Shown: positions 1 through 64,000 of the stretch, piece by piece | Layout: each line of letters starts with the position of its first letter | How positions within the stretch are numbered: the stretch's first letter is position 1 | Source: Lachnospiraceae bacterium JLR.KK002 | GTDB taxonomy: Bacteria; Bacillota; Clostridia; Lachnospirales; Lachnospiraceae | DNA: 64,000 bases | Reading direction: 5' to 3' | Assembly (NCBI GenBank): GCA_036941025.1 | Contig: JAYMNP010000001.1 | Span: 62,001-126,000 of the forward strand | Notes under the pieces: generated by a model | Told to the model about the DNA's origin: nothing | The model's input: the letters and a program-made list of their open reading frames with translations, nothing else | The model's database searches: none | Translations under genes and position numbers: made by a program

Positions 1-308
1 AACTGATTGCCCTGACAGAAGAAGGCAGCATTAACAGCACAGTGGCGAAAGAAGTATTTGAGAAAATATTTGACGAGGACATCGACCCGGATGCTTATGT
101 CAGAGACCATGGACTGAAAACCGTCAACGACGAAGGGGAACTTCGCGCTGTCGTGGAACAGGTGATAAAGGATAACCCAAAATCCGTGGAAGATTACCGG
201 AACGGAAAGGAAAAAGCCATTGGATTTCTGGTGGGCCAGACCATGAAGGCCATGAAGGGAAAGGCAAATCCCGGCATGGTAAATCAGATTTTGAAAGAAT
301 TGTTGTAA
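1..308 (+). CDS. gatB: Asp/Glu-tRNA amidotransferase subunit B, C-terminal part
   Basis: This is the 3' end of a gene that begins before the window; the reading frame is open from base 3. GatB, with GatA and GatC, converts misacylated Glu-tRNA(Gln) or Asp-tRNA(Asn) to the amidated form in the cytoplasm. The roughly 100 residues seen are the helical GatB/YqeY tail that grips the tRNA, including VRDHGLKTVND, a VEDYRNGKEKAIGFLVGQTM segment typical of the family, and the glycine/lysine-rich MKGKANP close to the end. It stops normally with TAA. An insertion sequence remnant begins about 25 bases downstream. Confidence 0.93.
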   Translation, partial: LIALTEEGSINSTVAKEVFEKIFDEDIDPDAYVRDHGLKTVNDEGELRAVVEQVIKDNPKSVEDYRNGKEKAIGFLVGQTMKAMKGKANPGMVNQILKELL

Positions 309-331
309 CTGTCTCCCTCCTGGGATATAAT

Positions 332-967
332 ATGGAAAAGCAATACCGGAGACCCGGAAAAAACCGGAAGAACCGGGAGCTGTTTTCCGGCCTTGCCATT
401 GAAAAAGCCGGGGAAACATATACCGGGGAAATGTGCCGGTATCCGGTGATTCTGGTAACGTTGAAATCGGCAAAACAGAGGACTTACAAAAATGCTATGG
501 CATGTCCTGGGGATTCCCTGGCAGGAGAATTTGCCCGGCATGAAAATCAGGTAAAAGGCAAACTGAATCCGGCGGACTGGGAAAAATTCATGGATATCCG
601 GGAACGACGGGGAAGGGAGGAAGATTATCTGACAGGCCTGGCGACGGACACTGACATGAAAGCCCCGTTATGTGTGCAGACACTGGAAAATGCAGCGAGG
701 GCATATCCAGGCATCCGCGGGGCGTTCATCCACAGTGACAGGGGAAGCCGGTATACCAGCCGGCTTTACCGGGATGCAGTCTGTCAATATGGCATCCGGA
801 GATATTTCATCAGCTATTGGAATAACCGGAGGATCTGCTCCTCTGATGGAGGCCTTCCTCCCATGATAAAACGACAGCGATACTATGATTCCCTGAAAGA
901 AGCAGCACAGGATGCAAAATCCCTGAGGAAAATGTGTCAACTAATCTTGACAAAATCACTTTTCTAA
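332..967 (+). pseudogene. IS3-family transposase remnant with internal deletion
   Basis: The C-terminal half is recognisable as an IS3-type integrase-core transposase: FIHSDRGSRYTS around residue 132 carries the second catalytic Asp region, and YWNNRRICS with GGLPPMIKRQRYY is the usual tail. The block between them, which should hold the catalytic Glu and about 45 residues, is missing: QYGIR runs straight into RYFISYWNN. The first 110 residues do not resemble the usual HTH and core N-terminus. I infer a dead remnant left by internal deletion. Its right end cuts into a minus-strand KTR-type gene, so the insertion also damaged that neighbour. Confidence 0.8.
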
Positions 968-1025
968 TTCTGTCACGAGTTTTGTTCCCACAAACAGGAC
1001 AGCGTATCCATTCAGATTTTTCCAT
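968..1025 (-). pseudogene. Cys-rich KTR small protein, truncated
   Basis: A minus-strand frame starts at 1025 with MEKSEWIRCPVCGNKTR, the start of the small Cys-rich KTR proteins that often ride on clostridial integrative elements. After about 20 residues it runs into the transposase remnant, and the second Cys pair expected in an intact protein of about 55-65 residues is missing. What can be seen is one CPVC knuckle and the KTR motif. I infer a fragment of a former mobile element cargo gene destroyed by the IS. Confidence 0.65.
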
Positions 1026-1045
1026 TTTCTTCTTCTTTGGATTTT

Positions 1046-1273
1046 TTATATTTTTCCGGATTCTTTTTGGCTGGAATATGTCGTAGCAAACGCAACACCA
1101 ATGCCTGACATTACCCATCTTATAGCAGCCTCGCAGAAGTCATTAAACGCACCGCCCACCAAAGTACTAATCGAATATATTATCGAAACAGCAAAAAGCA
1201 GGATCGCTGTTCTTAATATTAATCTCTTATTACCTTCCGCAACCTTTACATCTTTCTCAATCTTTTCTTTCAT
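1046..1273 (-). CDS. Small two-helix membrane protein, unknown function
   Basis: The start at 1273 is chosen because AAAGGAGAC lies 7 bases upstream; a start further up lacks a ribosome site. The 75-residue product has a charged N-terminus (MKEKIEKDVK), a hydrophobic helix near residues 20-40 (LILRTAILLFAVSIIYS) and a second weaker one near 50-68 (IRWVMSGIGVAFAT), so an inner-membrane hairpin is likely. I do not recognise a family. It lies directly upstream of the KTR fragment on the same strand and may belong to the same eroded mobile segment. Confidence 0.55.
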   Translation of the reverse strand: MKEKIEKDVKVAEGNKRLILRTAILLFAVSIIYSISTLVGGAFNDFCEAAIRWVMSGIGVAFATTYSSQKESGKI

Positions 1274-1306
1274 TTTTGTGTCTCCTTTCAATAGTTCATC
1301 TAAATA

Positions 1307-1591
1307 TAGGCATTTGCGAAACTCTATAATTGTACTGATTTCATGTACGATTCAGAAAACCTGAATACAAATATTTTCTCATGCAAAAGGTAAGAAATGC
1401 ATTTCAGCACCGTGGAAACGAGACTTAAAAGAGCATGGAAGCCTTTGCTGACATGGTCTTTTGTATTCAAAGGCTCGTTGGAATGTCTGGTGCGTCCGAC
1501 ATGTCGGCCTTTTGTATGATGAAAATATTTAAGAAGAAATGCAGTAATTGTACATGAAATTTTGATAATTTTACAGTTTCGCAATTACCGG
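1307..1591. mobile_element. Miniature inverted-repeat element, family A, copy 1
   Basis: About 285 bp bounded by imperfect inverted repeats. The left end reads AGGCATTTGCGAAACT and the right end is the complement of GGTAATTGCGAAACT, and the symmetry continues inward about 45 bp through TTTCATGTAC. The whole unit aligns base by base with 60678-60963, including a conserved central stretch around 1390-1535. No credible coding sequence is present. A target duplication is not clear for this copy; its ends are more worn than those of the other two. Confidence 0.85.
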
Positions 1592-1610
1592 AAATAATTT
1601 CCTTTTGAAT

Positions 1611-1647
1611 AGAAAAAAACCACACAACTACGAATGTAATTGTGTGG
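1611..1647 (-). terminator. Rho-independent terminator, minus strand
   Basis: CCACACAA and TTGTGTGG form the outer stem of a hairpin with further pairing inside. On the minus strand it is followed by a run of seven T. There is no intact minus-strand gene directly upstream of it, so it may be a relic of DNA lost here. Confidence 0.6.
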
Positions 1648-1676
1648 CGAAAAAGGCGGTTCCTTAAAAATCCACG

Positions 1677-1714
1677 CTCCTGATGTTCCCGTAAGGGACA
1701 GCAGGAGTTTTATG
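1677..1714 (+). terminator. Hairpin with T-rich tail, plus strand
   Basis: CTCCTG and CAGGAG, with inner TTCCC/GGGA, enclose a GTAA loop and are followed by TTTTAT. This would stop plus-strand transcription ahead of the TetR gene. The remaining DNA from 1715 to 1892 holds only the TetR promoter region, with a GAGT-N5-ACTC inverted repeat at about 1817 that could be an operator. Confidence 0.5.
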
Positions 1715-1892
1715 GTGTCAGTATGGCATATTTTTGAAAAAATGTCAAGAAGGCGCAGGAGGCCAGGATACAGGAAATTTTGTGAGAAAATATTTTATGA
1801 CAGGCAGAAATTTCATTGAGTAAATCACTCTGTAAATTTTTCGCTGACTATGCTAATGTTAAGCTGTGTTTATTTACCGGAGGAGATGTTAT

Positions 1893-2480
1893 ATGACAAG
1901 GAAGGAACAAAAGGAAGCCAGAAAAGTACAGATTATTCAGGCTACCCTGGATTTATTCGTGGAACGGGGATATTACGGAACCAAAACAAGCCAGATATCC
2001 AGGCGGGCGGGGATTAGTGAAGGGTTGCTGTTTCATTATTTTCCAACAAAGGAAATTCTGTTAGAAGAGCTGGTAAATATCGGACTGGAAGGGATGCGTA
2101 TGCCCATGCAGGTCAGGGCAGAAAATGGTCTGGATTTTTTTTATCAATTTACGAAACTATTGTTTCTGCAGACCGAAAAAAATCCTTTTATTGCGAAAAT
2201 GTTCGTATTTATGGGACATGTGGCGTGGGCGGAAGATATACCGGAGAAACTTCGTCGGCTGGCCGCTTCGGTCGATACTATTGCATTTTGCCAGAACTGG
2301 GTGGAAGCAGGACAGAAAGATGGAAGCATTCGGAAAGGAAACGTCATGTCGCTGTCAAATATGTACTGGTGTGCGATACACGGAATCATGGAACAGTGTG
2401 CGCTGCATCCGGAAATTCCCCTGCCGGAACCGGAGTGGATAGTGGGTATGCTGCAAAACGATTCAGAAGCAATTGAGTGA
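1893..2480 (+). CDS. TetR/AcrR-family transcriptional regulator
   Basis: A 195-residue DNA-binding repressor. The N-terminal helix-turn-helix is clear: IIQATLDLFVERGYYGTKTS, then ISRRAGISEGLLFHYFPTKE at residues 35-55, the signature of the TetR family. The C-terminal part is the variable ligand-binding and dimer domain and gives no hint of the ligand. The start at 1893 has GGAGGAG 8 bases upstream. It is followed after 26 bases by an FAD oxidoreductase, so the two are probably one operon under autoregulation, the usual arrangement for this family. Confidence 0.9.
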   Translation: MTRKEQKEARKVQIIQATLDLFVERGYYGTKTSQISRRAGISEGLLFHYFPTKEILLEELVNIGLEGMRMPMQVRAENGLDFFYQFTKLLFLQTEKNPFIAKMFVFMGHVAWAEDIPEKLRRLAASVDTIAFCQNWVEAGQKDGSIRKGNVMSLSNMYWCAIHGIMEQCALHPEIPLPEPEWIVGMLQNDSEAIE

Positions 2481-2506
2481 AAATCGTTTATTTATGGAGG
2501 AAAATG

Positions 2507-3988
2507 ATGAGTGAAAACAGAAAAATTGTAATCGCAGGCGGCGGCATTGCCGGATTGTCGGCAGGAATTTATGGCAGACTGGCAGGTTATGACGTGGATA
2601 TTTATGAGAAAAATCCCATTGCCGGCGGCCAGTGTATGGGGTGGAACCGGAAAGGCTGCCATATTGATAACTGTATTCATTGGCTTACCGGAACTAAAAA
2701 AGGGACGTCTCTCCGGAAAGTATGGGAAACAGTGGGAGCCCTGGATGAGCATACGGAATTTGCAGACTGCGACTGCTTTTATACAAGTATCCGGGGAGGT
2801 TTTCAGGTAACACTGTGGAAGGATTTAGAAAGGACGAAGGCAGAACTTCTCCAGTTGTCCCCTGAAGATGAAACGGAAATAAAAAAATTTGTGAAGCATG
2901 TGAAATACGCAGCGGAATGTGAAATGCCAGCTGAGAAGCCTCTGGATGCTATGGGGATTACTGATTATATCCATATGGGAGCTTCCATGGCGGATATGCC
3001 AAAGGTGATGAAGGAATACGGTTCCATTGATCTGGAAGAAATGTCCAGGCGGTTTAAACATCCTGCACTGAAGGCACTGTTTACAGATTATCTGCCCAAA
3101 GAATATGTTGCAAGTTCTTTTCTCGTTTCTTATGCCAGTATTATATCCGGTAATGGTGAAATACCGATGGGCGGTTCTCTGGCAATGGTGCAGCGTATGG
3201 TGAAGCGATTTCAGGAGCTTGGAGGAAATTTATACTGTAATGAACCGGTTTTACGGATTCTGATAAAAAATAAAAAAGCAATCGGGATTGAAAAGGCAGA
3301 CGGGAAAACAGTGCTGGCAGATTATGTTATCTCATCCGTGGATACGATGGAAATGTTCGGCAATTTAGTCGGGAAAAAGTATATGGATGCAAAATGGCGG
3401 TCCTGTTATGCAGATAATGACAAATATCCTCTTTTCACTGCTGTTCAGGCGGCATTTGTGGCTGACCGGGAGGCATATGACGGGAAAGGAACTGTTTTCT
3501 TCGACTGCGCTCCTTTTGAAACCGGGGGAAAGAAAGTGGAGAGAATTTCGGTGAAAAGTTACGAGTATGAACCTGGATTTGCTCCCACAGGAAAAATGGT
3601 ACTCCAGGTAAATGTTCCACAATTCGATAAGGAATACTTTTACTGGAAAGGACTGGAAGGGAAGGAATATGAGAGACAGAAAAAGGAGACAGTAAGGGCA
3701 ATTGAGAAACGATTGCTGACACAGTTCCCCGGCCTGCAGGGGCACATGGAATTTCTTGACTGCTGGACACCCATTACTTACGAACGGTACTGTAATGCAT
3801 ATCATGGAGCATATATGGGATTCATTACGAAAAAAGGCGTAAAGTCTTTTCGTGTGAAAGGAATCATAAAAGGGATAAAAAATCTGTATATTGCCAGCCA
3901 GTGGGTTATGGCGCCGGGCGGACTTCCGGTAGCAGTAACAGCAGGAAAGTTCGCTGTGTGGCGGATTGTTCGGAAAGATAAAAAATGA
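2507..3988 (+). CDS. Phytoene-desaturase-like FAD-dependent oxidoreductase
   Basis: The 493-residue product has an N-terminal Rossmann FAD motif (VIAGGGIAGLSAGIYGRLAG, then E/K-rich DIYEKN) and a C-terminal FAD-binding segment with APGGLPVAVTAGKFA, the layout of CrtI / retinol-saturase-like NAD(P)/FAD oxidoreductases. The middle section is variable and the substrate cannot be read from it. The start at 2507 is preferred over 2504 because GGAGG sits 6 bases before it. The gene is the likely target of the TetR protein immediately upstream. No carotenoid genes are nearby, so a pigment role is not supported. Confidence 0.85.
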   Translation: MSENRKIVIAGGGIAGLSAGIYGRLAGYDVDIYEKNPIAGGQCMGWNRKGCHIDNCIHWLTGTKKGTSLRKVWETVGALDEHTEFADCDCFYTSIRGGFQVTLWKDLERTKAELLQLSPEDETEIKKFVKHVKYAAECEMPAEKPLDAMGITDYIHMGASMADMPKVMKEYGSIDLEEMSRRFKHPALKALFTDYLPKEYVASSFLVSYASIISGNGEIPMGGSLAMVQRMVKRFQELGGNLYCNEPVLRILIKNKKAIGIEKADGKTVLADYVISSVDTMEMFGNLVGKKYMDAKWRSCYADNDKYPLFTAVQAAFVADREAYDGKGTVFFDCAPFETGGKKVERISVKSYEYEPGFAPTGKMVLQVNVPQFDKEYFYWKGLEGKEYERQKKETVRAIEKRLLTQFPGLQGHMEFLDCWTPITYERYCNAYHGAYMGFITKKGVKSFRVKGIIKGIKNLYIASQWVMAPGGLPVAVTAGKFAVWRIVRKDKK

Positions 3989-4041
3989 TGGGAAAACTTT
4001 ATTAACTGGTGCAGAATGTAAAATAGCTACGAATAGCGTAG

Positions 4042-4047
4042 TATAAT
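4042..4047 (+). promoter_or_regulatory. Promoter -10 element before GNAT gene
   Basis: TATAAT stands 25 bases before the GNAT start and immediately after a CTACG-N5-CGTAG inverted repeat that could be an operator. The -35 region is weak. Confidence 0.45.
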
Positions 4048-4071
4048 ATGTATGAGGAGGTCTGAAGAACG

Positions 4072-4533
4072 ATGAAAATTCATATCAGAAATGCAAAACC
4101 GGAAGAATATGGAGCGGTGGAAGCCATTATGAAGCAGGTGCAGCAAATGCATATTGACTGGCGGCCGGATATTTACAGATACAGTGACACGGTGCTGCCT
4201 GCTGACGTATTTGAACAGGCAGTGAAGGATGAAACATTTTTCGTTGCGGAATATGAGGGAATTGTGGCGGGAATTTTATTTATTATGTACCGACATGTCG
4301 AAGGTCCAAATCAGGTGGCCAGAAGTGTTATTTTCATTGATTCCATGGCAGTGGATGAAAATTACCGCGGGAAAGGGATTGGACATGCTTTTTTTGAGTT
4401 TCTGAAAGAACTGAAAAAGCAGAAGGAATATGACGGGATTGAGCTGCAGGTGAACGGGAAAAATAAAGCGGCTTTTCATATGTATGAAAATTGCGGATTT
4501 ACTGTGAAATCCATAAATATGGAGCTGTTATAA
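4072..4533 (+). CDS. GNAT-family N-acetyltransferase
   Basis: A 153-residue cytoplasmic acetyl-CoA-dependent acetyltransferase. The conserved acetyl-CoA loop is visible near residue 100 as VDENYRGKGIGHAFFEFL (the R/Q-x-x-G-x-G/A type motif), preceded by the beta strand IFIDSMAV and followed by ELQVNGKNKAAFHMYENCGF, the usual fourth motif. The acceptor substrate cannot be told. The gene stands alone with AGGAGG upstream and its own -10 element. Confidence 0.9.
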   Translation: MKIHIRNAKPEEYGAVEAIMKQVQQMHIDWRPDIYRYSDTVLPADVFEQAVKDETFFVAEYEGIVAGILFIMYRHVEGPNQVARSVIFIDSMAVDENYRGKGIGHAFFEFLKELKKQKEYDGIELQVNGKNKAAFHMYENCGFTVKSINMELL

Positions 4534-4647
4534 GGCCTCGGCCGGGGAGAAAACGGTATGGATATCGGTAAATGAAACGGGCTTTTTTCCCTGCGGAAGA
4601 TATAGTATGATGGGAACAGACAGGAAAATACAGGGAGGATAAGTCAT

Positions 4648-5112
4648 ATGCTGAGTATTATTTTTAACAGAGGGTCAAAAGATATAGAAAATACGAATTA
4701 TGTGTTCAGTCCGGATACATGGTTTAAATATAATTATGAAGAAGAATGGTTTGAAGATGAACTGGTAAAAGAAATGGTTCGGGATGTAGATGATTCAACA
4801 GTAATATCAGCGTATTCTATTGACAGTCCGGTACTTGGAATCATTGCGCCCGAACGATTGTCGGGAGGTGTGAAAGCACTTATTATTATGTATAAGGAAC
4901 CCACGCTTATTGTTAATGCTTCTGCCTGTGGAAATAATTGTGCGAAATGGATACTGGAAATTGGGAAGAGACAGGATATTACCGTGAGACTGGGGTATGA
5001 AATGGAATTTGAAGAGCCTTTTGAAATTTCTGTCAAAAACAGTGGAAATGTAATTCACAGTTATGAAGAATTCTTAAAGGAATTTCAGGAGGTGGAAATT
5101 TTTGAAGGGTAA
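4648..5112 (+). CDS. DUF4869-family protein
   Basis: A 154-residue soluble protein matching the DUF4869 pattern: early SPDTWFKYNYEEEWFEDELVKEM, a central IDSPVLGIIAPERLSGGVKALI, and ACGNNCAKWILEIG. The family is of unknown function and in Firmicutes usually sits directly before a P-loop ATPase gene, as here, where the two overlap by 11 bases. That coupling suggests a two-protein system. The partner is truncated at this locus, so the pair is probably no longer functional, although this half looks intact. Confidence 0.75.
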   Translation: MLSIIFNRGSKDIENTNYVFSPDTWFKYNYEEEWFEDELVKEMVRDVDDSTVISAYSIDSPVLGIIAPERLSGGVKALIIMYKEPTLIVNASACGNNCAKWILEIGKRQDITVRLGYEMEFEEPFEISVKNSGNVIHSYEEFLKEFQEVEIFEG

Positions 5113-5698
5113 TATAAGAGTAGTGGTATCTACGAAAAAACTTCGTTATGAACTCAACCTGCGCAGAAATATCACGGTGATTCAGGGAAACAGTGCAAGT
5201 GGAAAAACAACTCTGATACAGATAATAAGTGATTATCTTTCCGGCAGAACGGGGCCGGGAACAGAAGTGATTTGTGACAGGAAGTGTGCGGTTTTGTCAG
5301 GAGATGCCGAAAGTGCGGTATTACGATTACAGCTGCTGAAAGAAACAGTGGTATTTGTAGATGAGCAGGAAAGATTTTTATATTCGAAATCTTTTGCAGA
5401 AGCAGTGCTGGCTTCCGGCTGTTACTTTGTATTTATCACAAGAGATAGTCTGAATATGCTGCCATATAGCGTCCATGAGATTTATTATCTGAAGAACAGC
5501 GGGTATTATCAGAATACCAGACAGGTTTATAATTCCATGCACCAGGTATATCCGGAAATAAATGTGAAAAGAATACCGGAATTGTCCGTTATTCTTACGG
5601 AAGATTCCAACGCCGGTTATGAAATGTTCGAAGCAATTTGTAAGGAAGGAAACGCTGGCGGAACTCTGCGACCATCAGCCCTTTATTGCGAAAGCTAA
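5102..5698 (+). pseudogene. P-loop ATPase partner of DUF4869, C-terminally truncated
   Basis: The product begins with a TTG codon 9 bases after AGGAGG and overlaps the DUF4869 gene. Walker A is GNSASGKTT at residues 29-37; a Walker B-like strand ETVVFVDEQE follows near residue 82. The last in-family segment is VILTEDSNAGYEMF near residue 162-175. From about 5645 the DNA is that of a nitroreductase read in another frame, so the final 15 or so residues are not native. I infer that a deletion joined the middle of this gene to the middle of the next. Full-length relatives should carry a further C-terminal domain. Confidence 0.7.
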
Positions 5699-6209
5699 AA
5701 TGGTACTGATTTTCTGTGCGGACTGCCGGAAATGGCTGTCCTTTTACCGGGAGGCAGGGCTGGAACCCAGAAAGCCGGGGCCGGGGGATTTGCTTCTGGC
5801 AGTGGAGGATGCGGTGATTGCGGCTCAGAATGGGGTGACGGCAGCGGAAAGCCTTGGCATCGGCTCCTGCTATATTGGAGATGTGATGGAGTGCGCGGAA
5901 GAAATGAAGGAGCTTCTGTCCCTTCCGGCTTATGTGTATCCTGCCTGTATGCTTGTATTCGGGCGGCCTGTCAGCCAGCAGAAAGAACGGGAAAAGCCGG
6001 AGCGGTTTGCCCTTTCCGATATGGTCTGTGAAAATGCTTATCAGGATAAAGACAGTGAAAGTATCCGCGCTATGTTTTCCGGAAAAACGGGAAACCGGGA
6101 CTATGAATCCTGGATGGAAGCATTCTGGAACCGGAAATATGAAAGTGAATTTTCTGTGGAAATGAATCGCTCCATGGAAGTGTATCTGAAAGATTTCCGG
6201 AAGGAATGA
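5640..6209 (+). pseudogene. Nitroreductase-family protein lacking its N-terminus
   Basis: In-frame homology starts at about 5649 (ETLAELCDHQPFIAKA) and runs to a normal stop. It covers the middle and C-terminal parts of an FMN-dependent nitroreductase: AVEDAVIAAQNGVTAAESLGIGSCYIGDV is the typical dimer/flavin helix. The first 60-70 residues, which carry the SxRxF FMN phosphate motif, are missing, replaced by the truncated ATPase gene. A start codon at 5619 exists but its first residues come from the other gene. Without the FMN-binding N-terminus it should be inactive. Confidence 0.75.
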
Positions 6210-6387
6210 TACGGGATAATCCGGGCTGATTCTGACAAAAACAGAAGATGCTTCCACCGGTTTCAGAATGATATCCGGAAATTTTTGCAATATTTTCGGA
6301 AAAGAATTATACTTTTTTCCAACGGGCTGCTGTGGTATGATGATACAAAAATCTGCCAGAGATGCAGAAATGGAAGGAAAGATCAGA

Positions 6388-6941
6388 ATGGAAAAATATG
6401 TAATCTTTGATATTGACGGAACCTTGAATCAGACAGCTCCCTATGCGGTGGAAGCCTGTCAGACAGCCCTGGCAAACAGGGGAAAACAGGTGTCGGCTCA
6501 GGAAATCATTTCCTGTATCGGATTAAGTCCGGAACTGATTATCCGAAAATTTTTCGGAACATTGGGGAAGAAGAACTGAAATCCGAAGGCTTTCAACTGG
6601 CCATATGTTCAAATAATTTTCCGGAGCATATTGGGCATGTATTACAGGCAATTCAGGTTCGGGAGTATTTTGATGTGATAGCTTCACTGGAGATGGGCAG
6701 GAACAAGGCAGAGGTGTTAAAAAATCTGCTGGAAAAAATAAAACCGGTGCGTGCATGTCTGGCAGGAGAACGGAAATTTGACCTTCAGGCAGCGGAAGAA
6801 AATGGAATTCCTCTGATTGGCTGCGCATACGGATATGCGCCGGAAGAAATACAGCAGGCGGCTGTGGTGATTGCAAAACCGTCAGAGCTGCCGGCAGCAG
6901 TCAGACAGTTGCTGCAGGGAAAGGATTGCGGGATGAAATGA
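6388..6941 (+). pseudogene. HAD-superfamily phosphatase, deleted and frameshifted
   Basis: The start at 6388 has GGAAGG upstream and opens with YVIFDIDGTLN, HAD motif I with the nucleophile Asp. After about 60 residues the frame ends (LGKKN) while the homology continues in another frame from about 6567: GFQLAICSNNF (motif II region), then MGRNKAEVLKNLLEK and GERKFDLQAAEENGIPLIGCAYGY (motif III/IV region). The cap domain between motifs I and II is largely missing. The original was a phosphoglycolate-phosphatase-like protein of about 210 residues. One deletion plus a frame change make it nonfunctional. Confidence 0.8.
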
Positions 6942-8117
6942 ACAAAAGAATGGTATCCGTGATTTACAGACTGTGCCGGCTGAATATAAAAAGCGGCGTG
7001 GTTTCCGGCGGGGAAGATTTTGAGCAGGCCCTTCATTTAACAGAAGACAGGGATTTTTACGATTATAAGCTGTCCAGGGAAGAACGGGTGAGAATAGCGG
7101 CTTCTATTCTGGTCAGTTCTTCAGAGTATGTTACGCTTTCCTCCGCCAGATATCTGAAAAACAAATCAGTCCGGAAGGATGTGATTCAGATGGTGACCCG
7201 CCAGTTTATTGAGAAGATATCGGAAGATCTGGGCATAAACCTGAACGATGATTATGATTTTTTTGAAAATCTGTCCAATCATCTGGCGTCTGTGTTTCAG
7301 GAAAAAAACGTCAGTTATCCGGAAAATCCTGAAGGAGAATGGAAATGTGGCGGAAGCAGTCATTAAGAAAAGAAATATTCTGAAAGGATACGGGAACCGG
7401 GAGCTGTCAGATAAAGATCTGGAATATGTCAGTATCCATGTCTGCGCCGCACTGGAGCGTAGAAAAAACAAAAAAATCGCCTTTCATGTGATTGTGGCCT
7501 GCCATGCCGGAATCGGTACTTCCCGGCTTTTACTGGAAAAACTGAAAACCCATTTTAATTTCCAGATTGTGGATATTGTATCTTCCCATGAAGCTGGAAA
7601 TCTGGAGCCTGGTAAGGCGGATTTTATTATCAGTACCGTTCCGCTGGAAGGTTGCCGGCTGGATTACGTGATTGTCTCACCGTTGCTGAATGATGAAGAT
7701 TATATCTGTGTGGGAAATAAAATTGACGCTCTGCGAAGCAGCCGCCATCTTCCTGTCAGAATTGATGAAAGCGAGATAAAGGCAAAGGGAATGCTTGAGC
7801 GGATTTCACCCATTGTCCAGGAAGCAGTTCCGGAAGCAGCTCCTGCTTTGATGAAAAAAATCAGGAAAGCGGTAAGAGAGTATTTTCACCAGTCTGCGGA
7901 AGCAGATGCGGAAATCTTTGCCCCTTATCTGCACCATCTGCTGCCGCCCTCTCATATTCTGCTGGATGTGGACTGCAGAGACTGGAGAGAGGCAGTCCGC
8001 CAGTCCGGTCAGAAACTGCTGGAGCGGGCAGAATTTAAGGAAAAGCTGCACCGGTGCAGCACCCCGGAGGAAGCGGCCGGAGTTATTGAAGAATACGAAT
8101 ACGAAGTAATGGAATAA
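6926..8117 (+). pseudogene. BglG/LicR-type PTS-regulated antiterminator or activator, broken
   Basis: Two overlapping frames together spell a PRD-containing sugar regulator. The first frame (6926-7366) holds one PRD-like helical domain (SREERVRIAASILVSSSEYV, DDYDFFENLSNHL). The homology then shifts frame near 7340 and continues to 8117 with the end of a second PRD (DLEYVSIHVCAALERRKN), a PTS EIIB-like domain with ACHAGIGTSRLL containing the phosphocysteine, and a stub of an EIIA domain. The N-terminal HTH/RNA-binding domain is absent and EIIA is incomplete. Its neighbours are relics of a PTS sugar operon that it probably once controlled. Confidence 0.75.
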
Positions 8118-8132
8118 GGAGAGTCAGGACAG

Positions 8133-8195
8133 AATGGTTGAAAAGATTTCCATACGTGGGAAACCATTTCAACCGTTCTCTTTTTTTGCACAAAA
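8133..8195 (+). terminator. Rho-independent terminator
   Basis: A long stem pairs GGTTGAAA with TTTCAACC, with further pairing inside (TTTCC/GGAAA), followed by CTTTTTTTG. An outer AGTCAGGA/TCCTGACT pair ending in eight T at about 8222 could form a second nested terminator. Confidence 0.75.
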
Positions 8196-8228
8196 TCTGC
8201 AGGAATCCTGACTGTTTTTTTTGGTTCC

Positions 8229-8437
8229 ATGGAATATCTGGAACCGGGGTGTCAGATTACAGAGGAAGAAGAAACAGGATTTCTGGCGGAATTTCCGGAA
8301 ATGATAAAAGACAGTTCCGTTGTTACCATGTCGGGCAGCATGCCCCAGGGAATGTCCGGGGATATTTACCGTAACATGATTCTGCTGGCAAAAGAAGCCG
8401 GAAAACAGGTGATTCTGGATACCAGCGGAGAAGCGCT
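8229..8437 (+). pseudogene. PfkB-family sugar-phosphate kinase fragment (LacC/FruK type)
   Basis: About 70 residues from the middle of a 1-phosphofructokinase / tagatose-6-phosphate kinase: ITEEEETGFLAEF, SSVVTMSGSMPQGM and AKEAGKQVILDTSGEAL. The ATP-site C-terminus and the N-terminus are absent. At 8438-8440 the sequence changes without a gap into a class II aldolase, in another frame, so a deletion fused the two genes. It is part of a decayed PTS sugar operon. Confidence 0.75.
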
Positions 8438-8439
8438 GA

Positions 8440-8739
8440 AGCCCCAAACTGGATGTGGAACATCTGAGTGAGATTCGGAAAGTGGTTGAGATTCCCCTGG
8501 TGCTTCACGGAACCTCCGGCGTGCCGGACGAGGCGGTAAAAGAATGTATCCGCAGAGGAATCTGCAAGGTGAATTACGCGACAGACTTAAGGATTGCGTT
8601 TACCAGAGGGGTAAATCAGGTGCTGGGTGAAAAGCCGGATACCATTGACCCCAAGAAATACAATGCTCAGGGCCGGGAAGAAGTGAAGAAATATGTGATG
8701 AGCAAGATGGAAGTGTGTGGAAGCGTGGGAAAAGCATAG
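8440..8739 (+). pseudogene. Class II fructose/tagatose bisphosphate aldolase, C-terminal fragment
   Basis: The last 100 residues of a zinc-dependent class II aldolase (FbaA/GatY/KbaY type): PLVLHGTSGVPDEAVKECI holds the zinc-binding His and the phosphate loop, and GICKVNYATDLRIAFTRGV is the active-site Asn/Asp region. The N-terminal two thirds are gone; the fragment joins the kinase remnant directly upstream. Next to HPr and enzyme I relics it points to a former galactitol/tagatose or fructose utilisation operon. Confidence 0.8.
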
Positions 8740-8749
8740 GAGGCAAAGG

Positions 8750-8830
8750 ATGAAAAAATTTTCTTATACAATCAAAGACGAACTGGGAATCCATGGAAGG
8801 CCGGGCAGTTTGCGCAGGATTTCCATGGGG
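8750..8830 (+). pseudogene. HPr-like phosphocarrier fragment
   Basis: After an AGGAGG-like site the frame opens with MKKFSYTIKDELGIHGRP, the N-terminus of HPr with the phosphorylatable His in GIH-x-RP. From about 8803 the expected GQFAQ-type continuation lies in a different frame, and the rest of the 85-residue protein is missing before enzyme I starts at 8862. I infer a frameshift plus deletion. Confidence 0.7.
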
Positions 8831-8861
8831 GTTGGTATTGCCAAAGGAGGCCGAAAGAATA

Positions 8862-9742
8862 TGATAAAAATATCAGGAAAAGCAGTTTACAAAGGAATTG
8901 TCCCTGGCCCTGTGGCTGTTTTGAAAAAAGAAGGACAGCAGGTGAAGCGAAAAAAGGTTACGGATGCAGACGCGGAAATTTTCCGTATGGGAAAAGCCGG
9001 ACAGGAGGCACAGAAACAGCTTCGGCAACTCTGTGAAAAGGCTGTAAAAGAAGTGGGAGAAGCCAGCGCCGCTATATTTGAAGTACATCAGATGATGCTG
9101 GAAGATGTGATACGGAATGAACTGGTAAATGCAGAATACGCGGTGACCATGACAGGAGATAATTTTTCCGAAATGTTTGCCAGTATGGACGACGATTATA
9201 TGAAGGCAAGGGCTGCGGACGTAAAGGACGTTTCCAACCGTCTGGTGCGGATTCTGTCCGGTCAGGAAGATGTGGATTTTGCAGATATGGAGCCTTCTGT
9301 TATTGTGGCGGATGATTTAAGCCCCAGTGAAACGGTACAGATGGATAAAAGCAAAATGCTTGCCCTGGTGACGGTTCATGGCTCTGCCAACTCCCATACG
9401 GCAATTCTTGCGAGGATGATGAATATTCCGGCCCTGATTGGAGTGAATCTGAATCTGGAGGAAGTGCATACGGGCATGAAAGCAGTTGTGGATGGATTTG
9501 GCGGAGAAATTATTCTGGAGCCGACGGAAGAAATCTGCGCCCAGGCAGAAAAAAGGATTCAGGAGGAGCTGCAGTTTCTGCAGACACTGAAGGGGAAGGA
9601 AAATATTACCAGGGACGGACATAAAATCAATATTTATGCCAATATCGGAAGTGTGGGCGATGTGGGATATGTACTGGAAAATAAAGCCCATGAGAATTCA
9701 ACCGGAGAATCCGGCCCTTTGCTGAAAGCACGCTTTAAATAA
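8862..9742 (+). pseudogene. PTS enzyme I (phosphoenolpyruvate-protein phosphotransferase), truncated
   Basis: AAAGGAGG precedes MIKISGKAVYKGIVPGP, the native enzyme I N-terminus. The HPr-binding and phosphohistidine domain is complete: HGSANSHTAILARMMNIPALIG near residue 175-195 contains the active His. The protein ends after about 290 residues, shortly after INIYANIGSVGDVGYVLENKA, where intact enzyme I (about 570 residues) continues into the PEP-binding TIM barrel. The last 13 residues are unrelated. Without the C-terminal domain it cannot accept phosphate from PEP, so the gene is probably dead. Confidence 0.85.
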
Positions 9743-9809
9743 TCCGGCTGATGTGATATGATATGCACTGAAGAAGAACCCTGAAGGCATTCTTTCAGAT
9801 AATCACACA

Positions 9810-9893
9810 CAGACAATTGCGAAACTCAGTAATTATACTGATTTCATGTACAATTCAGAAATTTTGACAATTGAAGCGTTTTGCAATTGCCTG
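9810..9893. mobile_element. Miniature inverted-repeat element, family A, copy 2 (84 bp, internally deleted)
   Basis: The left end CAGACAATTGCGAAACT and the right end GCAATTGCCTG match the ends of the longer copies at 1307 and 60678, and the inner TTTCATGTACAATTCAG is shared, but about 200 bp of the middle are absent. It is flanked by an exact 11-bp direct repeat, ATAATCACACA, at 9799-9809 and 9894-9904, which marks a genuine insertion. It lies directly upstream of the VanZ-like gene. Confidence 0.88.
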
Positions 9894-9925
9894 ATAATCA
9901 CACAGGGGGAAAGGAGAATCACCTC

Positions 9926-10414
9926 ATGAAAAAATATGTAACGGGAGCTCTGGTTCTTGCATGGATGGTCATTATCTTTGCTTTTTCTGCCCAGGACGCA
10001 ACAGAATCTTCTCAGACCAGCCAGTCCGTGTCTTACCGGATTGCAGAGCTTAAGAATCGTCTGCTGAGACAGGAAAAAACAGAAGAAGAACTTGTAAAAC
10101 AGGCGGAAAGTATGCAGTTCGTCATTCGCAAAGGAGCCCATATGAGCGAGTATGCGCTGCTGGCCATTCTGCTGATACTCCATCTGGAATGCTATGATTT
10201 CAGCAACAGGAAAAAAATTCTGCTGGCGCTGGGGCTGGCGGTGTGCTATGCGGCTTCCGATGAATTTCATCAGATATTTGTACCGGGCCGGGCCGGCAGG
10301 TTTGCGGATGTGTGTATTGACAGCGCCGGCAGTCTGGCGGGGTTACTTTTTTATCTTACAGGAAATATCGTGTTACTGCGAAGTGCTAAAGAATATAGAT
10401 TTCCTATGAGATAA
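9926..10414 (+). CDS. VanZ-like family membrane protein
   Basis: A 162-residue integral membrane protein. It shows the VanZ pattern: MVIIFAFSAQDATES near the N-terminus, RKGAHMSEYALLAILL near residue 70, and YAASDEFHQIFVPGRAGRFADVCIDSAG with a conserved Asp/Glu-His cluster near residue 115. VanZ relatives have been linked to glycopeptide tolerance, but the function of most is unknown. The start at 9926 has AAAGGAG upstream. The last 20 or so residues (from LTGNIVLL) are encoded inside a 70-bp repeat that recurs elsewhere in the window, so the native C-terminus has been replaced or extended. Confidence 0.8.
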   Translation: MKKYVTGALVLAWMVIIFAFSAQDATESSQTSQSVSYRIAELKNRLLRQEKTEEELVKQAESMQFVIRKGAHMSEYALLAILLILHLECYDFSNRKKILLALGLAVCYAASDEFHQIFVPGRAGRFADVCIDSAGSLAGLLFYLTGNIVLLRSAKEYRFPMR

Positions 10415-10419
10415 AAACA
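10351..10419 (+). repeat. 70-bp palindromic-ended repeat, family C, copy 1
   Basis: The ends are inverted: TTATCTTACAGGAAAT at the left and ATTTCCTATGAGATAA at the right. The interior GTGTTACTGCGAAGTG recurs, with small changes, at 18011-18076 and, inverted, at 27893-27957. It supplies the end and stop codon of the VanZ-like gene. Confidence 0.7.
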
Positions 10420-10492
10420 ATTATGCGCATTCGCATGAATAGAATAATGTCGCTGAAGCGACCATGCCCGGCGCGTCAAAGAGGAGAAAACA

Positions 10493-11063
10493 ATGATTAT
10501 ATTGATAACAGGAGCCTCACACACGGGCAAGACCGCACTGGCTCAAAAACTGCCTGAAAAATATAAATACCCGTATTTATCCACAGACCATCTGAAAATG
10601 GGGCTTATCCGAAGCGGCTATACGGAACTTACCCCGGAAGATGATGATAAACTGTAACAGTTCAGACAAGCTGCCCTGTTACATGCAAAAATCCATTTAA
10701 AATTGCTTCGCAATGGGATTTTTGCTCTCCTGAATTATATTCTCACGCTCAGCGCAGCAGGTGCGCAGACCTGTCTGAACTGTTACGATAAACTTACAGA
10801 TTATTTGTGGCCCATTGTTCGGGAAATGATTAAAACAGCCCTGGAGAACAGACTATTGCCTTGTATTGAGCGAACGCTATATAAGAAACCATTTTTCCAG
10901 TATAAAAAGATATGCGGATGTGGTAGAAACACGTCCGGACGATGCATGGTGTACGATGGAACATGTCCTGGAAGATAATAGAAAATTTTTAGAATCTGCT
11001 CAGAAGTATCATGTAAATTATGTGCTTATTGATGATAAGTATGAGATAAATATTGATTTATAA
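10493..11063 (+). pseudogene. P-loop kinase (adenylate kinase/zeta-like), interrupted
   Basis: A GAGGAG site precedes ATG at 10493. The frame opens with MIILITGASHTGKTALAQ, a Walker A, and continues YPYLSTDHLKMGLIRSG up to EDDDKL, where a 133-bp element (10654-10786) is inserted. Past the element the sequence resumes in register with the family as TDYLWPIVREMIKTALENR. A second lesion follows: about 30 residues are missing, with a frame change, before SERYIRNHFSSIKRYADV and NYVLIDDKYEINIDL at the end. The intact protein would be a nucleoside-kinase-like ATPase of about 170 residues. Substrate unknown. Confidence 0.85.
10654..10786. mobile_element. 133-bp miniature inverted-repeat element, family B
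   Basis: The termini are perfect inverted repeats, GTAACAGTTCAGACA and TGTCTGAACTGTTAC. The element is flanked by an 8-bp target duplication, GATAAACT, at 10646-10653 and 10787-10794; removing the element and one copy restores the kinase reading frame. Inside is a hairpin of GCAAAAATCC with GGATTTTTGC around TTGCTTCGCAA. No coding capacity. Only one copy is seen in this window. Confidence 0.9.
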
Positions 11064-11127
11064 GGGTCCCTCCTCAAGGCAGGCGTGGGCCGGATAAAAA
11101 CATCAGGGCCCCTCCTCATGTTAAAGT

Positions 11128-11180
11128 TTACATTTTTCTTACATTTTCCTGCATACTTTCTGCCGGATATCCGATATAAT
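11128..11180 (+). promoter_or_regulatory. Promoter with 11-bp-spaced direct repeats before the two-component operon
   Basis: TTACATTTT occurs at 11128-11136 and again at 11139-11147, exactly one helical turn apart, followed by TATAAT at 11175-11180. The -35 hexamer at 17 bp is poor. Tandem half-sites replacing a weak -35 are typical of promoters activated by OmpR/PhoB-type regulators, so the response regulator just downstream may drive its own operon. Confidence 0.5.
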
Positions 11181-11279
11181 AGCAGCGGATATGATATAAG
11201 CCGAAGTGTGCCCGGACAGCGAAACGCTGGCGGCCAGGCACCGGTACGTATGGCAGACCAGGGAAGGACCGGATAAAAG

Positions 11280-11942
11280 ATGATAAAAATACTCATTGTG
11301 GAAGATGACGCAAATATAGCAAAGCTGATGGAAGCAACGGTGGCAATCGGCGGATATGAGGGGATTGTGTGCGGCAACGGTGCGGAGGCTTTTGAGAAAA
11401 TAGAGCGGGGCGGATACGACCTGATACTGCTGGATGTGATGCTTCCGGATATGAGCGGATTTGAAATTATACAGAAACGCACCAGTACGGATACTCCGGT
11501 GATTTTTATTACTGCCAGACAGGAGCTGACGGATAAGGTAAAAGGGCTGCGGCTGGGAGCGGAAGATTATATTGTGAAGCCCTTTGAAGCCATGGAGCTG
11601 CTGGCCAGAATTGAAGTGATTCTGCGCAGGGTAAAACGGACCGAGACCACATATTCCTACGGAGACATTTCCGTGAATGTGGAGGAACATACCTGCAAAT
11701 GCGGCGGAGAGGAAGTTTGTCTGACGCCCAAGGAATTTGAAGTCCTTGTGTTTTTTATTCAGCATAAGGATGTGGCCATTTCCCGCGACCGCCTGCTGGC
11801 GGCAGTCTGGGGCTTTGAATATGAAGGAGAGACACGGACCATTGACATCCATATCCAGCAGCTCCGCAAGAAACTGAATCTGAGAGACAGGCTGGTGACC
11901 ATTCCCAAGCTGGGATACCGGCTGGAAAGTGCAAAGGAGTGA
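11280..11942 (+). CDS. OmpR/PhoB-family response regulator
   Basis: A 220-residue transcription factor. The receiver domain (residues 1-115) has the acidic pair in IVEDDAN, the phosphorylated Asp52 in LLDVMLPDMSG, and the Lys of DYIVKPF. The C-terminal winged helix (about 125-218) ends with RTIDIHIQQLRKKL and VTIPKLGYRLE, the usual DNA-recognition pattern. The histidine kinase gene begins 4 bases after the stop, so the pair is co-transcribed. Two TTACATTTT repeats upstream may be its own binding site. Confidence 0.93.
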   Translation: MIKILIVEDDANIAKLMEATVAIGGYEGIVCGNGAEAFEKIERGGYDLILLDVMLPDMSGFEIIQKRTSTDTPVIFITARQELTDKVKGLRLGAEDYIVKPFEAMELLARIEVILRRVKRTETTYSYGDISVNVEEHTCKCGGEEVCLTPKEFEVLVFFIQHKDVAISRDRLLAAVWGFEYEGETRTIDIHIQQLRKKLNLRDRLVTIPKLGYRLESAKE

Positions 11943-11946
11943 CGGG

Positions 11947-13362
11947 ATGAAGCTGTGGCAGAAAGTTTTTCTGTATACTCTGATACTGGTTATGCTGGCG
12001 GTAAGCATGACCAGTATTTTGCTGTTGAAAAACAGTTTTTCTTATGCATTGAATCAGAAAAAGCAAAGCGTGTACAGCGAGCATGAATTTCTGGTAACCA
12101 GTTTCAAGAGCATGATGATTACGGAACGCCTGAAAGAAAACGCCATTGTGCTGGAAGAAAAGAAACTGAAAAAATTTATGGAGAGCACCTTTGGCAAAAA
12201 TACCGAAGGCAGCGGCATTATGTTCTGCAATGCCCGGAATGAGAAAGTATATGCCAACCGGGACATGGAGCCGCCGGGAGAGCTGACGAAAGCCGTACAG
12301 AATACGGGGAAAAGCTATATGCAGGTAGAGGGAGACCGCCTCTATACGGCGTCTTCCGAGAGCATGGAAGGCAAGACTTACTATGTGGTTACGGAACACG
12401 ATATTTCTGACGTTATGGAAATCCATGAAAATATGCTGTGGCAGATACAGGCCATCAGTATGGTGTGCGCCATGGTGATTGCTCTGATTCTGCTGGTTGT
12501 GGTGAAAATGCTGCTCCATCCTCTGAAAAAAATAAATGAGGGAACCAGAGCCATTGCCCAGGGAAGCTATCAGAAACGCATTCCTGAAAAAGGAAAAGAC
12601 GAGCTTTCCGAGCTGGCCCGCAATATGAACTGTATGGCGGAAGCTGTGGAAACCAATGTGCGTGCGCTGGAACATGTGGCGGAGGACAGGAAACACTTTA
12701 TTGACAATCTCTCCCATGAAATGAAAACGCCTCTCACTTCCATACTGGGATTTTCCGATTTGCTTCAGATAAAAAAAGATATTACCGAAGAAAACCGTAT
12801 CGAATATGCCGGAATTATCAAAGCGGAAGCCACCCGTATGCGTACCCTTTCCGGAAAACTCATGGAGCTGATTACCGTGGGAGAGACCAATCTGGACATG
12901 CAGCAGGAGGACATGCAGCAGTTGTTTCAGGAAATCGGAACCTCTCTGAAAGTCATAACGGAACATCGGAAGATGGAGCTGGTGTGCGAATCAGAGCCGG
13001 GTACGCTGTGGGCAGACCGGGAGCTGATGAAATCCCTTCTTTATAACTTGGTGGACAATGCGGTGAAGGCCTCCGGAGAAGGAGGCCGCATCCAGGTAAC
13101 GGGCCGCTTTGAGGGAGAACAGTTCCTGATTCAGGTGTCGGACCAGGGAGTGGGAATACCACAGGAAGAAATTGAAAAGATTACCCAGGCATTTTATATG
13201 GTAGATAAGGTGCGGGGACGGGCCAATGGCGGCGCAGGCCTGGGACTGGCCCTCTGTCAGGAAATTGTATCCCTTCATCAGGGGACCATGAAATTTAAGA
13301 GCTGTCCGGGGGAAGGGACGCAGGTACTGATTTCCATGAAAGGGGGCCGGGAACATGGCTAA
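11947..13362 (+). CDS. Sensor histidine kinase
   Basis: A 471-residue membrane kinase partner of the regulator upstream. It has an N-terminal membrane helix (about residues 8-28), an extracytoplasmic sensor of about 135 residues, a second helix near 166-190 (AISMVCAMVIALILLVVV), a HAMP linker, and a HisKA domain with the phosphorylated His in SHEMKTPLTS near residue 257. The ATPase domain shows NLVDNAVKAS (N box), DQGVGIP (G1) and GGAGLGLAL (G2). The start at 11947 has AAAGGAG upstream. The gene overlaps the next by 8 bases. Confidence 0.93.
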   Translation: MKLWQKVFLYTLILVMLAVSMTSILLLKNSFSYALNQKKQSVYSEHEFLVTSFKSMMITERLKENAIVLEEKKLKKFMESTFGKNTEGSGIMFCNARNEKVYANRDMEPPGELTKAVQNTGKSYMQVEGDRLYTASSESMEGKTYYVVTEHDISDVMEIHENMLWQIQAISMVCAMVIALILLVVVKMLLHPLKKINEGTRAIAQGSYQKRIPEKGKDELSELARNMNCMAEAVETNVRALEHVAEDRKHFIDNLSHEMKTPLTSILGFSDLLQIKKDITEENRIEYAGIIKAEATRMRTLSGKLMELITVGETNLDMQQEDMQQLFQEIGTSLKVITEHRKMELVCESEPGTLWADRELMKSLLYNLVDNAVKASGEGGRIQVTGRFEGEQFLIQVSDQGVGIPQEEIEKITQAFYMVDKVRGRANGGAGLGLALCQEIVSLHQGTMKFKSCPGEGTQVLISMKGGREHG

Positions 13363-14425
13363 AATAAAATCCATGGCGCTGACCCTTCTGTGTGCGGGAA
13401 TTGTCCTGGGAGTCGGTTACCTCGTAATTGTAGAAAGCGGAAAAAAGGTGCTGGAAAAAGAACGGATTCTGGAAGAAGCGGAATATGAGAGTACCAGTTC
13501 CAATATTTTTTATGGAAAGATTGAAGAAGATATTGAGCTGTTTCCCTGGAATTACTACCCGGAGGATGAGACTGCGGCGGGGAATCACTACCTGGAAGGA
13601 GAGGATTCTGCAGGGATTCATCCGGATTTTTACCGGATACTTCTGGATTATGGAGAAAGTCCGGAAGAGACCAGGGAGAGGGCTGACTGGTATCTGTATC
13701 AGATGATAGCCTGTGAGAGCCATGTGCGGACGGAGGATGTATGGAAGGTTTATCAGAAAAATCAGAAAAAAATCGTAGACAGTCTGATTATGACTGAAAA
13801 TTCTCCCATGGGCTCCGTTTATTTTTACCGGGATACGCTGGAACTGAACCAGAGGCAGTATCAGGTACGGATTGCCTGCAGCGAGTGGAATATCGTAAGT
13901 TTTATCTGTCAGGAATCCAGGGAAGAAGAACGGGACAGGGAACAGTGGGAGAAGGGAAAAGACAGGCTGGTAAAAACACTGGAAGAATCCGAAAAGGAGC
14001 TGGCGGCGTATTTTGATTATATGGTGCTGCTGAGCAATCAGGATTTTTTTTCCATGTACAGTAAAAATGGAGATTATGTCAATGGACATATGGAGGGGCT
14101 TCGCTGGCTGAATAATATTCTGGAGCAGAAAACAGGAACAGATCATATGCCCGGGGAACTGAAAGATCTGACGGAAGCCTGGGGATTTTATGATAGTCCG
14201 GAGCTGTATGATGAAAATAAGGCAAAAGATGCGGAATACGAAGTGGAGAAAACCGGGGCTGTGTCGTCGACGGATGCACCGGAAGAGACGGAAGGTTATT
14301 CCTATCAGATTGTAGAATTAAAGGATATGATACTGCTGCTGATGCAGGGAGAATATACCATCGGTATTTATTATGACCCGGTGAGACAGGATTTCTGCGG
14401 TTACAATTATTTTTATGAATATTAA
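13355..14425 (+). CDS. Membrane-anchored extracytoplasmic protein linked to the two-component system, unknown family
   Basis: A 356-residue protein with one N-terminal hydrophobic helix (ALTLLCAGIVLGVGYLVIV, residues 7-26) and no lipobox Cys, so a signal anchor is likely. The rest is hydrophilic and acidic, rich in Glu and Tyr, with a possible coiled coil around residues 180-225 (ESREEERDREQWEKGKDRL). I recognise no domain. It overlaps the kinase gene by 8 bases and ends the operon, so I infer an accessory or target of that signalling system, perhaps sensing at the cell surface. Confidence 0.75.
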   Translation: MAKIKSMALTLLCAGIVLGVGYLVIVESGKKVLEKERILEEAEYESTSSNIFYGKIEEDIELFPWNYYPEDETAAGNHYLEGEDSAGIHPDFYRILLDYGESPEETRERADWYLYQMIACESHVRTEDVWKVYQKNQKKIVDSLIMTENSPMGSVYFYRDTLELNQRQYQVRIACSEWNIVSFICQESREEERDREQWEKGKDRLVKTLEESEKELAAYFDYMVLLSNQDFFSMYSKNGDYVNGHMEGLRWLNNILEQKTGTDHMPGELKDLTEAWGFYDSPELYDENKAKDAEYEVEKTGAVSSTDAPEETEGYSYQIVELKDMILLLMQGEYTIGIYYDPVRQDFCGYNYFYEY

Positions 14426-14452
14426 ATTTTTCGAAAGCCTTTGAAAAAGCAG

Positions 14453-14481
14453 TTGTGCTATTGAACTCCCTGGCTTATAAT
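14453..14481 (+). promoter_or_regulatory. Promoter for the ClpX-like/S8 protease operon
   Basis: TTGTGC at 14453-14458 and TATAAT at 14476-14481 are 17 bp apart, about 50 bases before the ClpX-like start. Confidence 0.55.
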
Positions 14482-14531
14482 AAAGTCATGTTTCGGATGA
14501 TAAAGTTCGAAAAGAAAAAGGAGATTTCAGG

Positions 14532-16103
14532 ATGAAGGATAAATTTGATGATACAGATTTCCGGGAAGTAGTTTCGGATTCCGGAGAAACAGAGGAATAT
14601 ACAAAGCTGGAACCTGCGGACAGCGGTGATGTGAAAGAGGGGGCTTCCGAAACGGACAGTTCGGACAGCGCTTCCGAAACAGGCAGTCCGGACAGTGTTT
14701 CCGAAACAGGCAGTCCGGACAGCGAATACGAAGATATCTGCTATATCTGCCACCGGCCGGAGAGCAAGGCCGGGAAAATGATTAAGATACCGAATGAAAT
14801 CTGTATCTGTGCGGACTGTATGCAGAAAACCTTTGACAGCATGAATCATGGCGGATTTCCGCTGGGAGATATGAGCAGCTTTGGCAACATGCCCAATATC
14901 AGTATGATTAATCTGTCGGATTTGCAGAATATGGGTATGAACATGATGCCCAGGAGCCAGAAACTGAAAAAGAAGAAGAAAAAAGAAGAAAAGAAGGAAA
15001 AGCCGGTGCTGGATATCAAATCCATTCCGGCGCCTCACCGGATTAAGGCCAGTCTCGATGAATATGTGGTGGGACAGGAACATGCCAAGAAGGTCATGTC
15101 CGTGGCAGTTTACAATCATTATAAACGTGTGGGCTGCGACAATCTGGACGGTGTGGAGATTGAGAAATCCAATATGCTTATGGTGGGCCCCACGGGAAGC
15201 GGCAAGACCTATATGGTAAAAACCCTGGCGAAGCTGCTGGATGTGCCTCTTGCCATCGCCGACGCCACTTCCCTCACAGAGGCCGGGTATATCGGAGACG
15301 ACATTGAAAGTGTTGTGTCCAAGCTGCTGGCTGCTGCGGATAATGATGTGGAGAAAGCGGAGCATGGAATTATTTTTATCGACGAGATAGACAAGATTGC
15401 CAAGAAAAAGAATACCCACCAGCGGGATGTGAGCGGAGAGAGCGTACAGCAGGGAATGCTCAAACTGCTGGAGGGGGCTGAGATTGAGGTGCCGGTGGGA
15501 GCCAACAGTAAGAATGCCATGGTGCCTCTGGCCACGGTAAATACCAAAAATATCCTGTTTATCTGCGGCGGTGCATTTCCGGATCTGGAGGATATTATTA
15601 AGGAACGCCTGAACAAACAGTCTGCCATGGGATTCCATGCGGATTTGAAGGACAAATATGATAAGGAAGAGAATCTTCTGCATCGGGTAGAAGTGGAGGA
15701 TATCCGCAAATACGGGATGATACCGGAGTTTCTGGGACGTCTTCCGATTATTTTTGCGCTGGATGCTCTGACCGAAGATATGCTGGTGCGGATTCTGACA
15801 GAGCCGAAGAATGCCATTGTCAAACAGTATCAGAAGCTGCTGGCCATGGACGAGGTGAAGCTGGAATTTGAAGAAGAGGCTTTGCGCTCCATTGCCGGAA
15901 AAGCCAGAAAGAAAGATGTGGGCGCGCGGGCGCTCCGGGCCATTATCGAGGAATTTATGCTGGATATCATGTATGAGATTCCCAAGGATGACAACATCGG
16001 AGTGGTAACCATTACCAGAGATTATGTGGAAAATACAGGAGGTCCGGTGATCAGTATGCGGGGATGCCTGAATATTCCGGAAAAACGTCACATACATATG
16101 TAA
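14532..16103 (+). CDS. ClpX-like AAA+ unfoldase with acidic N-terminal extension
   Basis: A 523-residue ATPase of the ClpX type, about 100 residues longer than standard ClpX. Residues 1-68 are an acidic Ser/Asp/Glu-rich extension with three 9-residue repeats (SETGSPDSV type). A zinc finger follows (CYICHRP near 71 and CICADC near 94), then the AAA+ core: Walker A GPTGSGKT near 219, pore loop GYIGDD near 253, Walker B IIFIDEIDKIA near 278, and sensor 2 GARALRAIIEE near 466. SAMGFHAD stands where ClpX carries its IGF ClpP-docking loop, so docking to ClpP is plausible. An S8 protease follows after 19 bases. It is likely a paralogue rather than the housekeeping clpX, because clpP and tig are absent here. 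Confidence 0.85.
   Translation: MKDKFDDTDFREVVSDSGETEEYTKLEPADSGDVKEGASETDSSDSASETGSPDSVSETGSPDSEYEDICYICHRPESKAGKMIKIPNEICICADCMQKTFDSMNHGGFPLGDMSSFGNMPNISMINLSDLQNMGMNMMPRSQKLKKKKKKEEKKEKPVLDIKSIPAPHRIKASLDEYVVGQEHAKKVMSVAVYNHYKRVGCDNLDGVEIEKSNMLMVGPTGSGKTYMVKTLAKLLDVPLAIADATSLTEAGYIGDDIESVVSKLLAAADNDVEKAEHGIIFIDEIDKIAKKKNTHQRDVSGESVQQGMLKLLEGAEIEVPVGANSKNAMVPLATVNTKNILFICGGAFPDLEDIIKERLNKQSAMGFHADLKDKYDKEENLLHRVEVEDIRKYGMIPEFLGRLPIIFALDALTEDMLVRILTEPKNAIVKQYQKLLAMDEVKLEFEEEALRSIAGKARKKDVGARALRAIIEEFMLDIMYEIPKDDNIGVVTITRDYVENTGGPVISMRGCLNIPEKRHIHM
14646..14726 (+). repeat. Three tandem 27-bp repeats in the ClpX-like gene
   Basis: Units at 14646-14672, 14673-14699 and 14700-14726 encode SETDSSDSA, SETGSPDSV and SETGSPDSE. 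They lie in the disordered acidic N-terminal extension and keep the frame, so unit number could vary between strains without breaking the protein. Confidence 0.85.
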
Positions 16104-16122
16104 AAAAAGAAAAGAGCAGCAT

Positions 16123-17805
16123 ATGGACTGTGAAGAAGCGGTATACTCAAATGATTACTACGATTTTATAATGGAATATGAGCTGCGGATGAGGGGAATG
16201 CCTGCCGGGGAATGCATACAGAGAATCACGGATGCCTACGATGCGGCCTATATTCCGAGGAATACAAATCCCCCGCTGAATATTCAGAATTATGATTATA
16301 CCTCGATTCCAAAATGCTATACCCTTATGGACGAGAGCGCTCTGGAGGCCAGCGGAATTTTAAGAATTCAGAATCAGCCGACCCTGTCCTTAAAGGGACA
16401 GGGTGTTTTAATTGGATTTCTGGATACGGGCATTGATTATGAAAATCCCGTGTTCCGCAACAGCGACGGAAGTACCAGGATTGCGGCGGTCTGGGATCAG
16501 ACAGACCGGAGCGGAACCAGGCCGGAAGGGTTCCTGTATGGCAGCGAATATCAGGATAATCAGATTAACGAGGCATTGCAGGCGGCAAATCCCAGAGAAG
16601 TGGTGCCCATGACGGACCCGGAAGGCCATGGGACTTTTCTGGCCAGTATCGCGGCGGGCAGCCCGGTGCCGGAGGAGGAATTTACCGGGGCGGCGCCTTA
16701 TGCCAGAATTGTGATGGTAAAGTTAAAGCCCGCCAAAGAATACCTGCGGGAATTCTATTTTATCCCGGAAGACGCACAGGCCTTTCAGGAAAATGATATT
16801 ATGGCGGGAATCGCCTATCTGGACCAGCTTGCAGCGAAGCGCCATATGCCACTGGTTATCTGTTTTGGTCTGGGAACCAATATGGGAAGCCATACGGGGG
16901 CAAGTCCCCTGTCCTCCGTTTTGAATCACGTTTCACTGCGCAATGGCCGGATGGCTGTAACTGCCACGGGAAATGAAGGAAATGAGCGTCACCACTATCT
17001 GGGAGAGATGGAGAACGGGCAGATGTACCAGAATGTGGAAATCAGCGTGGGAGAAGGCGTGGACGGCTTTGTGGCGGAGCTGTGGGCGCGGGCTCCCCAG
17101 CGGTTTGTTGTGGAGATTATTTCTCCTACCGGAGAACGGATGCCCAGCGAGTATATTCTGTCCGGCGGCAGGGAGTATGATTTTCTGTTTGAGAATACCA
17201 GTGTGACGGTAGATTACAGGATTACCGGAATTCTGGACGGAGCCCAGATTATTTATATGCGTTTTGCACATCCTTCCCAGGGGCTGTGGAATATACGGGT
17301 ACTGCCGGAGGTGGAGATGGCCAGCATATTTCATATGTGGCTGCCCATGCGGGAACTTCTGTCAGGGGATGTATTTTTTGTCCGTTCCAATCCGGATACG
17401 ACTCTGACGGTTTCGGCCACAACCATTGTGCCCATCAGCGTGGGGGCTTACGACGCCAGAGATAACAGTATTTACCTGAAGTCCGGCCGGGGATTTACTT
17501 CGAATGGATGGGTGAAACCGGATTTTGTGGCTCCGGGTGTGGGAGTCCTTGGAGCGGGGCTGCGCAATCAGTTTGTCACCAGGGACGGAACCAGTGTGGC
17601 GGCTGCCATTACGTCGGGAGCTGTGGCGTTAATGCTGGAATGGGGGATTGTGCGCGGAAATTATAGTACAATTACCAGTCTGGAAATGAAAAATGTGCTG
17701 ATTCGGGGAGCTACCAGAGACAGCAAACGTACTTATCCGGACCAGGCATTTGGCTGGGGATTGCTGAATCTCTATCAGGCGTTTGAGGATTTTCGTATTC
17801 GTTAA
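16123..17805 (+). CDS. S8 (subtilisin-like) serine protease, Csp-like
   Basis: A 560-residue subtilase. The catalytic triad is complete: Asp101 in LDTGIDYE, His169 in EGHGTFLAS and Ser491 in GTSVAAAI, with the oxyanion Asn in ATGNEGN. A long insert of about 130 residues between the Asn and Ser motifs forms a jellyroll-like domain as in clostridial CspB/CspC-type proteases, which act in spore germination in some clostridia. There is no obvious signal peptide, so the protein may be cytoplasmic or spore-associated. It shares an operon with the ClpX-like unfoldase. The ribosome site is weak (AAAAGAG). The role at this locus is inferred, not shown. Confidence 0.88.
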   Translation: MDCEEAVYSNDYYDFIMEYELRMRGMPAGECIQRITDAYDAAYIPRNTNPPLNIQNYDYTSIPKCYTLMDESALEASGILRIQNQPTLSLKGQGVLIGFLDTGIDYENPVFRNSDGSTRIAAVWDQTDRSGTRPEGFLYGSEYQDNQINEALQAANPREVVPMTDPEGHGTFLASIAAGSPVPEEEFTGAAPYARIVMVKLKPAKEYLREFYFIPEDAQAFQENDIMAGIAYLDQLAAKRHMPLVICFGLGTNMGSHTGASPLSSVLNHVSLRNGRMAVTATGNEGNERHHYLGEMENGQMYQNVEISVGEGVDGFVAELWARAPQRFVVEIISPTGERMPSEYILSGGREYDFLFENTSVTVDYRITGILDGAQIIYMRFAHPSQGLWNIRVLPEVEMASIFHMWLPMRELLSGDVFFVRSNPDTTLTVSATTIVPISVGAYDARDNSIYLKSGRGFTSNGWVKPDFVAPGVGVLGAGLRNQFVTRDGTSVAAAITSGAVALMLEWGIVRGNYSTITSLEMKNVLIRGATRDSKRTYPDQAFGWGLLNLYQAFEDFRIR

Positions 17806-17834
17806 AGAAGAACAGAGATGTGTCATAATTAAAA

Positions 17835-17876
17835 GCCGGGTGCTGTAAAGAGGGTTTTGCAGCACCCGGTTTTTTA
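17835..17876 (+). terminator. Rho-independent terminator after the S8 protease
   Basis: CCGGGTGCTG pairs with CAGCACCCGG around a 14-base loop and is followed by six T. It closes the ClpX-like/protease operon. Confidence 0.9.
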
Positions 17877-17936
17877 TTCTATAGGAAAGGCCTTGTCACG
17901 CTAATGCGTGAAAGTGCCTTCCTATAGAATAAAAAC
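17870..17936. repeat. Near-perfect 67-bp palindrome
   Basis: TTTTTATTCTATAGGAA at the left is answered by TTCCTATAGAATAAAAA at the right, with further pairing inside (TCACGC/GCGTGA). The outer arms resemble the TTATCTTACAGGAAAT ends of the family C repeats, so it may be a related element. It could also act as a second terminator in either direction. The stretch 17937-18010 holds only a further AAGAATGC/GCATTCTT hairpin with a T-run. Confidence 0.65.
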
Positions 17937-18010
17937 TAAGATGCGCAGCTCGCGGAGAGGAAATCTATTGCCAGACAATCCGCTCGCGCGCGAAGAATGC
18001 ACAAGCGCAT

Positions 18011-18076
18011 TCTTTTTTATCTTACAGGAAATATCCATGTTGCTATGAAGTGTTAAAACATATGGTTTCCTGTCAG
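18011..18076 (+). repeat. 70-bp palindromic-ended repeat, family C, copy 2
   Basis: Starts TTATCTTACAGGAAATAT, carries the shared interior TGTTGCTATGAAGTGTTAAA, and ends with GGTTTCCTGTCAG at the stop codon of the minus-strand cupin gene. Compare 10351-10419 and 27893-27957. Confidence 0.65.
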
Positions 18077-18411
18077 TCCACTTCCACCTTGTCAGATTCC
18101 TGGAAAGGCGCCAGAGTGGAAATCATTTTTACCGTTTTGTCGTAACGGTTGATGACATAATGCACTTCTTTCGGCTCAATATGCATCATCTGGCCCTGAC
18201 TCAGAGTATGGGTGGCGCCATCCACTTCGATATCAATTTTGCCCTCCAGAATATAGAAATTTTCTTCCATAATGTTATGGTAATGGGCTTTGAAATCCTG
18301 GCCGGGCTGGAACTGTACCACTGCAAAGTTGGAACGGGGGCCTTTCATCAGATATTTCGGGCCGCTGTCTCCGAAACGGTATTCTCTGTCTTTTTCATCA
18401 ATAATAAACAT
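18073..18411 (-). CDS. Single-domain cupin protein in the lsr locus
   Basis: A 112-residue cupin. Metal-ligand positions of the two cupin motifs are visible: FKAHYHNIMEENFYILEG (G-x5-HxH-x4-E-x6-G pattern, with HYH and E) and the second motif around MHIEPKEVHYVIN with a His. The start has AAGGAGG 7 bases upstream. It is the last gene of the minus-strand lsrR-lsrK run. Enteric lsr operons carry lsrG, which isomerises phospho-DPD before LsrF acts; no lsrG is present here, and small cupins often do sugar isomerisation or epimerisation. I infer, without proof, that this cupin does the LsrG step. A general phospho-sugar isomerase role is the alternative. Confidence 0.75.
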   Translation of the reverse strand: MFIIDEKDREYRFGDSGPKYLMKGPRSNFAVVQFQPGQDFKAHYHNIMEENFYILEGKIDIEVDGATHTLSQGQMMHIEPKEVHYVINRYDKTVKMISTLAPFQESDKVEVD

Positions 18412-18457
18412 ATTTTTTCCTCCTTATGATATATATATGCTGCGGTGCTTTCCGGTT

Positions 18458-20020
18458 TCAGACGCCGGGGGCGGACCACATGTTTCTGGTAAGGTTCTGA
18501 TCTGCAAGGTCAAGCTGCGCCTGATAAACCTTACGCCAGTCTTTGTAAAGCTCTGCGTAAACTCCGGCATTTTCCGGATCAGGCTGATAAGTCTTTTCGA
18601 TTTTAACCACTTTATGTACGGTTTCCTCAATATCTGTGTAGATACCAACGCCTTTTCCTGCAAGGATGGCAGCGCCCAGTGCTGTTGCCTCTTTTACTTT
18701 GGGCACATGTACCGGGATATTCAGTACGTCGGAGACAATCTGACACCAGAGAGGACTTTTGGAAGCTCCGGAAGCAAAGATAATCTCTTTGGGATATTCC
18801 CCTGTCACAGAAGCTACAAGTTCCACGTTTCCTCTGGTCACCAGCGCCGAGTTCTCCATAATGGCCCGGTAGAATGTATAACGGTTGAATTTATCCGGAT
18901 CCAGTGCAAAATTGGTGAAAGTGGGGGCCGCATGTTTCCAGGAAATATAGTTCATCACGTCTGAGAAAGCGCAGAACATGCCGTAACAGCCCGCAGGAAT
19001 CTTTGCCGCTTCCTCATTCATCAAATCGTAGGTATCTCTGCCTGTTTCTTCTGCCAGCTTTTTCTCCGGCTGGCAGAAGGAATCCCGGTACCAGCGCATA
19101 ATCAGGCCGGGATAGAAGGCCAGCGCTTCATACTGCCAGAGATTGGGAAGGGCATGACAGTTGACGCGTACCCGGCACTTTTCGTCTGTTTTGGCCACGG
19201 AAGTGTTGTATTCAAACTGCCAGAAACTGCCTCCGAATACAGCGCCCTGGCCCGGAGCTACCAGTCCCACGCCGATACATCCAAGCTGTGCGTCGCCGCC
19301 GCCTGCCACTACCGGAGTGCCCGGTGCAAGTCCGGTCAGTGCAGCGGCCTCTTCGCTGACAGAACCCACTACGGTACCGCTTTCGTATACCTGCGGGAAA
19401 ATGTCTGTTTTCAGTCCGCATTTTTCCATAATAGATGTGTCCCAGTCTCTGGTTGCCAGGTCAAAAATGCCTGTGGTGGAGCCATTGCTGGGTTCAATGG
19501 ACATAACGCCCGTAAGTTTCAGAATCAGCCAGTCATTGAACATACCCACATAAGCAGTTTTTTCATAGATTTCAGGCATTTTGTTTTTGACCCAGAGAAT
19601 GCGGGGCAGAGCGCCCAGTGCATAAGTCTGGCCGGATACCCGGTAGATTTCCTTTTCCAGCTCCGGTGATTTCTGAATCAGTTCCACCACTTCGTCGTCG
19701 GAGCGGGCGTCCACGTTGGCGCAGGCCCAGAGCTCATTGTAATCTTTGTCGTAGAGCAGAATACCCTCCCGCATACAAGTGGTGGAAATTGCGGCGATTT
19801 CTCCGGGGTCTGCTCCGGTTTCTGCCAGAACATTCTGAATACAGCCTCTTGCCAGTTCCCAGTTATGTACCCAGTCAAAGTCCATGGAGCCGGGGAAACG
19901 GGGGTCTTCCCTGTGTTCCCATTCCTGCTGGGAAACACCCAGCTGATTTCCGTCCAAATCAAAAAGTACGGCACGGACGCTGCCGGTTCCGGCATCTAAT
20001 GCCATTAAATATTTTCCCAT
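18458..20020 (-). CDS. lsrK: Autoinducer-2 kinase (FGGY family)
   Basis: A 520-residue FGGY carbohydrate kinase that phosphorylates AI-2 (DPD) in the cytoplasm, trapping it and making the LsrR ligand. It matches enteric LsrK closely along its length: YLMALDAGTGSVRAVLFDLDGNQ at the start, MREGILLYDKDYNELWACANVDARS, PSNGSTTGIFDL, VVAGGGDAQLGCIGVGLV, and the unusual WSAPGV end (LsrK of E. coli ends WKAPGL). The start has AGGAGGT 8 bases upstream. lsrR lies 90 bases upstream on the same strand and the cupin follows. Confidence 0.92.
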   Translation of the reverse strand: MGKYLMALDAGTGSVRAVLFDLDGNQLGVSQQEWEHREDPRFPGSMDFDWVHNWELARGCIQNVLAETGADPGEIAAISTTCMREGILLYDKDYNELWACANVDARSDDEVVELIQKSPELEKEIYRVSGQTYALGALPRILWVKNKMPEIYEKTAYVGMFNDWLILKLTGVMSIEPSNGSTTGIFDLATRDWDTSIMEKCGLKTDIFPQVYESGTVVGSVSEEAAALTGLAPGTPVVAGGGDAQLGCIGVGLVAPGQGAVFGGSFWQFEYNTSVAKTDEKCRVRVNCHALPNLWQYEALAFYPGLIMRWYRDSFCQPEKKLAEETGRDTYDLMNEEAAKIPAGCYGMFCAFSDVMNYISWKHAAPTFTNFALDPDKFNRYTFYRAIMENSALVTRGNVELVASVTGEYPKEIIFASGASKSPLWCQIVSDVLNIPVHVPKVKEATALGAAILAGKGVGIYTDIEETVHKVVKIEKTYQPDPENAGVYAELYKDWRKVYQAQLDLADQNLTRNMWSAPGV

Positions 20021-20109
20021 GGTAATACCTCCTGTAAATTTAATTCTCCCCAGGCAGTATGTTGAGGTTCATGATTCTGCCGCCTGGCGGGGTGTTGTTT
20101 CTCATTTCC

Positions 20110-21063
20110 TCAATGGTTCTGCCGGGGCGTCTGTCCCTGACACAGCAGTGCCGCAGTGCTTTCATCCGTAATCAGAATATCCAGATAGCCGCCCTTTAAG
20201 GCTGCGGTGATGGCTGCCACTTTATGTTTTCCGGCAGATACGCCGATGACATTCTCCAGCCGGTTCAGAGTGCTCAGAGGTACGCTTACCAGCCGGGAGT
20301 CAATATCTGTGTCCACCAGGCAGCCGTTTTTGTCAATGAAATGGCAGATCAGATCTCCCACAGCTCCCTTCATATCCAGAAGGAGAAAATCATTGTGGCT
20401 TAATATGGAAGATTTTAATATGGTTGCCCTCTGGTCCATGGCGCCGATTCCCACGATAGTCATGCTGGCCAGGTTTATCATATTGGTAACTTCCTTTACG
20501 GAACTTTCCTCCCGCATGGCCTGCGCCATTTCTCTGGAAGACATAATCAGAGGGGCCGGAATCAGGTACAGCTTCGCATTGAAAATATTGGTCTCGGAAT
20601 TGGGCAGGTAATATCCAACGCCTCCGGTCAGGGAAACAAAGGAAGCAGACATTTCCAGATTCCGCGCCAGATATTCAATGGTTCTGGAAGATGTGTCCCC
20701 GTATCCGAAATTGATGTAACAGTTATCAGACACATGGTTGGCAATATAAATAGAAGCTGCCTTTGCGATGGTGTCGTTGACTGCGGAATCATCCGGGTTG
20801 GTGGGCACGATATAACAGTCCTTCAGATGGTATGTTTCCATCAGTCTGGTTTCCAGTTCATGGCGCCGGTCCAGGGCGGAGGAAATCCGGAACTGGACAA
20901 TTCCGGTCTGGCGCGCTTTCTCCAGCAGACGGATGACCCGCATTCGGGAAATACCCATCTGGTCGGCAATGGCCTGCTGGGTCATATTTTCCATATAGTA
21001 ATACCAAGCTGTCTTCATCATTAAATTTTCTTCAAAATCTGTGATAGCATCGTACATAATCAT
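20110..21063 (-). CDS. lsrR: LsrR-type transcriptional regulator (SorC/DeoR-like)
   Basis: A 317-residue repressor. The N-terminal HTH reads AWYYYMENMTQQAIADQMGISRMRVIRLLEKAR; the rest is the SorC sugar-binding domain with NFGYGDTSSRTIEYLAR, SLTGGVGYY, IPAPLIMSSREMA and ALKGGYLDILITDESTAALL, all in the same places as in LsrR. In enterics LsrR represses lsr genes until it binds phospho-AI-2. Here it is divergent from lsrA across a 360-bp region containing promoters for both directions, so the same control is likely. The start at 21063 has AAAGGA 5 bases before it. Confidence 0.9.
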   Translation of the reverse strand: MIMYDAITDFEENLMMKTAWYYYMENMTQQAIADQMGISRMRVIRLLEKARQTGIVQFRISSALDRRHELETRLMETYHLKDCYIVPTNPDDSAVNDTIAKAASIYIANHVSDNCYINFGYGDTSSRTIEYLARNLEMSASFVSLTGGVGYYLPNSETNIFNAKLYLIPAPLIMSSREMAQAMREESSVKEVTNMINLASMTIVGIGAMDQRATILKSSILSHNDFLLLDMKGAVGDLICHFIDKNGCLVDTDIDSRLVSVPLSTLNRLENVIGVSAGKHKVAAITAALKGGYLDILITDESTAALLCQGQTPRQNH

Positions 21064-21113
21064 CTGTTTCCTTTATTAAAATAGTATATGGGCCTGAAAA
21101 GTATCAGGCATAA

Positions 21114-21139
21114 CAAATGTTTAAGTATAAATCAAATGT
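21114..21139. promoter_or_regulatory. Candidate LsrR operator in the lsrR leader
   Basis: CAAATGT occurs at 21114-21120 and 21133-21139, 19 bp apart, inside AACAAATGTTT and TCAAATGTAT. The first resembles the AACATATGTT palindrome next to lsrA. The sites lie downstream of the lsrR promoter, a place suited to repression. Assignment to LsrR is inference. Confidence 0.35.
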
Positions 21140-21150
21140 ATCATGAAAAC

Positions 21151-21179
21151 AGTATAACAACAGGAACGGGAAAAGTCAA
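21151..21179 (-). promoter_or_regulatory. lsrR-lsrK-cupin promoter
   Basis: On the minus strand TTGACT (21179-21174) and TATACT (21156-21151) are separated by exactly 17 bp, about 90 bases before the lsrR start. Confidence 0.75.
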
Positions 21180-21325
21180 CGTGTATATGAAAAATAATCG
21201 TATATAATTTACGGTTTATGGGATTTGTGATAGAAGAAAAGAAAAAACCAGGAAAATCTATTGGAAAAAATACACAATAATTTCGGAATAAAAAGAAGAA
21301 AATTGGGGAAAAGGTGTTTTAGGTA

Positions 21326-21403
21326 TTGACAAATAATGAAATTGCACTTATGATTATTCTATAAAACATTATAAAACAAAATATTACAGAGCAAACATAT
21401 GTT
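21326..21403 (+). promoter_or_regulatory. lsrACDBF promoter and candidate operator
   Basis: TTGACA at 21326-21331 and TATGAT at 21349-21354 are 17 bp apart. Just downstream, TATAAAACA occurs twice in tandem (about 21360-21378) and a perfect palindrome AACATATGTT lies at 21394-21403, about 25 bases before lsrA. The palindrome is a natural candidate for LsrR binding over the transcription start. The remaining DNA, 21180-21325, is AT-rich with nothing else recognisable. Confidence 0.7.
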
Positions 21404-21425
21404 GATTTTGAATGGGGGAAAGGAA

Positions 21426-22961
21426 ATGCAAAACGCTGAAACATCAGGAGAAAAGAACGTACTGCTGTCCATCCAGAATATACATAAATCTTTTGGCCTG
21501 AATCAGGTGCTGAAAGGTATCAATATGAAGCTGCGGGAAGGGGAAGTCCTTTCTTTAATAGGAGGAAACGGTGCAGGCAAGAGTACCCTGATGAAGATTA
21601 TTATGGGTATTTATCAGCCCGATGAAGGCTGTATTTATATGAAAGGCAGTCAGGTACACCTTACGAAACCTTCCGTTGCCCTTGCCAATGGAATCTACAT
21701 GGTACCGCAGGAACCCATGCTGTTTCCGAATATGACAGTGGAGCAGAATATCATTATCGGATTTGAGGAGAAGCCGGCGGAACTCAGGAAAAGGCTGATT
21801 GCACAGATGGAAGAAGTAGGCTGGAAGATGGATTTGAACCGCAAGGCCAGCAGCCTGTCCATCGCGGAACAGCAGCTTGTGGAAATTCTGCGGGGGCTGC
21901 TTCGGCAGGCCCGGATACTGATACTGGATGAGCCTACCAGCGCCCTTACCTTTGATGAAGCGGAAAGCCTGTTTAAATGCGTGAACGATCTGCGCTCCAG
22001 AGGAATCGGAATTATCTATATTACCCACAGGCTTGCGGAGGTATTTGAGATTTCCACCAGCGTTGCCATTATGCGCGACGGTATCATCACCCTCAGCGGC
22101 AAGGTAAGTGAATTTACAAAGGAGGCCCTGGTAAAGGGGCTGCTTCCTGCCGACAGCGAGAAAGAGAAGGAAGAAGCAGAAGAGACCGGTCATGAGATTG
22201 ACTATAAGAACCAGAATCCTGTTCTGGAGCTCAGAGATTTCAGCGGCTATGGATTTAATAATATTTCCCTGAAGCTGTATCCCGGTGAAATACTGGGAGT
22301 GGCAGGCGTGGTAGGAGCGGGGCGTACCGAACTTGCCACAACCATATTCGGTATGGATGAAGTGCTGGGCGGAAAAGTAATCCTGGACGGAAAAGACATT
22401 ACAGGCCTTTCCACCCGGAAGGTGCTGGAAGCCGGACTGAATTATGTGCCGGAGGACAGACATCTCCACGGGCTGTTTAAGATTGCGGATGTTGCCAGAA
22501 ATACCACTTCCGCACTGTTATCGGAGAAGTCCATGGGAAGATTCCTGCTGAACCGGAAAAAAGAAAAAGAAGTGACTCAGAAATACATAGATGATTTCCG
22601 TATTAAGGTAACGGGGCAGACACAGCTTGCCGGAAGCCTTTCCGGCGGAAATCAGCAGAAAATTGTAATCGGGCGAAGCCTTTCTACCGGGCCTAAGGTA
22701 GTGATTCTGGATGAACCTACCCGCGGAATTGACGCCGGAGCCAGAGGAGATGTATATTCCATTATCCATCACCTGCGGAAACAGGGAGTATCGGTTCTTC
22801 TGATTTCTTCCGATATGGAAGAACTTGTGGAACTTTCCGACCGGGTGGTATCGGTGTTCCAGGGACGTATCAATGCAGAGTTCCGGAAGGCGGATATCAA
22901 CCAGGATAATCTGATGGCAGCAGCTTTTGACGTTAAGACGGAGAAAGGAGTGGGAGCATGA
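21426..22961 (+). CDS. lsrA: AI-2 ABC importer, dual ATPase subunit
   Basis: A 511-residue fused ATPase that powers AI-2 uptake through LsrC/LsrD. It has two ABC domains like RbsA/LsrA: the first with Walker A GGNGAGKST (about residue 49), signature LSIAEQQLVEI and Walker B ILILDEPTSAL; the second with a degenerate Walker A GVVGAGRTE (about 299), signature LSGGNQQKIVIGR and VVILDEPTRGID. The start at 21426 is chosen for GGGGGAAAGGAA just before it. It overlaps lsrC by ATGA. Confidence 0.9.
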   Translation: MQNAETSGEKNVLLSIQNIHKSFGLNQVLKGINMKLREGEVLSLIGGNGAGKSTLMKIIMGIYQPDEGCIYMKGSQVHLTKPSVALANGIYMVPQEPMLFPNMTVEQNIIIGFEEKPAELRKRLIAQMEEVGWKMDLNRKASSLSIAEQQLVEILRGLLRQARILILDEPTSALTFDEAESLFKCVNDLRSRGIGIIYITHRLAEVFEISTSVAIMRDGIITLSGKVSEFTKEALVKGLLPADSEKEKEEAEETGHEIDYKNQNPVLELRDFSGYGFNNISLKLYPGEILGVAGVVGAGRTELATTIFGMDEVLGGKVILDGKDITGLSTRKVLEAGLNYVPEDRHLHGLFKIADVARNTTSALLSEKSMGRFLLNRKKEKEVTQKYIDDFRIKVTGQTQLAGSLSGGNQQKIVIGRSLSTGPKVVILDEPTRGIDAGARGDVYSIIHHLRKQGVSVLLISSDMEELVELSDRVVSVFQGRINAEFRKADINQDNLMAAAFDVKTEKGVGA

Positions 22962-23977
22962 AGTACATAAAAAAACTCACAAAGGCAAGAGAATTCAGCA
23001 GCCTGCTGTTCTTAATCGTACTGTTTGCCATTGTGGGCTGCATTAACATTAACTTTCTGGCGCCTTCCAGTATTGCGGCCTGTTTTAATGACAGCGTGGT
23101 GTTCACGCTGCTGGCAGTGGGTATGGCATTTGCCATTTTTATCGGCGAGATTGATGTTTCCGTGGGAGCGAATCTGGGCTTTACCGCGTCTGTGGTGGGT
23201 TCTCTGCTGCGGGACGGATATAACTGGATGTTCTGCTTTGCGGTGGGAATTTTAATCGGCGCGGCTATCGGCCTGATTAACGGTTTCGGGGTGGCGGTTC
23301 TGAAGATTCCGTCTCTGATTTTTACCCTTGGTACCAACGGTATACTGCGGGGACTGATTTATGTATATACCAATGGCGCCTGGGTGGAAAACCTGCCGGC
23401 TCCCTTTACCGCATTTGCGGCGAAACCTCTGCTGGCAAATCTGACGGTGTTTTATACGGTGACGATTCTGGCGGTGATTGTCATACATATACTGCTGACC
23501 AGAACGAAAAAAGGAAAATATTTTATTGCAGTGGGAGACAATGAAGGAGGAGCTCTTCTGGTTGGAATTCCCACCACACGGACGAAAATTACAGCTTATG
23601 TGCTCTGCGGTGTGTTTGCGGCTGTTGCAAGTATTTTATATGCTTCACGTATCGGATTTATTACAGCCATTGCAGGAAACGGTTATGAGATGAAGGCTAT
23701 CGCAGCCTGTGTCATTGGAGGTATCAGTCTTTCCGGAGGTCTGGGAAGCGTCATCGGAGCTTCCATCGGCGCGGTTATTATGTCAAGTGTCAGCCGTATT
23801 CTGGTATTTATGGGATTTTCTTCTGATTATGATAATACAATTACCGGCGTTATGCTGATTACGATTGTGGTTCTGGACGCCCTTATGCAGAGAAATGCGG
23901 CGGAGCGGATCAGACGGGAGCGTCTGAAAGCCAGAGCGGCAAATGTATCGGGAAATAAAGGAGGTGAACAGGCATGA
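22958..23977 (+). CDS. lsrC: AI-2 ABC importer, permease
   Basis: A 339-residue permease of the ribose/AI-2 (BPD_transp_2) class with about nine hydrophobic segments. The hallmark glycine-rich loop GEIDVSVGANLGFTASVVG near residue 55-75 and the late CVIGGISLSGGLGSVIGASIGA near 245-270 are present. It is translationally coupled to lsrA (ATGA overlap) and to lsrD (again 4 bases). Position and partner genes identify it as LsrC. Confidence 0.88.
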   Translation: MKYIKKLTKAREFSSLLFLIVLFAIVGCININFLAPSSIAACFNDSVVFTLLAVGMAFAIFIGEIDVSVGANLGFTASVVGSLLRDGYNWMFCFAVGILIGAAIGLINGFGVAVLKIPSLIFTLGTNGILRGLIYVYTNGAWVENLPAPFTAFAAKPLLANLTVFYTVTILAVIVIHILLTRTKKGKYFIAVGDNEGGALLVGIPTTRTKITAYVLCGVFAAVASILYASRIGFITAIAGNGYEMKAIAACVIGGISLSGGLGSVIGASIGAVIMSSVSRILVFMGFSSDYDNTITGVMLITIVVLDALMQRNAAERIRRERLKARAANVSGNKGGEQA

Positions 23978-24972
23978 AGGCGAAGAAATTTTTAAGCTGG
24001 GAAATGTTTCTTCTGATTATTCTGATTCTGGAATTTGTCATATTTGGAGCAAAGAATCCCAAGTTTTTGATGCCGAGAGTGTTGTTTGCCAGTGTAAATG
24101 ACTTTATTGCCATATGTTTTATTGCACTGTTCGTAACTTTTGTTATGATTACCGGAGGAATTGATATTCAGGCAGCTTCCATTGTAGGCCTTACTTCTAT
24201 TATTATTGGTGTGGGCTGGCAGGACGGAGGCATGAATATCTGGGTGGCGTCCATTCTTGCCATTGTGGCAGCGGCAGTTTGCGGAGCCCTTTCCGGATTC
24301 TTTATCGCCTACTGCGGCGTGCAGGCCATGGTGGTCACGCTGGGCGGAAGTTTCCTGTATGCAGGTTTTGCATTGCTGGTATCCAATTTCTCCGCTTCGG
24401 AGGCTTATCAGGGAATCAGCGGATTTCCCGACAGTTTTAAAATTATTTCCAAGTTCAAGCTGTTTGGCGTAATACCCAGCCAGCTCCTGGTATTTATTGT
24501 ATTGATTATTATCGCCTATATTCTGCTTCACAGGACGAAATACGGGAGAAGTATTTTCCTGGTGGGTATCAATCAGGAAGCGGCGGAATATTCCGGTATC
24601 AATACAAGGCTTGTAATTTTAAGTACCTATGTATTGTCAGCAGTCAGCGCGGCTCTGGCGGGAATTATGCTTACTTCCTATCTGGGAACTGCCAAGAGCG
24701 ATCTGGGTGCGAACCTGACGCTGAATATCATTACCGCAGTGGTGCTGGGCGGCACCCTCAGTACAGGCGGAAAGGGAAGCGTAATTGGAACTGCTCTGGC
24801 CGCACTGGTTATCGGTATTTTAAGATTTGGCCTTTCCCTCTGTTTCCGGGTGAATACCCAATACCTGGATATCCCGGTGGGCGTTCTGCTTCTTGTGGTG
24901 GTGATTGGCCGGGCCATTGTATCCAGACCGGAGACAGCAGCATTTTTCAAAAAGCTGAAGAAGGAATCATAA
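23974..24972 (+). CDS. lsrD: AI-2 ABC importer, permease
   Basis: A 332-residue second permease of the same class, partner of LsrC in the membrane heterodimer. It shows TGGIDIQAASIVGLTSII near residue 60 and ITAVVLGGTLSTGGKGSVIGTALAAL near 250-275, the same two conserved loops. About nine to ten membrane spans. It is followed after 53 bases by the binding protein gene with its own strong ribosome site. Confidence 0.88.
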   Translation: MKAKKFLSWEMFLLIILILEFVIFGAKNPKFLMPRVLFASVNDFIAICFIALFVTFVMITGGIDIQAASIVGLTSIIIGVGWQDGGMNIWVASILAIVAAAVCGALSGFFIAYCGVQAMVVTLGGSFLYAGFALLVSNFSASEAYQGISGFPDSFKIISKFKLFGVIPSQLLVFIVLIIIAYILLHRTKYGRSIFLVGINQEAAEYSGINTRLVILSTYVLSAVSAALAGIMLTSYLGTAKSDLGANLTLNIITAVVLGGTLSTGGKGSVIGTALAALVIGILRFGLSLCFRVNTQYLDIPVGVLLLVVVIGRAIVSRPETAAFFKKLKKES

Positions 24973-25025
24973 GTTTATTCATGGCATAAGCCATTGAATA
25001 TAGTATAAAAAAGGAGGAAAAAGCA

Positions 25026-26237
25026 ATGAAAATGAAAAAAGTTTTGTCACTCGTACTTGCATTATCCCTGGCTCTTTCACTGACAGCCTGCGGTGGAAAT
25101 AATGCAGACACTTCCACTCCCGCAAAAGAGGATTCCAACACAGAAGCGGATGATTCAGCAAAAGATGATGTGGAAGAAAAGGAAACTCCGGAAGACAGCG
25201 CTGACGACGGCGAAGCAGCAGATGACACATCTTCTGCAGGCGGCGCAGATGTTTCCGGTAAAACCGTTGTATTTATTCCGAAGGTAACCGGTAATGCGTT
25301 CTTTGAAGCAGCAAATGACGGTGCTCAGAAGTATGCAAAAGACTGGGGCTTCACTGTTGAATACGAAGGAAGCGCAACAGCAGGCGCAGCAGAGCAGGTA
25401 GAAGTAATTAACAAAGCAGTAGCAAGCGGCGCAGACGCAATCTGCATTTCCACCGTAGATGCAGCAGGCGTAAGAGATGCATTGCTGGAAGCAAAAGACG
25501 CAGGCGTTGCTGTATGTACCTGGGACTCTGACGCAGAAGCAGACGCACGTGCGCTGATGGTATCTCAGGGTACTCCTGAAATCCTCGGACAGATGCTGGT
25601 AGACATGTCCGTAGACGCTTTGAAGAAACGCGGCGTTGACCCGGAAAAAGACGAAGTAAACTATGTATGGCATTATTCACAGGCAACTGTTACAGACCAG
25701 AACTCCTGGCAGGTAGCAGGCGAAGCTATTATCGCAGAGAAATATCCCAACTGGAAAAAGGTTGCTGACAACTATTATTCCAATCAGGATGCAGAACAGG
25801 CTGTTACCACAGGTGCGGCAATTCTGGACGCTTATCCGGACATTGATCTGATTATCTGTAATGACTCCACAGCACTTCCGGGCCAGTTAAAAGCAGCTCA
25901 GAACAAAGGCATTACAAAAGACGATATGACCATTACCGGTTTTGCAACTCCTCAGGCTATCAAAGAATACTGCGATGCAGGCGTTCTGTATGAGTGGGGT
26001 CTGTGGGACTGCGGAATCCAGGGTGCTCTTGGATGTTATCTTGCAGCTTACATAGCAGCAGGCAATGACGTGGCAGTTGGCGATAAGATTGATGTACCTG
26101 GAATCGGCGAAGTTGAAGTTATGGCAAATGACTGCCTGAACGAAGGCGACACAACAGCCGACAAGAACAACGGTGTTGTTCTTCTTCCGGAACGTGTAAT
26201 CTTTGATGAAACCAATGTAAATGACTATAACTTCTAA
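25026..26237 (+). CDS. lsrB: AI-2-binding lipoprotein
   Basis: A 403-residue substrate-binding protein anchored as a lipoprotein: the signal ends LALSLTACGG, with Cys near residue 21, followed by a 50-residue Asp/Glu/Ser/Thr linker. The mature fold aligns with enteric LsrB: FIPKVTGNAFFEA (binding Lys), VCTWDSDAEADAR (Asp), ATVTDQNSW (Asp-Gln), GFATPQAI, YEWGLWD, and an ending VVLLPERVIFDETNVNDYNF that mirrors the E. coli end. At the remaining contact strand it reads CNDSTALP where enteric LsrB has APDANALP, so the Pro and Ala contacts are Asn and Ser. AI-2 binding is likely but the pocket is altered. Confidence 0.88.
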   Translation: MKMKKVLSLVLALSLALSLTACGGNNADTSTPAKEDSNTEADDSAKDDVEEKETPEDSADDGEAADDTSSAGGADVSGKTVVFIPKVTGNAFFEAANDGAQKYAKDWGFTVEYEGSATAGAAEQVEVINKAVASGADAICISTVDAAGVRDALLEAKDAGVAVCTWDSDAEADARALMVSQGTPEILGQMLVDMSVDALKKRGVDPEKDEVNYVWHYSQATVTDQNSWQVAGEAIIAEKYPNWKKVADNYYSNQDAEQAVTTGAAILDAYPDIDLIICNDSTALPGQLKAAQNKGITKDDMTITGFATPQAIKEYCDAGVLYEWGLWDCGIQGALGCYLAAYIAAGNDVAVGDKIDVPGIGEVEVMANDCLNEGDTTADKNNGVVLLPERVIFDETNVNDYNF

Positions 26238-26253
26238 AACAAAGTGAAGTAGT

Positions 26254-26330
26254 TGCAGCAGGAAAGGTATTGAAACTGCTGCAGGTGATTTGGAGAGCAG
26301 CCACCGTTTCATATGTAAACAGTGGTTGCT
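26254..26330 (+). promoter_or_regulatory. Two intercistronic hairpins between lsrB and lsrF
   Basis: TGCAGCAG/CTGCTGCA (26254-26283) and a 14-pair stem of AGCAGCCACCGTTT with AAACAGTGGTTGCT, using G-U pairs (26296-26330). Neither ends in a good T-run (TTTCTG follows the second). They probably protect the lsrB message 3' end and lower lsrF expression, as expected where a binding protein is needed in excess. Confidence 0.6.
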
Positions 26331-26360
26331 TTCTGTAAAAAGACAGGAGGCTGAATAAAA

Positions 26361-27242
26361 ATGGCAGATGTAGATGGCTTAAAAGTAGCGAAAGATTATA
26401 AAGTTTCCGTACCTTTTGCAAATCAGGGAAATTTCCATGTAAAGGGTGCCAACAACCTGGACTGGGGCATGAAAAAGCACCTTTCCAATATTTTTGACCC
26501 GGAAAGCGGCAATACGGTAATGTTTGCTTTTGACCACGGTTATTTCATGGGCTCCACCGCAGGGCTGGAAAGACTGGATATTCTCATTCCTCAGTTAATT
26601 CCGTACGTGGATGTGCTGATGGGAACCAGAGGCGCCCTTCGTACCTGCGTTCCGCCGGAGTGCCGTAAGGGAATTGCCCTGCGTACCACATCCGGTTCTT
26701 CCATGCTGGAAGACGACCTTTCCCATGAAGTGGTGGCAGTGGATATTGAAGACGCAATCCGCATGAATGCAGACTGTATGGCAATCCAGACTTTTATCGG
26801 TGCGGACGGACAGCTTTCCAGTCTGGACAATCTGTCAAAAACCATCAACGCAGGGCTTCGCTACAGCATTCCCACCATGGGCGTGGTAGCTGTCGGAAAG
26901 CAGATGGAGCGGACAGACCGGTTCTTCAAGCTGGCTACCAGAATTCTGGCTGAGCTGGGCGCAAACATCATCAAAACCTATAACTGCGAGAACTTTGAAG
27001 AAGTAGTGGCAGCCTGCCCGGTACCTATCGTAGTGGCAGGAGGCAAGAAACTTCCGGAAAAAGATGCTCTGACCCTGGCATATGAAGTCATCAGCAAGGG
27101 TGCAAGAGGCGTTGATATGGGACGTAATATTTTCCAGAGCCAGGATCCGGTGGCAATGGCACAGGCAGTTAATATGGTAGTACATAAGGGCGCTACCGAT
27201 AAGGAAGCATATGAATTCTTCCTTGATACTAAAAAAGCCTGA
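26361..27242 (+). CDS. lsrF: 3-hydroxy-5-phosphonooxypentane-2,4-dione thiolase
   Basis: A 293-residue class I aldolase-like enzyme that ends AI-2 signalling by transferring the acetyl group of the rearranged phospho-AI-2 to CoA, giving DHAP and acetyl-CoA. It follows enteric LsrF closely: LDWGMKKHLSNIF, VMFAFDHGYFMGSTAGLER, GANIIKTYNCENFEEVVA (with the Schiff-base Lys in IIKTY), CPVPIVVAGGKKLPE and GARGVDMGRNIFQSQDPVAM. AGGAGG lies upstream. It is the last gene of the plus-strand operon, followed by a terminator. Confidence 0.93.
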   Translation: MADVDGLKVAKDYKVSVPFANQGNFHVKGANNLDWGMKKHLSNIFDPESGNTVMFAFDHGYFMGSTAGLERLDILIPQLIPYVDVLMGTRGALRTCVPPECRKGIALRTTSGSSMLEDDLSHEVVAVDIEDAIRMNADCMAIQTFIGADGQLSSLDNLSKTINAGLRYSIPTMGVVAVGKQMERTDRFFKLATRILAELGANIIKTYNCENFEEVVAACPVPIVVAGGKKLPEKDALTLAYEVISKGARGVDMGRNIFQSQDPVAMAQAVNMVVHKGATDKEAYEFFLDTKKA

Positions 27243-27286
27243 ATATAAGCCTGAATTTTGGCAACGATAGGATAGAAAACATGATT

Positions 27287-27320
27287 CCCCGGTTTCATGC
27301 AGATATGAAACCGGGGTTTG
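27287..27320 (+). terminator. Terminator of the lsrACDBF operon
   Basis: CCCCGGTTTCAT pairs perfectly with ATGAAACCGGGG around a 6-base loop, followed by TTTGT. Confidence 0.88.
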
Positions 27321-27391
27321 TAATGGCAGAGGCTGCATGGATAACAGTTTCATAATTATCCATGGAACAGCAGAAAGAAGGGTGGCAGAAC

Positions 27392-27865
27392 ATGAAATAT
27401 GCAGCAGTTGCCTTATCCGTATTTGCCGGAGATTTTTTTCTGAAAAAATATATGGAAGAACACCGGGATATGCAGGAACAGACAGAAATCTGCAGAGGGA
27501 CGCTGGCAGTGAAAAAATATCATAACAGAGGGGCGGCCCTGAACTTTATGGAAAAGCGTCCGAAACTGGTGAAAAAAGCCAGCGGAGGAATCCTTCTGGT
27601 TCTGAGCCTGCTGTGGTATATTATGCTCCGCAAAAAGAAAAGTCCGGGTCTGCTGACGGGACTGAGCCTTGCCCTGGGAGGCGGAGCAAATAATTTTTAT
27701 GACCGGGTGGTCCGAGGATATGTGGTGGACTATTTCAGTTTCCGCACACCCTGGAAAAAACTGAACCAGATTGTGTTTAACCTGTCGGATATGTGCATTT
27801 TCCTGGGGTGTTTTCTGATTATTTTCTCCGCGCGTGAGCGTGATGCGGTATTGCCTGTAAGATGA
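27392..27865 (+). CDS. lspA: Signal peptidase II (lipoprotein signal peptidase)
   Basis: A 157-residue membrane aspartic protease that trims prolipoproteins. The conserved boxes are present: NRGAALNF near residue 46, GGGANNFYDRVVRGYVVDYF near 100 with the first catalytic Asp, and FNLSDMCIFLG near 132 with the second. The sequence is diverged, and a second housekeeping lspA may exist elsewhere. The start at 27392 has GAAGGGTGG upstream; an upstream ATG at 27362 lacks a site. The last codons (RERDAVLPVR) run into palindromic repeat DNA, so the tail may not be native. Confidence 0.82.
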   Translation: MKYAAVALSVFAGDFFLKKYMEEHRDMQEQTEICRGTLAVKKYHNRGAALNFMEKRPKLVKKASGGILLVLSLLWYIMLRKKKSPGLLTGLSLALGGGANNFYDRVVRGYVVDYFSFRTPWKKLNQIVFNLSDMCIFLGCFLIIFSARERDAVLPVR

Positions 27866-27892
27866 AAAAGAATGTGCTGCGCATAATTGCTG

Positions 27893-27957
27893 TTATCTTA
27901 CAGGAAATTCATATACTTTAACATTTCACAGTAACACCCTGATCCTGTAAAATAAAA
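27893..27957 (-). repeat. 70-bp palindromic-ended repeat, family C, copy 3 (inverted)
   Basis: Read on the minus strand it goes TTTTACAGGATCAG, GTGTTACTGTGAAATG, TTAAAGTATATGAATTTCC, TGTAAGATAA, matching the interior and ends of the copies at 10351 and 18011. It lies between lspA and the terminator. Confidence 0.65.
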
Positions 27958-28001
27958 AGCTGCTGCAATTACTGTTTTCAGCAATTACAGCAGCTTTCTT
28001 C
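27957..28001. terminator. Bidirectional terminator between lspA and csp
   Basis: AAGCTGCTG and CAGCAGCTT form the outer stem, with inner CAATTACTG/CAGCAATTA pairing through G-U, with T-rich DNA on one side and A-rich on the other. It suits both converging genes. Confidence 0.75.
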
Positions 28002-28093
28002 TAATCAATTATAATCATCAATATTCTAATATCATAATAAAAACAAAAAATCTATATTATTGACAAAGGCACATTGTGAAAAAACTGATTAAA

Positions 28094-28294
28094 TTAACGA
28101 ACTACAGTTACGTTTACAGCCTGGGGTCCCTTGGAACCTTCTGTAACATCAAATTCTACTGCAGCACCTTCTTCCAAGGATTTGAAGCCTTCCATATTCA
28201 GTCCGGAATAATGAACAAATACGTCATTTCCGGATTCGTCAGAAATGAAGCCGTATCCTTTTTGGTTGTTAAACCATTTTACTGTACCCTGCAT
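28094..28294 (-). CDS. Cold shock domain protein
   Basis: A 66-residue CspA/CspB-type RNA chaperone. Both RNA-binding motifs are present: [18 protein letters not shown] (RNP1 KGYGFI) and [10 protein letters not shown] (RNP2 VFVHY). The start at 28294 follows GGAGGTAGTGAC; longer frames have no support. The 28295-28606 stretch upstream contains its AT-rich leader and promoter region plus a GC-rich structured segment described among the findings. Confidence 0.93.
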
Positions 28295-28606
28295 GTCACT
28301 ACCTCCAATAAATAATAAAATAAACATATGCTATAGTTATTTATAACATGGGACAATGGTAACATATAATAGGAAAAAAGTAAAGGAATATTCCAGTAAA
28401 ATTTAAAAAAAATGTAAAAAAAGTTACTTTTCACAAGGCACTGTGCACCATGCTGTACGATGTCCGGCCAAAGAAGTAGTGGTTGCCGGGCATCGGCCCC
28501 TCGCCGGAGGTGACTTTAAATGGCCGGATGCCGTTACCGGAACACCCGTAGTGTGAACAGTAACAAGAAATGGGTGTTGCTGCGCAAATCGGCCCCGGAC
28601 AGACAG

Positions 28607-29122
28607 TTATATATGGGCAGTCAGGGGTTCCACAGCGATGCCGTGCTTCCGGAAAAAGAGTCTGACCATGTCGTCCCATCCATGTTCCAGAGACTTATCC
28701 ATGGAAAAAATACCGTAGGAAATCCCGGTGGTACAGATAAGCTGCTGATTCTGATATTTCAGATTCAGATACATACCGGAAACATCCTCAGCAGAAAAAC
28801 CGCTGTTTATGGATGTGACCGTCCGTTTCAGATTCTCGGCGGAGAGCCGGAACACAAATTTAAAGGAAGAAGGGGTCCGTTTCCCTCTGATTATCTGAAA
28901 ACATACCGGACGCACCAGAGAGAAAGGAATATATTCTTCCTGCGCCACCAGCTCATAAGGGTCGTCCTCCGGGCTGAAAAAATCGGCCCTGGCATGTCCG
29001 TCCAGCAGATAGGTCATGCAGGTGGTAATGGAACCTTCCGACAGCAGAAAGCTGTCAAAGGTATCTGTGCGTAAAAATATATTCATAAATTCTTTTACAT
29101 CCAGAATAGAAAGTGCGGTCAT
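28607..29122 (-). CDS. DUF5721-like protein
   Basis: A 171-residue soluble protein starting MTALSILDVKEFMNIFLRTDTFDSFLL with GGAGGT 8 bases upstream. The pattern DTFDSFLLSEGSITT, PFSLVRPVCFQIIRGKRTPSSFKFVFRLS resembles the Lachnospiraceae family I know as DUF5721, whose role is unknown. It lacks membrane helices and catalytic motifs I can name. It stands alone and ends about 310 bases before the cold shock gene on the same strand. Confidence 0.7.
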   Translation of the reverse strand: MTALSILDVKEFMNIFLRTDTFDSFLLSEGSITTCMTYLLDGHARADFFSPEDDPYELVAQEEYIPFSLVRPVCFQIIRGKRTPSSFKFVFRLSAENLKRTVTSINSGFSAEDVSGMYLNLKYQNQQLICTTGISYGIFSMDKSLEHGWDDMVRLFFRKHGIAVEPLTAHI

Positions 29123-29229
29123 AAGAATACCTCCGGGATATAAAACCATTGTGTGAAACACGAAACATTATATTACAGAATCGGCAAAAACACAAGGATG
29201 ATATAGTAGAAAAGAAACGATAAATGTGA

Positions 29230-29337
29230 TATAATATGCCCTGAGGAGGATCCCATCGGAGATGGGAAGAGACCTGAAGGCCAGACGGGAGGGCCCCATC
29301 GGAGACAGGAAGAGACCTGAAGGCCGGACGGGAGGGA
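29230..29337 (+). repeat. Promoter and two tandem 43-bp repeats upstream of the M18 aminopeptidase
   Basis: A TATAAT at 29230-29235 is followed by two 43-bp units starting CCCATCGGAGA at 29252 and 29295, each containing GAAGAGACCTGAAGGCC and GACGGGAGGG, differing at a few bases. They would be transcribed as part of a structured leader ahead of the peptidase. Confidence 0.6.
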
Positions 29338-29406
29338 CCCTGAGTGCGAAAAGATAGTACGCTCAGCGATTATAATAGTAATATAACAGAATGCAGGAGG
29401 CGGGAC

Positions 29407-30696
29407 ATGGAACAGACGGAACAGAAATTATTCAGATTACTGGAGAAGGGAACCAGTGCAGTTCTGGTGGTGCAGGAGGCGGAAGCCCGGCTGAAAGAGG
29501 CAGGATTCGAAGAACTGAAGTTTAATCAGACCTGGGGGCTGACGGAAAAGGGAAAATATTATGTAAAACATCACGATACCACTCTGTTTGCCTTTACCAC
29601 AGGAGAACAGGCGGAACCCCGGAATAAGATTCGCATCGGAGCGGCCCATACGGATTTTCCATGTCTGAGGATAAAGCCGAATCCTGATGTGTCTGCCGGG
29701 GGATACGGACAGGTAAATACAGAGGTATACGGGGGAGCCATTTTGAACACCTGGCTGGACCGTCCCCTGAGTATTTCCGGACGTGTGGCGGTGGAAAGCA
29801 ATGACGTAATGCATCCGGATATGCGTTATCTTTCCGTGGAACGGCCGCTGCTTGTGATTCCCAATCTGGCCATTCACATGAACCGTGACGTTAATAAAGG
29901 AGTAGAACTGAACAAACAGACGGATATGCTGCCCGTTTTTGGGCTGCTGGAAGAAGGGCAGAAAGAAGAACGTATGCTGATGAAATTCCTGGCAGAAGAA
30001 CTGCAGGTGGAAGAAGAAAAAATACTGGACTATGAACTGTGGGTATACTGTGCGGAACAGCCCCGGTATCTGGGACGACAGCAGGAATTTATCCTTTCTC
30101 CCAGACTGGACAATCTCACATCTGTACATGCTCTTCTGACAGGGCTCACAGAGAGTAATCAGAGCTCCGGGCTGAATGTGGTGGCGCTGTTTGACCACGA
30201 AGAAGTGGGCAGCCGGACAAAGCAGGGAGCAGGCTCCATGCTGCTGCTGAATCTTCTGGATAAAATCCACGACAGCCAGGGGAAAACTGCGGCGCAGGCA
30301 GGGGAAAGCCTGTACGATGCTTTCTTCCTGTCGACAGATGTTGCCCATGGGCTTCATCCCAGCCAGATGGGCAAAATGGACATTACCAGTAAACCGGTTC
30401 TGGGAAAAGGGCTGTGTATCAAAGAAGCATCTTCCCAGTCCTATGCGACGGACTGCGAAGCAGTAGCGGTTGTGGAGCAGATTTGCAGAAGGAATAAGAT
30501 TCCTTATCAGAAATTTGTAAATCGCTCCGATATGCCGGGCGGAGGGACTCTTGGCTCCATTGCTTCTGCCATTCTCCCGGTTCGGACCGTGGATGTGGGA
30601 GTACCTCTTCTGGCCATGCATTCCGCGGTGGAAACCATGGGTACTGCCGATATGAAATCTCTGACCAGTCTGATAACTGTTTTTTTTCAGACGTAG
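29407..30696 (+). CDS. M18-family aminopeptidase
   Basis: A 429-residue zinc aminopeptidase that removes N-terminal (often acidic) residues from peptides in the cytoplasm. Metal ligands and catalytic residues are seen in IGAAHTDFPCLRIKPNP (His-x-Asp), SPRLDNLTS (Asp), ALFDHEEVGSRT (Glu-Glu), FFLSTDVAHGLHP (Asp) and VPLLAMHSAVET (His), in family order. Length is typical. The start at 29407 has GGAGG upstream; a longer frame from 29344 would run through leader DNA and is rejected. Confidence 0.92.
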   Translation: MEQTEQKLFRLLEKGTSAVLVVQEAEARLKEAGFEELKFNQTWGLTEKGKYYVKHHDTTLFAFTTGEQAEPRNKIRIGAAHTDFPCLRIKPNPDVSAGGYGQVNTEVYGGAILNTWLDRPLSISGRVAVESNDVMHPDMRYLSVERPLLVIPNLAIHMNRDVNKGVELNKQTDMLPVFGLLEEGQKEERMLMKFLAEELQVEEEKILDYELWVYCAEQPRYLGRQQEFILSPRLDNLTSVHALLTGLTESNQSSGLNVVALFDHEEVGSRTKQGAGSMLLLNLLDKIHDSQGKTAAQAGESLYDAFFLSTDVAHGLHPSQMGKMDITSKPVLGKGLCIKEASSQSYATDCEAVAVVEQICRRNKIPYQKFVNRSDMPGGGTLGSIASAILPVRTVDVGVPLLAMHSAVETMGTADMKSLTSLITVFFQT

Positions 30697-30756
30697 GCCA
30701 TGAGAAAAAGCCTGGAATTTCGGATACATAATATAATGTAAGGAAGGTAGTTGGAA

Positions 30757-31953
30757 ATGAAACTGATAAGAGGCAGGGTGGTCCTGCTGCTTCTCATTAT
30801 TTTATCCGGCAGTTTTATGAACGCCTGTTCTGCGGATGTAATCCAGGATATTCTGCCGGAGGGCAGGGAGTCAGAAAGTGTTCCCCAAAATGAGAACAAA
30901 CAGAAAGCAGAAGTGCCAAAAACAGATACGAAGCAGCTTGTTCCGCCTCCGGCGCAGCAGGAAATTTCAACAGGAAAATATGCCTATGACCACCTGACAG
31001 AGGAAGAACGGGTGGTCTATGATGAAATGCTGACAGCCATTCTGAATCATGAAGAAAAAATAAAGCTCTCAACTACAGATCTGGATTTGATGCGCAGGGC
31101 TTACACGGCAGTCTGCGGAGACTATGGCGGCCTGTTCTGGGTGGAGGGTTATGTATTTACCAGATATACCAAAGGAGAAGAACTGGTGAGTCTGGAATTT
31201 GCCCCCAAATACACCATGACAGAAGAAGAGCGCCGGAATACACAGGTTCAGATTGACGAGATTGTGGGAGCCTGGCTTGCGGGTATTACCATTAATCATA
31301 CGGACTATGAAAAGGCAAAATACGTGTATGAACTGCTGGCCCTCAATACGGAATATGTGCAGGATGTGGAAGACAGCCAGAATATTATCAGTGTGTTTCT
31401 CAGACAGCAGACGGTGTGTCAGGGATATGCCTGCGCAGTTCAGTATCTGCTGAACCAGCTGGGCGTCCAGAGCGTGATAGTATCCGGTGTGGCTCTGGGA
31501 GAGGCCCATGCCTGGAATCTGATACGGCTGGACGGAGAATATTATTACATGGACGCCACCTGGGGAAATAATGGTTACCGGAACAGAGAAGGTCTGGAAA
31601 CTTCGTTTATAGATTATAATTATATGGCCATGACTACCGAAGAAATGCTGATGGGCCATGTGCCTGATACGGAGCTGGAACTGCCGGAATGCATGTCTGT
31701 GACAAATAACTATTACCGGAAAGAGGGAAACTGGATTGAATCATGGGAACCGGAAGCCATGGGAGAAATTCTGTCAGAAGCATGGATGCAGGGACAGGTG
31801 GTAACGCTGCGATTTGCAGATGATTTTCTGAAAAAGCAGGCGTTCCGGTATTTTATAGAAGAAGGATTTATAGCGGATTACTGCAATGGAATTACGGAAG
31901 TAAATTATATTGAGGACGATATGTGGAAGGAAATCAGTTTCTGTTTCAACTGA
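30757..31953 (+). CDS. Transglutaminase-like domain lipoprotein
   Basis: A 398-residue lipoprotein: hydrophobic signal then FMNACSAD with the lipobox Cys near residue 24. The transglutaminase-like domain covers about residues 180-280 with a complete triad: Cys in QQTVCQGYACA, His in GEAHAWNLI and Asp in YYYMDATWGN. Related proteins are cysteine peptidases or cross-linkers acting at the cell surface. The last 70 residues are an unrecognised domain. The ATG at 30757 is used because AAGGAAGG lies before it. Confidence 0.85.
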   Translation: MKLIRGRVVLLLLIILSGSFMNACSADVIQDILPEGRESESVPQNENKQKAEVPKTDTKQLVPPPAQQEISTGKYAYDHLTEEERVVYDEMLTAILNHEEKIKLSTTDLDLMRRAYTAVCGDYGGLFWVEGYVFTRYTKGEELVSLEFAPKYTMTEEERRNTQVQIDEIVGAWLAGITINHTDYEKAKYVYELLALNTEYVQDVEDSQNIISVFLRQQTVCQGYACAVQYLLNQLGVQSVIVSGVALGEAHAWNLIRLDGEYYYMDATWGNNGYRNREGLETSFIDYNYMAMTTEEMLMGHVPDTELELPECMSVTNNYYRKEGNWIESWEPEAMGEILSEAWMQGQVVTLRFADDFLKKQAFRYFIEEGFIADYCNGITEVNYIEDDMWKEISFCFN

Positions 31954-31962
31954 TTCTGAGCC

Positions 31963-32008
31963 GGAGTGTCAGAGAGAAATCCTGAGTTCTTTTCTGACAC
32001 TCCTTTTT
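31963..32008 (+). terminator. Rho-independent terminator
   Basis: GGAGTGTCAGA pairs with TCTGACACTCC and is followed by TTTTT. Confidence 0.88.
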
Positions 32009-32062
32009 GCGTAAAATAGGGCTTTTCAAAACCTGATATTTATGCTACTATAAAGTAGTATT

Positions 32063-32117
32063 GAAAACCACATAAAATGACAATGGAAATATTAGAAAAC
32101 CATATTAAATGTCGAAT
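32063..32117 (+). promoter_or_regulatory. Direct repeats upstream of degV
   Basis: GAAAACCACATAAAATGAC at 32063 recurs as GAAAACCATATTAAATGTC at 32095, 32 bp (three helical turns) apart, about 40 bases before the degV ribosome site. It is a candidate regulator-binding array. A CTACT-N4-AGTAG repeat lies at about 32045. Confidence 0.4.
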
Positions 32118-32152
32118 ATTGCGTGGAATGATACTATATCAGGAGGAAAGAC

Positions 32153-32992
32153 ATGAACTATAAAATTGTAGTGGACAGTTGCGGGGAGCTGCCGGGGAAG
32201 CTGAAAGAGAGCGGACATTTTGAAAATGTGCCTCTGGAAATGTTTGTGGATGATTACCGGATTGTGGATGATGAAACTTTTGATCAGGCTGATTTCTTAA
32301 GACGGGTGGCGGCAAGCCCCAACAGTCCCAAATCAACCTGTCCTTCGCCGGAACGGTATATGTCGGCCTTTGACTGTGAAGCCGGACATGTTTATGCAGT
32401 TACCCTTTCTTCTCAGCTTAGCGGCTCATATAACAGCGCTGAAATCGGCCGTAAACTGTATCTGGAAGAAAAGGGAGAAAAACAGATTCATGTGTTTGAC
32501 TCCAGATCTGCTTCTGTGGGCGAAACGCTGATTGCCATGAAGATTCAGGAATATGAGGAAAGAGGACTGGCCTTTGAAGAAGTGGTGGAAAAGGTGGAAG
32601 CATTTATTACAGGAATGAATACTTCCTTTGTGCTGGAGAACCTGGAGACTCTCCGGAAGAATGGAAGACTGAGCAATATGAAGGCATTTGTGGCAGGAGC
32701 ACTGAATATTAAGCCGGTAATGGCCGGAACTGCAGAGGGAGCCATCTGCCAGATTGGCCAGGCGCGGGGGATTGGAAAGGCAGTGGACAAAATGATTCAC
32801 GATCTGCTTTCCAAAACAGTGAACCCACAGGATAAAATATTTGCAATTTCCCACTGTAACTGTCTGAAAAGAGCGGAAGAAGCGGCAGAGAAGGTGCGGA
32901 AGCTGGCAGAATTTAAGGAAATATTTGTGATAGATACTGCGGGAATCAGCAGCATGTATGCCAATGACGGCGGCATTATCATGGCAGTGTAA
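32153..32992 (+). CDS. DegV-family fatty-acid-binding protein
   Basis: A 279-residue DegV/FakB-type protein. These bind a fatty acid and present it to the FakA kinase for acyl-phosphate formation. The family pattern is clear: KIVVDSCGELPG at the N-terminus, STCPSPERYMSAF, VTLSSQLSGSYNSAEI, FDSRSASVGE, LENLETLRKNGRLSNMKAFVAGALNIKPVM with the fatty-acid-binding Arg, and an ending YANDGGIIMAV. It stands alone between two terminators. Confidence 0.9.
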   Translation: MNYKIVVDSCGELPGKLKESGHFENVPLEMFVDDYRIVDDETFDQADFLRRVAASPNSPKSTCPSPERYMSAFDCEAGHVYAVTLSSQLSGSYNSAEIGRKLYLEEKGEKQIHVFDSRSASVGETLIAMKIQEYEERGLAFEEVVEKVEAFITGMNTSFVLENLETLRKNGRLSNMKAFVAGALNIKPVMAGTAEGAICQIGQARGIGKAVDKMIHDLLSKTVNPQDKIFAISHCNCLKRAEEAAEKVRKLAEFKEIFVIDTAGISSMYANDGGIIMAV

Positions 32993-33010
32993 CAGAACCG
33001 GCATATGAAA

Positions 33011-33055
33011 AGGAACAGCAGTCATATGTTACAATATGGCGGCTGTTCCTTTTTC
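33011..33055. terminator. Terminator between degV and the convergent membrane gene
   Basis: GGAACAGC and GCTGTTCC, with CATAT/ATATG inside, followed by TTTTT on the plus strand and preceded by AAAA, so it may work both ways. Confidence 0.8.
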
Positions 33056-33098
33056 GGACTATGGAGCCTTTCGGGGCAGAACGGCTGTGGCAGTGTAA

Positions 33099-33539
33099 TT
33101 ATTCTTCTATGTAGGCTGCTTTATCCAGAGCTGTCTGAATTGCGTTCAGCAGTACCATGGAGGTATATTGATTGTCATCTCCATAGGAAATATTTTCCAG
33201 AGACTGTTTCTCGTAAATCTGTCTGGTAAGGTTATCCAGAGCAGGCTGCATCAGAGGATACATGGCGGCAGTGGCTTCGTCCAGATTTACCAGCGTGATG
33301 GAATTGATGTGGCTGTCATCCACCACAACTTCCACATCTATGGCGTTGTCATTTAATTGTATGGAGGAAGTATAGACCCCCGCCGTATATTTCATGGTTT
33401 CTTCCGTATCCCTGGATTTGTTATCCGGCAGGAACATAAAAATCAGCAGTAAAATCAGCAGAATTCCAAGCACGGCGAAAATAGCTGTATAGACCACTTC
33501 TTTTAGATGCAGAACAACAATTTTGGTTTTTGAACTCAC
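33099..33539 (-). CDS. Membrane-anchored FMN-binding-domain-like protein
   Basis: A 146-residue protein with one N-terminal membrane helix (VVYTAIFAVLGILLILLLIFMFL, residues 15-37). The extracytoplasmic part, YTAGVYTSSIQLNDNAIDVEVVVDDSHINSI followed by a helical end, resembles the FMN_bind fold found in electron-transfer proteins, but the covalent-FMN Thr motif is not evident. The function is uncertain: a redox or small adhesion role is possible. The start has AAGGAGG upstream. Confidence 0.65.
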   Translation of the reverse strand: MSSKTKIVVLHLKEVVYTAIFAVLGILLILLLIFMFLPDNKSRDTEETMKYTAGVYTSSIQLNDNAIDVEVVVDDSHINSITLVNLDEATAAMYPLMQPALDNLTRQIYEKQSLENISYGDDNQYTSMVLLNAIQTALDKAAYIEE

Positions 33540-33599
33540 AGGATTCCTCCTTAATCTCTCTTTGAATTACTATATGAGAGAAAAAAGGAAAATATGCTA

Positions 33600-33628
33600 T
33601 TGACAAAAAAGGAAATTTATAGTATCAT
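33600..33628 (+). promoter_or_regulatory. tRNA-Gly promoter
   Basis: TTGACA at 33600-33605 and TATCAT at 33623-33628, 17 bp apart, 10 bases before the tRNA. Confidence 0.7.
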
Positions 33629-33637
33629 CTATGACAT

Positions 33638-33710
33638 GCGATAGTGGCGTAGTTGGTAACGCGCGACCTTGCCAAGGTCGAGACCGCGGGTTCGAGCCCC
33701 GTCTATCGCT
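33638..33710 (+). tRNA. tRNA-Gly (anticodon GCC)
   Basis: A complete cloverleaf: acceptor stem GCGATAG/CTATCGC with discriminator T, D-arm with AGTTGGTAAC, anticodon stem CGACC/GGTCG with loop TTGCCAA, and T-arm GGGTTCGAGCCCC. The 3' CCA is not encoded. A strong terminator follows, so it is transcribed alone. Confidence 0.96.
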
Positions 33711-33720
33711 TTTACGGATA

Positions 33721-33774
33721 ACAGCCGCAAACGTAAGGATTTTTCGATAAAATCGGGGTTTGCGGCTGTTTTTG
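33721..33774 (+). terminator. tRNA-Gly terminator
   Basis: ACAGCCGCAAAC pairs perfectly with GTTTGCGGCTGT around a 25-base loop, followed by TTTTG. Confidence 0.88.
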
Positions 33775-33898
33775 ATAAAATTTGATACATATATTGACAA
33801 ATATAAGCCATATTTTTATGATACAAACAGGTAACTGATAATGATATGACAGTATGCTCGGATGGGCAGGTAAATCTGATGAAAGGAGAATCAGAAAG

Positions 33899-34078
33899 AT
33901 GGAGGGTTTGGAAATGACAGAAAAAGAGCAGGCGGCAATTATGATTGATATTTACACAGATTTACAGAGGATTCAAAAAGCAGAGGATAAAGATAAAGAA
34001 TTATCCAACCAGCTTCGTAAAGCGAAAGCTAAACTGGAAGCCCTTGGGGTTGTAACTGAGAATTTAATCATTGATTAA
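33899..34078 (+). CDS. Small coiled-coil protein, unknown function
   Basis: A 59-residue, highly charged peptide with heptad-like helices (KEQAAIMIDIYTDLQRIQKAEDKDKELSNQ), likely one amphipathic coiled coil. AAAGGAG lies 10 bases before 33899; an internal ATG at 33914 with GGAGG is an alternative start. No family is recognised. A very short frame and a long hairpin follow before the methyltransferase gene. Confidence 0.55.
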   Translation: MEGLEMTEKEQAAIMIDIYTDLQRIQKAEDKDKELSNQLRKAKAKLEALGVVTENLIID

Positions 34079-34099
34079 GAAAAGAAAGAGGTGACAGTA

Positions 34100-34192
34100 A
34101 TGAATGCCATGCGAGATAAATACCCGGTGCAGTGACAGAGCCTGATAACAGGTTGCATCGGGGGATTGTTGTGTTATCAGGAAGCTGCACCG
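34100..34192 (+). promoter_or_regulatory. Possible leader peptide and hairpin before the methyltransferase
   Basis: GAGGTGA precedes an 11-codon frame (34100-34135, MNAMRDKYPVQ). Its end overlaps a long stem: CGGTGCAG (34125-34132) with CTGCACCG (34185-34192), and CCTGATAACA (34141-34150) with TGTTATCAGG (34172-34181). There is no T-run. Ribosomes on the short frame would open the hairpin, as in translational attenuators, but the short frame could also be the start of a gene whose middle was lost. Confidence 0.4.
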
Positions 34193-34233
34193 AATCGTGG
34201 AAAATCTCATATGCGAAAAGGAGCAGGAAAAAG

Positions 34234-34995
34234 ATGGAAAAAGAAACATATTTAAAATTATGGCTGCAGGAAGAAGAACAGGCCCATATCCATGGCTGGG
34301 ATTTTTCCCACATCAGCGGGAGATACGAAGAAGAACAGGATTTGCCCTGGAATTACAGAGAGATTGTCAGACATTATAGGAGACCTGAGCAGAAGCTGCT
34401 GGATGTTGAAACAGGGGGTGGGGAATTTCTCTTATCTCTGAATCATCCCTGCTGTAATCTGGCGGCTACGGAGAATTATCCGCCCAATGTGGAGTTATGT
34501 AAAGAGAAATTACTGCCTCTGGGCATTGATTTCAGGGAGGCGGATGGCGGCGGCAGGCTGCCCTTTGGCGACGGGAGTTTTGATTTGATTCTCAACCGGC
34601 ACGGCAGCTTTCATCCGGCAGAAACATCACGGCTGTTAAAAGATGGAGGCATATTTATTACCGAACAGGTAGGTGCGGAAAATGACCGGGAACTGGTGGA
34701 ATTATTGCTTGATGATGTGCCGGAACTTCCATTTCCCAAACAGTATCTGTGTATAGCAGAACAGGAGTTCCGGGAAGCGGGCCTTACTATTATAAGGGCG
34801 GAGGAAGCCTTTCGTCCCATAAAGTTCCGGGATGTGGGGGCCCTTGTCTGGTTTGCCCGTGTAATACCCTGGGAATTTCCTGGTTTTAATGTAAGAGGTT
34901 GTCAGGAAAATCTGTATCGTGCCCAGGAACTGCTGGAACGGGAAGGCGTGATAGAGGGAAAAATTCACCGTTTTCTTCTGGTTGCCAGGAAATAA
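34234..34995 (+). CDS. Class I SAM-dependent methyltransferase
   Basis: A 253-residue cytoplasmic methyltransferase. Motif I is slightly altered (LLDVETGGGEFLLSL instead of D-x-G-x-G), followed by the acidic strand end ATENYPPNV, GIDFREADGGGRLPFGDGSFDLILNRH (motifs II-III) and LLKDGGIFITEQVG. The substrate cannot be read; the closest general type is the small-molecule or tRNA-like methyltransferase 11 class. The start at 34234 has AAAGGAG upstream. Confidence 0.85.
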   Translation: MEKETYLKLWLQEEEQAHIHGWDFSHISGRYEEEQDLPWNYREIVRHYRRPEQKLLDVETGGGEFLLSLNHPCCNLAATENYPPNVELCKEKLLPLGIDFREADGGGRLPFGDGSFDLILNRHGSFHPAETSRLLKDGGIFITEQVGAENDRELVELLLDDVPELPFPKQYLCIAEQEFREAGLTIIRAEEAFRPIKFRDVGALVWFARVIPWEFPGFNVRGCQENLYRAQELLEREGVIEGKIHRFLLVARK

Positions 34996-34998
34996 CTG

Positions 34999-35046
34999 AA
35001 AAACAGGAGCTTTCACCGGATTTCCTGAGTGAAAGCTCCTGTTTTC
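34999..35046. terminator. Strong bidirectional terminator
   Basis: AAAACAGGAGCTTTCAC pairs with GTGAAAGCTCCTGTTTT over 17 bases around a 12-base loop. It serves the methyltransferase and the convergent gene at 35056. Confidence 0.9.
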
Positions 35047-35055
35047 CATGGTTTC

Positions 35056-35316
35056 TTATTCAGCGGATGCTTCTTCCGTATACAGGCCGCTCATGTATTC
35101 ATTTAATGCGCTTAAATCAACCTCCGTCTGGGAGGGAGTCTTTTTATCTTCTTTATGGAAATATCCGAATGCGGAATATCCCAGCCATCCGACAATGGCA
35201 ACGCCCACTATGGTACTGCTTATGGTAAGGGCTGTGCGTTTCATTTTCTCCCGTTTCATGATTTTCTTCCGGTTGGCTTTTTCTTCCTTATATCGGTCTA
35301 CTTTTTTCTGGCTCAT
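35056..35316 (-). CDS. Small single-span membrane protein, unknown
   Basis: An 86-residue protein: a very basic N-terminus (KKVDRYKEEKANRKKIMKREK), one membrane helix (ALTISSTIVGVAIVGWLGYSAFGYF, residues 29-53) and an acidic tail. The positive-inside rule puts the N-terminus in the cytoplasm. No family is recognised. An AAGGAGA site precedes it. Confidence 0.6.
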   Translation of the reverse strand: MSQKKVDRYKEEKANRKKIMKREKMKRTALTISSTIVGVAIVGWLGYSAFGYFHKEDKKTPSQTEVDLSALNEYMSGLYTEEASAE

Positions 35317-35481
35317 AATTATTCTCCTTGTAATTTTATTAAATGAGCTGTCTGTCAGCTTTTAATCTTCTACAGTATACACCATTTTTGTGAAAAAATC
35401 TTAAAAAAATACAAAAAAATGAAAAATTATGTTATGATGATTCAGGCAAGAGGAAAACTATACAAAAACAAGGAGAAAGCA

Positions 35482-36330
35482 ATGAGTTTGGCAGATCATA
35501 TCTTTATAGAAATGTGCCGGGATATTCTGGACAACGGCTTCAGTACGGAGGGTGAAAAGGTGCGTCCCCGCTGGGAGGATGGAGTCAGCGCCTATACCAT
35601 TAAAAAATTCGGCGTAGTTAATCGCTATGACCTGTCCAGAGAATTTCCGGCAATTACCCTGCGCAGAACTGCCATTAAGAGCTGTACCGATGAAATGCTC
35701 TGGATCTGGCAGAAGAAATCCAATAATATTAGAGATTTGAACAGTCATATCTGGGATGAATGGGCAGATGAGACAGGCTCCATTGGAAAGGCATACGGCT
35801 ATCAGATGGGAGTAAAACATCGGTACAGAGAAGGTATGATGGACCAGGTAGACCGGGTCATTTATGATTTGAAGCATAATCCCTACAGCCGGAGGATTCT
35901 GACAAATCTCTATGTCCATCAGGATTTGAGCGAGATGAATCTCTATCCCTGTGCCTACAGCATGACCTTTAATGTGATTCAGAAGCCGGGGCAGGAGAAG
36001 ATGACCCTGAATGCAGTGTTAAATCAGCGTTCTCAGGATGTGCTGACGGCCAATAACTGGAATGTGTGCCAGTATGCGGTGCTTATGCATATGCTGGCAC
36101 AGGTCTGCGATATGGAAGCCGGGGAACTGGTTCATGTGATTGCAGACGCCCATATTTATGACAGGCATATTCCGCTGGTACGGGAGCTGATTACACGGGA
36201 TACTTATCCGGCGCCGGAATTCTGGCTGAATCCGGAGGTGAAGGATTTCTATGAATTTACCAGGGATGACGTCAGGCTGGAGCATTATGTGACAGGGCCC
36301 CAGATTACGGATATTCCCGTGGCAGTTTAG
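35482..36330 (+). CDS. thyA: Thymidylate synthase
   Basis: A 282-residue ThyA that makes dTMP from dUMP with methylene-tetrahydrofolate. The active-site Cys lies in YPCAYSMTFNV; the nucleotide-binding RSQD is in LNQRSQDVLTANNWNVCQYAVL, and VHVIADAHIYDRHIPLV is the late conserved block. The start at 35482 has AAGGAG 7 bases upstream; a longer frame from 35419 is not supported. The dihydrofolate reductase gene follows by 43 bases, the usual pairing since ThyA turns tetrahydrofolate into dihydrofolate. Confidence 0.94.
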   Translation: MSLADHIFIEMCRDILDNGFSTEGEKVRPRWEDGVSAYTIKKFGVVNRYDLSREFPAITLRRTAIKSCTDEMLWIWQKKSNNIRDLNSHIWDEWADETGSIGKAYGYQMGVKHRYREGMMDQVDRVIYDLKHNPYSRRILTNLYVHQDLSEMNLYPCAYSMTFNVIQKPGQEKMTLNAVLNQRSQDVLTANNWNVCQYAVLMHMLAQVCDMEAGELVHVIADAHIYDRHIPLVRELITRDTYPAPEFWLNPEVKDFYEFTRDDVRLEHYVTGPQITDIPVAV

Positions 36331-36373
36331 GATTTCCCATGGAGTTTAACTGATTTGGACAGGAGGACAGGCT

Positions 36374-36877
36374 ATGAATTTAATTGCGGCAGTGGATAAA
36401 AACTGGGCCATCGGCATGGACAATAAGCTGTTGGTGCGGATTCCGGAAGATATGAAATCGTTTCAGAAAATGACCACGGGAAAAGTGGTGGTGGTGGGCA
36501 GGAAGACGCTGGAAACCTTTCCTGGCGGCCAGCCATTGAAAAACAGGACGAATATTGTGCTCACATCTAACCGGGAGTTTCAGGTGAAAGGGGCTCAGGT
36601 GGCGCACAGTATGGAAGAGCTTCTGGAAGAACTGAAACAGTATGACAGCCGGGACGTCTATATAGCGGGCGGGGAAAGTGTTTACCGGCAAATGGCGGAT
36701 TTGTGCGATACGGCTTATATTACGAAAATTGATTATGAATATCGGGCGGACGCATGGTTCCCGAATCTGGACGAGAGAGAGGAATGGGAACTGGCGGCGG
36801 ACAGCGAGGAACAGACGTATTTTGATCTGGAATATTATTTTCTGAAATATGAGAAAAAGATAAAAGAGGCGGAATAA
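36374..36877 (+). CDS. folA: Dihydrofolate reductase
   Basis: A 167-residue NADPH-dependent reductase regenerating tetrahydrofolate. It has LIAAVDKNWAIGMDNKLLVRIPEDMKSFQ (substrate loop and catalytic Asp/Glu region), TTGKVVVVGRKTLETFPGGQPLKNR, and DVYIAGGESVYRQMAD, the NADPH-binding block. The AEC permease begins 1 base after its stop. Confidence 0.94.
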   Translation: MNLIAAVDKNWAIGMDNKLLVRIPEDMKSFQKMTTGKVVVVGRKTLETFPGGQPLKNRTNIVLTSNREFQVKGAQVAHSMEELLEELKQYDSRDVYIAGGESVYRQMADLCDTAYITKIDYEYRADAWFPNLDEREEWELAADSEEQTYFDLEYYFLKYEKKIKEAE

Positions 36878-36878
36878 A

Positions 36879-37829
36879 ATGAGTAATTTTATGTTCAGCC
36901 TCAACGTGACCATTCCCATTTTTCTGGTGATGGTGCTGGGCTGGGGACTCAGGCAGACCGGAATGCTGAATGATAATTTTGTGACGGTGGCAAATAAGTT
37001 TAATTTTCAGGTAACCCTGCCCGTATTGCTGCTGCGGGATATTTCTTCCGTGGATATCCGGGCTGTATTCGATTTGCATTATGTACTGTTCTGTGCGCTG
37101 GCCAGTTCTGCCTGTTTCTGGCTCATCTGGGCCGGAACCAGACTGTTTCTGAAAGACCGGTATATGACGGGGGCCTTTGTACAGGCCTCTTTCCGCAGCA
37201 GTGCGGCGGTGATGGGCCTCGCTTTCATCCAGAATATCTACGGACAGTCCGCCATGGGCCCCCTGATGATTGTGGGGGCAGTGCCCCTCTACAATATTTA
37301 TTCTGTAATCGTACTGACTTTTGAGGGACAGCAGAATCAGAATACAGATAAAAAAGCAAAAATCCGGGAGGCCTGTATCAATATTCTGAAAAATCCCATC
37401 ATAATAAGTATTTTCCTGGGGCTTCTGATTTCACTGGGAAGGATTCAGTTTCCGGTGATGGTGGATAAAACCATAAACAATGTGGCTCAGATGGCCACGC
37501 CTCTGGCGCTGGTTACGCTGGGTGCAGGCTTTGAAGGAAAAAAGGCTCTGACAAAACTGAAACCTACGCTGGCGGCTTCCCTGATAAAACTGGCGGCGCA
37601 GCCTGCGGTATTTGTGCCGGTTGCTCTGGTGCTGGGCTTTGAAGGAGAAAAACTGATTGGGATTCTGATTATGCTGGCTTCTCCCACTACCCCAAGCTGC
37701 TATATTATGGCAAAAAATATGGGCAATGACGGAACGCTGACGGCCAGTGTGGTGGTAGCCACCACGCTGCTGGCGTCTTTTACCCTGACCGGATGGATTT
37801 TTCTGTTAAAGACGCTGGGGTATATTTAA
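36879..37829 (+). CDS. AEC-family (auxin efflux carrier-like) transporter
   Basis: A 316-residue permease with about ten membrane helices in two halves, typical of bacterial AEC carriers for organic acids such as malate. Recognisable blocks are VTIPIFLVMVLGWGLRQTG at the start, a conserved FRSSAAVMGLAFI, MVDKTINNVAQMATPLALVTLGAGF near the middle and LASPTTPSCYIMAKNMGND near the end. It is tightly linked to folA, but no functional link to folate is known; co-transcription is likely. Confidence 0.87.
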   Translation: MSNFMFSLNVTIPIFLVMVLGWGLRQTGMLNDNFVTVANKFNFQVTLPVLLLRDISSVDIRAVFDLHYVLFCALASSACFWLIWAGTRLFLKDRYMTGAFVQASFRSSAAVMGLAFIQNIYGQSAMGPLMIVGAVPLYNIYSVIVLTFEGQQNQNTDKKAKIREACINILKNPIIISIFLGLLISLGRIQFPVMVDKTINNVAQMATPLALVTLGAGFEGKKALTKLKPTLAASLIKLAAQPAVFVPVALVLGFEGEKLIGILIMLASPTTPSCYIMAKNMGNDGTLTASVVVATTLLASFTLTGWIFLLKTLGYI

Positions 37830-37914
37830 ATTTCGTGAAGAATGACACTTTCCCAAATGAAAGATTTCTGTTACAATAGAGCGGATACTATAAATTAAGA
37901 CAGAGGTGAATCTT

Positions 37915-39639
37915 ATGGCGATGGATATAACAGGAAGAAAATTATTTGTAAAAGCATTGCTGGAAGAAGGGATTGACACCGTGTTCGGTTATCCCGGCGG
38001 CATGGTAACAGATATTCTGGATGAATTATATAAACATGAAGAAATTGAACTGGTACTGCCCAGGCATGAGCAGGGGCTGATTCACGAAGCGGAGGGCTAT
38101 GCGAAAGCCACGGGTACCGTGGGGGTTTGCGTGGTAACCAGCGGTCCGGGAGCCACCAACGTGATTACGGGTCTTGCAGACGCCCATTACGATAACATTC
38201 CGCTGGTATGTATTACCGGGCAGGTACCGTTGAATCTCATTGGAAATGACGCCTTTCAGGAGGTGGATATTGTAGGTATGACCCGCAGTATCACTAAATA
38301 CGGTGTGACAGTGCGCGACCGGAAGGATTTGGGGAAGATTCTGAAAATGGCCTTTCATATTGCCAGAACCGGAAAACCGGGGCCGGTGCTGATTGATTTG
38401 CCAAAAGATATTCAGACAGCCACCGGGCCGGGAGAATATCCCAAATCCGTATCCATACGCGGATACAAACCCAATGAAAGCGTTCATATTGGCCAGCTGA
38501 AAAAGGGTTACAAGCTGCTGAAAGCTGCCAGGAAACCTCTGTTTCTGGTGGGCGGAGGCGTTAATATCGCCAGAGCCAATGAGAAAATGTTAAAGCTGGT
38601 GGAACAGACCAGAGTACCGGTGGTAACCACTATTATGGGCAAAGGGGCCATTCCCACCGGCCATCCGTATTATATCGGCAACAGCGGTATGCACGGAAAA
38701 TATGCGGCCAATATTGCGGTGGGCCAGTGCGACGTGCTGTTTTCCATCGGCACCAGGTTCAATGACCGGATTACCGGGGATTTGAATGAATTTGCGCCGA
38801 ATGCCCAGATTGTACATGTGGACATTGACACAGCGGCTATATCCAGAAATGTGGTGGTGGACGTGCCCATTGTTGCGGACGCAAATCTGGCTCTGGAAAA
38901 ACTGCTGGAATGGGCGGAACCTCAGGATACGGAAGAATGGCTGGCTCAGATTCGGGAATGGGATAAGGAAAATCCGCTGGAAATGCGCAGAGACAAAGGC
39001 ATGACGCCCCAGATGATCATGGAGCAGATAAATGAACAGTTCCCGGAGGGAATTGTTGTGACAGACGTGGGCCAGCACCAGATGTGGGCGGCCCAGTACA
39101 TAGAGCTGAATGAGAAGAAGCAGTATATTACTTCCGGCGGCCTTGGCACCATGGGCTTTGGATTTCCGGCGGCCATCGGCGCCAAAATCGGCTGCCCTGA
39201 GAAACAGGTGGTATGTATCACCGGCGACGGCGGAATGCAGATGAATCTGCAGGAACTGGCCACTGCCATGACCCAGGAGGCAAATGTAATTGTGTGTATT
39301 CTTAACAATTATTATCTGGGGATGGTGCGGCAGATGCAGCAGCTTTTCTATGGCAAGCGCTACAAAGCCACCTGCCTGCGGCGGAGGAAAAACTGCCCCA
39401 ATGACTGTAAAGGCCCCAATCCGGCCTGCCCCCCCTACGAGCCGGATTTCGTAAAGCTGGCGGAAAGTTATGGAGCCTGCGGTATTCGTGTCACAAAAGA
39501 AGAAGAAATTGCCCCTGCATTCGAGAAGGCCAAAGAGCAGAATGTGCCTGTCTTAATCGAATTTATGATTGCAGCAGAGGAAATTGTGCTGCCCATGGTA
39601 AAAGGCGGCAATCCCATGACGGAAATGATTTTGAAATAG
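37915..39639 (+). CDS. ilvB: Acetolactate synthase, large subunit
   Basis: A 574-residue ThDP enzyme for the first common step of valine, leucine and isoleucine synthesis. The catalytic Glu is in PRHEQGLIHEAEGYA; the ThDP motif is GDGGMQMNLQELATAMTQEANVIVCILNN near residue 440; FAD/regulatory regions look normal. An unusual Cys-rich insert lies at Cys487, 494, 498 and 505 in CLRRRKNCPNDC and beyond (C-x6-C-x3-C-x6-C). ilvN follows after 15 bases. AGAGGTGA precedes the start at 37915. Confidence 0.93.
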   Translation: MAMDITGRKLFVKALLEEGIDTVFGYPGGMVTDILDELYKHEEIELVLPRHEQGLIHEAEGYAKATGTVGVCVVTSGPGATNVITGLADAHYDNIPLVCITGQVPLNLIGNDAFQEVDIVGMTRSITKYGVTVRDRKDLGKILKMAFHIARTGKPGPVLIDLPKDIQTATGPGEYPKSVSIRGYKPNESVHIGQLKKGYKLLKAARKPLFLVGGGVNIARANEKMLKLVEQTRVPVVTTIMGKGAIPTGHPYYIGNSGMHGKYAANIAVGQCDVLFSIGTRFNDRITGDLNEFAPNAQIVHVDIDTAAISRNVVVDVPIVADANLALEKLLEWAEPQDTEEWLAQIREWDKENPLEMRRDKGMTPQMIMEQINEQFPEGIVVTDVGQHQMWAAQYIELNEKKQYITSGGLGTMGFGFPAAIGAKIGCPEKQVVCITGDGGMQMNLQELATAMTQEANVIVCILNNYYLGMVRQMQQLFYGKRYKATCLRRRKNCPNDCKGPNPACPPYEPDFVKLAESYGACGIRVTKEEEIAPAFEKAKEQNVPVLIEFMIAAEEIVLPMVKGGNPMTEMILK

Positions 39640-39654
39640 GAAGGGGGAACTGGA

Positions 39655-40197
39655 ATGAAAAACAGATGGATTGCACTGTATGTGGAAAACCAGGTGGGTG
39701 TGCTGGCCAAGGTTTCCGGTCTTTTTTCCGGGAAATCCTATAACCTGCAGAGTCTGACCGTGGGAACCACGGAAGATGAAACCGTATCCCGCATGACGAT
39801 TTGCGTTACCAGCGACGATATCACCTTTGAACAGATTAAGAAACAGTTAAACCGGATGGTGGAAGTAATTAAAGTCATAGATTTGACGGATATGCCCATC
39901 CATATGAAAGAAATCCTGTTTGCCAAAGTAAAGGAATGCTCCGTTGCGGAAAAGGCAGAGCTGTTCCAGATTGCCCAGGTATTTCAGGTAGAGGTGACCG
40001 ATATCGGCACAGACAGCGTACTGCTGGAATGCAAAATGACGGAGCGGCGCAACAATGAACTGATTGATTTGCTGAGAAGCAAATATAAACATATTGAGAT
40101 TGTCCGGGGAGGGGCGGTGGCCATTGAGTCCATCAGCACTTCCTGCGCCGGAAGATCAGAGTATTTCCGTCTGGCCCATCGGCCGAAAACCGTATAA
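39655..40197 (+). CDS. ilvN: Acetolactate synthase, small regulatory subunit
   Basis: A 180-residue regulatory subunit that carries valine feedback inhibition. The N-terminal ACT domain reads IALYVENQVGVLAKVSGLFSGKSYNLQSLTVG; the second domain follows with MKEILFAKVKEC and ALS_ss_C features. The last residues (HRPKTV) are encoded inside a 23-bp sequence that is repeated 44 bases later, so the stop lies in a small local duplication. Confidence 0.92.
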   Translation: MKNRWIALYVENQVGVLAKVSGLFSGKSYNLQSLTVGTTEDETVSRMTICVTSDDITFEQIKKQLNRMVEVIKVIDLTDMPIHMKEILFAKVKECSVAEKAELFQIAQVFQVEVTDIGTDSVLLECKMTERRNNELIDLLRSKYKHIEIVRGGAVAIESISTSCAGRSEYFRLAHRPKTV

Positions 40198-40244
40198 AAT
40201 CATAGTGTTTTTTGATGGCTTATCGGCCGAAAACCGTATAAAAT
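40178..40244 (+). repeat. 23-bp direct repeat (44-bp period) at the ilvN end
   Basis: The sequence at 40178-40200 is repeated exactly at 40222-40244 (ATCGGCCGAAAACCG at the start of each). The first copy contains the ilvN stop codon. It looks like a recent 44-bp tandem duplication. Confidence 0.85.
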
Positions 40245-40292
40245 TCAGAAGATTTCCGGCTGGTTTGTCAGACGGAGGAGGGAGCGTGAAAC

Positions 40293-40814
40293 ATGCGTAA
40301 AATTTTGGTGGTTGTGGATATGCAGAAGGATTTTATTGACGGTTCCCTTGGAACAGAAGAAGCACAGGCCATTGTAAATCACGTTATTAAGAAAATGAAA
40401 TCTTATGAAAAATCAGATATCTATCTGACCAGAGATACCCATGGGGAGGATTACCTGGAAACCGCCGAAGGAAAGAAGCTGCCGGTGGTTCATTGTGTGA
40501 AAGATACGGAAGGGTGGCAGCTTCATCCGGAAATCGAGGCACTGGCAGAGCCTTCCCATATCATTGACAAACCCACTTTCGGCTCCCTGGGACTGATGGA
40601 ACTGCTGAAGCAGGAAAACGAAAGGGAGACGTTGGAGCTGGAACTGGCGGGACTGTGCACCGATATCTGTGTGGTGAGCAACGCCCTTCTTCTGAAGGCA
40701 GCCATGCCGGAAATTACCATCCGGGTGGATGCGTCCTGCTGTGCAGGCGTAACGCCTGAGTCCCATAAGGCGGCGCTGCTTACCATGGGCATGTGCCAGA
40801 TAGAAACTGAGTGA
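40293..40814 (+). CDS. Isochorismatase-family cysteine hydrolase (nicotinamidase-like)
   Basis: A 173-residue hydrolase with the family triad: Asp in VVVDMQKDFIDG (residue 10), Lys in IIDKPTFGS (about 93) and Cys in AGLCTDICVVSNALLL (about 130), followed by the usual VDASCCAGVTPESHKAAL. Nicotinamidase is the commonest activity in this size class, but biuret-type amidase or isochorismatase activity cannot be excluded. The metal-binding D-x-H of classical PncA is partly visible as TRDTHGEDY. HD hydrolase gene follows after 45 bases. Confidence 0.85.
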   Translation: MRKILVVVDMQKDFIDGSLGTEEAQAIVNHVIKKMKSYEKSDIYLTRDTHGEDYLETAEGKKLPVVHCVKDTEGWQLHPEIEALAEPSHIIDKPTFGSLGLMELLKQENERETLELELAGLCTDICVVSNALLLKAAMPEITIRVDASCCAGVTPESHKAALLTMGMCQIETE

Positions 40815-40859
40815 CAGAAGACCGGCGTATGTGCCGGACAAAGTGACAGGAGGAAAGCT

Positions 40860-41447
40860 ATGCTGCCCACGAGAGAACAGGCGGAGGAACTTTTAAGAGA
40901 AGGGGAAGCGTGCAATCCCGGCCCCTGGGGAAATCACTGCCGTGTGGCCGCTCACTGTGCGGGAAAAATAGCGCAGGCGTGCGGGGACATGGATGGGGAG
41001 AAAGCCTGGATTCTCGGCCTGCTGCACGACATCGGAAGAAAATTTGGCGCAAGGCACCTGGGACATGTATCGGACGGATATTCCTATATGATGTCACTGG
41101 GGTATGATGAGGCGGCGAAAATCTGCCTGACCCATTCTTTTCATAATCAGACCACCGACGGGTATATCGGGCGGTTTGATACCACGCAGGAGGAGATGAA
41201 GCTGATTGAAGACAGGCTGAAAACTGTGGAGATGGATGATTATGACAGACTGATTCAGTTATGTGATTCGCTGGCAGGGGCGGAAGGCGTGCTGGACATT
41301 GAGGAGCGGATGGGAGATGTGAAGCGCAGGTATGGCGCATATCCGCAGGAAAAATGGGACAGCAATCTGAATTTGCTGAAGTATTTTGAAAAAAAGACGG
41401 GCAGGGACATTTATTCTGTGGTGGAAAAAGATACGTTCCGTCCATAA
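40860..41447 (+). CDS. HD-domain phosphohydrolase
   Basis: A 195-residue metal-dependent hydrolase. The HD motif is seen as NHCRVAAHCAGKIAQ (first His), GLLHDIGRKFG (His-Asp) and LIQLCDSLAG (last Asp). Such proteins cleave phosphomonoesters or nucleotides; the substrate is not readable. AGGAGGAAAGCT precedes the start. It lies between the cysteine hydrolase and a LytTR regulator with short gaps, so the three may be co-transcribed. Confidence 0.87.
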   Translation: MLPTREQAEELLREGEACNPGPWGNHCRVAAHCAGKIAQACGDMDGEKAWILGLLHDIGRKFGARHLGHVSDGYSYMMSLGYDEAAKICLTHSFHNQTTDGYIGRFDTTQEEMKLIEDRLKTVEMDDYDRLIQLCDSLAGAEGVLDIEERMGDVKRRYGAYPQEKWDSNLNLLKYFEKKTGRDIYSVVEKDTFRP

Positions 41448-41476
41448 ACAGATATTGGTATGAGGAGATTTGAGCC

Positions 41477-42172
41477 ATGCGGATAGCAATTTGTGAAGAC
41501 AACGAGAAGGAGCTTGCTTATGTCTCAGAGCTGCTTATGGAATATCAGATGGATCGGGAAGTGGATATGGACTGCCATTCCTATCACAGCAGTACGGATT
41601 TTCTGTGCGATGTGAAAAGCGGAGAGTACGACCTTGTGCTGCTGGATGTGGTTATGCCGGGAATCAGCGGCGTGCAGGCGGCGCAGGAACTGAGAGAACG
41701 GGACCGGAATGTCAGAATTATCTTTATGTCGTTCTCCCCGGAGTTTGCTGTGGAAAGCTACCATGTGGGAGCATATTATTACCTGCTCAAACCTCTGGGA
41801 GCCGACTCTCTTTTTCCGTTGCTGGACAGAGTGAGAGAGGAACTGTATACGCAGGAAGAACAGGGATTTGTGCTGAAGAACAGGAAAGGCGTGGTCAGGA
41901 TACCCTTTACAGGACTTGAATATGTGGAGGTTATCAATAAGACGGTATCTTTCCATCTGGCAAGTGGTGTGATTCATGAGGCGACCGCCGTGCTGGGAGA
42001 ATTTGAGGAAAAACTTCTGGACAGGCCGGAATTCTTAAAAACTCACCGCTCTTTTCTGGTCAATCTGAATTATGTTCAGGCCATGGATGAAAATTGTATT
42101 GTGACCAGGAATAATCACAGGATTCCCCTGTCCCGGCAGCGGCGCAGGCAGGTGCAGGCTGCCTGCAATTAA
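41477..42172 (+). CDS. LytTR-family response regulator
   Basis: A 231-residue regulator. The receiver domain has ICEDNEKE and LVLLDVVMPGISGVQAA with the phosphorylated Asp near residue 54; the Lys is in YYLLKPL. The C-terminal LytTR DNA-binding domain runs from about 130 (VLKNRKGVVRIPFTGLEYVEVINKTVSFH to FLKTHRSFLVNLNYV and IPLSRQRRRQV). No histidine kinase lies nearby, so it is an orphan here. It overlaps the convergent gene by 4 bases. Confidence 0.92.
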   Translation: MRIAICEDNEKELAYVSELLMEYQMDREVDMDCHSYHSSTDFLCDVKSGEYDLVLLDVVMPGISGVQAAQELRERDRNVRIIFMSFSPEFAVESYHVGAYYYLLKPLGADSLFPLLDRVREELYTQEEQGFVLKNRKGVVRIPFTGLEYVEVINKTVSFHLASGVIHEATAVLGEFEEKLLDRPEFLKTHRSFLVNLNYVQAMDENCIVTRNNHRIPLSRQRRRQVQAACN

Positions 42173-42636
42173 AATCGGTCCAGTTTTTCAGCAAGATAGC
42201 TTTTCAGGGGTTCATCGTTACACAGGAGACAGATCTGATTTTGCAGATACGGCAGCATACTTTCGTCACCCAGGCCCTCCAAATCCCAGTAATTATCCTG
42301 ACAGGCCTGCCAGTGTTCTCCATCCAGGGAGTGCATGGGCTGAACAGAAACGGTATCGGCCGGAAAATCCGTAAAGGTGCCCCTTACCTGATATTCGTGG
42401 GGAGAGTATTCGATGGCAGCGCTGAATGGGAGCGCCGATTCGCCGGGAGATGGCACGTTGGCTTCTTCCGGCGTCACAGTCGGCAGTTCCTGCGATATTT
42501 CGTCAGATATCCGGGCGTTGTCCGGTGTTATGATTTCTTCCGGTAATTGTCCTGCTGTTACGGAGAGAGCCGGAAAGACGTTGGATAAAAGCAGCAGTGC
42601 AGCTAAGACAGCTGCAGCTTCTGGAAAAAATTTCAT
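42169..42636 (-). CDS. Secreted protein of unknown family, possibly C-terminally truncated
   Basis: A 155-residue protein with a signal peptide (AAAVLAALLLLSNVFPALSVTA, cut near residue 28) and a Pro/Glu/Thr-rich linker to residue 75. The globular part, SAAIEYSPHEYQVRGTFTDFP to NDEPLKSYLAEKLDRF, resembles a repeated module in large Lachnospiraceae surface proteins, where it usually continues after the point at which this one stops. Its stop lies in the overlap with the LytTR gene, which suggests that a rearrangement fixed this end. Confidence 0.6.
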   Translation of the reverse strand: MKFFPEAAAVLAALLLLSNVFPALSVTAGQLPEEIITPDNARISDEISQELPTVTPEEANVPSPGESALPFSAAIEYSPHEYQVRGTFTDFPADTVSVQPMHSLDGEHWQACQDNYWDLEGLGDESMLPYLQNQICLLCNDEPLKSYLAEKLDRF

Positions 42637-42863
42637 ATCTGTACCTCATTTCAACTGGTTTTAATCTGAATTCTGACAGTTTCCGTTACCGTTCACGCAG
42701 TCTCAGCTACATTTTGCACCGGCAGCAGTTCCGGGGCTTCTTTTTATGCCAAAATTCAACTGTATCACTGCATTCGTCTGATTATCAGTCCGTTTCTGAT
42801 ATTTTCAAGAAAACATATATCATGTCAGGGGTTGCAGCAGGAGAAAGGACATGATTGATTCTG

Positions 42864-42960
42864 GTAAAAGTAGCATGTTGTGATGATGATTTGTCCGTCT
42901 ATGACAGAACACGCATTTTTGCAGATGGCTACGGTATATTTTGTTCAGGCACCAATATGG
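42864..42960 (+). pseudogene. Fragment of a LytTR-type response regulator
   Basis: A frame from 42864 reads VKVACCDDDLSVYDRTRI, the N-terminus of a LytTR-family receiver, and degrades after about 25 residues. A ribosome site (GGAGAAAGGAC) and an ATG at 42851 are in a different frame. It is a remnant. The rest of 42637-42996 shows nothing else recognisable. Confidence 0.45.
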
Positions 42961-42996
42961 CCTGGCAAAGAAAAAAGAGATAAAAAGGAGAAAAGT

Positions 42997-43649
42997 ATGA
43001 AGAAAAAATTAATTACACTTGGACTGAGCCTGGTAATGGTGCTGTCTCTGGCAGCATGTGGAGGAAATTCTGAAAGCGGAAGCAGGTCAGAAGAAAGTTC
43101 TTCTGCAAAAGCAAAAACAGAAGAAGAGGCAGATGACAATGTGTCTGAGGAAGAGGAAAATGCTTCCGAAACGGAACAGGGCAGTGGAGCCGAAGCTGTG
43201 TCAGATGATGAGGTAAGCGAGGATTTACTGGAGTTTCTGGAACAGCTGACCCTTCTGGAACCTTCCGAACCCAGGCGGAGACCGGGGAACCTTACGATGT
43301 GGGGAATCTTCCGAAGGAGCCCTTTGGGTTCGTCCTGAATCTTGTGATTGCCCTGGGCGTTGGCTTTATTTTTTCACTGATTGTAACGGGAATTATGAGA
43401 AGCGGCCTGAAAAGCGTGGGCAGCAAATCTGTAGCGGATGATTACATAAAGAACGACAGTATGAAGCTGACCAGGAAAACGGATCTGTTCCTGTATGAGA
43501 AGGTGGAACGGAGGAAAAAGCCCAAAGAGAATGATTCGGGCGGTTCAGAGACCCATACGTCTTCTTCCGGTACAACCCATGGGGCGGAGGCGGAAAATTC
43601 TGAGCAGCCGGGATACAATAGTATTGTTACAGAATATGATTTTGGATAA
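42997..43649 (+). pseudogene. Lipoprotein head fused to a TPM-domain protein tail, frameshifted
   Basis: AAAAGGAG precedes MKKKLITLGLSLVMVLSLAACGG, a lipoprotein signal with lipobox Cys near residue 22, then an acidic Glu/Ser linker. Near 43265 the frame departs from an in-family sequence, ETGEPYDVGNLPKEPFGF, that continues in another frame to 43649. That part is the C-terminal membrane helix and tail of TPM-domain proteins (LNLVIALGVGFIFSLIVTGIM, RKTDLFLYEKVERRKK, HTSSSGTTHG). The catalytic TPM domain itself is missing. I infer fusion by deletion plus a frameshift. Confidence 0.7.
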
Positions 43650-43660
43650 GGAGGAGAAGC

Positions 43661-44877
43661 ATGAAAAAAATTAGTAAAGTGGATGATAACCTTTGGAAGC
43701 TGTCTGATGCTTTTGCTGACGTTCGGGCTGCATGTGCAGGCAGCGGAAGACGAAATCAGTGAAAACACCTGGATTACCGGAAATACGGACAGCAATACGG
43801 TGGATTATTATGAACTGCACCTTCCTGCTCCGGGAAGGGTAACCATCACGTACCAGTCCTTTCTGTCTTACGGAAACTGCGACTTATATGACAAAGACCT
43901 GACAAAAATGTATCAGGGCGTGCGAATTAGCGGAAGCAGCGCGGCGCCGGCTACCAGAGAATTCAGTGTCGATTTGAATGCGGGCGAGTATCGGCTGAAA
44001 TTATTCGGAGCCAATGGCGGTACCCAGCCCAAAAAGCCTTCAAATTACAGAATGAAATTTTCTTTTGCCCCTGTGGAAAATAACGAAACGGAGCCCAATA
44101 ACAGTTTCCAGACGGCCATGCCGCTGGCAGACAGAGCGTTGATTCAGGGATTTCTTTCTGAAGATGACAGTATAGATTTTTATAAATTTACCATTGGAGA
44201 AGAAACAAGGGTAAAAGTTACTGTGGGAATAAACACGCTGTCAAAGTATCAGTTTTCCGTATGGAATGCGGACCTGATAAGGGTCGGGAGTTTCAGTAAT
44301 GTGACCTCCCCTGCAAAAGTGTGGGAAAAGAAGCTGTCTCCGGGAACATACTATATAAAAGTGAATGAATCCACCAGAACGGGAAGCTATACGCTGAAAT
44401 GGGAAGGAATCCATTATGTGGAAAACATACAGTTGAATGCAGAAGCCATTGTGATGAAACAGAAGGCCTCTTACAGTCTCCTTAAGGCTGTTCTGCCGGC
44501 AAATGCAGAATAAGGAACTGCAGTGGACTTCCGCCAATCCTTCCGTGGCAACGGTGGATGCTTCCGGCAGAGTGAAAGCCAGAGGAACCGGGATTACCAC
44601 CATTACCGTATCCGCTTTGGACGGAAGCGAAGTCCTCCTGCGACGTGGTGGTAAGGCCTTCCAGAACCCGGATTACGTCATCTGAAAAGGTGGCGAACCG
44701 GAATGTATGTATAAAAGTCAAAAATCAGAAAAATGCCTCCGGTGTTCAGAAAAAATACGGATTATTATTTCAGAGCAAGAACGTATGTTACATACAACGG
44801 GAAGAAATATTTTGGAGACTGGAGCAAGGTGAAGAAAGTAAAGACGGGAAGCGCAACCAGACGGACAGGATATAATT
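43661..44877 (+). pseudogene. Secreted Ig-like (Big_2) surface protein, multiple frameshifts
   Basis: AAGGAGG precedes MKKISK at 43661, but the rest of the signal peptide (MITFGSCLMLLLTFGLHVQA) is in another frame. The main frame then codes two pre-peptidase-C-like beta domains (NNETEPNNSFQTAMPLADRA; SIDFYKFTIGEETRVKV). At about 44505 another shift is needed to continue into a Big_2 domain (LQWTSANPSVATVDASGRV, GTGITTITVSA), and a further one near 44640 leads to CIKVKNQKNASG and a fibronectin-like tail (TYVTYNGKKYFGDWSKVKKV). At least three lesions make it a dead adhesin-type gene. Confidence 0.75.
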
Positions 44878-44956
44878 ACTGGAAAGCCATATAGTTCCGG
44901 GAAACAGACTGCCGAACAGAAGGAACGCAGGCAGAACTGAAAGGAAAATCAGCAAA

Positions 44957-44999
44957 CGTGCAGGCCGCTCAGGTAACACTGAGGGGCCTGCACTGTGTT
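44957..44999. terminator. Hairpin terminator before the convergent flavin reductase
   Basis: GTGCAGGCC pairs with GGCCTGCAC with AGGTAACACT in the loop region. The T-run is weak, so confidence is moderate. Confidence 0.55.
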
Positions 45000-45017
45000 A
45001 CGGAATACCCGGCGCGC

Positions 45018-45533
45018 TTATCTTGCCAGCATTTCTCTGATTTCTCCCACATACATGGTATGAAAATTATTTTCCTCTTTGCCGGAATACCATTTTTCCT
45101 TAATTTCCGGATTCAGGAAATGGGCTTCTGTAATGGGTACAGCCGCCATTTTTCTGCAGATCAGAATGAAATTGCCCTCGTCCACAAAGGGAACGTCGTT
45201 ACTGTAATTTACATTCAGCCCGGAGGTTTTGAATTTATCCTCCTGTCTGCCGGATACGATGCCGAAATACTTCAGGTCATTTTTGTATTTTTTGTCAAAA
45301 AAGGTACAGGAAAAGCAGTCTCCGTTGTCGATAAATTCTTTGGTGTATCTGTTCTCGCGTACAAAGATAAAAGCAGTGTTCTGCCCCCAGAGAACGCCAA
45401 GTCCGCCCCAGCTTGCAGTCATGCCATTGACTTTTTCCTGATTTCCGGAAGTAATGATCATCCATTCGTCCGACAGTTTTGTAAAAGGATTTAATTCTAA
45501 CAAATCAACGGGATAAGATTGAAATTGATGCAT
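45018..45533 (-). CDS. Flavin reductase-like (flavoredoxin) domain protein
   Basis: A 171-residue FMN-binding split-barrel protein. LSDEWMIITSGNQEKVNGMTASWGGLGVLWGQNTAFIFVRENRYTKEFID is the typical flavin reductase/flavoredoxin N-terminal half with the Thr-Ala-Ser FMN contact, and FLNPEIKEKWYSGKEENNFHTMYVGEI ends the fold. These transfer electrons between flavins and partner proteins in anaerobes. It stands alone with AAAGGAG upstream. Confidence 0.85.
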   Translation of the reverse strand: MHQFQSYPVDLLELNPFTKLSDEWMIITSGNQEKVNGMTASWGGLGVLWGQNTAFIFVRENRYTKEFIDNGDCFSCTFFDKKYKNDLKYFGIVSGRQEDKFKTSGLNVNYSNDVPFVDEGNFILICRKMAAVPITEAHFLNPEIKEKWYSGKEENNFHTMYVGEIREMLAR

Positions 45534-45748
45534 AATAAGACTCCTTTGCTGTTTACTTTGCTGTTTGTTGAGCTACTTTGAGTATACCTCATTTTACCAC
45601 AGTTAAGATATGCAGAAAAGTTATTAAAAACACAAAATTATATAATAAATAGTTATGGGAAATATAAGCCCGGAGAATAATCTTGACAGTACTCAAAAAA
45701 AGTATAATAATTGATAAAACGATACGAAAACAGGATGGAGGAGACGTT

Positions 45749-46816
45749 ATGGAGATTAAATTTGTAAAAAGAGATGTTTTAAAAGAGAAACCGGATCAGA
45801 AAAATCTGGGATTCGGCAAATATATGACAGACTATATGTTTGTGATGGACTGGGACAAAGGAACCGGCTGGCATGACGCCAGAATTGAGCCCTACGGGCC
45901 GGTCTCCATCAATCCTTCCTGTGTGACATTGCATTATGCCCAGGAGACCTTCGAGGGACTGAAGGCATACCGCACCGGGGATGACAGAATTCTTCTGTTC
46001 CGGCCGGAAATGAATGCAAGGCGGATGATTACGTCCAATGAGCGTCTGTGTATGCCGGGTGTTCCGGAGGATATGTTTGTGAAGGCCGTAGAAGAACTGG
46101 TAAAGGTGGAGAAGGACTGGATCCCCTCGGAGCCGGAGACTTCCCTGTATATCCGTCCCTTTGTATTTGCCACGGAGGCTTCTCTGGGAGTCCATATGGC
46201 TGTTTCCTATAAATTTATGATTATCTGCTGTCCGGTAGGGGCCTATTATCCGGAAGGAATCAATCCGGTGAAAATCCTGGTGGAAGACGAACTGGTACGT
46301 GCTGTGAAAGGCGGAACAGGATTTACCAAATGCGGCGGCAATTATGCGGCTTCCATTCTGGGACAGGTCAGGGCCGAGGAAAAAGGATGTACCCAGGTGC
46401 TCTGGCTGGACGGTGTCAACCGGAAGTATGTAGAGGAAGTCGGCACCATGAACATTATGTTCAAAATTAACGGTGAGATTTATACAGCTCCCATTGAAGG
46501 AACCGTGCTTCCCGGTGTAACCAGAGATTCCATTATCCATATCTTAAAGGACTGGGGCTATAAAGTAAATGAAACCCATCTTTCGGTAGACGATCTGATG
46601 AAGGCCGGACATGACGGTACGCTGGAAGAGTCTTTCGGTACCGGAACGGCGGCAGTGATCTCTCCGGTGGGAGAATTTGTTTACCGGGACGATGTGGTTA
46701 CGGTAAATGATTTTAAAATCGGGGAACTGACACAGCGGCTTTACGACTATCTCACCGGTATCCAGTGGGGAAATGAAGAAGATAAATATGGCTGGACACG
46801 GGAAGTAAAACTTTAG
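45749..46816 (+). CDS. ilvE: Branched-chain amino acid aminotransferase
   Basis: A 355-residue fold-type IV PLP enzyme, last step of valine, leucine and isoleucine synthesis. It is of the longer class II type: FGKYMTDYMFVMDWDKGTGWHDARIEPYGP, LHYAQETFEGLKAYR, RPEMNARRM, KCGGNYAASI (with the PLP Lys region), WLDGVNRKYVEEVGTMNIMFKING and GTVLPGVTRDSI. The start at 45749 has ATGGAGGAG upstream. A promoter-like TTGACA and TATAAT lie at 45683 and 45703. It complements ilvBN 6 kb upstream. Confidence 0.93.
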   Translation: MEIKFVKRDVLKEKPDQKNLGFGKYMTDYMFVMDWDKGTGWHDARIEPYGPVSINPSCVTLHYAQETFEGLKAYRTGDDRILLFRPEMNARRMITSNERLCMPGVPEDMFVKAVEELVKVEKDWIPSEPETSLYIRPFVFATEASLGVHMAVSYKFMIICCPVGAYYPEGINPVKILVEDELVRAVKGGTGFTKCGGNYAASILGQVRAEEKGCTQVLWLDGVNRKYVEEVGTMNIMFKINGEIYTAPIEGTVLPGVTRDSIIHILKDWGYKVNETHLSVDDLMKAGHDGTLEESFGTGTAAVISPVGEFVYRDDVVTVNDFKIGELTQRLYDYLTGIQWGNEEDKYGWTREVKL

Positions 46817-46990
46817 GAGGCCGTAAGAAAACCGCAGATTCCTGCTCTGTCTTTATATTTTTTTAAGAAAAAAGCAGGATAGATTTAAAGATTTTTTCAC
46901 AGAATGATGTTAGTATATCCGTGTAAAGAAAGAATATATTACATCCGGTATACTGACATCCGGTGAAAAAGGAGAGAAAATGAGAAGAAT

Positions 46991-47182
46991 ATGAGAAGAA
47001 AACAGGATGAATTTGCGGATATCAATTTTAACGGGAAGAAAAAGCGGGGAAATATGTTTGTGCTGATGGCGGCAATCCTGGCAGTCTGTATCAGCGGTAT
47101 CCTGTATGCAAGAAAGCTGCAGATGGACGCCAGATATATCAGTATGAACCTGGAAGAAATTCATATGGAACAGGAAATATAA
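46991..47182 (+). CDS. Small membrane protein, unknown
   Basis: A 63-residue peptide with a basic N-terminus (MRRKQDEFADINFNGKKKRGN), one membrane helix (MFVLMAAILAVCISGILYARKL) and a short charged helical tail, somewhat like the start of FtsL/DivIC-type proteins but too short to claim that. AAAGGAGAG lies 13 bases upstream; a nearer ATG at 46980 gives only four codons. It may be a truncated gene. Confidence 0.5.
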   Translation: MRRKQDEFADINFNGKKKRGNMFVLMAAILAVCISGILYARKLQMDARYISMNLEEIHMEQEI

Positions 47183-47183
47183 T

Positions 47184-47231
47184 ACGCACCTGCGCGGGAA
47201 GGAAAAATTCCGGAACGTGTCAGGTGCGTAA
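47184..47231 (+). terminator. Possible terminator
   Basis: ACGCACCTG pairs with CAGGTGCGT around about 28 bases that include a GGAAGGAAAAATTCC hairpin. No clear T-run. Confidence 0.5.
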
Positions 47232-47310
47232 TGCTTTCCGTGAAAATTCCGGGAACATTTTCTCCGGTTTTACATAAACTGTAAATAAGAGCAGAGATTT
47301 CGAGGTAGTT

Positions 47311-47999
47311 ATGCAAAATCATCAATTGCGTGCGGCCCAGACAGAGCACGTGGACAATGGAACCATGAAAGTCCAGGTGACTTCCACCCTGGGGCTGATT
47401 CCGGTGGAGGGCGCCAGAATCACCATTTCCTATACCGGAGATCCGGAGAGCACCCTGGAACAGATTTCTACGGACGGAGAAGGCCAGTCGGAGGTTCTGA
47501 CACTGGCAGCACCGCCTCTGGAATACAGTATGGAGCCGGAGCAGCCGGTTCAGCCTTATGCGGAGTACACCGTTCAGGTGGAGGCGGAAGGATACCGGCC
47601 TGTCAGCATTGAAGGTGTGGATGTATTTTCCGGAGAGCTTTCTTTGCAGAATGTGCGGATGGAGCCTCTGGAGGTATCGGAGCAGGATGTGAAAAATATT
47701 GTGATTCCGGCCAATACCCTGTTCGGAAATTTCCCGCCCAAGATTGCGGAGGCCGAAATTAAGCCGGTGGACGAGAGCGGAGAAATTGTACTGAGCAGGG
47801 TGGTAGTCCCGGAATATGTGGTGGTACATGACGGGGCGCCCGGCGATTCCACTGCCAGCGATTATTATGTGAAATACAAGGACTATATCAAAAATGTGGC
47901 CTCCAGTGAAATATATGCCACCTGGCCGGACAGCACCATCCGGGCCAATATTCTGGCCATTATGTCATTTACCATGAATCGCGTGTACACAGAATGGTA
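47311..47999 (+). pseudogene. SpoIID-like/peptidoglycan-binding protein, N-terminal half (interrupted by the integrative element)
   Basis: The gene starts at 47311 with GAGGTAG upstream and is open to 47999, where the integrative element enters; the frame then runs a few codons into foreign DNA. Residues 8-115 form a beta-rich carboxypeptidase-regulatory-like domain (MKVQVTSTLGLIPVEGARI). From about 155 (YIKNVASSEIYATWPDSTIRANILAIMSFTMNRVYTEWY) it resembles the SpoIID/LytB amidase-enhancer fold. The rest is at 55436-56021, and joining GTA to GTA restores a continuous protein of about 425 residues. It has no signal peptide, so a spore or forespore location is possible. Confidence 0.85.
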
Positions 48000-49669
48000 T
48001 GGGAATCACCACATATTCTGGGTTGTGGAATGAAGTCATTAAGGTTGATTTTGAAACGAATAACGACTTCTGTTTTCTTTACATCAATACGCTCTACGAG
48101 CTTATTTACCAGTACCCGCTTTGTTGCCACATCTGCATTTAGAAACACATCCTGCCATGTTGGAATCTTATTTTTAATATCTTCCCATTCGTTGATTGAT
48201 ACAGAAGTGCTTTTCAATTCCAGTTCCTTTAAGGTAACAACATCCTGTTGTTGCTGTGCCTGTTCTTTATGCTTTTTGATGATTGCTACCAGTTCTTCCA
48301 ATGACAAAGGATAGTCACCAGTCATAGCATTTGGAATATTTTCTTCCATAATCCGAATCTTGTCCTGAATATTTTCAAGATTCTGTTTTTCCTTTTTTAA
48401 TTCAGCTTGTTTCCGTTTCTTTTCTTGATTCTGATTGTTCTCAATCTCATTAAAAATACTTTCATTTTCCTGTAATTTCCCAATGTATTGTGCGATGGAT
48501 TCAAATACAATCGGTTCAATCATGTCGGCTCGGATTTGCTTAGTCTTAACATGGGTTACCCCTTGCCATGCATTTTGGCATTTATATATCGCAATTTTGC
48601 TTGCTCTTTTTTCTCCTGTACCTTTTATCGTCCAATAGTTATATTTACTCCCATTTGTCATTTTACTTCCACAATATCCGCAATATAAAACATCAATTAA
48701 GGCTAACATACCATCATTCTTTCTAATCACATTCACATCCTTATGCTCTAATGCTTTTATGTATTTATCGCCCCGGCGTTTACGTCGTTCCTGTGTTTTA
48801 TTCCATGTATCACCGTCGATAATCATAATACTTTCGTTTGCGTCAATAGAAGTAATCCAATTCTCACTGTCAAGCCTGTGATATTGTCCGTTGATTCGCT
48901 CCCTGCGTTTATAAGCTGTATGTCCGGCATAGATGGGATTCGTTAAAATGCTTGTGATAGTTCCGCCTTTCCATGTGTCATTGGGGGCAAGGTTTTTATA
49001 GGTTTCATGCCTGTTCAAAACGCTGGCAATTTTGGAAGAACCGTACTCCTTATTGAGAGATAGGTCATAAATATAACTGACAACCTCTGCCTGTTCTGGA
49101 ACAATAACAAGATGATGTAACGCCCGTCCGTGTTTACTGATTTCTCCTGATAACTCTAATTTGTAGCCATAAGGGGCTTTTCCACCCATGAATTTTCCTT
49201 TCTGCACTAACTTCTGGGCGGTATCTTTTACACGCATACCTGTATCAGCGCTTTGTTTCTGGGCATTACCGTATCTCAAAGCTAACATCATTTGCCCCAT
49301 TGTATCATCTGTTTCAGGAGAAATGCAGCCGTCTTTCACGGTGTAAATATCCACACCACATTTTTTCAGAGCCATTACATAGGCTCCGATTTCCCACATA
49401 AGTCTGCCAATTCTATCGTCTTTGTATGCCACCAAAATATCATATTCTTTTGCCTGTGCGTCCTGTAAGGCGTTTTGAAGTACATTTCTGTCTGCGACTG
49501 AATTTTTATATCCGCTGTTACTTCCCTCAAAGTATTCCTTTGAATCGAGTTGCCATTCTTCGTGTTTTTTTACATAGTCTTTTACAATTTCTCTTTGCAC
49601 ACTCAAATCACCGTCCGGCTCTAACTGCTGATTTGAACTAACGCGTAATAACATTCTCACTTTTTTCAT
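47969..49669 (-). CDS. Large serine recombinase (integrase/excisionase)
   Basis: A 566-residue site-specific recombinase. The resolvase catalytic domain (residues 1-145) has Ser11 in LLRVSSNQQ and the helpers in KDDRIGRLMWE; the recombinase domain follows (GKAPYGYKLEL, NPIYAGHTAYKRRER), then a zinc ribbon (LYCGYCGSKM with a later Cys) and a Lys/Glu/Gln-rich coiled coil near 430-500 that controls synapsis. GAAAGGACG precedes the start. The last eight codons (ILCTRDSW) lie past attL in host DNA, so the C-terminus differs between integrated and circular forms. Confidence 0.94.
   Translation of the reverse strand: MKKVRMLLRVSSNQQLEPDGDLSVQREIVKDYVKKHEEWQLDSKEYFEGSNSGYKNSVADRNVLQNALQDAQAKEYDILVAYKDDRIGRLMWEIGAYVMALKKCGVDIYTVKDGCISPETDDTMGQMMLALRYGNAQKQSADTGMRVKDTAQKLVQKGKFMGGKAPYGYKLELSGEISKHGRALHHLVIVPEQAEVVSYIYDLSLNKEYGSSKIASVLNRHETYKNLAPNDTWKGGTITSILTNPIYAGHTAYKRRERINGQYHRLDSENWITSIDANESIMIIDGDTWNKTQERRKRRGDKYIKALEHKDVNVIRKNDGMLALIDVLYCGYCGSKMTNGSKYNYWTIKGTGEKRASKIAIYKCQNAWQGVTHVKTKQIRADMIEPIVFESIAQYIGKLQENESIFNEIENNQNQEKKRKQAELKKEKQNLENIQDKIRIMEENIPNAMTGDYPLSLEELVAIIKKHKEQAQQQQDVVTLKELELKSTSVSINEWEDIKNKIPTWQDVFLNADVATKRVLVNKLVERIDVKKTEVVIRFKINLNDFIPQPRICGDSHTILCTRDSW
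47981..48022 (+). other. attL of the integrative element
   Basis: The host half is ACAGAATG and the element half is GGGAATCACCACATATTC, joined at GTA (47997-47999). The element half, read in reverse, is GAATATGTGGTGATTCCC, the mirror of the arm at the other end. Confidence 0.8.
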
Positions 49670-49721
49670 AAGTCAATCGTCCTTTCTTTCTAACCAGCAG
49701 AGGGTTATCCCTCTGCTGACG

Positions 49722-50120
49722 TTATGAGATTTTTTGTAACTGTTCCCGTAAGACACTTGAAAGAATAGACTTTATTTCTTGATGTAAAATATCCGTCTGT
49801 TCTGGTTGTGTAGGGAACTCAAGCACAACCTTTATACCATTTATTTTCTGTTCAATCTGTTGATAAGTAGTATCGGACATGAAAATCTCCGGGCAAATGA
49901 ATCTTATTATATGACTATTCCGTAAAATTTTGTCCCATGCAAAAGAGGTATTCCCTTTGGGGTGATATACACTTCCTTGATACGTTCTTAAATGGAATAA
50001 TTTGATTGTGTCTTTCCAACTGCACCCGTAATCTTTTTTCATAATAACTATATCCTCGCATTCATAATCATGGTAAGTCCGCTTGCGTTTTGTATAAATT
50101 TCTGTAATTAAATCAGTCAT
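49722..50120 (-). CDS. Unknown protein behind an attenuator, element cargo or regulator
   Basis: A 132-residue soluble protein starting MTDLITEIYTKRKRTYHDYECEDIVIMKKDYGCSWKD, with AAAGGAGAAG upstream. No domain is recognised. It is separated from its promoter (minus TTGACA at 50426-50421, TATAAT at 50402-50397, 18 bp apart) by about 270 nt of leader that ends in an intrinsic terminator, so expression is probably conditional. It precedes the recombinase gene by 50 bases on the same strand and may be co-transcribed, so it could regulate excision. This is inference. Confidence 0.6.
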   Translation of the reverse strand: MTDLITEIYTKRKRTYHDYECEDIVIMKKDYGCSWKDTIKLFHLRTYQGSVYHPKGNTSFAWDKILRNSHIIRFICPEIFMSDTTYQQIEQKINGIKVVLEFPTQPEQTDILHQEIKSILSSVLREQLQKIS

Positions 50121-50152
50121 AAGAACTTCTCCTTTCTTTGTGCATTGGGAAA

Positions 50153-50226
50153 CAAAAAAAGCGGTGTAACATATATGAACCCCAATCAGCATAATCACTA
50201 ATTGGAATTTATATTTGTTACACCGC
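50153..50226 (-). terminator. Leader terminator (attenuator)
   Basis: On the minus strand GCGGTGTAACA and TGTTACACCGC form an 11-pair stem, with CCAAT/ATTGG pairing inside the loop, followed by seven T, 33 bases before the start codon at 50120. The leader from about 50390 contains an in-frame open stretch starting near 50294 (VGEIYRRKYRVQRKF) that could be a translated leader. Confidence 0.75.
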
Positions 50227-50610
50227 CTGCACATACTTGGCACTGTCAGAAATTTCCTCTGAACTCGGTACTTCCTGCGATATATTTCCCCCACGACCGC
50301 CTTATCAGCACCAATATACTTGGAAATTAAGCATACCGGTTATGCTGTCCGTCGGCACTACTGTGAGAAAAGCACAATAATATTTTATTTTTCCATATTA
50401 TACCACATATCTTTTTTCGCTGTCAATCGTATTTTCTTTTTTGTGAATATGATACAAAAAACATTGAAAAAATAACCAAAAGTTTGGTTAGCTATTCCAA
50501 ACATGCATAAAGCCCTAAAAGCAGTGCTGTACTATGGGAATCTGTCAGAATCTCCCCTCTCAATTTCGGGGATGAATACGATTTCTGATGTCTGGGGATT
50601 ACTGTATCCA

Positions 50611-50757
50611 AAAATCGTATTTATTGAAAACCACGCCAGTATTGGAAAAAGCCTGTTTTGAATACATTTGTCTACGATTTAGAATTGTACCGTATTCAAA
50701 ATCGTATTCATTGAAAACCACGCCAGTATTGGAAAAAGTCTGTTTTGAATACGATTT
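50611..50757. repeat. Two 60-bp repeats, each with inverted arms (87-bp period)
   Basis: Units at about 50611-50670 and 50698-50757 share the sequence ATTGAAAACCACGCCAGTAT and flanks. In the second unit AAAATCGTATTCA (50698-50710) is answered exactly by TGAATACGATTTT, giving a 13-pair stem with a 34-base loop; the first unit has a worn version. GTCTACGATTT follows each unit. They may be replication iterons, a structured RNA or a small element duplicated in tandem. Confidence 0.7.
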
Positions 50758-50867
50758 TGGGGTGTCTACGATTTTTTTCAAACCTTTTACTTTCCAAAAC
50801 ACTATTTTTTAATTATTCACTTTCCAAAAATGCTAAAATATATTGATATATCAATATATTATTCATG

Positions 50868-51045
50868 AATAGTTAAAATTTGTACAATTTAACTATTACA
50901 AATACCACACATACATAGAATGACCGTGCGGTAGGGCTTGTCGATACCGCACGGTCATTTCCCGGCGTTTTTGCACACCGCAAAGCGTCTTATAAAATGT
51001 AATAGTTAGTGATTAATTAAAACTTTTTGTTTTAACTATTGCATT
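50868..51045. other. Origin-like region upstream of rep
   Basis: A perfect 14-pair hairpin ATGACCGTGCGGTA (50920-50933) with TACCGCACGGTCAT (50945-50958), loop GGGCTTGTCGA, lies between AATAGTTA half-sites: ATAGTTAAA/TTTAACTAT at about 50869-50896 and ATAGTTA/TAACTAT at about 51002-51040. There is no T-run, so a replication origin or Rep operator is more likely than a terminator. Confidence 0.6.
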
Positions 51046-51068
51046 TTTACCCCCATATTTGGTACAAT
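51039..51068 (+). promoter_or_regulatory. rep promoter
   Basis: TTGCAT at 51039-51044 and TACAAT at 51063-51068, 18 bp apart. The -35 overlaps the last TAACTAT half-site, suggesting autoregulation. Confidence 0.6.
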
Positions 51069-51099
51069 GCTTATATAAGATAAGAAACGAGGTGAAAAT

Positions 51100-51837
51100 A
51101 TGGCTAAAAGATTGGCTGACTTAGGGATTGCACAAATTACACAAGATTTTTTACCCGAACACTGGAACTGGACAGATGACGAAAAGAAACAGCTTGGAAA
51201 TATAGATGAAATGGGAAAAATTATCAAAACACGGTTAGAAAAAGCAGGATGTGAGATTCAGGAAATGTACGCTATTGAACATGATAAGGATGAAAAAAAA
51301 TTATGGAATGAGTATAAACACGCTTATGAAATTGCATTCACGTCACACCATGCCCATTTTATTGTCAAATTCAAAAAAGGAAAGACACTCCCCAAAATTG
51401 CCAGTGCCATCGGCATTGGGGAATCTTATATTGAAAAGCCAAAGTCGGGGCGTTACGCCTATGACAATATGCTGTCTTATTTAATACATATCAAATACCC
51501 CCAGAAGTACCAGTATGCCCCCAGTTCCGTCCGGACAGTCGCCGGTAAAGATTACATGGAGCATTACAGGGAACAGCGTGAAACATGGATGAGGGGAAGA
51601 GCCGAAAAAATTACCATGACCGCAAAGGGACTTCTCAACTTCTTAAAGGTCGGCATTTTGAGCGGTGAGATTGCTATTGAAGATATTTTTATGAATGAGG
51701 AATGGAAACTCACCTATGCTTTGCATAAAAAAATGTTGGACGAAGCATTTGAAACAAAACTTCTTGTAGCGAAAATGGAAAAAAATTTTAAAGAGTATGG
51801 AAATTGCCGGGGATATATCCTAAAAAAACACTCCTAA
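51100..51837 (+). CDS. HUH-type (Rep_2-like) replication initiator
   Basis: A 245-residue plasmid-type Rep. The HUH endonuclease core shows YAIEHDKDE (motif near residue 58), HHAHFIVKF (the metal-binding His-x-His near 86) and YAYDNMLSYLIHIKYPQKYQY (catalytic Tyr region near 125-140), as in pMV158-type rolling-circle initiators. The C-terminal 80 residues are helical. GAGGTG precedes the start. Presence in an integrated element suggests that the excised circle can replicate. Confidence 0.82.
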   Translation: MAKRLADLGIAQITQDFLPEHWNWTDDEKKQLGNIDEMGKIIKTRLEKAGCEIQEMYAIEHDKDEKKLWNEYKHAYEIAFTSHHAHFIVKFKKGKTLPKIASAIGIGESYIEKPKSGRYAYDNMLSYLIHIKYPQKYQYAPSSVRTVAGKDYMEHYREQRETWMRGRAEKITMTAKGLLNFLKVGILSGEIAIEDIFMNEEWKLTYALHKKMLDEAFETKLLVAKMEKNFKEYGNCRGYILKKHS

Positions 51838-51967
51838 AAACAACAGGGACAAACAATTTAGGGACAGAAATAGATCCCAACATTCTGTTAAGTCCTATTT
51901 TTATTTTATCGTAACAGGGATGTGGGGGCAGTATTCCAGTCCCCCATATGCTCACATAAAAAACATT

Positions 51968-51999
51968 AAAGGATAACCCTTTGTGAGAGGGTTATCCTT
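51968..51999. terminator. Bidirectional terminator
   Basis: GGATAACCCT pairs with AGGGTTATCC around TTGTGAG, with T-rich DNA on both sides. It separates rep from the convergent secreted-protein gene. The 51838-51967 interval shows nothing else. Confidence 0.85.
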
Positions 52000-52013
52000 T
52001 ATTTGCAAGCAAA

Positions 52014-52655
52014 TTATTCTTTTTCAGCACCACACTTAGAACAAATGTATTTTGTTTTTGTTACAGTTGTAGTGATTTCGATGTCAGAACAGCTACCATG
52101 ACCGTATTCATGGTTCATACCCATTTCGACACGATGTGCTTGCCATTCTTTGGCTGAGTTGAATACTTGTCCACAAGCACACTGAGAACCTATTACTGTC
52201 ACTTCTTCTTCAACATATTTTGTTACCCATGTATGCTGACAAGTCGTATTATTGTTATCAGTATTACTGTTATTCTCATCAGTATTACTGTTCGGCTTAT
52301 TGCTTACAGCCTTTCTTTTGTCTTTTACAGTAACTTTACATTTCAAAGTTCTGTTCCCAACTTTCACTTTTACAATAGCAGAGCCTTTCTTCTTCGCAAC
52401 GACTTTCCCTTTCTTGCTTACCGTAACAACTTTCTTATTAGAAGAAGTCCATTTCACTTTCTTCCCAGCAGTGTTCTTCACTTTCAACTGGACAGTCGGC
52501 TTTGTCTTTTTCTTCGTGATAGTCAAAGTCACTTTGGACTTGTTCAACTTCGGTGCTTTCTTCGTAGCCGCCTCAGCTGTCACAGGCATAGCCAGTGTTA
52601 ATGTAAGTGCGATAACAACGATAGTTGCGATTGATTTTCTGATGATGTTCTTCAT
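52014..52655 (-). CDS. Secreted Ig-like (Big_2) protein with Cys/His C-terminal modules
   Basis: A 213-residue exported protein: signal peptide (SIATIVVIALTLTLAMPVTAEA, cut near residue 31), a Lys-rich Big_2 domain (VKWTSSNKKVVTVSKKGKVVAKKKGSA), an Asn-rich linker, and a tail with C-x2-H, QCACG with a later H-x6-H, and CSKCG pairs: CQHTWVTKYVEEEVTV, SQCACGQVFNSAKEWQAHR, YICSKCGAEKE. The tail looks like repeated zinc-binding knuckles. The start at 52655 has AAAGGGG upstream. As element cargo it may act at the cell surface, but the role is unknown. Confidence 0.75.
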   Translation of the reverse strand: MKNIIRKSIATIVVIALTLTLAMPVTAEAATKKAPKLNKSKVTLTITKKKTKPTVQLKVKNTAGKKVKWTSSNKKVVTVSKKGKVVAKKKGSAIVKVKVGNRTLKCKVTVKDKRKAVSNKPNSNTDENNSNTDNNNTTCQHTWVTKYVEEEVTVIGSQCACGQVFNSAKEWQAHRVEMGMNHEYGHGSCSDIEITTTVTKTKYICSKCGAEKE

Positions 52656-52881
52656 AATGAATCCCCTTTCTTTGGTATATGCTAAATATTCATTTTTGTG
52701 AAAAAATTCGTCATTTTTCGACATATGTTAGCTTAATTAAAAATTATACTCTCTTTTATCAGTTTTGTCCATTTCAAAATCAGTTCCTTTCTATTTTTAC
52801 TTTTGCACCCGCTCCCTTAATTATAGCCTAACGCAATAGATACAGAATAAGTGAAAAGAGATACAGAACCGGGGCAATAAT

Positions 52882-52986
52882 CCCCCACCGCAGAGGTGGG
52901 GAAAAGCAAGGGTCAAGGGAGTGCAACTCCTTGCAAAATTATCGAAATTTATTTCGATGTATTTTGCTACAGCGAACGGAACGAGA
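52882..52986. other. Candidate origin of transfer (oriT)
   Basis: Upstream of the relaxase gene lie CCCCACC/GGTGGGG (52883-52901), a GCAAGG/CTCCTTGC inverted pair ending at about 52934, and a longer palindrome GCAAAAT-ATCGAAAT with ATTTCGAT-ATTTTGC at about 52933-52967. A hairpin cluster directly before a MobV gene is where its oriT is normally found. The rest of 52656-53136 is AT-rich and holds promoters only. Confidence 0.6.
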
Positions 52987-53163
52987 TACTTTTTTCGGGA
53001 AAGAAATAACCTATCGCCATAGACAGCACAACCTGGCAAAAGCCAGAAAATAACCGGACATAAAAATACAGAAAAAAATTTCAAAGAATACTTGACAAGG
53101 CATTGCATTCTGAAGTTTTTCGATTATCATTAAAGTATGATAATAAGAAATGAGGTGATTAAA

Positions 53164-54438
53164 ATTGGTTATTTATCATTTGACGCCAGTGTAAAAATTC
53201 ATTATTCCGGCAAATACACAAGCACAAAAACAGGTAAATCTGGAAATATGGGGATTGCCGGATATATCCGGCATATTGACAGGAGTACAGACAAAATGAA
53301 TGGCTGTGAGGTACAGCATGGCAACCCTGATATAAATTCTGACCTCACATTAGAAAACGAATCTTATTATAAAGATTCTAACGGAGAATGGCAGAGAACA
53401 AGCCACTCTAAAGATATGGTAAATGCAATTAACAGACGTATTGAATACGCAAAAGAGCATGGGGCAAGGATTTCCACAAAAGGGAAAAATGATACAGTGA
53501 TTGTCCGTCCGCTTGTCCTGCAAATGGGTAACGATTCAATTACAGGACATGAAAATACATGGATGTGGGATTTAATTGGGATTCTTGAAGAAGAATTTGG
53601 GACAGACAATATCACTGGTTTTTCAATCCATAAAGACGAGACAAACCCACATATCCACGTTTCATTCGTGGCTTGCCACGAAACAGACAAAGACGGTGAA
53701 GTGAAATGTTCTATTTCACAAACTAAGTTCTTCAAAAACCCAAAACAATTAGCCGGGTTACATAGGAAATTTCGTAAAAAATTACTGGATAAAGGATATG
53801 ACATTGAATTAGAAAACAAGCCGATTGAGGAACAGCTTGCCGGGTATTATGATAAAAACGGTGAGTGGCACCAACAAGGCTTAACCCCAGACCAACTCAA
53901 AGAGTTGACTGATAGAGAATTAAATTTAAGAATGGAGGAACTCAAAATGAGCATTAAAAGAAATGATTTGGAAAAATTGGAAATGGCTGTTGCCGATATT
54001 ATGGCGACTTCAAAAGTAGAGCAGGATAAAATTAAAAAAGAACGTGAAATTTTATCTGCACAGCAAAACGCCCTTGAAAACGACAGGGCAACCGTACAGG
54101 CGCAATCAAAGGCTCTCAAGGTTAGGGAAATGAATGTACGGAAAAGGGAACTGGAAGTAGCGGAACTGCTTGAAAAAATCCAGTCCACTGCTGAAACCTG
54201 CAATCAGATTCTTTCAGAAGAAAAACACTTGGACACTAAATTTTTAGAGTTCTTAGACCGTGAGGGCAGACGGAATGGCAAGGAATACCGCAAGCCTTTT
54301 GAATATTGGTATAAAAAGTTCTTGAATGAACGTAAAAAGAAACATTCAGACTGGTGGAATGATATGTTAGAGCGTTCATGGATGAACGATACCGACGATT
54401 TTGATGACGAAAATACCGGCTATGATTTTTCAGCATAA
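53164..54438 (+). CDS. MobV-type relaxase (plasmid mobilization protein)
   Basis: A relaxase of about 424 residues that nicks oriT and leads DNA transfer with a helper system. The MobV/Pre motif III is clear: FSIHKDETNPHIHVSFVA (H-x-D-E-x2-P-H-x-H). The C-terminal half is a long coiled coil (about residues 250-350, EKLEMAVADIM to REMNVRKRELEVAELLEKI). The only good ribosome site, GAGGTG, lies 6 bases before an ATT codon at 53164 that would begin (M)GYLSFDASVKIHYSG, the family's usual start; an in-frame ATG at 53137 has no site. I choose the ATT start. Confidence 0.88.
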   Translation: MGYLSFDASVKIHYSGKYTSTKTGKSGNMGIAGYIRHIDRSTDKMNGCEVQHGNPDINSDLTLENESYYKDSNGEWQRTSHSKDMVNAINRRIEYAKEHGARISTKGKNDTVIVRPLVLQMGNDSITGHENTWMWDLIGILEEEFGTDNITGFSIHKDETNPHIHVSFVACHETDKDGEVKCSISQTKFFKNPKQLAGLHRKFRKKLLDKGYDIELENKPIEEQLAGYYDKNGEWHQQGLTPDQLKELTDRELNLRMEELKMSIKRNDLEKLEMAVADIMATSKVEQDKIKKEREILSAQQNALENDRATVQAQSKALKVREMNVRKRELEVAELLEKIQSTAETCNQILSEEKHLDTKFLEFLDREGRRNGKEYRKPFEYWYKKFLNERKKKHSDWWNDMLERSWMNDTDDFDDENTGYDFSA

Positions 54439-54448
54439 GTCGTTAAGA

Positions 54449-54494
54449 ACAAGCATGGTCTGCGATACGGAGTATCGCAGATCATGCTTGTTTA
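54449..54494. terminator. Terminator after the relaxase
   Basis: ACAAGCATG pairs with CATGCTTGT and TCTGCGATAC with GTATCGCAGA around a short loop, followed by TTTATG. Confidence 0.85.
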
Positions 54495-54517
54495 TGTTTA
54501 TGGAAGGCTCTTTCCCC

Positions 54518-54709
54518 TCAAAATACATACTTCATAACGTCTTTGATAATAGCACCGTAACTGTCGCCCTCAATATTGACTTTCCTTGTCCCATTGCCTT
54601 TAAAGGTAATCAATGCGTGGCTGTCATCCATAAGGGACAGACCGATAATGTCAAGGTTTGCAGATACAAGCGTTAATTCAAAAACCTTTATAAATTCTGT
54701 TTTGCTCAT
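54518..54709 (-). CDS. Small element-encoded protein, unknown
   Basis: A 63-residue protein starting MSKTEFIKVFELTLVSANLDIIG, with AAGGATGTGGAG upstream of 54709. It has an alternating beta pattern (DSHALITFKGNGTRKVNIEGD) and no membrane helix or known motif. It follows the J-domain gene by 18 bases on the same strand, so the two are likely co-expressed. Confidence 0.6.
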   Translation of the reverse strand: MSKTEFIKVFELTLVSANLDIIGLSLMDDSHALITFKGNGTRKVNIEGDSYGAIIKDVMKYVF

Positions 54710-54727
54710 AGTACTCCACATCCTTTC

Positions 54728-55204
54728 TTAGCCGATTGCGTACTGTTTTGATTTGTTGTTGACTTTCTTAGAACCGTACTTCTGCCGGATTTCCTCAAGA
54801 GAAACCTCGCCTTTGTGATAGCGTACATAATCCCCATAGTGCCAGCACCAGCATTTCTTTTTCGGCGCATACTTGAAACCGACATTCTTTAATAACTCTC
54901 TGTACTCATACCCACTGTGTACCCATATCCATGAACCTATGATTTCCACATCAGAATTGATATGGATAATCTTGTTTATAACGCTCTTAAAAGCGTCATT
55001 TTCAGCCTGATAGTCATAGTTGGTACTTTCCTTGTCTGTCTGCTTTTCCTCACTTAAAATGGAAAATAAGCGGTCGTATTCAGCGTTAATTTCCTGTGTA
55101 ATTTCCACGCTACCGCCCTCATTATCTGGATGATATTTCTTTAATAACTCTCTGTATCTTTGACGTAATTCCTCTATTGTCTTAATCCCTGTAAAGTATT
55201 TCAT
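54728..55204 (-). CDS. J-domain (DnaJ-like) protein of the element
   Basis: A 158-residue protein with an N-terminal J domain: TIEELRQRYRELLKKYHPDNEGGS contains the HPD tripeptide that stimulates Hsp70 ATPase. The C-terminal 90 residues (DNA-binding-like VEIIGSWIWVHSGYEYRELLKNVGFKYAPKKKCWCWHYGDYVRYHKGE in type, Trp/Tyr/Lys-rich) are shared by many clostridial mobile elements. It may recruit host DnaK to the Rep or relaxase complex; this is inference. A bidirectional hairpin lies upstream at 55275. Confidence 0.82.
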   Translation of the reverse strand: MKYFTGIKTIEELRQRYRELLKKYHPDNEGGSVEITQEINAEYDRLFSILSEEKQTDKESTNYDYQAENDAFKSVINKIIHINSDVEIIGSWIWVHSGYEYRELLKNVGFKYAPKKKCWCWHYGDYVRYHKGEVSLEEIRQKYGSKKVNNKSKQYAIG

Positions 55205-55274
55205 AAGCCTGTACTCCTTTTTTAAAAAATCACCCGACTATTAAATTCACAGCTTAGAAAAGGGCATAAAAAAT

Positions 55275-55315
55275 GGACTACCCGACTATAAATCGGGTAA
55301 TCCGTATTTTTTAGG
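55275..55315. terminator. Hairpin with T-runs on both sides
   Basis: GGACTACCCGA pairs with TCGGGTAATCC, preceded by six A and followed by a T-rich tail. On the minus strand it lies 70 bases before the J-domain start, so it may attenuate that gene or shield the element from host transcription. Confidence 0.65.
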
Positions 55316-55414
55316 AGCAAGGCTCAAAAAGTTATTTATTTGTATGCTAAATCATACCCTTTTTTACCATGTAGATTGATGATTAACTCGTTAAAAATCA
55401 GCGAACGAAAGACC

Positions 55415-55455
55415 TGAATATATGGTGATTTCGGTGTACCGGAACAAAGGCTATG
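55415..55455 (+). other. attR of the integrative element
   Basis: The element half GAATATATGGTGATTTCG joins host DNA CCGGAACAAAGGC at GTA (55436-55438). Confidence 0.8.
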
Positions 55456-56021
55456 ATTTTACCATTACATCTTCCACTGCCTATGACCACAAATGGGTGT
55501 ATGGAAGAAACTATTTCTCCAGTATTTCCCGTGTGGTAGATGAAATGTTTACAAACTTCCTGTCCAGGCCCAATGTAAAACAGCCCATTCTGACTCAGTA
55601 TTGCGACGGACAGCGGGTGACCTGTCCCAACTGGCTGAGCCAGTGGGGCTCCAAATACCTGGGAGATCAGAACTACAGCGCCATAGAAATCCTTCGTTAT
55701 TATTATGGAAATAATATGTACATCAATGAGGCGGAAGAGATTTCCGGTATTCCGGCTTCCTGGCCCCGTGAAAATCTGCAGGTGGGCTCCAGAGGCGACA
55801 AGGTGCGCCAGATGCAGGAGCAGTTAAACCGGATTGCCCAGGTCTATACCTCTATTCCACGAATTACAGCAGACGGTTCTTTCGGCCCCGCCACAGAGAC
55901 GGCTGTCCGCAGATTCCAGTCCGTGTTCGGACTTCCTCAGACCGGGGTGGTGGATTATGCCACCTGGTATAAAATTTCCGAGATTTATGTGGGAGTCACC
56001 AGAATTGCAGAACTCACGTAA
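55436..56021 (+). pseudogene. SpoIID-like/peptidoglycan-binding protein, C-terminal half
   Basis: Continuation of the gene split at 47999. It reads YRNKGYDFTITSSTAYDHKWVYGRNYFSS (end of the SpoIID-like domain), a central region with CDGQRVTCPNWLSQWGS, and a C-terminal PG_binding_1 domain (LQVGSRGDKVRQMQEQLNRI, GSFGPATETAVRRFQSVFGLPQTGVVDYATW) that would dock on peptidoglycan. An ATG at 55422 inside the element gives an open frame with no good ribosome site, so translation of this half alone is doubtful. Excision would restore the gene. Confidence 0.85.
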
Positions 56022-56112
56022 TTCTTTTTATTGACAGAAGTGGGAAAAAAAGGTAAAGTAGAAAAGTAGCGAAAGAACAAAACAGGAACAAACATACAGG
56101 GAGGAAACACAC

Positions 56113-56652
56113 ATGGCGGATTTGAAGGGAACAAAGACACAGAAGAATCTGGAAGCGGCATTTGCAGGAGAATCCATGGCAAGAAATAAATATTCTTATT
56201 TTGCCAGCAGGGCAAAAAAGGACGGATATGTACAGATTGCCGCTATTTTTGAGGAGACTGCGGCAAATGAAAAGGAACATGCCAAAATGTGGTATAAACT
56301 TTTGAACGACGGTGTGGGCACTACGGAGGAAAATCTGAAAGCTGCTGCTGAAGGCGAGAATTTCGAGTGGACCGATATGTATGATCAGTTTGCGAAAGAG
56401 GCAAGAGAAGAAGGCTTTCACGATATCGCAGACCTGTTTGAAGGTGTTGCCAGAATCGAAAAAGAGCATGAAGAAAGATATCGCAGACTTCTTGATAATG
56501 TAACCGGTAAGAAAGTATTTTCCAAAGATGGAGACGTAATCTGGCAGTGCAGCAACTGCGGACATATCTGTGTTGGAAAAGAAGCACCGGAGGAATGTCC
56601 GGTATGTGCGCATCCTCAGGCTTATTTCCAGGTAAAAGCAGAAAATTATTAA
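56113..56652 (+). CDS. Rubrerythrin
   Basis: A 179-residue peroxide-reducing non-haem iron protein of the anaerobic oxidative-stress defence. The diiron four-helix bundle carries the ligands in [32 protein letters not shown] and [17 protein letters not shown] (E-x2-H type). The C-terminal rubredoxin centre is [30 protein letters not shown] precedes the start. Superoxide reductase lies 4.9 kb downstream. Confidence 0.94.
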
Positions 56653-56657
56653 AAAGA

Positions 56658-56698
56658 AAGCCGCCCTCGCTGTCCGGAGACTGAGGGCGGCTTTGTAA
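56658..56698 (+). terminator. Rho-independent terminator
   Basis: AAAGCCGCCCTC pairs with GAGGGCGGCTTT, followed by GTAAAT; the T-run is short. Confidence 0.75.
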
Positions 56699-56736
56699 AT
56701 ACCATCGTACTGGGTGGAAGGAAAAGTGGAAAAATT

Positions 56737-59631
56737 ATGAGAAAATTCAGGAGAAAAATCGGATTTTTTTGTATGTTGCCAGTATGTATCCTGCTGACTG
56801 CCATTATGATATGTTCAGAGCCAGGGTACGCTTCTTCGGAAGGCACGGAGGAAAAAAAGGAAATTATTGTAGGTTACAGCGATAATGATGATATGATTCA
56901 GAAGGACAGCAACGGCAACCTGTATGGTTACGGGATTACTTACCTGGACGAGCTTTCCGGGTATACCGGATGGGACTATACATATGTGGAGCTTTCTCCG
57001 GAAGAACGGATGGAAGGTCTGCTGGACGGCCGGGTGGATTTGCTGTGCAGTGTGCACAGAGACTGCAAAGAACAGGAAGAACTGCTGTTCAGTGAGGACA
57101 GCTCCGGGCTGGAATACGGTATGCTTTGTGCACTGCTGGACAATAACGAAATTTTTTATAATGATTATGAAGCGATTAACGGGAAGAAAATCGGAATTGA
57201 CAGAAATACGGATTTGGAGCAGAGCCTGAAAACCTATGGAGAAACCCACGGGATTACTTATGAGCCCGTGTACCTGGACGGGCTTTCGGAACAGATGGCG
57301 GCTTTGAAAAATAAAAAGGTGGACATGGTGCTGCTGTCCAGCCTTCAGGAAACGTACCGCTGTAAATATGTGGGAAAAGCCGGACTGGAGAAAGAATATT
57401 TTGCAGTCCGCAGGGACAGTGAGTCCCTGATGGAGGAACTGAATCGGGCGAACGCGGCCTTACAGCAGGAAAAGCCTTTTTATATTTCTTCCATATATGA
57501 GACTTTCTATGGGAATCCGGAAGAAAAACTTACGGGAATCACAAGAAAGGAATATGAATTTATTAATCGGAAAGAGCCCATAAAAGTGGCCTGTGACGCC
57601 AACAGCTATCCGCTGGAATATGTGGATGAGGAAACAGGAGAATATACCGGCGTATATGCTGCGGCCATGCGGCTGATTTCTGAGGAAAGCGGGCTGAATT
57701 TTGAATTTATCCCCCTGGTGAATTTTTCCGAAGCCTGGGATCTGGTGGCCAGCGGAGAGGCAGATCTGATTGCCGGAAATTATGGAAACGACAGAACCGC
57801 GGAATATTACCATATGACTTATTCACAGAGTTATCTGTCGGCGGAATATACCCTGATTGGAGGAAAAGGACTGGAAATCAGAGACGGTATGTCCATTGCC
57901 CTTCCTCAAAATTATGTGGGGCTGCGGTATTTTTTTCAGACAGAGGAGCCCGGCTGGAAAATTGCCCTTTACGATGACGTCAGCGGCTGTCTGAAAGCGG
58001 TGAATCAGGGAGAAGCAGATGTTACGGCGGTAAATGCCATATTTCTCCAGACCGTCTATAATCTGAACCGTTACGACAACCTGAAAATTGTGCCTAATAT
58101 GACCAAAACGTTCCCCATCAGTGTGGGAATCGGGAATAACCACACGGAAGAACTGAAAAGTATTATTGACAAGGCCATCTACCAGATTCCCGCAAGTGAA
58201 TTTGAAAAATGTATTACGGAACATGCCATCAATGTGGTTTATGAGCCTTCCCTGATGGAGACAGCGGGCAAGTTTTTTCCCCACATCTGTATAACAGTGC
58301 TGGCAGTGATACTGGCTGTATTTGTTATTATCCGGAAAAGGGAGAAGCATTTTCATCATCTTGCCATGACAGATTCCATTACCGGAATGTGGAACCGGGT
58401 GAAATTTTATAAAGAAGTAAGGGATATTCTGGAAAAAAACAGGGATAAAACATATTTGCTGATAACGCTGGATATCAATAAATTTAAGTTTATCAATAAT
58501 GATTTCGGCTCCAAAGCCGGAGACTGTATTTTGAGTGTGATGGGAGAACGGATTCAGGAAATATTCGGAGAGAGGGGATATACTGCCAGGAATACGGCTG
58601 ATATTTTTCTGATTCTCATAGAGGAAATCTATTACCGGCCGGAAATGTTAGAACCGCTGAACAAACCCATTTATTTTAACAACAACGGAAAGCGCCAGTA
58701 TTATAAAGTGGTGGTAAAGGCCGGAATCCGCAGGATTATGCCGGGAGAGCCCGGAACAGACCTGATACCCTATGTGGACCAGGCGTCCATTGCCCGGAAA
58801 ACCATCAAGGATACGGCGGGGGTAAGCCAGGCTTATTACGACGAAAATATGAAACATATTCTGGAAAAGGAAAGCGCTATTGAAAAGCGCATGGAAGAAG
58901 CGTTGGAAAACGGAGAATTCCAGGTATATCTTCAGCCTAAATATGACCTTCGGTCCGAGCGGATTATGGGAGCGGAAGCTCTGATACGCTGGATTGACCC
59001 GGAGAAAGGGCTGATTCCGCCGGATGAGTTTATCCCCCTGTTTGAGAAAAACGGATTTATACTGAAACTGGATTTTTTTGTATATGAGGAAGTACTGAGG
59101 CGGATGGCTCAGTGGAAGCAGGAGGGAAAGCCTTCCATCTGTGTTTCTGTCAATGTGTCAAGGGTACATATCAGTACGCTGGATTTCTTCGACAAGCTGA
59201 ACCGCCTGGTGGACAGATATCAGATTTCCAGACGAGATTTTGAACTGGAGCTGACGGAAACCATTATAGGAGGAGAACTGGATCTGGTAAAAGCATTTAT
59301 TCAGGAATGCAAAAAAGAAGGATTTAAGGTGTCTATTGATGATTTCGGAAGCGGGTATTCTTCCCTGAATCTGTTGAAGGAGCTTCCCGTGGATGTTTTG
59401 AAAATAGATAAGGGATTTCTGGATGAAGCAGAAGAATCCATGCGCAGCAATATTATTGTGGAGCAGGTGGTGGAGATGGCGAAACGGATGGAAATCGGAA
59501 CATTGTGCGAAGGTGTGGAGACGGAACGCCAGTTGTCTTTCCTGAAAAAAATCGGCTGTGACATGGCGCAGGGTTATCTGTTTTCCAGACCCATTCCCGT
59601 GACGGAATTTGAGCAGATGATACAGGCCTGA
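56737..59631 (+). CDS. Two-SBP, degenerate GGDEF, EAL cyclic-di-GMP phosphodiesterase
   Basis: A 964-residue membrane sensor-enzyme. After a signal anchor it has two extracytoplasmic solute-binding (SBP_bac_3) domains (about residues 40-245 and 285-500), a membrane helix near 512-530 (ICITVLAVILAVFVII), a GGDEF fold whose catalytic motif reads NTADIF instead of GGDEF, and a full EAL domain: GAEALIRW, ELELTETI, SIDDFGSGYSS, LKIDKGFL, CEGVETE and QGYLFSRP. I infer that it degrades c-di-GMP in response to a bound amino-acid-like ligand and that the GGDEF part is regulatory only. Confidence 0.92.
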   Translation: MRKFRRKIGFFCMLPVCILLTAIMICSEPGYASSEGTEEKKEIIVGYSDNDDMIQKDSNGNLYGYGITYLDELSGYTGWDYTYVELSPEERMEGLLDGRVDLLCSVHRDCKEQEELLFSEDSSGLEYGMLCALLDNNEIFYNDYEAINGKKIGIDRNTDLEQSLKTYGETHGITYEPVYLDGLSEQMAALKNKKVDMVLLSSLQETYRCKYVGKAGLEKEYFAVRRDSESLMEELNRANAALQQEKPFYISSIYETFYGNPEEKLTGITRKEYEFINRKEPIKVACDANSYPLEYVDEETGEYTGVYAAAMRLISEESGLNFEFIPLVNFSEAWDLVASGEADLIAGNYGNDRTAEYYHMTYSQSYLSAEYTLIGGKGLEIRDGMSIALPQNYVGLRYFFQTEEPGWKIALYDDVSGCLKAVNQGEADVTAVNAIFLQTVYNLNRYDNLKIVPNMTKTFPISVGIGNNHTEELKSIIDKAIYQIPASEFEKCITEHAINVVYEPSLMETAGKFFPHICITVLAVILAVFVIIRKREKHFHHLAMTDSITGMWNRVKFYKEVRDILEKNRDKTYLLITLDINKFKFINNDFGSKAGDCILSVMGERIQEIFGERGYTARNTADIFLILIEEIYYRPEMLEPLNKPIYFNNNGKRQYYKVVVKAGIRRIMPGEPGTDLIPYVDQASIARKTIKDTAGVSQAYYDENMKHILEKESAIEKRMEEALENGEFQVYLQPKYDLRSERIMGAEALIRWIDPEKGLIPPDEFIPLFEKNGFILKLDFFVYEEVLRRMAQWKQEGKPSICVSVNVSRVHISTLDFFDKLNRLVDRYQISRRDFELELTETIIGGELDLVKAFIQECKKEGFKVSIDDFGSGYSSLNLLKELPVDVLKIDKGFLDEAEESMRSNIIVEQVVEMAKRMEIGTLCEGVETERQLSFLKKIGCDMAQGYLFSRPIPVTEFEQMIQA

Positions 59632-59694
59632 TTTCCGGTCGGATGATTCAGGATAATACGGAACATGTTGTATCAGTGCAAAGGAGGAAAAGCC

Positions 59695-60588
59695 ATGATA
59701 TATGAATTAAATAACGAGGAACTGACGGTGCGTTTTTCCACACTGGGAGCGGAGATGGTGTCTCTCAAAAACAATAAAACGGGACAGGAGTATCTCTGGC
59801 AGGGAGACGAGCGGTACTGGGGCCGGCGTTCCCCGGTGCTTTTTCCCATTGTGGGAAGGCTGAAAGAAAATAAATATACGTATGAAAACCGGGAGTACCA
59901 GATGTCTCAGCATGGATTTGCCAGAGATATGGAATTTACCTGTACGGAGGAGAATCAGGAGGAAATCTGGTTTTCTCTGGAAGCTACGCCTGTGACCAGA
60001 GAGAGTTACCCCTTTGATTTCCTGCTGGAAATCGGATATGTTCTGCAGGGAACGGAAGTGACGGTGAAATGGAAAGTGACCAGCCAGGAGAAACAGAAAG
60101 ATATGTATTTTTCCATCGGCGGACATCCGGGCTTTTACTGTCCTCTCCGGGAAGGGGAGCGGCAGGAAGATTACAGTATCTGGCTGGATGGAAAAGATGA
60201 GGTGATATTTTCCAGAGCCAGCCTGGAGACGGGGCTGATGTTCAATGGCAAGAACATGATGAAGCTGTCCAAAGGCAGACGTCTTCTGCAGGAGGGATTT
60301 TTCGATGAAGGAGCATATATTATCGAAGATTATCAGGTGAACCGGGTTGGGCTGGCGGATCCTGAGAACCGCCTTTATCTGACGGTGTCTTTCCAGTCCC
60401 CTCTGGTGGGAATCTGGTCGCCGGAGAAGAAACAGGCGCCCTTTGTGTGCATAGAGCCCTGGTACGGAAGGTGCGACCGGGAGACCTTTGAGGGAACATT
60501 AAAGAACCGTGAATGGAGCAACTGTCTGAGGCCGGGAGAAACATTTGAGCGGTTCTGGAAGATTTGTGTGGAACCGGAATGTTCATAA
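59695..60588 (+). CDS. Aldose 1-epimerase family protein (LacX-like)
   Basis: A 297-residue galactose-mutarotase-fold protein. It has LGAEMVSLKNNKTGQEYLWQGD, RRSPVLFPIVGRLKEN, SQHGFARDMEF with a catalytic-type His, FSIGGHPGFYCPL with the second His, and PFVCIEPWYGRCD with the Glu. The type is closer to LacX/YihR-like proteins than to GalM. The start at 59695 has AAAGGAGG. Sugar specificity is unknown and no sugar operon is adjacent. Confidence 0.88.
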   Translation: MIYELNNEELTVRFSTLGAEMVSLKNNKTGQEYLWQGDERYWGRRSPVLFPIVGRLKENKYTYENREYQMSQHGFARDMEFTCTEENQEEIWFSLEATPVTRESYPFDFLLEIGYVLQGTEVTVKWKVTSQEKQKDMYFSIGGHPGFYCPLREGERQEDYSIWLDGKDEVIFSRASLETGLMFNGKNMMKLSKGRRLLQEGFFDEGAYIIEDYQVNRVGLADPENRLYLTVSFQSPLVGIWSPEKKQAPFVCIEPWYGRCDRETFEGTLKNREWSNCLRPGETFERFWKICVEPECS

Positions 60589-60677
60589 TCATTATCCCAC
60601 CTGAAGCAGGCGATGTCCATAGTGGATGACAGTCTGTAAGAATAAAAAAAGATGAAATGTGGGTATACTGTTTAAAA

Positions 60678-60963
60678 CAGGTAATTGCGAAACTTAATAA
60701 TTGTACCAATTTCATATGTAATTCGAAAAATTTAAATGTAAATATTTTCTCATACAAAAGGTGAGAAATGCATTTCAGCACCAGGGAAGCGAGACTTAAA
60801 AGAGAATGGAAGCCTTTGCTGACATGCTCTTTCGTAGTCAAAGGCTCGCTGGAATGTCCGGTGCGTCCAGCATTTCGGCCTTTTTGTATGATGAAAATAT
60901 TTCATAGAAAGTGTAGAAATTGTACATGAAATTTTGATAATTTAGTAGTTTCGCAATTACCTG
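60678..60963. mobile_element. Miniature inverted-repeat element, family A, copy 3 (286 bp)
   Basis: The ends are exact inverted repeats, CAGGTAATTGCGAAACT and AGTTTCGCAATTACCTG, and pairing continues inward through TTTCAT. The element is flanked by CTGTTTAAAA (60668-60677) and CTGTTTAAAG (60964-60973), a 9-bp target duplication plus one variant base. The central part matches copy 1 closely. It lies directly upstream of the superoxide reductase gene. Confidence 0.9.
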
Positions 60964-60993
60964 CTGTTTAAAGATAAGAAAGGAGAGACTGAC

Positions 60994-61362
60994 ATGAAAT
61001 TTTTTAAATGCAGGGAATGCTGCACGCTGGCAATGGAACTTGTGGCAGGAGAACAGGAGGAAGCGAAGGTTTTTCAGGAGCTGAAGGCCAATTCTACGGA
61101 CGCTGCCGGTGAAAAACATGTTCCCGTTGTGGAGAAAAAGGGCGATACCATTGTGGTGAAGGTTGGAGAGCTGGAACACCCCATGCTGGAAGCTCATCAT
61201 ATTATGTGGATTTATCTGGAAACAGACCGGGGCGGAATGCTGCGGAAACTTACTCCCGGAGAGAAGCCGGAAGCAGAGTTTGTCCTGCCTGCCGGAGAAA
61301 AACCGGTGGCCGCTTACGAATACTGCAACCTTCATGGTCTGTGGGTGGCGGAAATAAAATAG
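60994..61362 (+). CDS. Superoxide reductase (neelaredoxin/desulfoferrodoxin)
   Basis: A 122-residue iron enzyme that reduces superoxide to peroxide, which rubrerythrin can then remove. The Fe ligands are visible: EKHVPVV (His), GELEHPMLEAHHIMW (two His) and YEYCNLHGLW (Cys and His). The N-terminal FKCRECCTLA is a reduced version of the desulforedoxin knuckle, so this is the one-iron form or near it. GAAAGGAGAG precedes the start. Its promoter must lie in or before the family A element at 60678-60963. Confidence 0.9.
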   Translation: MKFFKCRECCTLAMELVAGEQEEAKVFQELKANSTDAAGEKHVPVVEKKGDTIVVKVGELEHPMLEAHHIMWIYLETDRGGMLRKLTPGEKPEAEFVLPAGEKPVAAYEYCNLHGLWVAEIK

Positions 61363-61385
61363 GACATTTGGCATATCACCTGCAA

Positions 61386-61415
61386 AAAGGAGCGCTCCCA
61401 GGGGCGCTCCTTTTT
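61386..61415 (+). terminator. Rho-independent terminator
   Basis: AAGGAGCGCTCC pairs with the complement GGCGCTCCTTTTT around CAGG. Confidence 0.88.
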
Positions 61416-61435
61416 ATGGAAATCCGTCTGTGGTA

Positions 61436-61622
61436 CTGGTTAGACCAGAGAGTTTGATAAATTAATAACAAATTTCAGAGGAAAAATTCAGTAGAAATGC
61501 TGAGATTGCAGGGGAGATTATTAAAAAACTTGAAAAATTATAAAGAAAGTGTTAAAATTTTATCAAATAACTGGTATGACCAGTTGGGATTGTACCTTAT
61601 TGAATATACCGGTTCAATAAGG
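61436..61622 (+). promoter_or_regulatory. Promoter, twin GntR-like operators and leader hairpin before the DUF5692 gene
   Basis: The palindrome CTGGT-N3-ACCAG occurs at 61436-61448 and at 61571-61583 (extended there to AACTGG/CCAGTT). Between them TTGAAA (61530-61535) and TAAAAT (61553-61558) are 17 bp apart, so the second operator covers the expected start of transcription. A 10-pair hairpin CCTTATTGAA/TTCAATAAGG follows at 61595-61622. The site type fits FadR-subfamily GntR repressors; no such regulator gene is in the window. Confidence 0.65.
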
Positions 61623-61685
61623 CATACCTTGCTGAAAGGTAGCAGTTCAGTAAGCACAGTGAAAGAATGAAGGAGGATATGTGCT

Positions 61686-62744
61686 ATGTTATTTCAAATC
61701 TATGGTGAAAACGCCATGTATCAGTTGCTTGGCTGGGTAATGGTATTTGCCGGACTGGTAATCTGCAATGAGATTGCCCGTCGTTCAAAAGCAGGAGGAA
61801 TTTTCTTTTTCCTGGTACTGCCTGCTGTTTTGACGGTATATTTCATTGCCATTGCAGTGGGAGCTTCTTCCGGAGCGGAATGGGCGGTCAATAATCAGAC
61901 CCATCTCTACATGGGCGGATGGTTCCATTATGCGAAGCTGTATGCGGCGGCAGCCGGCTGTGTTGGATTTATGATGCTCAAGTACAAATGGAGCATTGGC
62001 AAGACAGAATGGTTTAAAGTATTTCCTTTTGTGATTGTGGCAATCAATATTCTGATTGCAGTAGGTTCCGATTTTGAATCTGCCATCAAGGGTGCGCAGG
62101 CGCTGGCAGAGACAGGGTCCAGATACTGGTTTTCCAACGAAGGCGTATGGAGATACGGCGGATGGTGGAACTGGGTCAACGGTATTGCAGGAATCATCAA
62201 TATTTTCTGTATGACAGGATGGTGGGGTATTTATACTTCCAAAAAGAAAGACGATATGCTGTGGCCGGATATGACCTGGTGCTTCATTATTGCATATGAT
62301 CTCTGGAACTTTGAATATACATATCTGAATCTGCCCACCCATTCCTGGTACTGCGGATTTGCTTTGCTGCTGGCTCCCACCTTTGCAAACAAATTCTGGA
62401 ACAAGGGCGGCTGGATTCAGAACCGTGCCAACACGCTGGCTACTTGGTGTATGTTTGCTCAGGTATTCCCCTTATTCCAGGTCAGCGGCAGGTTCTCCGT
62501 GCTTCCGTCTCTGTACGGACCGGGATATGCAGACGGTATGGCTCTGACCAGTTCGGCACAGCCCACCTATGCAGATCCAAGGGCGCAGGGAATTGTGGCA
62601 CTGATTGCACTGGGCGCCAATGTAATCTGTCTTACAGCCATTATCAAACGTGCTGTGGAGCAGAAAAAGAATCCATACAAAGAAGAAATCTTTACAGATC
62701 AGAAGGATTTCCAGATTGCTATGGCAAGAGCAGAGGAGCAGTAG
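61686..62744 (+). CDS. DUF5692-family multi-span membrane protein
   Basis: A 352-residue integral membrane protein with about nine hydrophobic segments. YQLLGWVMVFAGLVICNEIARRSKAGGIFFFLVLPAVLTVYF, GGWFHYAKLYAAAAGCVGFMML and WPDMTWCFIIAYDLWNFEYTYLNLP match the DUF5692 pattern I know from gut Enterobacteriaceae and Firmicutes. Aromatic residues are abundant (many Trp). The function is unknown; a substrate-induced transporter is a reasonable guess from the operators upstream. AAGGAGGATAT precedes the start. Confidence 0.75.
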   Translation: MLFQIYGENAMYQLLGWVMVFAGLVICNEIARRSKAGGIFFFLVLPAVLTVYFIAIAVGASSGAEWAVNNQTHLYMGGWFHYAKLYAAAAGCVGFMMLKYKWSIGKTEWFKVFPFVIVAINILIAVGSDFESAIKGAQALAETGSRYWFSNEGVWRYGGWWNWVNGIAGIINIFCMTGWWGIYTSKKKDDMLWPDMTWCFIIAYDLWNFEYTYLNLPTHSWYCGFALLLAPTFANKFWNKGGWIQNRANTLATWCMFAQVFPLFQVSGRFSVLPSLYGPGYADGMALTSSAQPTYADPRAQGIVALIALGANVICLTAIIKRAVEQKKNPYKEEIFTDQKDFQIAMARAEEQ

Positions 62745-62764
62745 GAATTACTGTTTTCGATATA

Positions 62765-62796
62765 AAAAGAATCCGGCAAAGCCGGATTCTTTTTAT
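62765..62796. terminator. Bidirectional terminator
   Basis: AAAAGAATCCGGC pairs with GCCGGATTCTTTTT around AAA. It overlaps the end of the convergent EpsG-like gene. Confidence 0.9.
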
Positions 62797-63950
62797 GGAG
62801 CTGCAACAGGGCTGGAACTGCTTTTGTCCAGCAGGCTGACGTAAGGGTAGACCCGGTGGAATCCCCGGTTTGCTGCAAAGAGAAAGTATCCAAGGCCAAA
62901 CAGCAGAAACAGCAGCAGGACGCCGCGATATGTCAGAGTAAATTTTCCGGAGGATTCTGTTTTTTTCGGTTTCTCCCGGAAAGAGTAAATCAGTTCCGGG
63001 ACGGCAATCAGGGAAAATATAAAGGGATAGACGGCAAACCGTTCCAGAATAAAATGCTTTGTGATAAACAGTGTAATCAGAAACTGGTACAGGGCGCTGT
63101 TTTGAAAGATTCTGCCCTGGGGGGAATCCTCCAGCCGGTTTCGGAACAGATAAATCAGCAGGCAGTAAATTCCGGAGGGGATAATGTAGTCAAATCCATT
63201 GGAATTCCAGAAGTAGCCGCCCTGGTAAGCAGCATATTTTACCGGGAGAATGGGAGCCAGGAACTGAAACAGAGGATCAAAGAACAGATATAGCAGGAGT
63301 GTGGCTCCTGTCAGCAGTCCCAGGGCTTTCCGGCTGAATTTCAGAGGCAGCAGGAAATACAGAGGGTAAAGGAACAGCAGTGAGTTGTGGAACAGGCCTC
63401 CCAGCAGTATGAAAATGGTAAATGGCAGCAGTTTCCTGTTTTTCAGATAAGGATAAGCCAGCATGAAAAAGGCGGTGGCAATGGACTGGCGTATCAGGTT
63501 CATGTTGTATGCCAGAAACTGCAGGGTAATATAGAGATACACGCTCACCCAGGGAATTCTGGAAAAACGGTAAATAAACTGCATGGATACAGCCATCAGA
63601 AAAATATTAATGATAAGCAGAAAGAGAAGCCAGGGACATCCTGCCAGGGAAAAGAGTTTGCATACCGCATAATAGAGGGGTTCTTCCGGATAAATAAGAA
63701 AAATGTCCTGAAAAGACCAGCCGGATACAAAGGCATAAATATCCCGGTAGGAAAAATAATCAAAGCCAATGGCATAGCGGAAGGATGCCAGAAAAGTAAG
63801 CAGAAGAAAAGCAGCAGCCAGATAAAAGGCGGCTGCTTTCTTCTGGTGTTGTACACCCGTATGATTACTGTTGTGAAAATGTATGTTTTTTTCCGTAAAA
63901 ATATATCCCAGTCCCGTAAGTACGGAAATCGTAAAATAGTAAACAGCCAT
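62793..63950 (-). CDS. EpsG-like exopolysaccharide polymerase membrane protein
   Basis: A 385-residue membrane protein with about eleven helices. It has the EpsG/Wzy-like pattern: ASFRYAIGFDYFSYRDIY near residue 57 (R-x4-G-x-D-y-x2-Y), EEPLYYAVCKLF near 90, NMNLIRQSIATAFFMLAYPYLKNRK near 148 (the L-x-R-Q motif) and LLGGLFHNSLLFLYPLYFLL near 183 with the conserved His. Such proteins polymerise repeat units of surface polysaccharide. No glycosyltransferases are beside it in the window, although the DNA ends 50 bases upstream. AAGAAAGGAC precedes the start. Confidence 0.85.
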   Translation of the reverse strand: MAVYYFTISVLTGLGYIFTEKNIHFHNSNHTGVQHQKKAAAFYLAAAFLLLTFLASFRYAIGFDYFSYRDIYAFVSGWSFQDIFLIYPEEPLYYAVCKLFSLAGCPWLLFLLIINIFLMAVSMQFIYRFSRIPWVSVYLYITLQFLAYNMNLIRQSIATAFFMLAYPYLKNRKLLPFTIFILLGGLFHNSLLFLYPLYFLLPLKFSRKALGLLTGATLLLYLFFDPLFQFLAPILPVKYAAYQGGYFWNSNGFDYIIPSGIYCLLIYLFRNRLEDSPQGRIFQNSALYQFLITLFITKHFILERFAVYPFIFSLIAVPELIYSFREKPKKTESSGKFTLTYRGVLLLFLLFGLGYFLFAANRGFHRVYPYVSLLDKSSSSPVAAP

Positions 63951-64000
63951 GATAAGTCCTTTCTTTATATCTATATACTGCGGCAGACGGGTGAATTATG

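Follow-up and report, generated by a model that had tools for sequence, protein, structure and literature searches.

The skin element of Bacillus subtilis and Clostridioides difficile, which carries a large serine recombinase, splits the mother-cell sporulation gene sigK in frame, and the gene is restored when the ends of the element join; recombinase expression is constitutive in C. difficile, where excision is directed by a mother-cell factor (excerpt of PMC5025042). Other gene-intervening elements are SPbeta in spsM, vfbin in spoVFB and vrin in spoVR (excerpt of PMC4191935), gin in gerE, which indicates that such an element need not be a phage (excerpt of PMC5595907), and yin in yabG, a gene under sigma-K control (excerpt of PMC10747680). 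We analysed a 64,000-nucleotide stretch of Lachnospiraceae bacterium JLR.KK002 (GCA_036941025.1, contig JAYMNP010000001.1, positions 62,001-126,000 of the forward strand), here called the window, whose own numbering is used throughout. It carries an element that shares with skin a large serine recombinase, an in-frame split of a probable mother-cell sporulation gene and restoration of that gene when the ends join; it differs from skin in its host gene, sleC rather than sigK, and in its content, which resembles that of an integrative mobilizable element (IME; relaxase and Rep) rather than a phage. The logic is also that of SPbeta, vfbin, vrin, gin and yin, and sleC, like yabG, is apparently sigma-K-controlled. 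Whereas those five are described in a single strain or a few strains in the excerpted reports, the clade of sleC elements occupies the same codons in many genera, and a second recombinase clade at another sleC site is, as far as those excerpts go, a feature of the sleC elements.

The explanation that we favour, and to which we give roughly two chances in three, is that sleC is interrupted by a skin-like integrative mobilizable element and becomes whole again when this is precisely excised, probably in the mother cell. The element's large serine recombinase joins a 42-bp dyad attP (GAAT-N16-GT-N16-ATTC) with a conserved sleC coding site. Integration into sleC, which splits the SpoIID-like domain, is evident from the anatomy of the locus and from empty sites. 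During sporulation the mother cell would then, most likely and by analogy with skin/sigK, cut the element out precisely, and whole SleC made there would go into a spore that retains the element in its own chromosome. Growing cells probably express the recombinase, and a putative mother-cell directionality factor probably sets the direction.

Borders, gene content and attachment sites

The element spans 7,439 bp between shared GTA triplets at 47997-47999 and 55436-55438, and its G+C content is 37.4%, against 45.5-45.7% in the 3 kb on each side. Exact borders and gene halves rejoining in frame at a GTA had been predicted, and both were confirmed; there are zero stops at the join. The features of the locus are as follows.

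47255..47281, + strand: sigma-K-type promoter of sleC (AC, 16-nt spacer, CATAAACTG), 38 nt before the ATG; its last base is G, consensus A
47311..47999, + strand: 5' part of sleC; the ORF continues to 48033 within the element
47972..49669, - strand: large serine recombinase, 566 codons before the stop at 47969-47971 (Pfam Resolvase, Recombinase and Zn_ribbon_recom, all above cut-off)
47977..48018, no strand: attL, crossover GT at 47997-47998
49722..50294, - strand: 190-aa ORF directly upstream of the recombinase, candidate directionality factor
50397..50426, - strand: sigma-A-type promoter sequence TTGACA-N18-TATAAT upstream of the 190-aa ORF, beyond the 600 bases scanned for sigma-E/K
51100..51837, + strand: plasmid-type replication initiator (Pfam Rep_OBD)
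52014..52724, - strand: bacterial Ig-like domain protein, cargo (Pfam Big_2)
53137..54438, + strand: MobV-type relaxase (Mob_Pre)
54518..54721, - strand: uncharacterised 67-aa ORF
54728..55204, - strand: 158-aa protein with a weak DnaJ-domain match under the curated cut-off
55336..55434, - strand: "circle tail" of 32 codons, continuing the recombinase frame when attP is closed
55416..55457, no strand: attR, crossover GT at 55436-55437
55436..56021, + strand: 3' part of sleC, with the end of the SpoIID-like domain and the peptidoglycan-binding domain (Pfam, comparison with congeners)

The three recombinase domains, the dyad attP and its GT core bear out the original prediction of a large serine recombinase element. 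By gene content it would be integrative and mobilizable, with an integrase and a relaxase and without conjugation machinery: Pfam searches of seven ORFs inside the borders gave the recombinase and the relaxase and no transfer-channel families. Its supposed mobilizability is upheld by Mob_Pre, which scores above the Pfam cut-off, and not by the NCBIfam MobV model, at 61.4 bits against a cut-off of 100. Tn4451-type IMEs likewise combine a serine recombinase with a MobV-type relaxase (excerpt of PMC5704250); the sleC element differs from these in its strict single-gene specificity for sleC and in an att site inside the recombinase frame. There was no Rfam match in window positions 45000-58000, and no plasmid DNA matching the element was found.

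In the rebuilt attP the two arms agree at 16 of 20 positions about the GT, a value reached by none of 200,000 random 20-mer pairs from the element, so that the proposed symmetry of its arms about this dinucleotide holds. Across 34 att sites (33 fetched loci plus the window, with both ends and a clean core required) the dyad is centred best on GT (AC in type A) in 29, and its mean score at that centre is 10.5 of 18 positions versus 4.3 elsewhere. A palindromic TA core permitting either orientation is rejected on the strength of these 29 centres, the best centre lying elsewhere in 5 of the 34. One attP is common to the window and two other loci (L067, L146). In the window element the two cores have GT on one and the same strand, and recombining them would therefore remove the element, not invert it; an invertible switch has two inverted sites flanking a flipping segment, and the window element has no such arrangement. 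Opposite orientations in relatives are separate insertions in which the core dinucleotide is reversed (for example, window versus G024/L069). The earlier suggestion that insertion may act as a reversible switch is not borne out, and excision in a terminal cell, as in skin/sigK, is the closer description.

The interrupted gene

The split gene had been called SpoIID-like/peptidoglycan-binding; the split and the domains stand, and its sequence indicates that it is better named sleC, for spore cortex-lytic enzyme. In an intact congener (L011), the encoded protein aligns with PDB 9h68_A ("Spore cortex-lytic enzyme pre-pro-form") across residues 12-421 of 422 (E 2.5e-128). The two have a TEWYRNKGY stretch in common, and it is here, at the codons for Trp-Tyr (TGGTAC/T) in the SpoIID-like domain, that the element is inserted.

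When clostridial spores germinate, SleC is the enzyme that opens their cortex. Its gene is probably a late mother-cell gene here, to judge from the sigma-K-type promoter and from co-occurrence with SpoIVA. The pattern AC-N15-17-CATAnnnTA lies 5' of sleC in 25 of 30 loci (L009-L038), as compared with 16 of 6,000 shuffled 75-mers; the window (L009) and L010 miss it by the last base only, and L033, L034 and L038 are without the AC. In a sample of 299 genomes, at least 189 have both sleC and SpoIVA, 3 sleC only, 5 SpoIVA only and 102 neither, as counted from the best five or fewer candidates per genome; since candidates were scored only in part, counts of sleC, SpoIVA and recombinase in this work are lower bounds. 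A sigma-K promoter drives sleC in C. difficile, where germination requires the gene (excerpt of PMC3789822).

Each congener also has 2-6 matches to the SleB profile, every one under the curated cut-off (0 of 29 congeners above it) and one usually being the binding domain of sleC itself; partial redundancy of SleC is therefore possible. These further hydrolases would suit a different reading, in which the element is an ordinary IME and sleC a conserved landing site, dispensable or redundant, that insertion inactivates, with excision rare and unregulated. The mobilization set of recombinase, MobV-type relaxase and replication initiator fits this too, as do the sigma-A-type promoter sequence 5' of the recombinase unit and a recent spread of the element between species (below), and serine-recombinase IMEs disrupt dispensable genes according to part of a review (PMC5704250). 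We consider it unlikely in view of the distribution of the elements and the selection on split alleles.

Interrupted and empty sites in the genus and its relatives

Among 29 genomes of the genus, sleC is cut at the same codon pair in 14 and intact in 14, G008 being unassigned (its contig ends inside sleC). The recombinase occurs in at least 12 of the 29, every time inside a split sleC, and was found in none of the 14 intact genomes; the best 48 of 57-68 candidates were scored in five genomes of this survey, including the intact G022 and G023. The uninterrupted gene that the original prediction called for is therefore present in 14 of 29 genus genomes; G349, labelled as the same species, has it. 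There, sleC has 0 mismatches over 1,269 bases to the joined halves, as expected if excision restores a spore gene, and the flanks are 99.2% identical to the window over 2,591 bases and 99.7% over 1,114 bases. No recombinase was found anywhere in the G349 assembly at E <= 1e-60. Recombinases 100% identical to the window's occur in G016 and L067, where the 5' half of sleC is 85% and 64% identical, respectively, which is consistent with transfer. Because G349 has an identical sleC without the element, and identical recombinases lie beside divergent sleC genes, the window copy looks like a recent insertion, and the argument from selection rests on other genomes, chiefly the pair G004/G027.

The occurrence of intact and interrupted states in one species might instead reflect a stochastic germination switch, in which excision and re-integration in growing cells would give spores differing in cortex lysis (bet-hedging). 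Serine integrases are normally one-way unless a directionality factor is present, and the G349 site, without a recombinase at the above threshold, represents absence or loss and not a switched state. Database proteins with a joined attP, and the C. botulinum yin element, of which both states were seen in one culture (excerpt of PMC10747680), point the other way, and we regard such a switch as very improbable.

Related recombinases repeat the pattern. Of 79 loci, taken from the best 80 of 86 recombinase relatives and including some genus-survey sites (e.g. L068, L069, L084, L085), 76 contain half of sleC or of a paralogue and the other 3 stop at the recombinase; a few related elements are located in the paralogue. 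One recombinase clade uses the same sleC codons in many genera and in both orientations, and has repeatedly entered sleC in sporulating Lachnospiraceae. All sampled genomes with the recombinase (at least 8, from the best four or fewer candidates per genome) have SpoIVA. Phage recombinases are 21-26% identical among the 10 of 361 matches listed. An element interrupting sleC is undescribed in the open-access literature searched (bioRxiv lay outside its scope), and what is new here is scale, that is, same-codon interruption over a genus plus related loci. An exchange of C-terminal sleC cassettes was considered and dropped, since the right half is 91-98% identical in most congeners (85-89% in more distant ones).

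Several of these observations count against an ordinary IME in a dispensable site. Half of the genus is interrupted, yet sleC tracks SpoIVA family-wide; a distant recombinase clade, in other genera, is likewise in sleC, at a second site; and elements shrunk nearly to the recombinase alone mostly retain its open frame, which is intact in 64 of 67 complete copies (the smallest noted are 2,719 bp in sleC, L111, and 1,993 bp in the paralogue, L144). In addition, split alleles give no sign of relaxed selection. Synonymous to nonsynonymous changes on terminal branches are 909.5:193.5 for interrupted and 985.9:234.1 for intact alleles (Fisher p 0.31; G008 was left out, G019 had no right half, G004 and G027 had a partial right half, and the outgroup G028 was uncounted), although most terminal branches may predate insertion, and the halves read have zero stops. 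The elements of G004 and G027 are orthologous (92.8-97.8% identical, with 94-97% in the surrounding sequence); the insert appears to have been inherited from before their split, and their sleC has since accumulated 62 synonymous and 7 nonsynonymous changes. In this pair sleC has a second break besides the element site, at which PF07508, PF00239 and PF00589 gave no match within G027:C1:112949-174466, a point against the skin-like reading. Mother-cell excision is our preferred reading because purifying selection on split alleles is normal and the sigma-K-type promoter is kept, and the finding that a large number of related bacteria have sleC interrupted at one position suggests excision that restores the gene at spore formation.

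The recombinase, its control and its tail

As for sigma-E/K control of the recombinase, the 600 bases upstream of recombinases show no enrichment of such promoters over shuffles, which weighs against the mother-cell model. The 190-aa ORF has zero Pfam families above cut-off, and its C-terminal part resembles short ORFs at the same position in several related elements.

The last residues and stop of the integrated recombinase are host sleC DNA, its frame being read across attL. Since attP lies within this frame, integration exchanges the recombinase C-terminus; in three database proteins a related recombinase reads across a joined attP, and the circle junction of the window element was found in no viral contigs. 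Tentatively, and we think this improbable on balance, the recombinase itself may be a split gene, with integration swapping a conserved C-terminal strand so that a state sensor could set the direction of recombination. Integration would replace "...RSLIxNELIIKxxGKxxYxxEY" by a few host-encoded residues and excision would restore the strand; integrated and circular elements would make two different recombinases, and sleC and the recombinase gene would both be whole after excision and both split after integration. The circle-tail comparison covers 105 pairs, with usable dS in 37, from 46 rows that include six added by hand (L048, L049, L053, L058, L059, L061), all motif-bearing; without these six the count is 15 of 40. 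The sequences were picked by an amino-acid motif in the tested frame, which biases them towards a coding pattern, and a repeat outside the motif gave a weaker result. The hand-added rows and this bias slightly lowered the probability that we give to the split-recombinase reading. In mycobacteriophages with integration-dependent immunity, attP lies within the repressor gene, and there too integration alters the C-terminus of an element-encoded protein; in the sleC element it is the recombinase, a serine enzyme, that is altered, with a putative functional effect.

The recombinase clade offers many naturally occurring single-gene integrases, and the tail swap is a possible case of integration editing the integrase itself. 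If mother-cell excision is true, sleC would join the skin-like genes, and the frequency of such rearrangements would become surveyable. With sleC split in half of the genus, either germination requires the mother cell to excise DNA, or many spore-forming bacteria have abandoned SleC.

The element and the gene it interrupts

The integrative mobilizable element that splits sleC in the window measures 7,439 bp between positions 47997 and 55438, with a GTA common to both borders, and its G+C content is 37.4% as against 45.5–45.7% in the flanking DNA. It encodes the following proteins:

Large serine recombinase, 566 aa
MobV-type relaxase
Plasmid-type replication initiator
Ig-like-domain protein
J-domain protein (weak match)
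Two proteins without known family, 190 and 67 aa

The rebuilt circle junction (attP) forms a dyad about GT in which 16 of 20 positions match, a score reached by none of 200,000 random pairs. The empty site is present in G349, an assembly labelled as the same species, where sleC agrees with the joined halves with 0 mismatches over 1,269 bases. A contig catalogued as viral, L146 (IMGVR_UViG_3300035327_000291), carries a near-copy of the element integrated in sleC. PF07508 (the Recombinase family) matches at 20 places across the window's whole assembly, G000, a genome that is thus rich in such elements.

The left half of the interrupted gene by itself gives weak domain matches only. For the uninterrupted copy in a congener, the match is to PDB 9h68_A, 'Spore cortex-lytic enzyme pre-pro-form', with an E value of 2.5e-128 over residues 12–421 of 422, and the insertion point falls in TEWYRNKGY, a stretch common to the two; we therefore identify the gene as sleC. 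The insertion point is inside a SpoIID match (residues 186–245) slightly below the Pfam cut-off, and the peptidoglycan-binding domain (residues 347–407) lies beyond it. In C. difficile, sleC is described in PMC3789822 as a sigma-K regulon member essential for germination. The sigma-K consensus AC-N15-17-CATAnnnTA is kept upstream of sleC in 25 of 30 loci compared, whose upstream regions are otherwise divergent, and was found by chance in 16 of 6,000 shuffled sequences; the exceptions are the window and the closely related L010, which deviate at the last base only, and L033, L034 and L038, in which the AC is absent. In a 299-genome sample, with close to one genome for each genus in the family, sleC occurs in 192 and the sporulation gene SpoIVA in 194 (both in 189, sleC alone in 3, SpoIVA alone in 5 and neither in 102).

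Recombinases and break sites in sleC

In 29 congeneric genomes sleC is cut at the same codons in 14, intact in 14 and undecided in one, at a contig end. The recombinase (E <= 1e-60) is present in 12 of the 29, every time within a split sleC, and was not found in the 14 congeners with intact sleC, with part of the candidates scored in five genomes, including two intact ones. Among the interrupted genomes only G009 and G019 gave no match, and in both a contig end lies near the junction. A profile built from ten recombinases gave 79 loci (the best of 86), some of which coincide with sites of the genus survey. A half of sleC, or occasionally of a paralogue, is present in 76 of them; the sequence of the remaining three breaks off at the recombinase. 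Such a half lies <=250 bp from the end of the recombinase match in 70 loci (68 from this set of 79, plus two on viral contigs), with the 5' half faced in 19 and the 3' half in 51. Element orientation follows the core dinucleotide: the G024 element, whose recombinase is 92% identical to the window's, has the opposite orientation and a reversed core. Where both ends are available (34 loci), elements span 1,993–11,291 bp, the smallest sitting in a paralogue, and one in a genus member measures 14,601 bp. An open frame is present in 64 of 67 complete recombinases. Recombinases 100% identical to the window's stand beside sleC genes of only 85% (G016) and 64% (L067) identity, a pairing that points to recent transfer. 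Recombinase relatives were also seen in an apparent sleC paralogue with 33–49% identity to the halves (L119, L144, L071, L075), and in G018 (locus L050) the match is in two pieces, one with a stop, some 3 kb away from the 3' half.

Among 37 genomes chosen for a split, partial or unusual sleC match in the family survey, about 16, by visual count, have a break near residue 296 and three, from three genera, near residues 150–178 (G336, at locus L212, G242 and G149); the remainder are mainly breaks at the window's insertion point (site 1) or paralogues. The site at residue ~296 (loci L205, L206, L207 and L208) holds small elements, of ~2.6 kb in G275, G303 and G267. The recombinases of G275 and G267 (L205, L207) are large serine recombinases of a different clade, with ~22% identity to the window's and 44% to each other. 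Recombinase clades only distantly related to one another have thus targeted sleC repeatedly. An additional break follows KYLGD in L102, L114 and L129, and the minimal element at L205 encodes a 142-aa Spo0A_C-domain protein (2574–2999). A second break in sleC, identically placed, occurs in G027 and G004 (L159, L160, L165); in the 61.5-kb interval of this break in G027, nothing recognizably matched a serine or tyrosine recombinase.

The recombinase frame across the attachment site

The recombinase frame of most elements meets no stop within the element, crosses the core and terminates in host DNA; in the closed circle it would run on into the element's other end. A conserved tail is read there in the window and in 14 of the 39 fetched loci that have that end (15 of 40, or 21 of 46 with six hand-added loci); the motif is absent in 25 of the 40 and so is not universal. 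The 15 distinct tails differ by 0.41, 0.285 and 0.61 per codon position, and every one of the 37 pairs (of 105) with usable dS has a dN lower than its dS, in a set picked by an amino-acid motif, which favours a coding-like pattern. Outside the motif the values are 0.49, 0.43 and 0.63, the third position still highest, less sharply. Among the 120 top-ranked of 2,416 database relatives, P0114, P0116 and P0117 carry a recombinase fused in frame to such a tail (P0114 and P0116 have the same one), and a tail-region search returned these three and one partial match. We read them as probable circle or tandem forms.

Selection on sleC in pieces and a skin-like reading

If insertion killed sleC, its halves should decay. 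No stops were found within either half of the 14 interrupted alleles, as far as these are readable, and terminal-branch changes number 909.5 synonymous and 193.5 nonsynonymous, as against 985.9 and 234.1 in intact alleles (Fisher p 0.31). Because most terminal branches may predate insertion, G004 and G027 are the key case. Along most of their length, their site-1 elements (8,858 and 8,772 bp) share 92.8–97.8% identity, and the surrounding sequence 94–97%, consistent with descent from one ancestral insertion. Since the two split, sleC has gained 62 synonymous and 7 nonsynonymous changes (25 and 4 in G004, 37 and 3 in G027), a pattern of purifying selection on sleC in pieces. This evidence is drawn from the window's relatives, chiefly this one pair; the window's own insertion looks recent, and its allele alone is therefore uninformative on continued use of sleC. 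Redundancy of SleC in the hosts is possible.

Named precedents in PMC4191935, PMC5595907, PMC5025042 and PMC10747680 are skin/sigK, SPbeta/spsM, vfbin/spoVFB, vrin/spoVR, gin/gerE and yin/yabG; we found no description of sleC-intervening elements in searches of an open-access literature library. In C. difficile skin, as PMC5025042 describes, the recombinase is constitutive and timing is set by a mother-cell directionality factor. Similarly, the window's recombinase unit is preceded by a sigma-A-type promoter sequence, and no enrichment of a sigma-E/K signal was found upstream of the recombinases; the short ORF that precedes the recombinase is no more than a candidate directionality factor. These results are most simply accounted for by a skin-like intervening element. 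It would enter sleC by attP x attB recombination, an insertion that would be tolerated because no cell but the mother cell requires sleC; there, by analogy with the known systems, excision would rebuild the gene.
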